Origin: Verrucomicrobiales bacterium | GTDB lineage: Bacteria; Verrucomicrobiota; Verrucomicrobiia; Verrucomicrobiales; DEV007 | NCBI GenBank assembly: GCA_028280355.1 | Contig: JANQMB010000218.1 | Span: forward strand, 1 to 32,505 | Direction of reading: 5' to 3' | Length of the DNA stretch: 32,505 bases | Shown here: positions 1-32,505 of the stretch, piece after piece | Layout: every line of letters starts with the position of its first letter | How positions within the stretch are numbered: the stretch's first letter is position 1 | Notes under the pieces: model-generated | The model's input: the letters and a program-made list of their open reading frames with translations, nothing else | Databases searched by the model: none | What the model was told of the DNA's origin: nothing | Made by a program: the position numbers and the translations under genes

Positions 1-1
1 C

Positions 2-556
2 CCCGATTTCCAACGCTGGATAGAGAGCCGGCGGTGGTGCCGTGAGGAGGACCGGCCGTTTTCCGTCGGCCTCGAGGGCGGCGACCCGGAGACCTGCGCG
101 ACCTTGGGCGGGGCGGTCGCGAGCTATCTCTCCGACGCTGACCCGGCGGCGCCGGGGGGGTGGTTGTTCTTCGGCCGGGAGCTGGTCGGGCGGCTCGCGA
201 CGAGGGCTGGCATCGACCAGCTCGCCTCCGCGTTCCCCGACCTCCGGGCCGGGGGGTACACCCCCTGCGGGGAGAGCCGCTGTGGCTTCCTCTCCAATGT
301 GGCGAAGATCGGCGGAGCGGTGCTCTACCTGCCCGAGGCCTGCAAGTCGCTGCGGTCCCACCCCGAGCTGTTCGTCGTCGGCATCCAGCCGCCGGCCGGC
401 GGCGGCGGGGCGGTCAGCGGCGACCTCACCGTCGACCTCGGCCGGCTCGGTTACGAGACCGCGGTGCGCGTGATCGCCGACAGCGCATTGGAGTGGGCGC
501 TCGGCCGCCCCGGGGAAGCATCCCCCAGACCTGCCCTATGGAGATCCTCGCCCTGA
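2..556 (+). CDS. Unrecognised protein, 3' part only
   Basis: An open frame enters from the left edge and ends at 556, so only the last 184 residues are visible and the true start lies outside the window. The codons have the G/C third positions typical of real genes here. I do not recognise the family. Visible features are four scattered cysteines, among them a CGESRCGF segment, and a Gly-rich stretch (GIQPPAGGGG) about 125-135 residues into the visible part. No clear membrane helix is seen. Its last 19 nt overlap the start of the ccoS-like gene, so it is probably the upstream gene of the cbb3 oxidase operon. That is an inference from spacing, not from homology. Confidence 0.5.
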   Translation, partial: PDFQRWIESRRWCREEDRPFSVGLEGGDPETCATLGGAVASYLSDADPAAPGGWLFFGRELVGRLATRAGIDQLASAFPDLRAGGYTPCGESRCGFLSNVAKIGGAVLYLPEACKSLRSHPELFVVGIQPPAGGGGAVSGDLTVDLGRLGYETAVRVIADSALEWALGRPGEASPRPALWRSSP

Positions 557-702
557 CCGTCGCCGGCAGCCTCCTGCTCGCCGCCTTCTTCATCGTCGGC
601 TTCCTCGGCGAGCGGACCGGCGGGCGCGCGCCCGACCCGGACCGCGACTGCCTGCTGCCGCTCGACGACGGCCCCGCCGACTCGGACCACCCAGATCTCT
701 AA
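538..702 (+). CDS. ccoS: CcoS-like cbb3 oxidase assembly protein
   Basis: A 54-residue protein with one N-terminal membrane helix (about residues 4-22) and a short acidic tail containing RDCLLPLDD. CcoS proteins are about 45-70 residues with one helix followed by a short conserved segment ending in a Leu/Phe-Asp-Asp motif. They are needed to put haem and copper into the cbb3 oxidase. Size, layout, the LDD motif and the position 16 nt before ccoNO all fit. The usual WAVRSGQFDD segment is replaced by GERTGGRAPDPD, so the assignment rests partly on context. The ATG at 538 overlaps the preceding frame by 19 nt, suggesting translational coupling. Confidence 0.55.
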   Translation: MEILALTVAGSLLLAAFFIVGFLGERTGGRAPDPDRDCLLPLDDGPADSDHPDL

Positions 703-718
703 CAAATTTACGCCCACC

Positions 719-3112
719 ATGGAACCCTCCGCCTCCCCCGGCGCCAAAGCCACCATCGAGTTCGACGACCGCACGCCGCGGCTGTTCCTGATCGCCACGG
801 TCGTCTGGGCGCTGGTGGCGATGGCGGTCGGCACCCTGGTCGCCTCCCAGCTCAACTGGTGGAAGATGAACTTCGACCTGGAGTGGTTGACCTTCGGCCG
901 CCTCCGGCCGCTGCATACCAACGCCGCCATCTTCGCCTTCGTCGGCAACATGATGTTCGCCGGCATCTACTACTCCACCCAGCGGCTGTGCAAGTGCCGC
1001 ACCGCCAGCGACCGGCTCTCCAAGATCCACTTCTGGGGCTGGCAGCTGATCATCGTCGCCGCGGCGATCACCCTCCCGCTCGGGCTGACCCGCGGCCACG
1101 AGTACGCGGAGCTCATCTGGCCGATCAACATCGCGGTGGCCGCGGTGTGGGTGGTCTTCGGGGTCAACTTCTTCTGGACCCTGGCGAGGCGCAACGAGCG
1201 CTCGCTCTACGTCGCGCTGTGGTTCTACATCGCCACGATCATCACGGTGGCGATGCTCTACATCGTCAACCACCTGCAGATCCCGACGAGCTGGACGCAC
1301 GCCTACCCCGTGTTCGGCGGGGTGCAGGGGGCGCTGGTGCAGTGGTGGTACGGGCACAACGCCGTCGCCTTCTTCCTCACCACGCCCATCCTCGGGATCA
1401 TGTATTACTACCTGCCGAAGGCGGCGGGGCGCCCGGTCTACTCCTACCGGCTGTCGATCGTCCATTTCTGGTCGCTGGTGTTCATCTATATCTGGGCCGG
1501 CCCGCACCACCTGCTCAACACCGACCTGCCGAAGTGGCTGCAGCTGCTCGGCATGTTCTTCAGCCTGATGCTCTGGGCGCCGAGTTGGGGCGGCATGCTC
1601 AACGGCCTGCTGACGCTGCGCGGCGCCTGGCACAAGCTGCGCACCGACCCGGTGATCAAGTTCTTCGCCGTCGCCGTCACCTTCTACGGCATGGCCACCT
1701 TCGAGGGGCCGCTGCTCTCGATCCGCTCCGTGAACGCGCTCTCGCACTACACCGACTGGACGATCGGCCACGTGCACAGCGGCACGCTCGGCTGGAACGG
1801 CTTCATGGCCGCCGGCCTGATCTACTGGATGGCCCCCAAGCTCTGGGGGACGAAGCTCTACTCGAAGAACCTCGCCAACATCCACTTCTGGCTCGGCCTG
1901 GTCGGCATCCTCCTCTACGTGGCCGCGATGTGGGTCTCGGGCATCATGCAGGGCCTGCTGCTCAACGCGACCAAGGAGGGCGGCACCCTGCTCGTCTACC
2001 CCGAGTTCGTCGAGACTATCCAGAAGATCCAGCTGCCGATGTTCGCCCGCCTCTGCGGCGGCCTGCTCTACCTCGTCGGGTTCGTCCTGCTCGCCTACAA
2101 CTTCTTCATGACCGTCCGCCAGGGCAAGCCGGTCGACGAGACCCGCGAGGTCGTGCTGCTCGAGCGGGGCAGGGGGCGGCGCGGGCACGACACGATGACG
2201 TTCTCGGAGACCTTCCGCAACGACCCGGTGGTCTACACCCTGCTCGGCGTGCTCTTCATGCTGCTGTGGTTCTTCATGCCACCCTACGGCAACCTCGCCG
2301 CGCTCGCCGTCGCGCTCACCCTCAGCTACATGGCGGTGCAGAAGTTCCAGGCCGGCCACGGCGCCTGGTCGAGGTGGTACGACCGGCTGCTGGAGAACTG
2401 GATGCCGTTCAGCATCCTGACCTTCGTCGCCGTCGCCATCGGCGGCGCTGTGCAGATCATCCCGGCGGTCACCGTCAACGCGGCCAAGAACATCGAGGGG
2501 CACCTGCAGACGCCCTACACGCCGCTCGAGCTGGCCGGGCGCGACATCTACGTGGCCGAGGGTTGCTACAACTGCCACTCGCAGATGGTGCGAACGCTGG
2601 TCAGGGAGGTCCAGCGTTACGGCGACTACTCGCGCATCGGCGACTCGATCTACGACCACCCGGTCCAGTGGGGCTCGAAACGCAGCGGCCCCGACCTCGC
2701 GCACGAGGGCGGCAAGCGCTCGCACGGCTGGCACTACAACCACATGCTCGACCCGCGCATGATCGAGGGCTCCACCATGCCGCGCTACCCCTGGCTGTTC
2801 GAGAAGAAGGCCGACTTCAAGTCGCTGCCGAAGAAGATCGCCGTCATGCGCCGGCTCGGCGTCCCCTACGAGCCGATGACCGCCAACGTCATCCGCGACA
2901 AGGCGGAGAGGCAGGCGCTGGAGATCGCCAAGACCTTGCGCGAGGACGACAAGATCTTCATCGAGCACGACAGGCAGATCGTCGCCCTCATCGCCTACCT
3001 CCAGAAGCTCGGCACCTACGAGGACGTCGAGGGGGAGGGCGGGGGTACCCCGGGCCTCCTCAAACCCGACGTCCCCGACAACTACCGCGGCCCCAAGGTC
3101 TCGGCACGCTAG
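719..3112 (+). CDS. ccoNO: Fused cbb3-type cytochrome c oxidase subunits I and II (CcoN-CcoO)
   Basis: A 797-residue inner-membrane protein joining the catalytic subunit CcoN (about 1-475) to the membrane-anchored cytochrome c subunit CcoO (about 555-797). It reduces O2 to water and conserves energy as a proton gradient. Haem ligands are H66 (LHTN), H351 and H353 (GHVHSG). The copper-B ligands are H213 (WYGHN), H263 and H264 (WAGPHH), and Y257 lies at the spacing of the His-Tyr cross-link of cbb3 enzymes. The CcoO part has one haem c site, C616-YN-C619-H620, and a likely axial Met in STMPRYPW. The linker (about 500-545) holds two extra hydrophobic helices before the usual CcoO anchor. CcoNO fusions are known in Bacteroidota and PVC bacteria. 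The ATG at 719 gives a complete N-terminus. Confidence 0.95.
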   Translation: MEPSASPGAKATIEFDDRTPRLFLIATVVWALVAMAVGTLVASQLNWWKMNFDLEWLTFGRLRPLHTNAAIFAFVGNMMFAGIYYSTQRLCKCRTASDRLSKIHFWGWQLIIVAAAITLPLGLTRGHEYAELIWPINIAVAAVWVVFGVNFFWTLARRNERSLYVALWFYIATIITVAMLYIVNHLQIPTSWTHAYPVFGGVQGALVQWWYGHNAVAFFLTTPILGIMYYYLPKAAGRPVYSYRLSIVHFWSLVFIYIWAGPHHLLNTDLPKWLQLLGMFFSLMLWAPSWGGMLNGLLTLRGAWHKLRTDPVIKFFAVAVTFYGMATFEGPLLSIRSVNALSHYTDWTIGHVHSGTLGWNGFMAAGLIYWMAPKLWGTKLYSKNLANIHFWLGLVGILLYVAAMWVSGIMQGLLLNATKEGGTLLVYPEFVETIQKIQLPMFARLCGGLLYLVGFVLLAYNFFMTVRQGKPVDETREVVLLERGRGRRGHDTMTFSETFRNDPVVYTLLGVLFMLLWFFMPPYGNLAALAVALTLSYMAVQKFQAGHGAWSRWYDRLLENWMPFSILTFVAVAIGGAVQIIPAVTVNAAKNIEGHLQTPYTPLELAGRDIYVAEGCYNCHSQMVRTLVREVQRYGDYSRIGDSIYDHPVQWGSKRSGPDLAHEGGKRSHGWHYNHMLDPRMIEGSTMPRYPWLFEKKADFKSLPKKIAVMRRLGVPYEPMTANVIRDKAERQALEIAKTLREDDKIFIEHDRQIVALIAYLQKLGTYEDVEGEGGGTPGLLKPDVPDNYRGPKVSAR

Positions 3113-3143
3113 CCGACCCAACGACCAGACCGACACCAGAACC

Positions 3144-3335
3144 ATGTTCAAACGACTCGAACTCGAAACGTGGCACGAGGTGCTACCCGCCGTGGGTTTC
3201 GCGCTGACCGCGGCGGTGTTCCTCGTCGCCATCGCCCGCGCGCTGATGCTCAAGCGCGAGGACGCCGACCGGCTCGCCGCGCTCCCGCTCGACACCGGGC
3301 GCCCCCAGGCCCAGCGCCCCAAGAACGATGAGTGA
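3144..3335 (+). CDS. ccoQ: CcoQ-like small membrane subunit
   Basis: A 63-residue protein with one membrane helix (about residues 13-34) and a basic, hydrophilic tail. It lies between ccoNO and ccoP, the usual place of ccoQ, and its last 8 nt overlap the start of ccoP. CcoQ proteins are short single-helix polypeptides that stabilise the cbb3 complex and are poorly conserved in sequence. The call therefore rests on size, topology and position. The gap to ccoNO is 31 nt. Confidence 0.6.
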   Translation: MFKRLELETWHEVLPAVGFALTAAVFLVAIARALMLKREDADRLAALPLDTGRPQAQRPKNDE

Positions 3336-3942
3336 ACCCGGCGAAACCCCAGAGGCGCTCGACCCCTACGCCGACAACCCGGACGTCGTCCTGCGCGAGC
3401 ACAGCTACGACGGCATCCAGGAGTATGACCAGAAGCTGCCCAACTGGTGGCTCTGGACGCTCTACATCTTCATCATCGTCTTCATCGGCTACTGGGTGCT
3501 CTACTACCAGCTGGGCTTCTTCCCCTCCGACTACGAGCGGGTCGACGAGCAGTGGGCTGAGATCGAGGCCGCCAAGGCGGCGAAGCTGCAGGAGCTCATG
3601 GGTTCGCTCGACGACCACGTCCTGTGGCAGATGAGCCGCAATGGCCAGATCACCGGGAGGGGGGAATCGGCGTTCAACATCGCCTGCGCCTCCTGCCACG
3701 CCCCCGATCTCGGCGGCAGCAACTCCGGCCCCCAGTACGTGGGGCTGCCGCTCGACGACTCCGAGTGGAAGTACGGCGGCACGCCGCTGGAGGTGATGAA
3801 GGTCGTCACCGAGGGCTCCCCGGACAAGACCAAGGGGATGATCGCGTGGAAGGAGCAGCTCGGCGGCAACCAGATCGCCGAGATCGTCGCCTATATCCTC
3901 AGCAAGCACCCCGTCCCCGAGGGGGTGGACATCGATGGCTGA
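3328..3942 (+). CDS. ccoP: cbb3 oxidase subunit III (CcoP), single-haem form
   Basis: A 204-residue membrane-anchored cytochrome c that passes electrons to the CcoNO core. The N-terminal region carries the CcoP signature YDGIQEYDQKLPNWWLWTLY (residues 27-46), which runs into the membrane helix (about 41-60). One haem c motif follows, C120-AS-C123-H124, with a likely axial ligand M171 in KGMIAWK. Proteobacterial CcoP is about 300 residues and has two haem sites. This protein is shorter and has one, a form also seen in other phyla. It overlaps ccoQ by 8 nt upstream, and its 3' end overlaps the next gene by 8 nt, so that next gene is almost certainly in the same transcript. Confidence 0.93.
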   Translation: MSEPGETPEALDPYADNPDVVLREHSYDGIQEYDQKLPNWWLWTLYIFIIVFIGYWVLYYQLGFFPSDYERVDEQWAEIEAAKAAKLQELMGSLDDHVLWQMSRNGQITGRGESAFNIACASCHAPDLGGSNSGPQYVGLPLDDSEWKYGGTPLEVMKVVTEGSPDKTKGMIAWKEQLGGNQIAEIVAYILSKHPVPEGVDIDG

Positions 3943-4429
3943 GGCGCGCAGCGGGCGGGGGGCCATCGCGGGGGCGGCGGGCGCCTTCGTGCGGCACCCG
4001 CTCGGCCAGCTGTTCATCTTCCTGCTGTTCCTCTACCAGGTGAAGGAGTTCTACCCCTTCACCCACGTCCCGATGTACTCGGACCCGGAGGCTAGGGCCC
4101 CCTATCTCTACCTGGCCGACGGCGACGGCAGGGCGCTCCCGGTGCGCTCCCACTGTGGTGTCACCAACCCGAAGCTGCGGAAGATGTACCGCAGCCGCCT
4201 CGGCAACCGTTGTGCGGAGGACGGTCTGGACAAGAAGCACCCGCCGGCCGACGTGGTGCGGGAGGTGGCGGACGAGGTGTTCGCCTTCCTGCGCGAGCGC
4301 GCCGAGGTCCGCGGGCGCCCGCTGCCCGAGGGGCTGCAGATCATGCATGTGCTGATCGAGCCCGCGCCGGCGCCCGACGGCTTCAAGGAGACCACCACCC
4401 TGCTGGTGCGCAGCGCCGAACTCCGATGA
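3935..4429 (+). CDS. Small membrane protein with PFTHxPMYSD motif, copy A
   Basis: A 164-residue protein. It has one N-terminal membrane helix (about 21-36), then FYPFTHVPMYSD at 39-50, then a soluble domain of about 110 residues that probably faces the periplasm and contains two cysteines. I do not know a characterised family. The protein at 5371-5853 has the same layout and motif and is a paralogue. Translation starts inside the last codons of ccoP (8-nt overlap), and its stop overlaps the next start as ATGA. It is therefore coupled to the oxidase operon on one side and to a multi-pass membrane protein on the other. A role in cbb3 assembly or in electron or cofactor supply is suggested by position only. 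Confidence 0.8.
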   Translation: MAEARSGRGAIAGAAGAFVRHPLGQLFIFLLFLYQVKEFYPFTHVPMYSDPEARAPYLYLADGDGRALPVRSHCGVTNPKLRKMYRSRLGNRCAEDGLDKKHPPADVVREVADEVFAFLRERAEVRGRPLPEGLQIMHVLIEPAPAPDGFKETTTLLVRSAELR

Positions 4430-5367
4430 ACAGGCTCCGACGTTTCCTCGCCGGTTTCCACGCCCGGCCGGTCGCCGCGTGGGAGTGGCTGGTGATGCGT
4501 TGCCTGTTCGCCGGTGTCGTCTGGCTCTCCATGCCCCGCGCGAGCGATCAGATCTACTCCTCCCAGGACGCGCCGAACGGCATCGCGCACTGGGTCGACC
4601 TCACCTTCCTGGCGGGGCCCGGCGTCTACCCGGCCCTGCAGGCGGTCGTCGCCATCGCGCTCGTCCTCTACGCCGCCGGCCTCTTGCTGCCCGCCGTCCT
4701 GCCCCTCCTTCTCGTCAGCCATGTCATGGTGCGGACGCTGTTCAACTCCCAGGGTTGGATCCACCACGGCGTGCAGATGGTCTCCCTCGTCCTGCTCGCC
4801 CAGACGGCCGTCGTCCTCACCCTCGCGGGTTACCGCCTGCTCAAAGGCCGGCGTCTCGAACTGCGCCCCGGGACGACGCCGGCGAGCTACCTCTTGTTCT
4901 ACTCGCAGATGGCGGTCGTCTCGCTGTACGTCGTCTCCGTGTTCTCGAAGGTCGACCGGTCCGACGGGCTCTGGTTCGCCAAGAGCCACTACGTCGGCCT
5001 ACACGTGGTGAAGGCCGAGCGCGACCGCTACCACGCCGCGCTCGAACCGCCCGGACCTGGGGACGTCCCGGCCGCGCGGCTCGTGCTCGCCCACCCCAAC
5101 CTGAGCCGGCTGTTCCTCGGTGCCGGCGTGGCCCTTGAGTTCTTCGCCTTCCTGGCGCTCCGCGGGCGCCTCTGGGCGCTGGGGGTCGGGCTCGGTCTGA
5201 TCGGCTTCCACCGGTGCATCGCGGCGCTGATGACGATCCATTTCCACTTCAACGAGATGCTGTTGGCGATCTTCTTGATCAACGTCCCCTACTGGACCGC
5301 GCGCGCCTCTGGCCGTCTGCCGGGCGTGGGCGGCACCGCGCCTGAACCCGCCGCGTCGTCCGCCTGA
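4426..5367 (+). CDS. HTTM/VKGC-like multi-pass membrane protein, copy A
   Basis: A 313-residue protein with about six to eight hydrophobic segments. It shares landmarks with the protein at 5850-6755: VDLTFLAGPGVYP (57-69), NSQG followed by a His and then SLVLLAQ (107-126), and a C-terminal segment GFHR...HFHFNEMLLAIF with H262, H272 and H274. That C-terminal pattern, a His-rich turn before a final hydrophobic helix ending NVPYW, resembles the HTTM domain related to vitamin-K-dependent gamma-carboxylase. The resemblance is from memory of the fold pattern and is tentative. The ATG at 4426 overlaps the preceding stop (ATGA), and the next gene begins 3 nt after this stop. Substrate and reaction are unknown. 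Confidence 0.75.
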   Translation: MNRLRRFLAGFHARPVAAWEWLVMRCLFAGVVWLSMPRASDQIYSSQDAPNGIAHWVDLTFLAGPGVYPALQAVVAIALVLYAAGLLLPAVLPLLLVSHVMVRTLFNSQGWIHHGVQMVSLVLLAQTAVVLTLAGYRLLKGRRLELRPGTTPASYLLFYSQMAVVSLYVVSVFSKVDRSDGLWFAKSHYVGLHVVKAERDRYHAALEPPGPGDVPAARLVLAHPNLSRLFLGAGVALEFFAFLALRGRLWALGVGLGLIGFHRCIAALMTIHFHFNEMLLAIFLINVPYWTARASGRLPGVGGTAPEPAASSA

Positions 5368-5370
5368 ACG

Positions 5371-5853
5371 ATGTCTCGCCGACTTCTAGGGAAGGTCGCG
5401 CCCCTCGGCATCTTCGTCGCGCTCACCGCGCTCTGCCTCGCCCTGAAAGAGAACTTCCCGTTCACCCACTACCCGATGTACTCGGATTTCTCTGACCAGA
5501 GCTACTACGTGTGGATCGGCGATGCCGAGGGGGAGCCGATCGCGATCCAGAACCTCACCGGCTTGCGCACGGGCAGGATCAAGAAGGTCTACAACAACGG
5601 CCTGCAGGCCGTCCGCGCGGAGGTGCGGAGGCAGACGGGTAGCGCCCCGCGCAAGCGCGACCTCACCGCCGAACAACGCCGGGCGCCCGGCGGTGAGACG
5701 CTCGCGTGGCTCGTCGGCGCCGCGCCGGACGGTGCGCTGCCGGCATTGCGCGCGGCTTCGCCGCTGCGTCTCTACCAGGTCGATATCACCATCGACCGCG
5801 GCCGCGTCGTCGAGTCCGAGCCGCTGTCGATCGCCGAGTTCGCCGTGCCATGA
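5371..5853 (+). CDS. Small membrane protein with PFTHxPMYSD motif, copy B
   Basis: A 160-residue paralogue of the protein at 3935-4429. The N-terminal helix is at about 9-25, and NFPFTHYPMYSD at 28-39 repeats the copy A motif at the same distance from the helix. A basic soluble domain follows (about 45-160). Outside the motif, similarity is visible only in layout: a 'Y.W/YL.D..G' strand after the motif and a 'RxxKxY/MY' segment further on (GRIKKVYNN here, KLRKMYRSR in copy A). Its stop overlaps the start of the partner membrane protein as ATGA, exactly as in copy A. The function is unknown. The pairing with a VKGC/HTTM-like partner in both copies suggests the two proteins form a complex. Confidence 0.78.
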   Translation: MSRRLLGKVAPLGIFVALTALCLALKENFPFTHYPMYSDFSDQSYYVWIGDAEGEPIAIQNLTGLRTGRIKKVYNNGLQAVRAEVRRQTGSAPRKRDLTAEQRRAPGGETLAWLVGAAPDGALPALRAASPLRLYQVDITIDRGRVVESEPLSIAEFAVP

Positions 5854-6755
5854 GCAGCGCGACATGTCCCTGGTTTGCCCCGCCCGAGATCGGGCGGCCG
5901 GCGTCGGCTCTCATCCGGGCGTCCTTCGCCCTGTTGGTCTGGCACACGGTCCCCGGGGGGATGGGGTTGGAGAGCCAGCCTCACCCGGTGGGCATCGCCC
6001 GCCTGTTCGACCTCACCTTCCTGTCCGACCCCGGGGTGCTCCCGGCGGTGAAGGCGGCCCTCGTCCCCGTGCTGTTGCTCTACGTCAGCGGTTTCTGGGC
6101 GCCGCTCGCGACAGGCCTGATGCTCGCCGCCACCGTCCTCCCCGGCACGCTCGACAACTCCCAGGGCTCCACCCAGCACAGCCAGCAGATCATCTCGCTG
6201 ATCCTGCTCGCACAGTTCCTCTACCACCTCTGGGCGGCGGCGTTTCCGCAGCGCCATCCGGATCGCGCGCAGCGGGAGCGCTGGTCGGTGTTCGCGGCGC
6301 AACAGGCGATCGTCGCCGCCTACACGGTCACCGCCCTCACCAAGCTGCTCCGCTCTGGGATCGGCTGGATCTCCGATTCGGCCAACTTCCCCATCCAGAT
6401 GGTGAAGAACATCCGCATGGAGTTCTACAACACGCTCCAGCCCGAAGCCGTCAGCGGCTTCTGGGGGTCGACTTCAGCGTTCGCCCAACGCCTGTTCCTC
6501 GAGTCGCCGGCGCTCTGTCGCGTGCTGCTCACCTGCGGGCTCGCCCTCGAACTGTTCGCCGTGCTGGCGCTGCTCGGCCGCCGCTGGGCAGCCCTCTACG
6601 GCGCGGCCTTGATCGCGTTCCACGTCCTCGTCCGCACCATGACAGGGCTCAACTTCCGCTTCCACATCGCCGCGCTGTTCATCTTTCTCGTCCTGCCATG
6701 GCTGATGTCGCTGCGGTTTCGACGCCCGGCCGGCAACACGCCCGCCGCTGCGTAA
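5850..6755 (+). CDS. HTTM/VKGC-like multi-pass membrane protein, copy B
   Basis: A 301-residue membrane protein paralogous to the one at 4426-5367. Matching landmarks are FDLTFLSDPGVLPAV (53-67), DNSQG...HSQQIISLILLAQ (102-122), a soluble segment MVKNIRMEFYNTL (184-196; copy A has VVKAERDRYHAAL), and the C-terminal AFHVL...NFRFHIAALFIF with H258 and H272. H272 and the NSQG-x3-His element are shared by both copies and are the best candidates for functional residues. The ATG at 5850 overlaps the preceding stop by 4 nt. The gene ends the cassette and probably the oxidase operon, because a convergent gene follows. A strong hairpin lies at 6791-6832. Confidence 0.75.
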   Translation: MSSATCPWFAPPEIGRPASALIRASFALLVWHTVPGGMGLESQPHPVGIARLFDLTFLSDPGVLPAVKAALVPVLLLYVSGFWAPLATGLMLAATVLPGTLDNSQGSTQHSQQIISLILLAQFLYHLWAAAFPQRHPDRAQRERWSVFAAQQAIVAAYTVTALTKLLRSGIGWISDSANFPIQMVKNIRMEFYNTLQPEAVSGFWGSTSAFAQRLFLESPALCRVLLTCGLALELFAVLALLGRRWAALYGAALIAFHVLVRTMTGLNFRFHIAALFIFLVLPWLMSLRFRRPAGNTPAAA

Positions 6756-6790
6756 AAGTTCTCAAGCGGCCGCCGGCGTGCCGGGGGTGT

Positions 6791-6832
6791 GGCGCCCAGC
6801 CCCGCTTCCAGCTCCGGGGAAGAGAGGGCGCC
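6791..6832. terminator. Probable bidirectional terminator hairpin
   Basis: Between two convergent genes, GGCGCCC (6791-6797) pairs with GGGCGCC (6826-6832), and inside it CCCCG (6800-6804) pairs with CGGGG (6815-6819). This makes a two-part stem with a small internal loop. No T-run follows on either strand, so it is a hairpin without the classic intrinsic-terminator tail. Confidence 0.4.
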
Positions 6833-6896
6833 CCCCTCGCGGGAGACGCCCCCTAACATCTCAAGGGTCGACCTTGAACTTCCCGGAACCCGCCTC

Positions 6897-7856
6897 TCAG
6901 AAGCGGATCGTCGCGTCCACGGTCAGGCGCGACTCCATCAAGTTTTCCTTCTCGTCGGTGAGCGGGAACTCGTAGGCCACGCCGAGGTCGATCCCGTCGG
7001 TGAGCCGGTAGCGGAAGCCGACCCCCATCGTGACGAGGTCTCGCGCGAGATTCGCGTTCGAAGCCCCCAAGTTCACGAGGTCGCCGCCCTCGAAGGCCGC
7101 GACCCCAGGGACCAGGCCCCCCACATGTCTATTGAAACGGCGCCCGCCATCACCCTCGTCGAGCACCCGGAAGTAACTGGCCTCGATCAGGGGAAACAGG
7201 CGGTCGGTGAGCGCGTAGCTTACGTGGACGTTGTAGTGCAACATGGTGCTCTCGGCACCGCTGTCGAACGGGATCCGGAGCCCCAGGTTCTCCGCCAGCT
7301 GCCAGCGCTGCCACACCTTGAGGAACGAGAGCGAGGGGATGGCGACGCCGTCGCCGCTGCCCTGCATGACGTCAGTGTTGCCCGTCGGCACCTCGACCTG
7401 GAGGTTGACCGCCGCTGCGAGCCCGGTTTCAGGCCGGTATAGGAACGCGTATTTGAAGCCGGCTGACAGGTTCGCCCAACCGTCTGCGTCGGCGAGCGTC
7501 GCGTCGGGCGAGAGGTTGATGTAGCCGTCCTTCGCGGCGACGAGCGAGAAGCGTTCGCCCAAGGCCAGTTCGAGCTGGAGGGCGTAGACTTGTAGATCGC
7601 CGCCGACCGGAAGGTCGCCGAGCACTGTGCGCACACTGTTGGGCAGCGACTGGTACATGAACAGCGGGTGGACCTGCGACCGCGGGACGGGCAGGTCGAA
7701 CAGCGTCGGGCTGGTGATCGGCCGGATCGCGCGATCGAACAGGGAGACGCTCTCGTCGGAGAGTGGCGGGGGTGGCTGGGTATCTCCGCCTGCGGCGATA
7801 CCGCCAGCAGCCAGGCTGGCGAGCAAGGCGGTCCTTAGGGGCTTTGGTGTTGTCAT
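6897..7856 (-). CDS. Predicted outer-membrane beta-barrel protein
   Basis: A 319-residue exported protein. I chose the ATG at 7856, which gives a basic N-terminus (MTTPKPLRT) and a hydrophobic signal stretch to about residue 22. The frame stays open upstream, but the added residues would spoil the signal. The mature part alternates hydrophobic and polar residues and is rich in Gly, Tyr and Asn. It ends in RLTVDATIRF, whose terminal Phe is typical of barrels inserted by BamA. It resembles proteins annotated as transporter/MetA-pathway outer-membrane proteins (for example LQVEVPTGN, a segment common in them). Substrate is unknown. It is convergent to the duplicated cassette and divergent from ccoG. 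Confidence 0.65.
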   Translation of the reverse strand: MTTPKPLRTALLASLAAGGIAAGGDTQPPPPLSDESVSLFDRAIRPITSPTLFDLPVPRSQVHPLFMYQSLPNSVRTVLGDLPVGGDLQVYALQLELALGERFSLVAAKDGYINLSPDATLADADGWANLSAGFKYAFLYRPETGLAAAVNLQVEVPTGNTDVMQGSGDGVAIPSLSFLKVWQRWQLAENLGLRIPFDSGAESTMLHYNVHVSYALTDRLFPLIEASYFRVLDEGDGGRRFNRHVGGLVPGVAAFEGGDLVNLGASNANLARDLVTMGVGFRYRLTDGIDLGVAYEFPLTDEKENLMESRLTVDATIRF

Positions 7857-8156
7857 GGTGGTTGTTGGTCCAGGTCTGGTTGTTGGTCTGATCCCCCGGC
7901 CGATCCCCACCTTCTGGCGGGGTCGGGCGCTGGGGGGAGCGCTCGGCTCCACCCCAAAACTACGCCCCCAAAAGGCCGCCGCCCCGCATCGGGTGCGGAT
8001 GATTGCGCATCCTATGCCCCCAGTTCCAGGCAGAGGCCCCCCTCCCGGCCGCGCACGATTTGCCCACCCTTTCGCACGGATGGCGCGGCAAGACCCCGCC
8101 TATCAGGTAGGGTTCGGTATTCAGGGAGGCCGCCCGGAGGCCGCCCGTCGTCCGCT
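7857..8156. other. Intergenic region between the barrel gene and ccoG
   Basis: This 300-bp divergent spacer should hold promoters for both flanking genes, but no convincing -35/-10 pair was found. It contains nested short inverted repeats: CGCA/TGCG at 7985-7997 and GGATG-N6-CATCC at 7997-8012. It also contains an 11-bp tandem repeat at 8125-8146. I found no TTGAT-N4-ATCAA site for an FNR-type regulator, which often controls cbb3 genes. Confidence 0.5.
8125..8146 (+). repeat. 11-bp tandem repeat before ccoG
   Basis: The unit GGAGGCCGCCC occurs twice without a gap (8125-8135 and 8136-8146), ending 10 nt before the ccoG ATG. Each unit includes a Shine-Dalgarno-like GGAGG. The nearer GGAGG is 16 nt from the start, further than usual for a ribosome binding site. 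Confidence 0.6.
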
Positions 8157-9593
8157 ATGCCCAAGACGCTGCCCAACCTCGTCTCCGTCACCACCATCGG
8201 GGAGGATGGGTCGCATGTCGCCGTCCACCCGGCCGACGTCGCCGGGCGGTTCACCTTCCTGCGGAGGATATTCGGCCTGCTGCTGATCGCGGTCTATGTC
8301 GCGCTGCCGTGGATCCCCGTCCGCGGCCAGCCGGCGCTGTTCTTCAACCTCGCGGAGGGGCGCTTCCATGTCTTCGGCTTCACCTTCCTCACCCACGACT
8401 TCTGGCTCGCCTTCTTCCTCGTCAGCGGCGCGGGCTTCGCCCTGTTCTACATCACCTCCCTGTTCGGGCGCCTCTGGTGCGGCTGGGCGTGCCCCTACAC
8501 GGTTTTCCTCGAGCACGTCTTCCGGCGTATCGAGCGGTGGATCGACGGTGATGCCCCGGCGCGGCGGAAGCTCGAGGGGGCGCCCTGGACGGGGGGGAAG
8601 ATCGCCAGGCGCCTGCTGAAGCACGCGCTCTACATTCTGTGCGCCGCGCTCATCGCACACGTTTTCCTCTCCTATTTCGTCAGCATCAAAGGCCTCTACG
8701 GATACATGCGACAGTCGCCGGCGGCGCACCTGAAATCCTTCGCGGCCGTCGCCTTCCTCACCGGCGTGCTCTACTTCTGCTTCGCCTGGTTCCGCGAGCA
8801 GTTCTGCATCATCCTCTGCCCCTACGGCCGCATCCAGAGCGCGCTGACCGACGACGACACCGTCGTGATCGGATACGACAGCAGGCGCGGCGAGCCGCGG
8901 GGCAAGGCGGCAGACCCCGATGCCGGGGATTGCGTCGACTGCCGGCGCTGCGTGCAGGTCTGCCCGACCGGGATCGACATCCGCAACGGCCTGCAGCTCG
9001 AGTGCATCGGCTGCGCGGCCTGCATCGACGCCTGCGACGACATCATGGACAAGGTGGGGCGCCGGCGCGGGCTGGTGCGCTATGACTCGATGAACGGCCT
9101 CGACGGCAAAAAGCGCCGCTACGTGCGGCCGCGCATCCTGCTGTACACCGCGCTGATGCTGCTCGGCGGTGGCGTGCTCGCCTTCGCGCTGACCCGCGTC
9201 CACGACGTGGAGATGACCACCACGCGCATGTCTGGGATACCCTACTTCGTCACCGACGACGCGGTGCGCAACCAGTTCAAGTTGCGCCTGTTCACCAAGC
9301 GGCCGGTCGAGACCACGTTCACCCTCGAGCTCTCGGGGGCTCCGGAGGGCGCGATCGGCGGCGGCCTCGAGGAGCCGGTCAAAGTGCCGCCGCTCGGTTC
9401 GGTCGAGCGCCCGGTCACCGTCATCATCCCCCGGGCGGTCTACGCGGGCCCGGCCGAGTTCGAGCTGCACGCGCGTGCGGAGCCGGGTGGCACCGTGCTG
9501 GTGCGCCGGCTCAAGTTCGTCGGCCCCGAGGCGCGCCTGCTCGCTGAGGATGCCGCCGATCGTGCCGCGGAGGCCGAAGAGACGACACCATGA
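8157..9593 (+). CDS. ccoG: Cytochrome c oxidase accessory protein CcoG (FixG/RdxA)
   Basis: A 478-residue inner-membrane iron-sulfur protein needed for cbb3 oxidase assembly; the family is reported to reduce Cu(II) for copper delivery. Membrane helices flank a CGWACP motif starting at C108. Two 4Fe-4S ligand sets follow, C259/C262/C265/C269 (CVDCRRCVQVCP) and C283/C286/C289/C293 (CIGCAACIDAC), and then another helix (about 327-347). The C-terminal part (350-460) is an Ig-like periplasmic domain, as in the family. Length is normal. The gene starts a chain of four genes joined by 4-nt overlaps (ccoG, small protein, SafE-like, ccoI). It is separated from ccoNOQP by the duplicated cassette and the convergent barrel gene. 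Confidence 0.95.
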   Translation: MPKTLPNLVSVTTIGEDGSHVAVHPADVAGRFTFLRRIFGLLLIAVYVALPWIPVRGQPALFFNLAEGRFHVFGFTFLTHDFWLAFFLVSGAGFALFYITSLFGRLWCGWACPYTVFLEHVFRRIERWIDGDAPARRKLEGAPWTGGKIARRLLKHALYILCAALIAHVFLSYFVSIKGLYGYMRQSPAAHLKSFAAVAFLTGVLYFCFAWFREQFCIILCPYGRIQSALTDDDTVVIGYDSRRGEPRGKAADPDAGDCVDCRRCVQVCPTGIDIRNGLQLECIGCAACIDACDDIMDKVGRRRGLVRYDSMNGLDGKKRRYVRPRILLYTALMLLGGGVLAFALTRVHDVEMTTTRMSGIPYFVTDDAVRNQFKLRLFTKRPVETTFTLELSGAPEGAIGGGLEEPVKVPPLGSVERPVTVIIPRAVYAGPAEFELHARAEPGGTVLVRRLKFVGPEARLLAEDAADRAAEAEETTP

Positions 9594-9724
9594 CTGAGAA
9601 AAAAACGCGCGACCTGTTCTGGCTCTGGGTGGTGATGGCCTTCGTCGCCGTCATCGCCGCGTGGGGCACGCTGTTCGCCATCGCGAGAGACAACCCGAAC
9701 CCCCAGATCGAGGTCAACGAGTGA
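9590..9724 (+). CDS. 44-aa single-helix membrane protein in ccoG-ccoI operon
   Basis: A short gene with an ATG at 9590 that overlaps the ccoG stop (ATGA) and a stop that overlaps the GTG start of the next gene (GTGA). The product has a charged N-terminus (MTEKKTRD), one membrane helix (about 9-31) and a short acidic tail. The tight overlaps on both sides and the clear helix argue that it is real. Its place matches where many cbb3 accessory operons carry ccoH/fixH, whose product is about 150 residues with one N-terminal helix. This could be a reduced CcoH-like protein, but no sequence motif proves it. Confidence 0.7.
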   Translation: MTEKKTRDLFWLWVVMAFVAVIAAWGTLFAIARDNPNPQIEVNE

Positions 9725-10467
9725 TCGAGGCCGCCACCATCAACACCACCGCCGGTGCCTTCGCCGCGGGCCTGGCGACGGGCGTGCACTGCGCCGGTAT
9801 GTGCGGCCCGCTAGCTTGCCTGGCTGGCTCGGGCGGGGGTGCGCCCACCCGCTGGTCACGCGCGCTCGGGACGGGCGGCTACCACGCCGGCCGGGTCGCG
9901 TCCTACGCGGCGGTCGGCGCGCTCGCGGGCTGGCTCGGGCGCGCGCCCTTGGAGGCCTTCTCCTCGGCGCCGGCCAGGCTCCTCCCCTGGGCGCTCGCGG
10001 TCGCGCTGGTCGCCATCGCGTTCGGCCTCGAGAAGAGGGTCCCCCAGCCGAGGCGCGTCGCGGGCTTCGCCTTCCGCGTGCGGCTCGCGCTCGGCCGGCG
10101 GAGCCCCGCCGTTGGTGGTGCCTTGTTAGGGGTCGCCACGCCGCTGCTGCCCTGCGCGCCGCTCTATGTCGTGTTTGGTCTCGCCTTGCTGAGCGGCTCT
10201 GCCGCCGCGGGCGCCGAGTTCACCGCCGCCTTCGCGCTCGGCACCGTCCCGCTGCTGTTGCTGGCGAGTGGCGCCTTCCGCCTGCTGGCCGCCCGCTTCG
10301 GCCCCGGTGCGATCACCGGTATCCGCCGGGCGGTCGCGTTGCTCGCCGCCGCCGCCATCGTGCTGCGGGTCTCTGTCGGGTCACCGCCGACGGCGGCCGA
10401 CCCGCACTGCCCCCTCTGCCCCGATACGCCGGATCGGGGATCGCTGTCCTCCGCCCCGCCGCCATGA
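9721..10467 (+). CDS. SafE/DsbD_2-type membrane transporter of cbb3 cluster
   Basis: A 248-residue inner-membrane protein with about six helices. I chose the GTG at 9721 because it overlaps the preceding stop by 4 nt and opens directly into the conserved N-terminus; an upstream GTG would add a hydrophilic leader. Helix 1 carries GVHCAGMCGPLACLAG with C24, C28 and C33, matching the GxHCxGMCGG motif of the sulfite exporter TauE/SafE / DsbD_2 family. A second cysteine, C145 in LLPCAPLY, matches the family's PCG.VY element. Such proteins regularly accompany ccoI and are thought to take part in copper supply to the oxidase, perhaps by moving reducing power or Cu. The exact substrate is unproven. 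Confidence 0.85.
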   Translation: MIEAATINTTAGAFAAGLATGVHCAGMCGPLACLAGSGGGAPTRWSRALGTGGYHAGRVASYAAVGALAGWLGRAPLEAFSSAPARLLPWALAVALVAIAFGLEKRVPQPRRVAGFAFRVRLALGRRSPAVGGALLGVATPLLPCAPLYVVFGLALLSGSAAAGAEFTAAFALGTVPLLLLASGAFRLLAARFGPGAITGIRRAVALLAAAAIVLRVSVGSPPTAADPHCPLCPDTPDRGSLSSAPPP

Positions 10468-12911
10468 GCAGGCACGCCGAACTCCGCTGCGAACACTGCG
10501 CCACGCCGTTCCCCCGGAAGGCGGGTGGGGACACCCGTTTCTGCTGTGCCGGGTGTCGCTATGTCTACCGGATGATCCGGGAGGGGGGGCTGGACCAGTT
10601 CTACGACATCAAGGGGCGGGCGCAGACCCGCCCGGTCGAATCGCTGGCGTTCGAGGTGCGCGACTACGCCTGGCTGGAGGACATGGTCGCTGGGGCGGAG
10701 GCGGCGGAGGAGGAGGGGAACCCCGCCCGCCTGGAGCTGTCGGTCACCGGGATCTCCTGCGCCGCGTGCGTGTGGTTGCTCGAGAGCGTGTTCGCCCGCG
10801 AGCCCGGGGCGATCGCGATGCACACGGATGCGGCACAGGGGCGCGCCGTCCTCAGCTGGAGGAAGGGGGGCTGCTCGGTCGTCGATGCGGTCCGCAGGTT
10901 GCAGGGCTTCGGATACGAATTCGGCCCCCCGGGGGAGCAGGGCGATGGCGCGGCGGGGTTGGGTCAGAGGCTCGGCCTGTGTGCGGCCTTCGCGATGAAC
11001 GCGATGGCCTTCACGCTGCCGCGCTACCTCGGTATGCCCCCGGAGTTCTCGCTGGCCGGGGTCTTCGAGATGGTCGCCGCCGTCTCGGCGGCGCTGGCCA
11101 TGCTGCTCGGCGGCTCCTATTTCATCGCGCGTTCGGTCCGCGCGCTCCGCCACGGGATGGTCCACATCGACCTGCCGATCGCGCTTGGGGTGACGCTCGC
11201 CTTCGGCGGGTCGCTGTTCGGTTGGGTCGCGGGATATGAGCCGCTGCTCTATTTCGACTTCGTCGCCGTGTTCGTCTTCCTGATGCTCGGGGGCAGGTGG
11301 CTTCAGGAGCGCAGCCTGGCGCGGAATCGCAACCGCCTCGCGGAGCGCTACGGGCACCCCGACACGTTCCGCCCCGCCGACGGTGCACCGGCGCGCCCGC
11401 TGGAGCAGCTCGAGCCCGGCGGCGCGTACCGCCTGCGGGCCGGCGAGCTGGTGCCGGTCGCCAGCACCGTGGTGGAGGAGTCCCGGTTTGGGATGGCCTG
11501 GATCAGCGGCGAGGCGGACGACCAGGCGATCCCCGCCGGTGGCATCGCCCCGTCCGGATCGGTCTATCTCGGGGAGGGGGAGACCTCCCTGGTCGCGCGC
11601 GAAGCCTGGGCGGGGAGCGTGCTACAGCGACTGGTCCACCAACCGGCACCGGGGGAGATGCAGGATCGCGGGCTGCGGGGGTTGATCGCGGGATACATCG
11701 GCCTGGTCATCATCGTCGGCCTGTCTGCCGCGGTATGGTGGTTCGCCCGCACCGGGGATGTGGGGCGGGCGCTACAGGTCGCCATCTCGCTGTTCGTGGT
11801 CTCCTGCCCCTGTGCCTTGGGGGTCGCCCTGCCGCTGGCCGACCGCATCGCGTCCGCCCGCGCCGCGCGGTCTGGCGCCTACCCACAACGCCGCGGCTTC
11901 TGGGGGCGCCTGGCCCGCACCCGAAAGGTGATCTTCGACAAGACGGGGACCCTCACCCTCGGGCGCCCCGTCCTGGTCGACCGTGGCGACCTCGATTCGC
12001 TCGGCGCCGATGCCCTCGCCGCCCTGTCCGCCATCACCTCCGCCAGCCCTCACCCGGTGAGCCGCGCGCTCTTCGGGGAGGTCGCCGCGCTCGGCGCCGT
12101 CCGGGGGGCGGGCGACATCGAGGTCACCGAGGAGGTCGGCGTCGGCGTCCGCGCGCGGGTCGGCGGCGTCCTCTGGTCCCTGGAGCGGGACCCGGACGCG
12201 GGTTCGGATGCCCTGTTCACAAGGGACGGGCAGGTCGAGGCCCGTTTCACTTTCGCGGACAGCCTGCGCCCGAGCGCCGCGGCGGAGGTGGCGATGTTAG
12301 GGAAGATGGGGGTCGAGGTCTTCCTGATGAGCGGCGACCGCGCGGACAAGGTGCGCGCCGTCGCCCACCAGCTGGGGATGACGGAGGGGCGGTGGGGGGC
12401 GAGGATGTCACCGGACGAGAAGGCGGGGCGGGTCGCGCGGCTGGATCGCCGCGACACGTTGTTCGTTGGGGACGGGGCGAACGACAGCCTGGCTTTCGAC
12501 GCCGCCCACTGCACCGCCACCCCGGTCGACGACTTCGGTCTGTTGCAGGGAAAGGCCGACCTCTATTTCCTCGGGCGCAGCCTCGGCTGGCTGGGGGAGG
12601 TGATCGCGATCGCCCGCCGGCGGCGTCTGGCGATCCGTTCGGTGGTCGCCTTCGCCCTGACCTACAACCTCTGCGCCGCCGGGGTCGCCCTGGCGGGTGG
12701 CATGAACCCGCTCCTGGCGGCCGTCCTGATGCCGCTCAGCTCGGTGGTCACGGTCGCGCTCACCGCCGGCCTCCTCGCGGCGGGCGGCAGGCGGCCGGCT
12801 CCGGGGGGCGAGGTGTCACCCCGTCGCGCGGACCGCCTTGGCGACCATCTCCATCTGCCGCTCGCCGACGCCGGCCTGCTCCGCGAAACCGGACCAGCCG
12901 GCGAGCGCTGA
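10464..12911 (+). CDS. ccoI: CcoI-type copper-exporting P-type ATPase
   Basis: An 815-residue P1B-type ATPase that moves copper across the inner membrane for the cbb3 active site. The start at 10464 overlaps the previous stop (ATGA). The N-terminus holds the CcoI-specific cysteine cluster C9/C12 and FCCAGC (C27, C28, C31), then an HMA domain with C99-AA-C102. Further on are the actuator motif ISGEADDQ, the transmembrane copper site C448-P-C450, the phosphorylated D492 in DKTGT, the nucleotide-binding SPHP motif and GDGANDS (D670). The last 32 codons (12816-12911) run antisense through the 3' end of hipA. This tail has no membrane character and looks like read-through past the usual end of the family, near LLAAGGRR. 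Confidence 0.93.
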   Translation: MSRHAELRCEHCATPFPRKAGGDTRFCCAGCRYVYRMIREGGLDQFYDIKGRAQTRPVESLAFEVRDYAWLEDMVAGAEAAEEEGNPARLELSVTGISCAACVWLLESVFAREPGAIAMHTDAAQGRAVLSWRKGGCSVVDAVRRLQGFGYEFGPPGEQGDGAAGLGQRLGLCAAFAMNAMAFTLPRYLGMPPEFSLAGVFEMVAAVSAALAMLLGGSYFIARSVRALRHGMVHIDLPIALGVTLAFGGSLFGWVAGYEPLLYFDFVAVFVFLMLGGRWLQERSLARNRNRLAERYGHPDTFRPADGAPARPLEQLEPGGAYRLRAGELVPVASTVVEESRFGMAWISGEADDQAIPAGGIAPSGSVYLGEGETSLVAREAWAGSVLQRLVHQPAPGEMQDRGLRGLIAGYIGLVIIVGLSAAVWWFARTGDVGRALQVAISLFVVSCPCALGVALPLADRIASARAARSGAYPQRRGFWGRLARTRKVIFDKTGTLTLGRPVLVDRGDLDSLGADALAALSAITSASPHPVSRALFGEVAALGAVRGAGDIEVTEEVGVGVRARVGGVLWSLERDPDAGSDALFTRDGQVEARFTFADSLRPSAAAEVAMLGKMGVEVFLMSGDRADKVRAVAHQLGMTEGRWGARMSPDEKAGRVARLDRRDTLFVGDGANDSLAFDAAHCTATPVDDFGLLQGKADLYFLGRSLGWLGEVIAIARRRRLAIRSVVAFALTYNLCAAGVALAGGMNPLLAAVLMPLSSVVTVALTAGLLAAGGRRPAPGGEVSPRRADRLGDHLHLPLADAGLLRETGPAGER

Positions 12912-14117
12912 CGCCACCTCGTCGACCGCCGACTGGAGCTTCGGCCGGGTGGCGACCAGACAGCGCCCCCCGGTCTCCAGGAGGTCGGCGACCGTGATGT
13001 CCCGGCGTTTGCCGCAGACCGACATCTGCTGGGTCGCCGTCCACTTCCCAGGCGCAGGGTTGGAGGCATAGGTGACGTCGAACGCGGGGGCGAGCCCCCA
13101 GCCCCCGTCGGCGTCGAAGAGGAAACCGAAGTTCTTGGAGTGGTCGTCGCGGTTGCAGGCGAGGACGTTGAAGGCCATCCGCCGGAAGGCTTCGATCTTC
13201 CACCCCGGGTCGAGGTCCAGTTGCGCGAGGACGTCGAAGTAGTCCTCGTAGGAATGGCCGTGGTCCCCGGGGGTCGCGTAGGCCATGTGGGCGAGGCCGA
13301 ACAGCGAGGCGTAGTGGACCTTGCCGCCCCCCTCCGGGCGGTCGAAGCGGCGGGTCATGAAGTGGGCGCGGCCGCCCTCCTCGAACAGGCGGCATTCGGA
13401 CATCGCGATCCCGGCGCGTGCGGCCATGAGGTGGTAGGCGTACTCGATCCGCCCGTACCCCTGCGGGTCGCGCACGCCGTCGAAGGCCGAGCCCACGCCG
13501 TCGAACTTCAGGATCCAGTGTTCGAAGCCGTCCGGGGCGCCGGCCTGGCCGGAACGCACCTCGTTGGTCTCGCGGTTCCAGGCAACCACCGCCTTGGCGC
13601 GCGCGCCGCCGGCCGAGGTCCCGACGCGCAGGATCTCGTTCAAGTCCTCCTCGCTGTCGAACGCCGCCGACAGGCCCTCCTTTCTCGCCAGTGCCCGCGA
13701 CGCCAGTTCGACCAGCTGGTCCACCTCCACCCGCTCCGCCCTGGACGACCTCCCGCGCAGGGCCGGCCGGAACTCCAGGGCCCCCATACCGCGCCCGCCG
13801 AGGTAGCAGAGCCGCTCGACGGGGGAGAACTCGGCCGGCCGGCGGCCCTGCTGTCGCAGCCAGTCGTCGATGAGCGCGTTGCCATAGGTGTCCGGCAGGC
13901 AGTCCGCCAGCATCCCGGGCAGCCCCGCATAGGACTCGTGGGTGTTGGGGAACTGGTAGGGGGCCGCGCGCAGCGGCATCTTGAGGGGGGCGAGCTCGAC
14001 CCCGGTGCCCACGAACTCCGGCGTGTATTCGAACACCGCCACGCCCCTCGGGGCGTCCCAGTAGACGACGCCCACCTTGGCCTCCCCGTAGAGGACGTCT
14101 GCGAGCAACTGGGCCAT
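12816..14117 (-). CDS. hipA: HipA-type Ser/Thr kinase toxin
   Basis: A 433-residue protein, close to the 440 residues of E. coli HipA, the kinase that phosphorylates glutamyl-tRNA synthetase and slows growth. Visible elements are the N-terminal HipA_N region (about 5-115), the Gly-rich loop TSAGGARAK with S168 (equivalent of the autophosphorylated serine), and FDR at 258-260. The catalytic segment is N322-RDDHSKN with D324, and the metal-binding D347 lies in LAPAFDVTY. All catalytic residues appear intact, so the toxin should be active. It starts directly after the hipB stop with no gap. Its 3' end overlaps ccoI tail to tail by 96 nt. Confidence 0.93.
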   Translation of the reverse strand: MAQLLADVLYGEAKVGVVYWDAPRGVAVFEYTPEFVGTGVELAPLKMPLRAAPYQFPNTHESYAGLPGMLADCLPDTYGNALIDDWLRQQGRRPAEFSPVERLCYLGGRGMGALEFRPALRGRSSRAERVEVDQLVELASRALARKEGLSAAFDSEEDLNEILRVGTSAGGARAKAVVAWNRETNEVRSGQAGAPDGFEHWILKFDGVGSAFDGVRDPQGYGRIEYAYHLMAARAGIAMSECRLFEEGGRAHFMTRRFDRPEGGGKVHYASLFGLAHMAYATPGDHGHSYEDYFDVLAQLDLDPGWKIEAFRRMAFNVLACNRDDHSKNFGFLFDADGGWGLAPAFDVTYASNPAPGKWTATQQMSVCGKRRDITVADLLETGGRCLVATRPKLQSAVDEVASALAGWSGFAEQAGVGERQMEMVAKAVRATG

Positions 14118-14387
14118 CTAGCGAACCCTCTGGCGCTGCTTCCCCTGCAGCTTCTGCAAGTCGATCGGGCTGACCACCGCTGGCGGCAGAAGGTTCTCCA
14201 ACGCTTCCCCGTGTCCTAGCGCCCACAGGACCTTGGCCAAGGTCTGGGTGGTGACAGGGCGGCCGTTCTCCAGCGAGGAGAGCGCGTCGGCACTCACCGC
14301 CGCCTTCGCCGACAGCTCTTTCTGCTTGAGCCCCTGCGCGATTCTCTCGCGGCGGACGCGGCGCCCCAGTTCCTCCAGTGCTTTCAT
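14118..14387 (-). CDS. hipB: HipB-like antitoxin, XRE-family DNA-binding protein
   Basis: An 89-residue protein with a helix-turn-helix of the Xre/Cro type at about 8-60 (QGLKQKELSAKAAVSADALS, then SLENGR and TTQTLAKVLWALG). HipB binds HipA to neutralise it and represses its own operon. The Gln-rich tail (about 70-89) could contact HipA. Its stop codon touches the hipA ATG, giving the standard antitoxin-first order. The ATG at 14387 lies at the edge of an AT-rich region that probably holds the promoter and operator. Confidence 0.9.
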   Translation of the reverse strand: MKALEELGRRVRRERIAQGLKQKELSAKAAVSADALSSLENGRPVTTQTLAKVLWALGHGEALENLLPPAVVSPIDLQKLQGKQRQRVR

Positions 14388-14456
14388 TTTAATCAGTATT
14401 TAAACGGTTTTAAATTGTTTATCAACATTTAAACCGATTAAAACCGTTTTTAAAAT
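14388..14456 (-). promoter_or_regulatory. Candidate hipBA promoter/operator region
   Basis: An AT-rich block in an otherwise about 70% GC window. TTTAAACGGTTTTAAA (14399-14414) is inverted relative to TTAAAACCGTTTTTAAA (14438-14454), and a further half-site TTTAAACCG occurs at 14428-14436. The AAACCG core is thus present three times, in both orientations. HipB proteins bind several inverted sites before their own operon, so these are the likely operators. Exact -35/-10 elements cannot be fixed by eye. Confidence 0.65.
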
Positions 14457-14504
14457 CAACTCCATCGAGGTTCACGAAAGGGGTGACATCCCTGCGTTTG
14501 TCTG

Positions 14505-14638
14505 GGGCGTGTTCACGCAAATCGTGTTTGGGCATCTTTGTGGTGAGCCGGATCGTAAGAGGGGAGTCCGCCCCCGTCGACTTGCTCACGCTCGTCGCTA
14601 CCCCCCTCGGCACCCCCGCCTTTTGCGTGAACACGCCC
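14505..14638. repeat. Pair of inverted 17-bp motifs, possible small mobile element or long stem
   Basis: GGGCGTGTTCACGCAAA at 14505-14521 is the exact reverse complement of 14622-14638. The copies are 100 bp apart. The core GCGTG-TT-CACGC is itself palindromic. No clear target-site duplication flanks the pair, and the interior has no convincing gene. It lies between the hipBA promoter and the end of the AraC-type gene. It could be a MITE-like relic, a paired operator or a structured transcript end. Confidence 0.6.
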
Positions 14639-14652
14639 TAGTCGAGAGGATC

Positions 14653-15477
14653 CTATACCTCGGCGCGCCGATAGGCCGCCGGTGAGGTTCCGCGGCGTCG
14701 TTTCAGCATCCGGCTGAAGTAGTAGCGGTTGGCGAAGCCGCACTCTTCCGCGACTTGCTCGATCGACTCGTCGCCGTGCCGCAGCAGCCGGCAGGCTTCG
14801 TCGAGCCGGAAGTCGAGCAGCACCCGCATCGGGGAACTGCGGACGTGTCGCCGGAAGAGGTGGCTGAGGTTGCGGGTGCTGAGGCCGGCGTTCCTGGCGA
14901 TCGTCTCGGCTGTGAGCTTCCGTTTCAGGTTGGCGTGCATGAAGTCCATGGCCGCCTCGACGCGGGGGTCGACCTGCCGCTTCGTCCAGACCTCGTGTGG
15001 CAACTGTTGCAGCGCCTCCCCCACCAGCGACGCGGACCTCCAGGGGAACGGGGCGCCGGCGAGGGCCGGTAGTTCGGCCAGTGTCGCCCGCATCGTCTCG
15101 CTCAGTTCGATCGGGAAGATGCCCGGCGTCGCCCGGTCGCCGCCCGGGCCGAGGACGAAGTGGACATACCATTTGGAGAAGGGGCCGCGGTTGGCGGCGC
15201 GGATCGTCGTACGCGGCGGGAGGAGATAGGCCCCGCCGGGTCGCAGCCGGCATTCCACGTGCCCCGACTCGACCTCGACCCGGACGGTCGCCCGGCCGGC
15301 GACGGGGAGATAGAGCCGCCAGAACGGATCGTTCAGGCCAACCAGAACCCACGACTCCAACTCGATCAGCCGCGTGGTGAGGATCTGCAGGTTGACGTTG
15401 CGCAGCATGACGCGCCGCTCGCCGCGCACGCGGTGGGGTGACCCCTCAGGAACAAGGCTGATAAACTCTCGTGCCAT
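14653..15477 (-). CDS. AraC-family transcriptional regulator
   Basis: A 274-residue regulator. The N-terminal half (about 40-150) has the cupin-like pattern of an AraC ligand-binding domain (WRLYLPVAGRATVRVE, then LRPGGAYLLPPRT). The C-terminal 95 residues carry two helix-turn-helix units: LTAETIARNAGLSTRNLSHL, and IEQVAEECGFANRYYFSR followed by the family signature GTSPAAYRR. It is transcribed away from dhaL-lsrF, with 238 bp between the starts, so it probably controls those genes in response to a sugar or related ligand. The effector cannot be read from the sequence. Confidence 0.9.
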   Translation of the reverse strand: MAREFISLVPEGSPHRVRGERRVMLRNVNLQILTTRLIELESWVLVGLNDPFWRLYLPVAGRATVRVEVESGHVECRLRPGGAYLLPPRTTIRAANRGPFSKWYVHFVLGPGGDRATPGIFPIELSETMRATLAELPALAGAPFPWRSASLVGEALQQLPHEVWTKRQVDPRVEAAMDFMHANLKRKLTAETIARNAGLSTRNLSHLFRRHVRSSPMRVLLDFRLDEACRLLRHGDESIEQVAEECGFANRYYFSRMLKRRRGTSPAAYRRAEV

Positions 15478-15715
15478 CGGCTAGGCTGCTGGGGTATACT
15501 GGCCGGACGGGTCGAGGAGCGAGCCCGTTGCTGCCGTATCCGACACAAATCGTAAGGCCTCAGATAGTGAGGGGACAGCTGAAAATACCTACAATCCGAC
15601 GCCAGATGGGCGCGGTTCCCGGGTTGGTCTATAGATCCCAAATTTGCCGGATTCGATACAAAATATGCCGGCCGGCATATGGCCAACTGGAAATCGTCCC
15701 CTAGGTTCTTTCATC
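15478..15715. promoter_or_regulatory. Divergent control region between araC-type gene and dhaL
   Basis: A 238-bp spacer, more AT-rich than its surroundings. It holds a perfect 18-bp palindrome, ATATGCCGGCCGGCATAT, at 15663-15680, ending 35 bp before the dhaL start. Two similar stretches, TATCCGACACAAATCG (from 15537) and GATTCGATACAAAATA (from about 15650), lie in the same orientation and could be AraC-type direct-repeat sites. TATAGA near 15630 could be a -10 element, but no good -35 was seen. Confidence 0.6.
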
Positions 15716-16378
15716 ATGGAAACACCGCATGTAGGGCTCGATGCCGCGCAGCTGAAGGCGATGCTCTTCGAGGTCGCCGACCGGGTCATCGCGGCGGAGC
15801 CGGAACTGTCCGAGGCCGACCGGAAACTGGGTGACGGCGATCACGGGCTCGGGATGCAGCGGGGGATGGTCGCCGCGAAGGAGGCGCTCTCGGAAGCCGC
15901 CGCTGACTCGGGGGTCGGCGAACTATTCACCGTGACGGGGAACGCTCTGATGCGTTCGATGGGGGGCGCCTCCGGCGTCGTGTTCGGTTCCTTGTTCCGC
16001 GCCGGGGGGAAGGCGCTCGAGGGGCACACCGGTGGGTTCGGGGCGGGGGAGCTATCCCTCTGCCTCTCCGCGGCCGCCGAGGCGATCATGGCCCGCGGCG
16101 GGGCGGGGGCGGGCGACAAGACGATGCTCGACGCGCTGCTCCCGGCGGGCGAGAGGGCGGTGGAGCTCGCCGGGCGACCGCTCGGGGAGGTGCTCCCGGA
16201 GGTCGCGGCGGCCGCCGAGGCGGGCCGCGACGCCTCCCGTGACATGGTCGCCACCATCGGCCGCGCCAAGACGCTCGGCGAGCGTTCGCTCGGGCACCCG
16301 GATGCGGGGGCGTGTTCGGTCGCGATCATCTTGCGGGCGATGGCGGACTTCGTCGCCGCGGCTGCCCCGGCCGACTAA
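15716..16378 (+). CDS. dhaL: DhaL-type kinase subunit (dihydroxyacetone kinase L domain)
   Basis: A 220-residue protein matching the DhaL domain in length and motifs. LGDGDHGLGM carries D40, D42 and H43, the Mg-ATP site in DhaL; GGASGVVFGSLFRAG and GDKTMLDALLPA are also present. DhaL holds the nucleotide and transfers phosphate to a sugar or triose bound covalently by DhaK. No dhaK or PTS component dhaM is present nearby, so the substrate-binding partner must be elsewhere or the protein works differently. The ATG at 15716 gives the normal domain start; an in-frame upstream extension runs through the palindrome and is unlikely. The next gene, 37 nt downstream, is an LsrF-type aldolase. Confidence 0.85.
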   Translation: METPHVGLDAAQLKAMLFEVADRVIAAEPELSEADRKLGDGDHGLGMQRGMVAAKEALSEAAADSGVGELFTVTGNALMRSMGGASGVVFGSLFRAGGKALEGHTGGFGAGELSLCLSAAAEAIMARGGAGAGDKTMLDALLPAGERAVELAGRPLGEVLPEVAAAAEAGRDASRDMVATIGRAKTLGERSLGHPDAGACSVAIILRAMADFVAAAAPAD

Positions 16379-16415
16379 CAGATCACAGATACACTAGACC
16401 TGACCCTCCAAGACA

Positions 16416-17363
16416 ATGGCTGACCTCGACGGAACACAGGGAGACAAGGAGTTTTACACCGACACCCCCCAGGAGCCGCCGGGCTTCTTCCTCAAGGGGT
16501 CCCACCAGTATGACTGGGGGCTGAAGAACCGGCTGTCGCGCGTCTTCAACCCCGAGACCGGGCGGACGATCATGCTGGCCTTCGACCACGGCTACTTCAT
16601 GGGGCCGACCACCGGCCTGGAGCGCGTCGACCAGACGATCCTGCCGCTCGAGCCGCACTGTGATTGCCTCATGCTGACCCGCGGGATCCAGCGCTCGATC
16701 ATCCCGGCGTCGACCGGCAAGGCGATCGCCCTGCGCGCCTCGGGGGGGACCTCGATGGTCAGCCCGATGGACGAGTGGGAGGGTGAGCTCGACGGCAAAC
16801 CCGCCCGGCTGGCCCGGCCCGGCTACGAGCCGCTGTCGTTCGAAGACACCGCCGTCGACATCGAGGAGGCCATCCGCCTCAACGCCTCGGTGCTCGCGGT
16901 CCAGGTGTTCATCGGCGGCCAGCACGAGCGGCGCTCGCTACAAAACCTGACGAGGACGATCGACGCGGCCAACCGCTACGGTATCGCCGTCATGGGGGTG
17001 GTCGCCGTCGGCCGCTCGATGGAGCGGACGCCGAAGTATTTCCGGATGGCGACGCGGATCATGGCGGAGCTCGGGGCGCACATCATCAAGTGCTACCACA
17101 CCGAGGAGGAGTTCGAGACGATCACCAGCTGTTGCCCGGTACCGATCGTGATCGCCGGTGGCAAGAAGCGCCCCGAGCGCGACGCGCTCCAGATGGCCTA
17201 CGACGCCTGCCGACAGGGGGCGAGCGGGGTGGACATGGGGCGCAACATCTTCCAGAGCGCGGCGCCAGTGCCGATGATGAAGGCCGTGCGGGGGGTCGTC
17301 CATGGGGGCATGTCCCCGGACGAGGCGTTCGACCTCTATCGCTCGCTTCAGGACGAGGCCTGA
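16416..17363 (+). CDS. lsrF: LsrF-like class I aldolase/thiolase
   Basis: A 315-residue cytoplasmic enzyme strongly resembling E. coli LsrF, the 3-hydroxy-5-phosphonooxypentane-2,4-dione thiolase of autoinducer-2 breakdown. It shares the MADLD start, LKG, DWGLKNRLSR, FNPxTGRT, MLAFDHGYF, GPTTGLER, VPIVIAGGKK and SGVDMGRNIFQS. K225 in IIKCYH is the probable Schiff-base lysine. It is longer than LsrF (about 290) because of an insert at roughly 112-142. No lsrK, lsrG or AI-2 transporter lies nearby; the partner is DhaL. A related role, cleaving a phosphorylated sugar made by the DhaL kinase, is therefore as likely as AI-2 processing. Confidence 0.88.
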   Translation: MADLDGTQGDKEFYTDTPQEPPGFFLKGSHQYDWGLKNRLSRVFNPETGRTIMLAFDHGYFMGPTTGLERVDQTILPLEPHCDCLMLTRGIQRSIIPASTGKAIALRASGGTSMVSPMDEWEGELDGKPARLARPGYEPLSFEDTAVDIEEAIRLNASVLAVQVFIGGQHERRSLQNLTRTIDAANRYGIAVMGVVAVGRSMERTPKYFRMATRIMAELGAHIIKCYHTEEEFETITSCCPVPIVIAGGKKRPERDALQMAYDACRQGASGVDMGRNIFQSAAPVPMMKAVRGVVHGGMSPDEAFDLYRSLQDEA

Positions 17364-17682
17364 GTCGCGGCGGCTTTGGCCATCTAGACGCCATCACCGG
17401 CCGGGGTGGCGGGGCACCTCCCGTCGGGATGGTGGCGCCGGTCGCCGTCGGGTGCCCTGGGTCTGCTGAGTGGGTCGTCCCCAACGCGAGGTAGACATCT
17501 TGAGGCTTGTGCCGTGCCCCCTGCTTCTCCCCACGGTTCGGAGGCGTGGGCGTCCGGCGGCGGAACGGTTCGCGCAACTTCATAAGTCGGTTGTCGCAAA
17601 TTCACATTGCCGGTAGTCGGAAGTGGCATGAATTAGGGTATCTTCAGGTGTGAGATTTACATCTCGCGCCAAGTCTTTGGTT
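17364..17682 (+). other. Intergenic region between lsrF and the PSD1 gene
   Basis: No gene is supported here. GGGCACC (17412-17418) pairs with GGTGCCC (17451-17457), and a smaller hairpin CACCTCC/GGATGGTG (17415-17434) overlaps its left arm. Either could end the lsrF transcript, though no T-run follows. Near the right end the sequence becomes less GC-rich; TTGTCG (17591) and TAGTCG (17614) are 17 bp apart, a weak promoter candidate for the PSD1 gene. Confidence 0.4.
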
Positions 17683-20600
17683 ATGCGTTCCCCCCGAGAG
17701 AACCCGCTGGCCCTGCTGGTCGGCCATCGAATTGCTATGATCGTGGCTTCGGTCGCCTTTGCCGGGGCGACCGGTGCGGCACCTTCGTCTGCCAGCCTCG
17801 AGTTCTTCGAGTCCAAGGTGCGCCCGCTGTTGGTCGAAAACTGCTACGAATGCCATTCGGTCGAGTCCGAAAAGGTTCGCGGCGGGCTGCTCCTCGACAG
17901 CGCTTGGGGCTGGAAGAGGGGCGGTGAATCCAAGCGGCCGGCGATCGTCCCCGGCGACCCGGATGCCAGCCCGCTGATCAAAGCGGTGCGCCGCAACTCC
18001 AAGTTCGAGGCGATGCCCCCCAAGTCGGCCCTGCCGCCGTCCGACATCAAGATCCTCGAGGAGTGGATCGCCGCCGGTGCGGTGGACCCGCGGCCGAAGC
18101 CGGAGGGCAAGGCCAACATCGAAGAGTTCGACCTCGAGGAGCGCAAGAGCTGGTGGTCCCTGCAACCCCTGCGCAAGGTCAAGCTCCCCGAGCCGGGCGA
18201 TGCGGAATGGGCGCGCAACAGCATCGATCTGTTCGTGCGCGCCGGGCTGGAGGGGCAGGGGATGACCCCCGCCCCCGAGGCGGGGCGCCGCGCCTGGATC
18301 CGCCGGGTCACCTTCGACCTCACCGGCCTCCCCCCCGAGCCCGCCGGCGTGGCGGCCTTCCTCGCCGACGGGTCGCCCGACGCGCACGCCAAGGTGGTCG
18401 ACCGCCTGCTCGCCTCGCCCCGCTTCGGGGAGCACTGGGCGAGGCACTGGATGGACCTCGTCCGCTACGCGGAGACCAAGGCCTTCGAGAACGACTACAC
18501 GATGCCGTTCGTCTACCGCTACCGGGACTACCTGATCCGGTCGTTCAACGACGACGTGCCCTACAACCAGTTCGTCTACGAGGCCATCGCCGGCGACCTC
18601 ATCGAGCAGCCGCGCACCGACCCGGAGACCGGCATCAACGAGTCGGTGATCGGCCCCGGGTTCTTCTACCTCACCGACGGCCACCACGGGCCGCCCGATA
18701 TCCACGAGGACCAGGCGCGGGTGTTCGACAGCATGATCGACACCGTGAGCAAAACCTTCCTCGGCAAAACCATCGCCTGTGCGAGGTGCCACGACCACAA
18801 GTTCGACGCCATCACCGCCGCGGACTACTACTCGATGTACGGGGTGCTCGCCGGCTCGCGCCTCGACTATGCGAACATCAACCCCCCCGCCCGTCTCGAT
18901 GCGGCACAGGCGGAGATCGCCGCCCAGAAAGGCAAGGTCAGGGGCGAGCTCGCCGCGCTGTTGGCACGCGTCGTGAAGGGGAAAAAGGACGCCGCGATGC
19001 AGGCGGCGGGCGGCGCCAAGGTCGAGACCTTCCCCGCGGGGGTCGGCGGCATCAGGCCGGGCGACCTCGGCGGCTGGCACCTTTCCGGGCGGGCCTTCGG
19101 CAAGGGGCCGCTGCCGGCCGGCGACTTCGTCCCCAGCCACGGCGGCGATGGGGTGGTGCACACCCTGGCGGGGGGGTATCTGGCGGCCGGCGCCCTCTCC
19201 TCGCGTTTCGGCGGTTCTGTCCGATCGCCGGACTTCACCCTGAACGGTGAGAGCGTACGCGTCCGGGTGAAGGGCAAGAACGCCCGCGTCTCGCTGTATG
19301 TCCGCAACTACGAACTGGTCGGCAAGGGGCCGACGACCGGCGGCCTGACGAAGGTCATCAACTCGGACGGTTGGCAGTGGGTGCAGTTCGGCACCGGGCT
19401 GTGGAAGGGCGAGACGGCCTACATCGAGGTCAGCCAGAACGGCGGCGAGTTCGATTTCGTCACGAATGGGCAGCACAAGCCGCAGCACGCCGACGGCGCC
19501 TATGCCGTGATCGCCGAGGCCCATCTGGGCGGGTCAGGGGGGCCGCAGGCGACGCCGGTCGCCTCGCCCGCGTCGGTGCTCCGCTCGCTGCCGGCGGCGT
19601 GGCGGGCCGGGAAGCTCAGCCCGGAGCAGGCCGCGGTCTTGGAGGCCCTCTTCGCCTCCAAGGTGTTCGTCCCGACGGTCGGCGGCTCCCCGGGCTTGAA
19701 GCGGGAGGTCGAGCGCCTGCGCGAGCTGCAGGCGGCGGTGCCCAAGCCGACCTACGTGCGCAGCATGGCGGACGGCGACCCGGTCGACCAGCCGGTGTTC
19801 GTGCGCGGCTCGCACAAGAACATCAGCGGGGAGCCCAACCCGCGCCACTTCATGGACGCGCTCGACAGCTCGCCCTTCAAAGGGAAGGGCAGCGGCCGCC
19901 GCGAGCTGGCCGCGAAGATCGCTTCCGCCGACAACCCGCTCACCGCGCGGGTGATGGTCAACCGCGTCTGGCACCACATGTTCGGGCGCGGCATCGTCGC
20001 CTCGACCGACGACTTCGGGAAGATGGGCGACGGGCCCAGCCACCCCGAGCTGCTCGACCACCTCGCCCTCGGCTTCATGAAGTCCGGCTGGTCGGTGAAG
20101 AAACTGATCCGGGCGGTGGCGCTCTCCAGCACCTACCGCATGGCGAGCGAACCCTCCGCGGAGTCGCTCGAAAAGGATCCGAAGAACCTCTACCTCCAAC
20201 ACGTGCCGGTGCGGCGGCTCGGCGCAGAGGCGGTGCGCGACACGATCCTCTGGGTCAGCGGCGAACTCGACATCGCGATGTATGGGCCGGGCGTGCCGGT
20301 GAACCTGCACGAGACCAACGCCAGCCGTTCGCGCCCGCGCCAGAGTGGCCCGATAGACGGAGGGCGGCGGCGCTCGGTCTACCTCGAGCTGCGCCGCAAC
20401 TACCTGCCCGGTCTCCTGGTCGCCTTCGACATGCCGAACGCCTCGCAGACCTTCGGGCGGCGCAACGTCACCAACGTCCCTGCACAGTCGCTGGCGATGC
20501 TCAACGACCCTTTCGTGCACGGCCAGGCCGAAGCGTGGGCGAAGCGGGTGATCGCCAATGGGGCGAAGGGATTCGAGGGGCAGGTGGAAACCATGCACCA

Positions 20601-20775
20601 GAGGGCCTTCGGTCGCCCGGCGGCCCCCCCCGAGCTGGAGTGGGCGCGGGGGCTGTTCGCCGAGCTCGCCGAGGCGCACGGCGTCGCCGCCGCCGACGCG
20701 GCCGGACACCTCGGCGTCTGGACGGACTTCTGCCACACCATGCTCAACCGCAAGGAGCTAATCTATGTCTACTAA
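17683..20775 (+). CDS. PSD1 / planctomycete cytochrome c domain protein (DUF1549-DUF1553)
   Basis: A 1030-residue exported protein of the PSCyt1-PSCyt2-PSD1 family, abundant in Planctomycetes and Verrucomicrobia. The signal is at about 1-32 (IAMIVASVAFAGATGAA). PSCyt1 follows with a haem c motif C54-YE-C57-H58; PSCyt2 (DUF1549) spans about 165-400 with a second motif C366-AR-C369-H370; the PSD1 domain (DUF1553) fills about 700-1000. Between them, about 455-620, lies a beta-rich region (VRVRVKGKNARVSLYVRNYE) that may bind carbohydrate or ligand. The biochemical role of the family is not firmly known; links to sugar or polymer oxidation are proposed. A GTG 33 nt upstream is an alternative start. 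The gene overlaps the DUF1501 gene by 11 nt. Confidence 0.88.
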   Translation: MRSPRENPLALLVGHRIAMIVASVAFAGATGAAPSSASLEFFESKVRPLLVENCYECHSVESEKVRGGLLLDSAWGWKRGGESKRPAIVPGDPDASPLIKAVRRNSKFEAMPPKSALPPSDIKILEEWIAAGAVDPRPKPEGKANIEEFDLEERKSWWSLQPLRKVKLPEPGDAEWARNSIDLFVRAGLEGQGMTPAPEAGRRAWIRRVTFDLTGLPPEPAGVAAFLADGSPDAHAKVVDRLLASPRFGEHWARHWMDLVRYAETKAFENDYTMPFVYRYRDYLIRSFNDDVPYNQFVYEAIAGDLIEQPRTDPETGINESVIGPGFFYLTDGHHGPPDIHEDQARVFDSMIDTVSKTFLGKTIACARCHDHKFDAITAADYYSMYGVLAGSRLDYANINPPARLDAAQAEIAAQKGKVRGELAALLARVVKGKKDAAMQAAGGAKVETFPAGVGGIRPGDLGGWHLSGRAFGKGPLPAGDFVPSHGGDGVVHTLAGGYLAAGALSSRFGGSVRSPDFTLNGESVRVRVKGKNARVSLYVRNYELVGKGPTTGGLTKVINSDGWQWVQFGTGLWKGETAYIEVSQNGGEFDFVTNGQHKPQHADGAYAVIAEAHLGGSGGPQATPVASPASVLRSLPAAWRAGKLSPEQAAVLEALFASKVFVPTVGGSPGLKREVERLRELQAAVPKPTYVRSMADGDPVDQPVFVRGSHKNISGEPNPRHFMDALDSSPFKGKGSGRRELAAKIASADNPLTARVMVNRVWHHMFGRGIVASTDDFGKMGDGPSHPELLDHLALGFMKSGWSVKKLIRAVALSSTYRMASEPSAESLEKDPKNLYLQHVPVRRLGAEAVRDTILWVSGELDIAMYGPGVPVNLHETNASRSRPRQSGPIDGGRRRSVYLELRRNYLPGLLVAFDMPNASQTFGRRNVTNVPAQSLAMLNDPFVHGQAEAWAKRVIANGAKGFEGQVETMHQRAFGRPAAPPELEWARGLFAELAEAHGVAAADAAGHLGVWTDFCHTMLNRKELIYVY

Positions 20776-22180
20776 CACACCTCTAATGAGCCGCCGCAGG
20801 CTGCTGCGCGAGGCCTCCATGGGCTTCGGCGCACTGGCCTTCTCCGACCTGATGCAGGGGGAGGCGGGCGCCGACCTCTCCTCCCGGGGGCCGCTCGACC
20901 CCAGGCCGTCGCACGCGCCGGCGAGGGCCCGCAGCGTCATCTTCCTCTATATGGACGGCGGGGTGTCGCAGGTCGACACCTTCGACCCCAAGCCGCTGCT
21001 GGCGAAGGAGAACGGCCAGAAACCGAAGTTCAAAGTCGACGCCACGGTCTTCAACAACAACGGCAACATCCTCGCCAGCCCCTGGGAGTTCAAGCGCCAC
21101 GGGCAGAGCGGCATCCCGATCAGCAGCCTGTTCCCACACATCGCCAAGCACGCCGACGAGCTGTGCGTGCTGCGCTCGATGACCGCCTTCTCCCCCAACC
21201 ACCCGAACGCCAACTACGCGCTGCACTCCGGGCACGCCCTGCTCGGGCGGCCGAGCATGGGCGCCTGGGCCTCCTATGGCCTCGGCACCGAGAACGCCAA
21301 CCTGCCGAGCTTCGTCGTCCTGCACGGCGGCCAGGTCCCCTCGGGCGGCATGGTCAACTTCAGCAGCGGCTTCTTGCCGGCCAACCATCAGGGTTCGATC
21401 CTGCAGCCGACCAACCCCATCTTGCGCAACGTGAAGCCGGGGGACAAGCGCCCCGGCTCACAGAGGAAGAAGCTCGACCGCCTGGCGCAGGTGGACCGCG
21501 ACCTGCTCGGCCGCCTCGGCCACGCCCCGGAGGTCGAGTCCGCCATCCGCAACTACGAACTCGCCTACCGCATGCAGATGGCGGTGCCCGAGGTCACCGA
21601 TATCTCCGGCGAGAGCGAGCTGACCAAGAAGCTCTACGGTCTCGACGCCCCCTACGGCAACACCAGGAAGTACGGCACCCAGTGCCTGCTCGCCCGCCGC
21701 CTCGTCGAGCGCGGCGTGCGCTTCGTCGAGCTGACCATCAACCCCGGCAACGGCGACCGCTGGGACCAGCACGGCAACCTCAAGGCCGGGCACGAGAAGA
21801 ACTCGCTGGCCGTCGACCAGCCGATCGCCGGCCTGATCACCGACCTCAAGGCGCGCGGCCTGCTCGACTCGACGCTCCTGGTGTTCTCCGGCGAGTTCGG
21901 CCGCACCCCGTTCGCGCAGGGGACCAACGGCCGCGACCACAACCCGCAGGGCTTCAGCCTGTGGATGGCGGGCGGCGGGGTGAAGGGCGGCACGATCTAC
22001 GGTGCCACCGACGAGTACGGGTACCGGGTGGTCGACAAGAAGCTGACGGTGCACGACCTGCACGCCAACATGTTGCACCTGCTCGGCATCGACCACACCA
22101 GGCTCACCTACCGCTTCGGCGGCCGCGACGTCCGGCTCACCGACGTCCACGGCGAGATCATCCCGGAGATCATCGCCTAG
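20765..22180 (+). CDS. DUF1501 family exported protein (sulfatase-like fold)
   Basis: A 471-residue protein with a twin-arginine-type signal (SRRRLLREASMGFGALAF, residues 9-26), so it is probably folded and exported by Tat. The DUF1501 pattern is clear: FLYMDGGVSQVDTFDPKP at about 60-77, a central Asn-rich segment (SPNHPNANYALHSGH), VVFSGEFGRTPFAQG with GRDHNP following, and GVKGGTIYGATDEYG near the end. DUF1501 shares the alkaline phosphatase/sulfatase fold, but its reaction is unknown. Genes of this family are almost always next to PSD1-domain genes, as here, and the 11-nt overlap points to co-translation. The two products probably act together in the periplasm. Confidence 0.92.
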   Translation: MSTNTPLMSRRRLLREASMGFGALAFSDLMQGEAGADLSSRGPLDPRPSHAPARARSVIFLYMDGGVSQVDTFDPKPLLAKENGQKPKFKVDATVFNNNGNILASPWEFKRHGQSGIPISSLFPHIAKHADELCVLRSMTAFSPNHPNANYALHSGHALLGRPSMGAWASYGLGTENANLPSFVVLHGGQVPSGGMVNFSSGFLPANHQGSILQPTNPILRNVKPGDKRPGSQRKKLDRLAQVDRDLLGRLGHAPEVESAIRNYELAYRMQMAVPEVTDISGESELTKKLYGLDAPYGNTRKYGTQCLLARRLVERGVRFVELTINPGNGDRWDQHGNLKAGHEKNSLAVDQPIAGLITDLKARGLLDSTLLVFSGEFGRTPFAQGTNGRDHNPQGFSLWMAGGGVKGGTIYGATDEYGYRVVDKKLTVHDLHANMLHLLGIDHTRLTYRFGGRDVRLTDVHGEIIPEIIA

Positions 22181-22240
22181 CGCCGGGTCCCCAGCCGCAG
22201 GGGGCCACGGGTTTTTGGTATCTAATTGGGAAAACAAACT

Positions 22241-23176
22241 ATGAAGCACAACATGTTCAGATATGCCGCGTCCGCCCTCCTCTGCCTCTCGCCAGCCTCC
22301 CTCTATGCCGAGGGCAAGCAGGTTAGCGAGGACGGCATCCGCCATTCCTTCCTGGTCTGTGGCAAGTTCACCGCGCTCATCGACGAGGACAGCAAGGTCG
22401 TCTGGCAGGTGCCCGGCTTCGGGCGCGACGGCATGGTCTTGGAGAACGGCAACATCTTGCTCACCATCGGCAACGAGGCGCGGGAGTACAAGAAGGGGGG
22501 CGACGAGGTCGTCTGGTCGTACAAGCTCGACCCGCGCAACAAGGAGCTCGGGACCTGCAACCGCCTCGCCAACGGCAACACGCTGATCGTCGAGCGCGGC
22601 CCGCTGCCGCGGTTGCTGGAGGTCGACGGCGACGGGGAGGTCAAGGTGGAGGTCCCGCTGCAGCCCGACACCGACAACGGGCACATGCAGACCCGCATGG
22701 CGCGCAAGCTCCCGGGCGGCAACTACCTGGTCCCCCACCTGCTGGCCTTCCGGGTGAAGGAGTACACGCCGGCCGGTGAGGTGGTGCGCGAGATCGCGAC
22801 CGACCTCGAGGAGCTCGGCGGCCGCGAGGCCAGGAACTGGCCCTTCACGGCCATCCTGTTGCCGAACAAGAACGTGCTCGTCAACCTGACCAACGGTGAC
22901 AAGACGGTCGAGTTCGACCCCGACGGCAAGGTCGCCTGGCGTTGTGACAACGGGGACGTCGACGGCCGTTTCCGCGACCCCTGTGGCGGCCAGCGCCTGC
23001 CCAACGGCAACACCGTGATCTGCAGCTTCGGGCAGGGCGACGGCGGGAAGGCGAAGATCTTTGAGGTCACCCCGGACAGGGAGGTCGTCTGGGAGTACAT
23101 CGACCCGCGGGTCAGGGCGCACCAGGTCCACATCCTCACCACCAACGGAAAGCCGGTGTCGCCGGCGTTGCGTTGA
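22241..23176 (+). CDS. Secreted beta-propeller (PQQ-like repeat) protein
   Basis: A 311-residue exported protein. The ATG at 22241 is followed by a clean signal peptide ending at SLYA (about residue 23). The rest consists of repeats of about 40 residues built around LxNGNxL and W-x-Y/V strands, for example LENGNILLTI, LANGNTLIV, LPGGNYLVP and LPNGNTVIC, separated by Asp-Gly turns. This is the pattern of a six- or seven-bladed propeller of the PQQ-like / arylsulfotransferase-like type. No catalytic motif is evident. It lies 60 bp after the DUF1501 gene in the same direction and probably belongs to that operon. It may bind the same substrate or interact with the PSD1/DUF1501 pair. Confidence 0.8.
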   Translation: MKHNMFRYAASALLCLSPASLYAEGKQVSEDGIRHSFLVCGKFTALIDEDSKVVWQVPGFGRDGMVLENGNILLTIGNEAREYKKGGDEVVWSYKLDPRNKELGTCNRLANGNTLIVERGPLPRLLEVDGDGEVKVEVPLQPDTDNGHMQTRMARKLPGGNYLVPHLLAFRVKEYTPAGEVVREIATDLEELGGREARNWPFTAILLPNKNVLVNLTNGDKTVEFDPDGKVAWRCDNGDVDGRFRDPCGGQRLPNGNTVICSFGQGDGGKAKIFEVTPDREVVWEYIDPRVRAHQVHILTTNGKPVSPALR

Positions 23177-23301
23177 GCGACGGGTTCCCCGGGTTGCGCG
23201 CGGGCGTCGTCCCCGCTTCGGAAGAGGCGCTGCCCCGGCGGCCCCGTTCTCCTTGGCGACGCGAATTGACACAGGTTTTGGCGCGTCCTCACGTCGTCCA
23301 G

Positions 23302-23325
23302 GTAGCCTCCGGTATCGGGGGCTAC
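23302..23325. terminator. Intrinsic terminator hairpin between convergent genes
   Basis: GTAGCCTCC (23302-23310) pairs with GGGGGCTAC (23317-23325) around a 6-nt loop: nine base pairs with one G-U on the plus-strand transcript. TTCTT follows on the plus strand. It should end the beta-propeller transcript. It also overlaps the stop codon of the convergent XylR-type gene and may act in both directions. Confidence 0.65.
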
Positions 23326-24500
23326 TTCTTGATCGAATGCTTCTCGCGGAACTGTCCGGGGCTCGTGCCCATGGTCTTTTTGAACAGGGTCGCCATGTTG
23401 GAAGTCTCGCTGAAGCCGAGGGTGTCGCTGATCCGCTCCAGGGTGTAGTCGGTGTAGGTGAGCAACTTCACGACGCGCTTGATCCGCTCGCGTTGGATCG
23501 TTTTATAGGGCGAGGTGCCCAGCTGGCGGCTGAACCGCCGCTCGAGTTCGCGGCGTGACAGCGAGGCGCGCAGCGCCACCTCGTCGACAGTGATCGGGCG
23601 CCTGGCGTGGTCCCTGATGAACTGGAGGGCGGTGGCGAGGTTGGTATCGTCGAAGGCGAAGACCTCGCTCGAGGTGCGCGTCACCAGCTCCCCCGGGGGG
23701 ACGAGGATCGGCTGTGGTCCATCCGGTGGCGGGTCGCCCGCCATCATGGAGTCCAGCAGGCTGGCCGCCTGGAAGCCGATCTCCTCGACGTTCTGGTCGA
23801 CGCTGCTCAGCGGCGGCCAGGACACCGAGCAGAACAGGGGGTCGTTGTCGACCCCGACCACGGCGACCTCCTCGGGCACCCGTGTCCCGTTGCGGCGGCA
23901 GGCGTCGATGATGCGGCTGCCGAACAGGTCGTATGCGGCCATGATCGCGCAGGGTTTCGGCAACGACCCCACCCAGCTACAGAGCAGCGCCTGGTCCTCC
24001 TCCCAGTCGCCGCCGTGCCCCTCCGACCCGGGGGGGATGGCCAGCACCTCGACCTCATGGCCGGCCTCCCGGCAGGCCCCGATAAACGCGTCGCGGCGGT
24101 CGGCCGACCAGCTGCAGTCCCTCGCGTCGCAGAAGGCGAAATTGGTGAACCCACGTTTGACGAAATGTTCGGCGACCAGCCGGCCGGTGGCGGAGTGGTC
24201 GCAGTTGATGCAGGGCATGTCGAGGCTCGCGTCGAGCTCGCGGTAATACCCCAGGTTGACCACCGCGATGCCCCGCTCCTGGGCGAGTCGCGAGGCCACG
24301 GCCGAGACGCTTCGCGTGATGATGCCGTCGCCCTGCCAGTCGCGGATCCAGTCGGGTTCGAAGTCCGATTCCCCGCGCTCGGTGAAATAGACCGACCACG
24401 GGCCGTGCGACTGGATGTAGCGGCCGACCCCTAGCAACAGCTCGCGCCCGTACTGTTTGGACGTCTCGACGATGAGGGCGACATGGGGGAACGGGTCCAT
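23322..24500 (-). CDS. XylR-type regulator (PBP1 sensor plus AraC DNA-binding domain)
   Basis: A 392-residue regulator. Residues 5-275 form a LacI/GalR-like periplasmic-binding fold (HVALIVETSKQYGRELLLGV, then VAVVGVDNDPLFC and PPLSSVDQN). The last 100 residues form an AraC-type DNA-binding domain (VDEVALRASLSRRELERRF, then LERISDTLGFSETSNMATLFKK and GTSPGQFR). This arrangement is that of E. coli XylR, a sugar-responsive activator, and is common in Verrucomicrobiota. Candidate targets are its own gene, the convergent PSD1/DUF1501/propeller genes and the lyase gene upstream. The sugar cannot be predicted. An inverted repeat at 24579-24600, about 80 bp before the start, is a possible operator. 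Confidence 0.92.
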   Translation of the reverse strand: MDPFPHVALIVETSKQYGRELLLGVGRYIQSHGPWSVYFTERGESDFEPDWIRDWQGDGIITRSVSAVASRLAQERGIAVVNLGYYRELDASLDMPCINCDHSATGRLVAEHFVKRGFTNFAFCDARDCSWSADRRDAFIGACREAGHEVEVLAIPPGSEGHGGDWEEDQALLCSWVGSLPKPCAIMAAYDLFGSRIIDACRRNGTRVPEEVAVVGVDNDPLFCSVSWPPLSSVDQNVEEIGFQAASLLDSMMAGDPPPDGPQPILVPPGELVTRTSSEVFAFDDTNLATALQFIRDHARRPITVDEVALRASLSRRELERRFSRQLGTSPYKTIQRERIKRVVKLLTYTDYTLERISDTLGFSETSNMATLFKKTMGTSPGQFREKHSIKK

Positions 24501-24803
24501 GGCTATCGGTGGATGGCAGTCGGCTTCGGGAGCGAATCGTCAGATAGATCCACTCCCGCCGTCGCCGTCCCTAACAGTATTTGCCAATCCTTGCGCAAAT
24601 CAATAGAAGTTCGCCGATCGCCGATATTGGCGGGTGGGTGTGAAGGGCAGGGGCCACGTTGCCCGACCCTGTCCTCGCGCCCCATGAATCCATCGCATGC
24701 CGCGCGATCAGCCATCCGCGAACCCCGCCTCGCGGGTGCACGCCGACATCGTCACGCGGGATCTTGAGGTGCGGGTGATCGTCGAAGGGGCACTGGGCCC
24801 ATC
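24501..24803 (-). other. Intergenic region between DHDPS-family gene and XylR-type gene
   Basis: A 303-bp spacer with no supported gene. The part near the regulator is less GC-rich and holds two symmetric sequences: ATTTGC-N10-GCAAAT at 24579-24600 (including the palindrome TTGCGCAA), and the near-palindrome CGCCGATATTGGCG at 24619-24632. Both lie where a promoter for the XylR-type gene is expected. The other half carries nothing I can recognise. Confidence 0.5.
24579..24600 (-). promoter_or_regulatory. Candidate operator upstream of XylR-type gene
   Basis: ATTTGC (24579-24584) and GCAAAT (24595-24600) form an inverted repeat with a 10-bp spacer, 79 bp before the regulator's start codon. Position and symmetry fit an autoregulatory site. 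AraC-type domains often use direct repeats, so another protein could bind here. Confidence 0.4.
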
Positions 24804-25703
24804 TTACGTCGGCCGCGTGGCGGCGGCGGTGCGGACGATCTCCAGGGCGGCCTCGCGCTCCTCGCCGACCAGCGGCAGGCGCGGGGCGCGCACGGTCTCG
24901 GTGCCGTAGCCCATCTCGGCGCAGGCGAGCTTGACGTACTGCACCAGCTTCGGGTGGCTGTCGAAGTGCAGCATCGGCATGTACCAGCGGTAGATCTCCA
25001 GGCCGCGTTTCCAGTCGCCCGCCACCGCGGCGTCCCACATCATGCGGTTCTCTTTGGGGAAGGCGTCGACCAGCCCGGAGATCCAGCCGGTGCAACCCAG
25101 CATGACGCTCTCCAGGGCGACGTCGTCGAGCCCGGAGAAGATGATGTATCGGTCGCCCAGCTTGTTGAAGAGGTCGGTGATGCGGCGGGTGTCGCCGGCG
25201 GCCTCCTTGATGCAGACGATGGTCTCGACGTCCGCCATGTCCTCGAACATCTCCGGGGTGATATCGACGCGGTACACCGGCGGGTTGTTGTAGCACATGA
25301 TCGGCAGGTCGGTGGCCGCCGCCACCGTCCGGAAGTGGTTCACGGTCTCGCGCCGGTCGGCGTTGTAGACCATGGCGGGCATGAGCATGAAGCCGTCGAC
25401 GCCGGCCGCCGCCGCCGCCCTGGCGGTCTCGCAGGCGCCGGCGGTGGTGAACTCGGCGATGCCGTTGAGCAGCGGCACCTGGTCCCCGCAGACCTCCTTG
25501 GTGGCCTCCAGCACCTTGACCTTCTCGTCCAGGGAGAGCGAGCAGTTCTCGCCGATGGTGCCGAGCATGATCAGGCCGTGGATCCCCTCGCCGAGCAGCG
25601 CCTCGACGTGCTTCTGGGTCGACGGGAGGTCGAGGCTGAAATCGTCGTGGAACTGGGTGGGGACGGCGGGGAAGACGCCGTGCCAATCGACTTTCGAGGG
25701 CAT
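24804..25703 (-). CDS. Dihydrodipicolinate synthase / N-acetylneuraminate lyase family enzyme
   Basis: A 299-residue class I aldolase-type enzyme. The ATG at 25703 starts the normal N-terminus (KVDWHGVFPAVPTQF). Conserved residues are K166 (CIKEAAGD), the Schiff-base lysine, Y138 (MCYNNPP), and GTIGEN at 48-53 in place of the GTTGE of DapA. The Arg that follows the Tyr by five residues in true DapA and binds the second carboxylate is V143 here, so lysine synthesis is unlikely. It probably splits or dehydrates a 2-oxo acid, such as a sugar acid or a hydroxyproline-derived intermediate. It is divergent from an L-serine dehydratase gene, with 178 bp between the starts, and lies upstream of the XylR-type gene on the same strand. 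Confidence 0.88.
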   Translation of the reverse strand: MPSKVDWHGVFPAVPTQFHDDFSLDLPSTQKHVEALLGEGIHGLIMLGTIGENCSLSLDEKVKVLEATKEVCGDQVPLLNGIAEFTTAGACETARAAAAAGVDGFMLMPAMVYNADRRETVNHFRTVAAATDLPIMCYNNPPVYRVDITPEMFEDMADVETIVCIKEAAGDTRRITDLFNKLGDRYIIFSGLDDVALESVMLGCTGWISGLVDAFPKENRMMWDAAVAGDWKRGLEIYRWYMPMLHFDSHPKLVQYVKLACAEMGYGTETVRAPRLPLVGEEREAALEIVRTAAATRPT

Positions 25704-25881
25704 AGGTGGGGAGTCATAAGGACGCCGGCGCGGCGAGTCAAGCGGTGGGGGCGCGGGGGCGACATGTCGGGGGTAGGCCGATCGGGGGCGGTAGCTGGAG
25801 GGTGGTGGCCGGTGTCGATTCCCTGGGCGAACTGTGCTAGGCTCCCAGACGCCCCAGGCGGGTCCTGAGCCCCAGCTAGCC
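25704..25881. promoter_or_regulatory. Divergent promoter region, lyase and serine dehydratase
   Basis: A 178-bp spacer between two gene starts, so promoters for both must lie here or be read through. TCGATT and TAGGCT 17 bp apart near 25815-25843 give a weak plus-strand promoter candidate. No clear operator symmetry was seen. Confidence 0.35.
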
Positions 25882-27492
25882 ATGTCTGTCCCCAGCATCT
25901 TCAACGACGTGCTCGGCCCGGTGATGCGCGGGCCGTCGAGTTCGCACAGCGCGGCCTCGCTGCGCATCGGGCGCATGGCGCGCGACCTGATGGGCGGCGA
26001 GCTGGACGAGGTGGTGGTGGATTACGATCCGGGCGGTTCGCTCGTGACGACGCATGACTGCCAGGGGTCCGACCTCGGGCTGTTCGGCGGGCTCATGGGC
26101 TGGGACACCGACGACGAGCGGCTGCCGCGGTTCCGCGAGGAGATCGTCGAGGCGGGGATCGACGTGCAGATCCGGTACATCGAATACGGGGCGACCCACC
26201 CGAACACCTACCGGCTGACATTGCGCGGCGCCGGGGGCGAGCATCGCATGACGGCGATCTCCACCGGCGGGGGGATGATCGAGGTCGAGGAGATCGACGG
26301 GGCGAAAGTGCAGATGGCGGGGGACTATTTCGAGACGCTGGTGTTCGTCCGCGGGGACGCCGTGGGGCTCGCCGAGTGGCTGCGAGGCGAGTTCGACTTC
26401 GAGGATGTGGTCACCGCCGCCGGCGACGGCTTCACCCTGATCGAGCTCAAGGGTCGAGCGATGCCTGACGCCGGCCTGCTCGACGAGCTGCGTGGCAACA
26501 CCTCCGTGACCCTGGTGCGGGTGCTGGAGCCGGTGTTGCCGGTGCTGGCGCGCCGGGGCTTGAGCGTCCCTTTCATGACCGCGGCGGAGATGGAGGCCTA
26601 CCGGGAGTCGGGGGGCGGCACGATGTCGCTCGGCGAACTCGGTGCCCGCTACGAGGGCGAGCGGGGTGGGATCGGCGAAGGCGAGGTGCGCGAGCGGATG
26701 GCGGAGCTGATCGGCGTGATGGAGCGCTCTATCGGCGTCGGCCTCGGCGGGACGGAATACGCGGACCGGATCTTGCCCTCGCAGTCCCCGGCTTTCGAGA
26801 AGAAGATGGAGGCCGGCGAACTCGTGCCCGGCGATGTCCTCAACCGGGTGATCCTCTACGTCACGGCGATGATGGAGGTGAAGAGTTCGCTGGGGGTCAT
26901 CGTCGCCGCGCCGACCGCCGGCTCCTGCGGGGCCCTGCCGGGGGCGGTGCTGGGCGTCGCCGACGCGCTGGGGAAGGGCGTCGAAGACCGGGTGGAGGCG
27001 ATGTTGGCGGCGGGGATGGTCGGCGTGTTCATCGCCGCGCATTCCACCTTCGCCGCCGAAGAGGCCGGCTGTATGGCCGAGTGTGGATCCGGCGCGAGCA
27101 TGGCGGCGGCGGCGATCGTGTCGCTGGCAGGCGGGGGCTTCGAGCAGCAGATGGGGGCGGCCTCGATGGCGCTGCAGAACTCTCTGGGGATGACCTGCGA
27201 CACCCTGGCGAACCGGGTGGAGGCGCCGTGCCTGGGGAGGAACGTGACCGCGGCATCGAACGCCCTGTCGAGCGCCAACATGGCCCTCGCCGACTACCAG
27301 CACCTGGTGCCGCTGGACGAGGTGATCGAGGCGATGCGTCAGGTCGGCGAGCTCATGCCGCGCGAGATCTGCTGCACGGGGTTGGGCGGCCTAGCGGTGA
27401 CGCCGGCTTCGAAGGCGATCGAGAAGCGGTTGGCCGAGGCGGCCAAGGCTTCCACCTGCGCGGAGACGGGTGGGCAGGTCTCCGGCAACTAG
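25882..27492 (+). CDS. sdaA: Iron-sulfur L-serine dehydratase, single chain
   Basis: A 536-residue enzyme turning L-serine into pyruvate and ammonia. The beta domain comes first, with RGPSSSHSAASLRIG (about 14-28) near its N-terminus. The catalytic alpha domain (about 270-536) has C397, C439 and C450, whose spacings of 42 and 11 residues match the three 4Fe-4S cysteines of the Legionella enzyme (C343, C385, C396). APTAGSCGALPG (C349) and CTGLGGLA near the end are also family motifs. It is about 80 residues longer than E. coli SdaA, partly in the ACT-like linker. The ATG at 25882 is chosen over an in-frame upstream ATG (25834) because it begins the conserved MSVPSIFNDVLGPV. Confidence 0.92.
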   Translation: MSVPSIFNDVLGPVMRGPSSSHSAASLRIGRMARDLMGGELDEVVVDYDPGGSLVTTHDCQGSDLGLFGGLMGWDTDDERLPRFREEIVEAGIDVQIRYIEYGATHPNTYRLTLRGAGGEHRMTAISTGGGMIEVEEIDGAKVQMAGDYFETLVFVRGDAVGLAEWLRGEFDFEDVVTAAGDGFTLIELKGRAMPDAGLLDELRGNTSVTLVRVLEPVLPVLARRGLSVPFMTAAEMEAYRESGGGTMSLGELGARYEGERGGIGEGEVRERMAELIGVMERSIGVGLGGTEYADRILPSQSPAFEKKMEAGELVPGDVLNRVILYVTAMMEVKSSLGVIVAAPTAGSCGALPGAVLGVADALGKGVEDRVEAMLAAGMVGVFIAAHSTFAAEEAGCMAECGSGASMAAAAIVSLAGGGFEQQMGAASMALQNSLGMTCDTLANRVEAPCLGRNVTAASNALSSANMALADYQHLVPLDEVIEAMRQVGELMPREICCTGLGGLAVTPASKAIEKRLAEAAKASTCAETGGQVSGN

Positions 27493-27511
27493 GGGTGGCG
27501 GTCGGGTTCCA

Positions 27512-27580
27512 TGGGCGGCAAGATGCCGCCCCTCCGATGGACAGGAGGCGCCCCAAGGAGGGGCGGCATCTTGCCGCCCA
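27512..27580. repeat. REP/BIME-like double hairpin between convergent genes
   Basis: Two perfect 24-bp inverted arms (27512-27535 and 27557-27580) flank a 21-nt spacer. Each arm is itself a hairpin: GGGCGGCA-AGA-TGCCGCCC. The unit can therefore form one long stem or two short ones, as in paired REP elements. It sits 20 nt after the serine dehydratase stop and 42 nt before the end of the convergent gene, so it could also end both transcripts. Confidence 0.8.
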
Positions 27581-27622
27581 CATTGCCCCCCGTGACGTGG
27601 GGGATGCCATCGAAACAACCTG

Positions 27623-28318
27623 CTAGCGGGCGCCGTCCAGTTCGACCTCCCCGCCGATCACCGTCGCCTCGCGGCCACGGTGGCGCACCGTCCCGTCGCC
27701 ACCACCTCGGTCGAGCTCGAAGGTCCGGTCGGGCGGCTTGACCTCGCCGTCCTCGACCCGGGTGATCGCCACCACCGGTTTGCGGTCGCGCGACTTGATC
27801 GGGATGGCCAGGTCGTTGCCGTACTTCTCCTCGACGCGGATGAGTGCGGACCGGCGCCACCGCTTGTCGATCTCGGCCAGCGCCGCCTGCTCTTCGTCGC
27901 GAAGCTGTTCTTCGCGCGCCGCGGCAGCGGCGGGGGGGCGCCGGCGGGCGGTCGCCACCCGGCTCGCCGTGCGCTTGCGGACGGCGCGTTTCTGGCGTTC
28001 GAACTCCGGTTTCAGCGCCCGCATCTCGGCGACGACGAAGTCGTCGTAGCGCCTCTGTGCGAGTTCGCGGAGGATCTCGGCCTCGCTGGCGTCGAGCCGG
28101 CGGTGGACGCCGAGTGTCTCCGATACCGACACGACGCTGCCGATGGGGAGCGCCCCCGAATCGGTCCCCGCGACGTAGGTCACGTCCCGCTGGCCGAAGA
28201 CCGGAGCCATGCGGCGCATCCGCTCCTCAGGGCTCAGCGGTTGGCATGACATGAGCGCCAGCGCCAGCGCCAGCGCCGGCAGGGCGAACAAGCTGCCGAT
28301 GGGGGCGCGGCGGGTCAT
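27623..28318 (-). CDS. Hypothetical exported protein, possible lipoprotein
   Basis: A 231-residue protein of unknown family. I chose the ATG at 28318, which starts a signal peptide MTRRAPIGSLFALPALALAL ending at C25 (LALMSC). This resembles a lipobox, though Met at -2 is unusual. The signal's Ala-Leu run is encoded by a GCGCCA hexamer repeat on the plus strand. The mature part is charged and probably helical: a segment with SVSETLGVHRRLDASEAEILRE, a basic helix (about 115-170) that could be coiled coil, and a polar C-terminus. It is the third gene of the minus-strand operon, 13 nt after the FecR-domain gene. A role at the cell envelope with those products is inferred only from position. Confidence 0.6.
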   Translation of the reverse strand: MTRRAPIGSLFALPALALALALMSCQPLSPEERMRRMAPVFGQRDVTYVAGTDSGALPIGSVVSVSETLGVHRRLDASEAEILRELAQRRYDDFVVAEMRALKPEFERQKRAVRKRTASRVATARRRPPAAAAAREEQLRDEEQAALAEIDKRWRRSALIRVEEKYGNDLAIPIKSRDRKPVVAITRVEDGEVKPPDRTFELDRGGGDGTVRHRGREATVIGGEVELDGAR

Positions 28319-28331
28319 CTGGACGTTGGGG

Positions 28332-29279
28332 TTAGTGGCGCTTGGGCGGTGGTGGTGGCGGAGGCGACTTGCGGCCGCCGCCCCCTCCCGGGCGCGGTGG
28401 TTCGCTGCGCGGCGCCATCGATCCGCCTCTGGCCGAGCGGCTGCCACCGGATTTCGAAGGCGACCCGCCACCCGACCCCATCGATTTCATCGATTGGCTA
28501 GATCTCCGGGAGGGGGTCTGGCTGGGCGGCAGCCGGTCGCGACCCCGGGCGACCGTCTGAGGGGCCCTGCGGCCCCCCGGGCGGGCGCGGTCCTGTGGCG
28601 GCCTCCCGTCCGGCGGTGGCCGCCCCGCCCCACCGCGGCGGCCGCGGGCGAGGGATGTGCGGCGCCCGTCGATCCTGCCCACGCGCGGGAAGCGCCCGCC
28701 GACCAGGGCGGAGGTGCCCAGCAGCCGGCGCAGGTCGATGTCCATGAGCTTGGGCGCGCGGTCCTCCAGGCAATGGATCACCAAGACCTGCCCCTCGCGG
28801 ATCTTCACCGAGTCGCGCATGAGGGATCGGAGCGACACCGACACGGTGCCCTCGATGCAGGAGATCTTGATGTACTTCAGGGGCTGGTAGTTGATCAGCA
28901 TCGTCGCCTTGGCGTTGATCTCGGCGACCGGGGTGCCGACGGTCACGGCGTCGCGGCGCAGCCCCCTGCGCCCGGAGCTCACCATCATCACCCCCTTTTT
29001 CAGGTCTAGCCGATCCCCGTTCTGGTGCAGGAAGGTCTCGGTCTTCGATCCCATGCGGACCACCCCCCGGCCGACCTCCAGCTGCGCCCTGGAGCCGTCC
29101 CCGGTCTTCAACGTCGTCCCGCCCCCCGCCGCGGGCAGCACGTCGACCTGGTTCTCCTTGTAGTCCAGCGTCGCCCCGGCGGCAGGCCCCGCCGCCAGCA
29201 CCAGGGCGGCCGCGGCGGACAGCAGCGCGGCGGGGCGATGGCTGGCGGATGGGCGCGGCGGGCTGGGGGCGGACATCAT
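28332..29279 (-). CDS. FecR-domain exported protein with disordered basic tail
   Basis: A 315-residue protein. The signal peptide is at about 18-36 (ALLSAAAALVLAAGPAAGA). Residues 40-195 match the FecR domain pattern: LKTGDGSRAQLEVGRGVVRMG, LDLKKGVMMVSS, VTVGTPVAEINAKATMLI, IEGTVSVSLR and VKIREGQVLVI. FecR domains are beta-helical sensor or scaffold modules. Classical FecR senses outer-membrane transport and signals to a sigma factor, but no sigma factor gene is seen here. The last 110 residues are low-complexity, rich in Arg, Pro, Gly and Ser, and end in a polyproline-Lys-Arg-His stretch. The ATG overlaps the stop of the upstream barrel gene by 1 nt (TGATG), so the two are coupled. Confidence 0.8.
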   Translation of the reverse strand: MMSAPSPPRPSASHRPAALLSAAAALVLAAGPAAGATLDYKENQVDVLPAAGGGTTLKTGDGSRAQLEVGRGVVRMGSKTETFLHQNGDRLDLKKGVMMVSSGRRGLRRDAVTVGTPVAEINAKATMLINYQPLKYIKISCIEGTVSVSLRSLMRDSVKIREGQVLVIHCLEDRAPKLMDIDLRRLLGTSALVGGRFPRVGRIDGRRTSLARGRRGGAGRPPPDGRPPQDRARPGGRRAPQTVARGRDRLPPSQTPSRRSSQSMKSMGSGGGSPSKSGGSRSARGGSMAPRSEPPRPGGGGGRKSPPPPPPPKRH

Positions 29280-30298
29280 CAGAAGTTCATATGCAGGCCC
29301 AGGCCCCCGCCGACCGACAGGCTGTGGTAATCGAGCTCGGCCTCGTTGGAGTCGTTGTCGGAGTAGTTGGCGTGGATGTTGAGCGCCAGCCGCCAGGCCG
29401 TCCCACGGCTGAATCCCTCGAGCAGGGTGATGCGCAGGTTGCCGCCGAGGTACCGGTTCCAGTCGGCGCGCCCGGACCCCCGGTAGTCGTGGTAGGCTCC
29501 GGTATACATCAGCCCGGTGGTGATGCGCCGCGTCCAGTCGACCGTGTAGCCGGCGTACCACCGGTACTCGTGGCGCGAGGAGGTCAGCGGGTCGCCGTCG
29601 AGGCTGAACTCCGCGATCGCCCCGAGCGTCAGCTCGTGGCCGACGGAGGGGCGCAGCACCTTCTGCACGCTGGCGTGGGCGAGGTGGTCGGTGAGGAGGT
29701 CGTCGTCGAAATCGTTCTCGGAGACCCTGTAGTAACCGTACCCGGCGGTGAGCGCCATGTCCTGTTTGAGGAAGTCCAGGCGACCGCCGCTCGCGGGGGG
29801 GACGTACATGAGGGCGAGGTCGGCCTGCATGTACTCGAAGTCGAGGTCAGGGTTTTCGTCGTACCGCAACACCTCCTGGCGCAGCGCCGCGTTGGCGAAC
29901 AGGTTGCCGGTGATCGCCGGGAGGTAGGACAGGGTCGCCACGTTCAGCAAGTAGGTGTCCTCCTCCGGGTCGGCCGGCGAGAGGGCGACGTTGTCGGTCC
30001 ACACGGCGGAGGTGTCCCAGCCGAAGTACCAGTTCTGCCAGTTCGAGTAGCGCTCGATCACCAGCAGTTCGCCGAACTCGTCGTCTCCCTCCATGGCCGG
30101 GATGGCGGGGTCGCCCCCGGCGAGCGGCCCCCGGTGGTCGGGCAGCGAGAGCAGCGGCACGACGTCCCGGGCCGCCTCCTGCGCACCGCCCGGAGCCACC
30201 GGGGCGAGCGCGAGCAGCAGCGTCGCCAGAGGTAGGGGTAGGGGGGAGGGGGGGCGGCGGCGGCCCCTGGTTTTGGTGAGGTGGGCGTGGTCTTCCAT
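29279..30298 (-). CDS. Predicted outer-membrane beta-barrel protein coupled to FecR-domain gene
   Basis: A 339-residue exported protein. From the ATG at 30298 there is a basic N-terminus and a signal sequence (LPLATLLLALAPVAPGGAQ) ending near residue 40. A TTG start further up is less likely. The mature protein has alternating aromatic and polar strands (WQNWYFGWDTSAVWTDN, YRWYAGYTVDW) separated by acidic turns. It ends in SVGGGLGLHMNF, whose terminal Phe is typical for outer-membrane barrels. It resembles the outer-membrane barrel proteins often paired with FecR-domain genes in PVC bacteria. It is the first gene of the minus-strand operon and is divergent from the Ser/Thr kinase gene with 148 bp between starts. 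Confidence 0.72.
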   Translation of the reverse strand: MEDHAHLTKTRGRRRPPSPLPLPLATLLLALAPVAPGGAQEAARDVVPLLSLPDHRGPLAGGDPAIPAMEGDDEFGELLVIERYSNWQNWYFGWDTSAVWTDNVALSPADPEEDTYLLNVATLSYLPAITGNLFANAALRQEVLRYDENPDLDFEYMQADLALMYVPPASGGRLDFLKQDMALTAGYGYYRVSENDFDDDLLTDHLAHASVQKVLRPSVGHELTLGAIAEFSLDGDPLTSSRHEYRWYAGYTVDWTRRITTGLMYTGAYHDYRGSGRADWNRYLGGNLRITLLEGFSRGTAWRLALNIHANYSDNDSNEAELDYHSLSVGGGLGLHMNF

Positions 30299-30446
30299 GT
30301 GGTCGACATGGCAGCAGAGCAAACTATCGAACCGCCTTCAACCGATTATGCGCCACCGGTTGTAATGGGATTGTAAAAGTCTGTTTAGCTAGTGTTCAGC
30401 CGCTTTCCTTCGCCTGCCGGGGCCTTAGGTTTGTCTGCGTCCCGAC
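30299..30446. promoter_or_regulatory. Divergent promoter region, barrel operon and kinase
   Basis: A 148-bp spacer, more AT-rich than its neighbours in the middle (about 30330-30400). It must hold promoters for both directions. ACCGATTATGCGCCACCGGTTGTAA contains a short inverted pair (AACCG near 30347 and CGGTT near 30357). No confident -35/-10 pair was identified. Confidence 0.4.
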
Positions 30447-32505
30447 ATGTCGCAGCCCGCCATCTCGATCCCAGGTTACGTCTTCCCGCCCGGCGCCCAC
30501 ATCGGCAGCGGCGCGTTCGGGTCGGTCTGGGTCGGTCTCTACAAGGGCGACCTCCCGCGCGCGGTGAAGGTCTTCAAGCCCGGCGGGATCCACGAGGCGA
30601 GCTGGCGCACCGAATATGAGAAGCTGCGCGCCCTCGACGAGCCGCCGGGCATCGTCACCCTCTACGACAGCGGCCACACCGCCGACGGCTCGCCGTATGT
30701 CTCGATGCGCCTGATGGCGGACCGGGCGCCCGGTGGGGGCTGGTCCGGGCGCACCCTGGGCCGGGCGCTGGCGGACGGCACGCTCTCGGGGGGCGAGCGC
30801 TGGCGGCTGGTGGAGGAGCTGGCCGACCCCCTCGCCTACCTCCACCGCAAGGGCGTCAAACACTGCGACGTCAAACCCAGCAACATCTTGCTCACCGCCG
30901 GCGACGAGCCGCGGCCGGTGCTGTGCGACTTCGGGCAGAGCCGGGTCGAGCTCGGCGAGGGGACCGCGTTCGGCACCGCCTTCTACGCCTCCCCGGAGCA
31001 GCTCCGCTCGCCCGACTGGCCGGCCGAGCACTGGGACGTCTACAGCTTCGGGGCCACCGCCTACCAGATGGTCACCGGCGAGCTCCCGAGGTTGCAGGGC
31101 CTGTGCGACCGGGTGCACGGGGGCCAGTTGCACACGGTCGGCGCACCCGCCCTCGACCAGACCCTGATCGACCAGCGCAGCGCCCCCCCCGGTGCGGTGG
31201 CGTGGCAACTCCCGGCCCCGGGCGAACTCGCAGACATGATCGAGGGGGAGCGTCCGCTGGAGGCCCCCGCCGGCCTGGACGCGAGACGGCGCGGGCGCTT
31301 CGAAGTCATCCTGCGCTGCCTCGAGGTCGGCGGGGGCGCGCGCGCGCGCTACGCGGACATGGGTGAGGTCGTCGACGCCTTCGCGGCGGTCGAACGCCGG
31401 TTCCTGGTCGCCGCCGAACGGCGGAAGAATTTCATCTTCGCCACGCTGATGGTCTTCGGGCTGCTGGCCGCAGGCCTCGCCGGTTGGCACATGGTGCAGG
31501 CGAACATGGCGCGCGACGCCACCGGGGCGGCGCTGGTCGTCGCCGAGGAGGAGCGCGCCTACGCGCAGGCCTCGCAGGTGGAGGCCGGCCGCCAGCGCGA
31601 CCGCGCCCGCCACGCCCAGCAGCTGTCCGAGAGGCTCATCAACCAGCTGCTGTATGACCTGCGCGAGCGCCTCGAACCGCTCGGCAGGCTGGACGTTCTC
31701 GACCAGGTCTCCCGCGATGCGGAGCTGTATTTCGCCGCCCTGCCGGAGGGCGAGAGCGGCCCGGCCACCGAGCGCGAGCGTTCGACGATGCTCAACTTCC
31801 GCGGCGACGTCCACCTCGCCGAGGGCGACCACGCGGGGGCGCTCGAGCGCTACCGGGAGGGGCTGGGGATCCGCGAGGCCTTGCTCGGGGCGGAGCCGGG
31901 GTCGACCTCGCGGCAGCGGGACGTGTCGGTGTCGCTGGAGCGGATCGCGGAGGTCCACCTGGCGCGCGGCGAACACCGCAGGGCGAAAGGGTTGTTGGAG
32001 GAGGTGGTCTCCACCCGCCGCGCGATCCGGGACGACGCCTCCGCCTCCTCCTCCGGCGAGGCGGACCGCGACCTCGCCCTCGCCCTGCAGAAGTTGGGCG
32101 GGGTACACCTGCTCCTCGGGCAGACCGAGGCCGCGGTCACGAGCCTGGAGGGGAGCATCGCCGAGTTCCGCCGCCGGGCGGACCAGCCGCTCGACCGGCA
32201 GCTCTGCGCGACCCTGATCACGCTCGGGGACGCCCATCGGGCGGCCGGGCGGAGCGGGGCGGCGCTCGAGCATTACCGGAAGGCGACCGCCTGCAACCGC
32301 AGGCTCCTGAAGGGGGCGCCCGAGAACGTCGCGCTGCAGAACGATGCCGCCGCGGCGCTGCTGCGTACTGCCGACATTTTGTTAGAGGCCGGGGCGGACG
32401 ACGAGGCCCTCGCCCACCTGCACCGCGTGCGCAAGCTGCTCACCAGGCTCCTCGCCACCGACCTGGGGAACATGGGCCTGCGCACCCACCTCGCGCTCAC
32501 CGAGG
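30447..32505 (+). CDS. Membrane-anchored Ser/Thr protein kinase with repeat domain, 3' end missing
   Basis: An open frame from the ATG at 30447 to the window edge; 686 residues are visible. The kinase domain (about 10-300) has the glycine loop G20-SGAFGSV, K41 (AVKVF), a catalytic loop H139-C-D141-VKPSN, D161-FG and an activation segment with YASPEQ. The usual HRD arginine is Cys, so activation-loop phosphorylation may not be needed. One membrane helix follows (about 329-349), then a coiled-coil stretch (365-405) and helical repeats of TPR type (from about 435), for example DVHLAEGDHAGALERYREGL and TLGDAHRAAGRSGAALEHY. The kinase should be cytoplasmic and the repeats periplasmic. Targets are unknown; the divergent barrel/FecR operon is a candidate. 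Confidence 0.88.
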   Translation, partial: MSQPAISIPGYVFPPGAHIGSGAFGSVWVGLYKGDLPRAVKVFKPGGIHEASWRTEYEKLRALDEPPGIVTLYDSGHTADGSPYVSMRLMADRAPGGGWSGRTLGRALADGTLSGGERWRLVEELADPLAYLHRKGVKHCDVKPSNILLTAGDEPRPVLCDFGQSRVELGEGTAFGTAFYASPEQLRSPDWPAEHWDVYSFGATAYQMVTGELPRLQGLCDRVHGGQLHTVGAPALDQTLIDQRSAPPGAVAWQLPAPGELADMIEGERPLEAPAGLDARRRGRFEVILRCLEVGGGARARYADMGEVVDAFAAVERRFLVAAERRKNFIFATLMVFGLLAAGLAGWHMVQANMARDATGAALVVAEEERAYAQASQVEAGRQRDRARHAQQLSERLINQLLYDLRERLEPLGRLDVLDQVSRDAELYFAALPEGESGPATERERSTMLNFRGDVHLAEGDHAGALERYREGLGIREALLGAEPGSTSRQRDVSVSLERIAEVHLARGEHRRAKGLLEEVVSTRRAIRDDASASSSGEADRDLALALQKLGGVHLLLGQTEAAVTSLEGSIAEFRRRADQPLDRQLCATLITLGDAHRAAGRSGAALEHYRKATACNRRLLKGAPENVALQNDAAAALLRTADILLEAGADDEALAHLHRVRKLLTRLLATDLGNMGLRTHLALTE

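What the first reader, a model, noticed from the sequence alone, without database searches (positions are those of the whole stretch)
3935..6755. Tandemly duplicated two-gene membrane cassette inside a cbb3 oxidase operon
Two copies of the same gene pair stand side by side. Each pair has a small one-helix protein with (F/Y)PFTHxPMYSD directly after the helix and a multi-pass protein with NSQG-x3-His...LLAQ and a C-terminal His-rich turn. In both copies the two genes overlap as ATGA. The first copy starts inside ccoP, so the cassette is wired into the oxidase transcript. The multi-pass protein looks like an HTTM/VKGC relative, a fold that in animals uses reduced quinone; a quinone-linked role beside a terminal oxidase is an attractive but unproven idea. 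I know of no described cbb3 component of this kind. Divergence between the copies suggests two distinct partners or substrates.
Basis: partly seen in the sequence, partly recalled or inferred. Interest (0 to 1): 0.8.

Follow-up and report, generated by a model that had tools for sequence, protein, structure and literature searches.

The report
Split vitamin-K-carboxylase-like membrane gene pair
Two neighbouring bacterial genes encode what looks like a vitamin K-dependent carboxylase relative split into two membrane proteins; the window carries two copies behind a respiratory-oxidase gene, but most of the roughly one hundred related pairs in other genomes lie far from respiratory genes, so it is a separate enzyme-like system of still unknown substrate rather than an oxidase part.

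Summary
In detail: two A-B gene pairs (small one-helix protein A; multi-pass protein B) follow ccoP, with an 8-nt overlap into ccoP and ATGA overlaps within each pair. A-B is a family: in 57 related genomes (Verrucomicrobiales-type), 106 of 114 A genes are directly followed by B, A and B occur in the same 32 genomes, and their trees co-vary (r 0.72). B has no Pfam, NCBIfam or PDB hit, but profile comparison (probability 96; reversed and shuffled controls at most 3.6) and an AlphaFold model whose only credible PDB match is human GGCX place it in the HTTM / vitamin K-dependent carboxylase superfamily. The aligned GGCX residues K218, H160 and W223 are invariant in B. A ends its helix with an invariant PMY where GGCX has TM9 and the quinone-pocket Met401. 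One genome holds a natural B-A fusion in GGCX order. So the pair is best read as a split, menaquinol-type HTTM enzyme. The cbb3 link is local: 6 of 117 B genes, three genera; other ccoP-ccoG loci lack it. The two copies are separate old lineages, not a recent tandem duplication. Reaction and substrate remain unproven.

The parts
3935..4429 (+). A1: small protein, N-terminal helix then KEFYPFTHVPMYSD and a predicted beta-alpha-alpha-beta-beta periplasmic domain; Met47 is in the invariant PMY
   Evidence: overlaps ccoP by 8 nt
4426..5367 (+). B1: multi-pass HTTM/VKGC-superfamily protein; H114, K175 and W183 align with GGCX H160, K218 and W223
   Evidence: ATGA overlap with A1
5371..5853 (+). A2: second-lineage small partner (KENFPFTHYPMYSD)
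5850..6755 (+). B2: second-lineage multi-pass HTTM/VKGC-superfamily protein (K165 equivalent to K175 of B1)
   Evidence: ATGA overlap with A2
3328..3942 (+). ccoP (FixP_N plus one cytochrome c domain); host operon, not part of the cassette family
   Evidence: 8-nt overlap with A1
719..3112 (+). fused ccoN-ccoO; host operon
3144..3335 (+). ccoQ-like small protein; host operon
   Evidence: position and one helix, no over-cut-off family hit
8157..9593 (+). ccoG; lies next to ccoP in relatives that lack the cassette

Best explanation
A and B together form a split relative of the vitamin K-dependent carboxylase (VKGC/HTTM superfamily). B is the transmembrane catalytic bundle. A supplies the last helix (GGCX TM9 equivalent), the short Met-containing linker that closes the quinone pocket, and a small periplasmic substrate-side domain. 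Most likely a menaquinol is bound in B between the invariant Lys (base, K218 equivalent), His (H160) and Trp (W223), capped by the PMY linker of A, and its O2-dependent oxidation drives a modification of an envelope peptide, protein or lipid on the periplasmic face. Each of the 1-7 paralogous cassettes per genome would serve its own substrate through its own A domain. In three genera two paralogous cassettes sit behind ccoP and are probably co-expressed with the cbb3 oxidase without being part of it. Shown by computation: pairing, co-variation, superfamily membership of B, conserved residues, natural fusion. Inferred: heterodimer, quinol use, the reaction. Unknown: the substrate.
For: Pairing: 106/114 A genes directly upstream of B on the same strand; same 32/57 genomes. 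Co-variation of A and B trees r 0.72, 2000 permutations at most 0.17. B vs HTTM profile prob 91, E 9e-7 over 261 columns; vs HTTM+VKGC profile prob 96, E 3e-9, against at most 3.6 in 23 reversed/block-shuffled controls. AlphaFold model of B1 (pTM 0.67): human GGCX is the only credible PDB match (9bvo prob 1.00, TM 0.51; non-GGCX hits shown TM 0.20 or less, prob 0.15 or less). H114/K175/W183 aligned to H160/K218/W223 via the bacterial VKGC L074, which matches GGCX at 5e-45, and invariant in 51/51 pairs; A invariant P41, M47, Y48. GGCX: K218 is the base; M401 of the TM9-PBD linker, H160 and W223 line the vitamin K site (PMC12589487). Natural fusion L129: HTTM (Pfam E 1.7e-4) then helix plus REYFPLSHIPMYS, A profile E 3e-8. 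Precedents of small partner + HTTM.
Against: No member of B or A reaches a curated Pfam cut-off, and the four window proteins have no NCBIfam match. A shows no sequence similarity to the VKGC C-terminal domain, and its model has no PDB match, so its equivalence to TM9 + linker + PBD rests on order, motif and the fusion. The position aligned with GGCX N159 is not conserved. VKOR is absent from 19 of 32 cassette genomes, so an epoxide-VKOR cycle is not general. The B model is of medium confidence (4-sequence alignment, pLDDT 69.5). No substrate gene recurs in the neighbourhoods.
Confidence: 0.5

Rival explanations
1. SdpAB-like maturation pair: B and A form a membrane complex that processes, folds or exports a secreted peptide or protein without quinol chemistry, as SdpA/SdpB do for SdpC in Bacillus.
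For: Same two-gene layout (small protein + HTTM protein); small HTTMs in relatives match SdpB (4e-14, 1e-12) and have small one-helix partners with a [WF]xMF-type motif. [quoted passage not shown]
Against: No SdpA-family gene in 37 relatives; the window B proteins have no SdpB hit. B keeps a His at the GGCX H160 position, which the SdpB-like HTTMs appear to lack. No recurring third (substrate) gene next to the cassettes.
Confidence: 0.25
2. Dedicated cbb3 oxidase subunits or assembly factors.
For: ccoP-A1-B1-A2-B2 order and the 8-nt ccoP/A1 overlap are conserved in three genera (window; L033; L035).
Against: Only 6 of 117 B genes are near ccoP; 10 cassette genomes have no detected ccoP and 8 ccoP genomes have no cassette; ccoP-ccoG loci of seven relatives lack it; G007 has the orthologous tandem on another contig, away from its ccoP.
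Confidence: 0.07
3. LMF1/HTTM-like membrane thiol-redox or folding factor with no quinol chemistry.
For: The fusion L129 also weakly matches LMF1 (E 0.0038); a plasmid HTTM cassette carries a DCC thiol-disulfide oxidoreductase.
Against: No DCC/DUF393 gene was recognised beside PMYS cassettes in the loci read; no conserved cysteines in A or B.
Confidence: 0.08

Closest known systems
Human GGCX and bacterial VKGC (HTTM + TM9 + propeptide-binding domain in one chain)
   Same: Fold of B; aligned Lys, His and Trp of the vitamin K site; order bundle, helix, Met-containing linker, small domain; natural fusion L129
   Different: Two separate genes with A first; no detectable sequence identity of A to the PBD; N159 not conserved; no Arch domain; no known Glu substrate
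HTTM domain family (PF05090)
   Same: Profile-profile match over nearly the whole length of B
   Different: No window or family member scores above Pfam's cut-off; distinct signature NSQG...H...LLAQ and PnGxAxxxDLTfL
SdpA/SdpB (TIGR04034/TIGR04033)
   Same: Small protein plus HTTM-type protein as an adjacent pair
   Different: No hit of the window's A or B to either family, no SdpA family in relatives; no SdpC-like substrate gene alongside
DUF5819 + HTTM and hypothetical + HTTM + DCC cassettes (Streptomyces, Sulfitobacter plasmids)
   Same: Small partner directly upstream of, and overlapping, HTTM; aromatic-x-[MV]-F motif after a helix
   Different: Different partner families; no PMYS motif

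Membership tests
HTTM (PF05090) | Score above Pfam gathering cut-off (27.7 bits) | tested here: not met
   none of 36 B members
HTTM (PF05090) | Homology and fold of the HTTM bundle | tested here: met
   prob 91-96 versus controls at most 3.6; GGCX sole credible PDB match
Vitamin K-dependent carboxylase (GGCX/VKGC) | Single chain HTTM + TM9 + propeptide-binding domain | tested here: not met
   A and B are separate genes; fused only in the distant L129
Vitamin K-dependent carboxylase (GGCX/VKGC) | Catalytic base K218 and pocket residues H160, W223 | tested here: met
   K175, H114, W183 aligned and invariant in 51/51 pairs; H114 alignment from a low-stringency path
Vitamin K-dependent carboxylase (GGCX/VKGC) | Glu-site N159 | tested here: not met
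   aligned column (H113 in B1) varies
Vitamin K-dependent carboxylase (GGCX/VKGC) | Propeptide-binding domain | tested here: inconclusive
   no sequence or fold match for A; similar order of helix, linker, beta-alpha-alpha-beta
Vitamin K-dependent carboxylase (GGCX/VKGC) | Glu carboxylation with vitamin K epoxidation | not testable with these tools
   needs biochemistry; VKOR present in 13/32 cassette genomes and 5/25 others
SdpA/SdpB | Match to TIGR04034 / TIGR04033 | tested here: not met
SdpA/SdpB | Small partner gene adjacent to HTTM gene | tested here: met
cbb3 oxidase component | Regular presence in cco operons | tested here: not met

The most novel reading that the evidence does not exclude
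An undescribed lineage of split, two-subunit menaquinol-dependent modifying enzymes in Verrucomicrobiota, multiplied to as many as seven paralogues per genome, each with its own substrate-side subunit, with two of them coupled to expression of the cbb3 oxidase so that an O2- and quinol-dependent envelope modification follows respiration.
Probability: 0.3. Interest if true: 0.75.

Novelty: new variant of a known kind. Interest (0 to 1): 0.5.

Why it matters
Bacterial HTTM proteins are common and mostly without known function. This family shows that the carboxylase architecture can be split exactly at the TM9-linker junction, keeps the aligned quinol-site residues, and has diversified within single genomes. 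If it is an active quinol enzyme, it would reveal a whole class of envelope modifications in a large bacterial phylum and a minimal two-subunit model for the vitamin K carboxylase mechanism. It also corrects a tempting but wrong assignment to the cbb3 oxidase.

Tried and rejected
Plasmid tblastn of a B relative: none. Direct profile comparison of A with the VKGC C-terminus or with HTTM partners: not significant. Foldseek of the A model: no match. SdpA family in relatives: none. VKOR coupling: not general. Rejected: cbb3 component, recent tandem duplication. Literature searches for bacterial HTTM/VKGC function found nothing directly relevant.
Full report
Observation. A1 overlaps ccoP by 8 nt, and both pairs overlap as ATGA. 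A1/A2 and B1/B2 are homologous. No promoter-like or terminator-like site was called between ccoP and B2 (a weak scan). The host operon is a fused ccoNO, a ccoQ-like gene and ccoP, with ccoG further downstream at 8157-9593.

A family of pairs. A profile of the two B proteins finds relatives in 32 of 57 related genomes, with several copies in most. The same number of genomes hold A. After merging fragments there are 114 A and 117 B genes; 106 A genes are followed directly by B on the same strand, and most of the rest are fragments or near contig ends. The A motif is [YF]PF[ST]xxPMYS-like right after a helix; P41, M47 and Y48 are invariant in 51 of 51 unique pairs and K83 in 50. B invariants are G52, S108, H114, Y168, K175, W183, K196, E238, R248, H262 and F273. 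Distances in the A and B trees correlate (r 0.72; best of 2000 permutations 0.17). This is the pattern of two proteins that act together.

Distribution. In an even sample of 289 genomes of the phylum the B profile hits only genomes of the window's order plus one distant genome, G302. There the B-like gene (NSEGKIGHS) overlaps an upstream A-like gene (EIYPFASWFLFSLVP) by ATGA, beside glycosyltransferase-like genes. The A profile in the same sample adds G231, with an A-like plus HTTM-like pair overlapping by ATGA, and G088, a fusion.

What B is. Single-sequence and Pfam searches fail. Profile-profile comparison with HTTM proteins from relatives gives probability 91, and with HTTM plus VKGC 96, E 3e-9; 23 reversed or block-shuffled controls reach at most 3.6. 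An AlphaFold model from only four sequences (pLDDT 69.5, pTM 0.67) finds human GGCX as its only credible PDB match: probability up to 1.00 and TM about 0.5, while the non-GGCX hits shown reach at most TM 0.20 and probability 0.15. Foldseek E-values are weak (0.09 at best), so this is corroboration rather than proof.

Active site. A 496-aa VKGC homologue from a relative, L074, matches GGCX across membrane and propeptide-binding domains at 5e-45. Through it, B H114, K175 and W183 align with GGCX H160, K218 and W223 (the H114 part comes from a forced full-length path). In GGCX, K218 deprotonates vitamin K hydroquinone, and H160, W223 and M401 of the TM9-PBD linker line the vitamin K site (PMC12589487). 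A has one helix followed at once by the invariant PMY, where GGCX has TM9 followed by SWDMM containing M401, then a predicted beta-alpha-alpha-beta order. By sequence and fold search A itself is unmatched. The natural fusion in G088 supplies the missing link: one 557-aa frame with an HTTM domain, then a helix and REYFPLSHIPMYS.

The cbb3 link. Of 117 B genes, six lie within 15 kb of ccoP: the window, G005 and G011, all as the same tandem and all with an 8-nt ccoP/A1 overlap. G007 holds the orthologous tandem on a different contig from its ccoP. Seven other ccoP loci were read: in most ccoP is followed by ccoG, G007 has a universal-stress-type gene between them, and none has a cassette. In closed genomes (G040, G343, G346) cassettes and ccoP are far apart. 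Elsewhere the cassettes sit beside unrelated housekeeping genes, recognised by eye only: dxr/rseP/ispG, serS, rarA, panB, gcvP, enolase. The cassette and ccoP do co-occur more than chance across the 57 genomes (Fisher p 0.008), but relatedness among genomes was not corrected for. The insertion behind ccoP is therefore a conserved local arrangement, probably for co-expression.

The two copies. B1 is 67-68% identical to the first copies in G005, G007 and G011, 40-45% to many cassettes elsewhere, and 34% to B2. Both trees place copy 1 and copy 2 in different lineages.

Mechanism. I favour a heterodimeric menaquinol-dependent enzyme. Homology of B, pairing, conservation and fusion are shown; heterodimer and quinol use are inferred; the reaction and substrate are unknown. 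Gla formation is possible but not favoured by name, because N159 is not kept and VKOR is absent from 19 of 32 cassette genomes. An SdpAB-like maturation role is the main rival: small HTTM proteins in relatives match SdpB and have their own small partners, and SdpAB modifies SdpC (PMC6963621).

Novelty. A small partner with an HTTM protein is a known layout; the PMYS family, its invisibility to curated models, its expansion and its fusion are, as far as these tools show, undescribed. New variant of a known kind.

Noticed in passing
L037:4908-6285 (G000:C114): The window's genome also has an HTTM gene (PF05090 E 2.6e-5) with its own overlapping one-helix partner carrying WQRWEMFHSIP, a second type of small-partner/HTTM cassette.
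   Followed up: partly
L081, L083, L088, L089, L090, L092, L101: Small HTTM proteins in relatives regularly have an upstream ~180-aa partner with a [WF]xMF-type motif, often with ATGA overlap; two of the HTTMs match SdpB. DUF5819 (Streptomyces plasmid) looks like another such partner.
   Followed up: partly
L129:547-2220: Natural fusion of an HTTM domain with an A-type helix and FPLSHIPMYS; also a weak Pfam LMF1 match.
   Followed up: yes
L056:686-2175 (G302): Distant A-B-like pair (EIYPFASWFLFS / NSEGKIGHS) with ATGA overlap beside glycosyltransferase-like genes; may mark a wider superfamily.
   Followed up: partly
window 3328-3942: This ccoP is short (204 aa) and shows a single CxxCH (CASCH), whereas classical CcoP is dihaem.
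   Followed up: no
window 6897-7952 (-): Opposite-strand outer-membrane protein gene (Phenol_MetA_deg, E 6e-10) lies between the cassettes and ccoG.
   Followed up: no
G010:C205, G012:C30, G015:C10, G023:C458, G029:C231, G035:C34: Cassettes of two lineages arranged head to head (B-A / A-B divergent) recur in six genomes.
   Followed up: no
L039, L107, L108: Conserved microsynteny Rrf2-like regulator - A - B - RarA-like ATPase in three genomes (neighbours identified by eye only).
   Followed up: no
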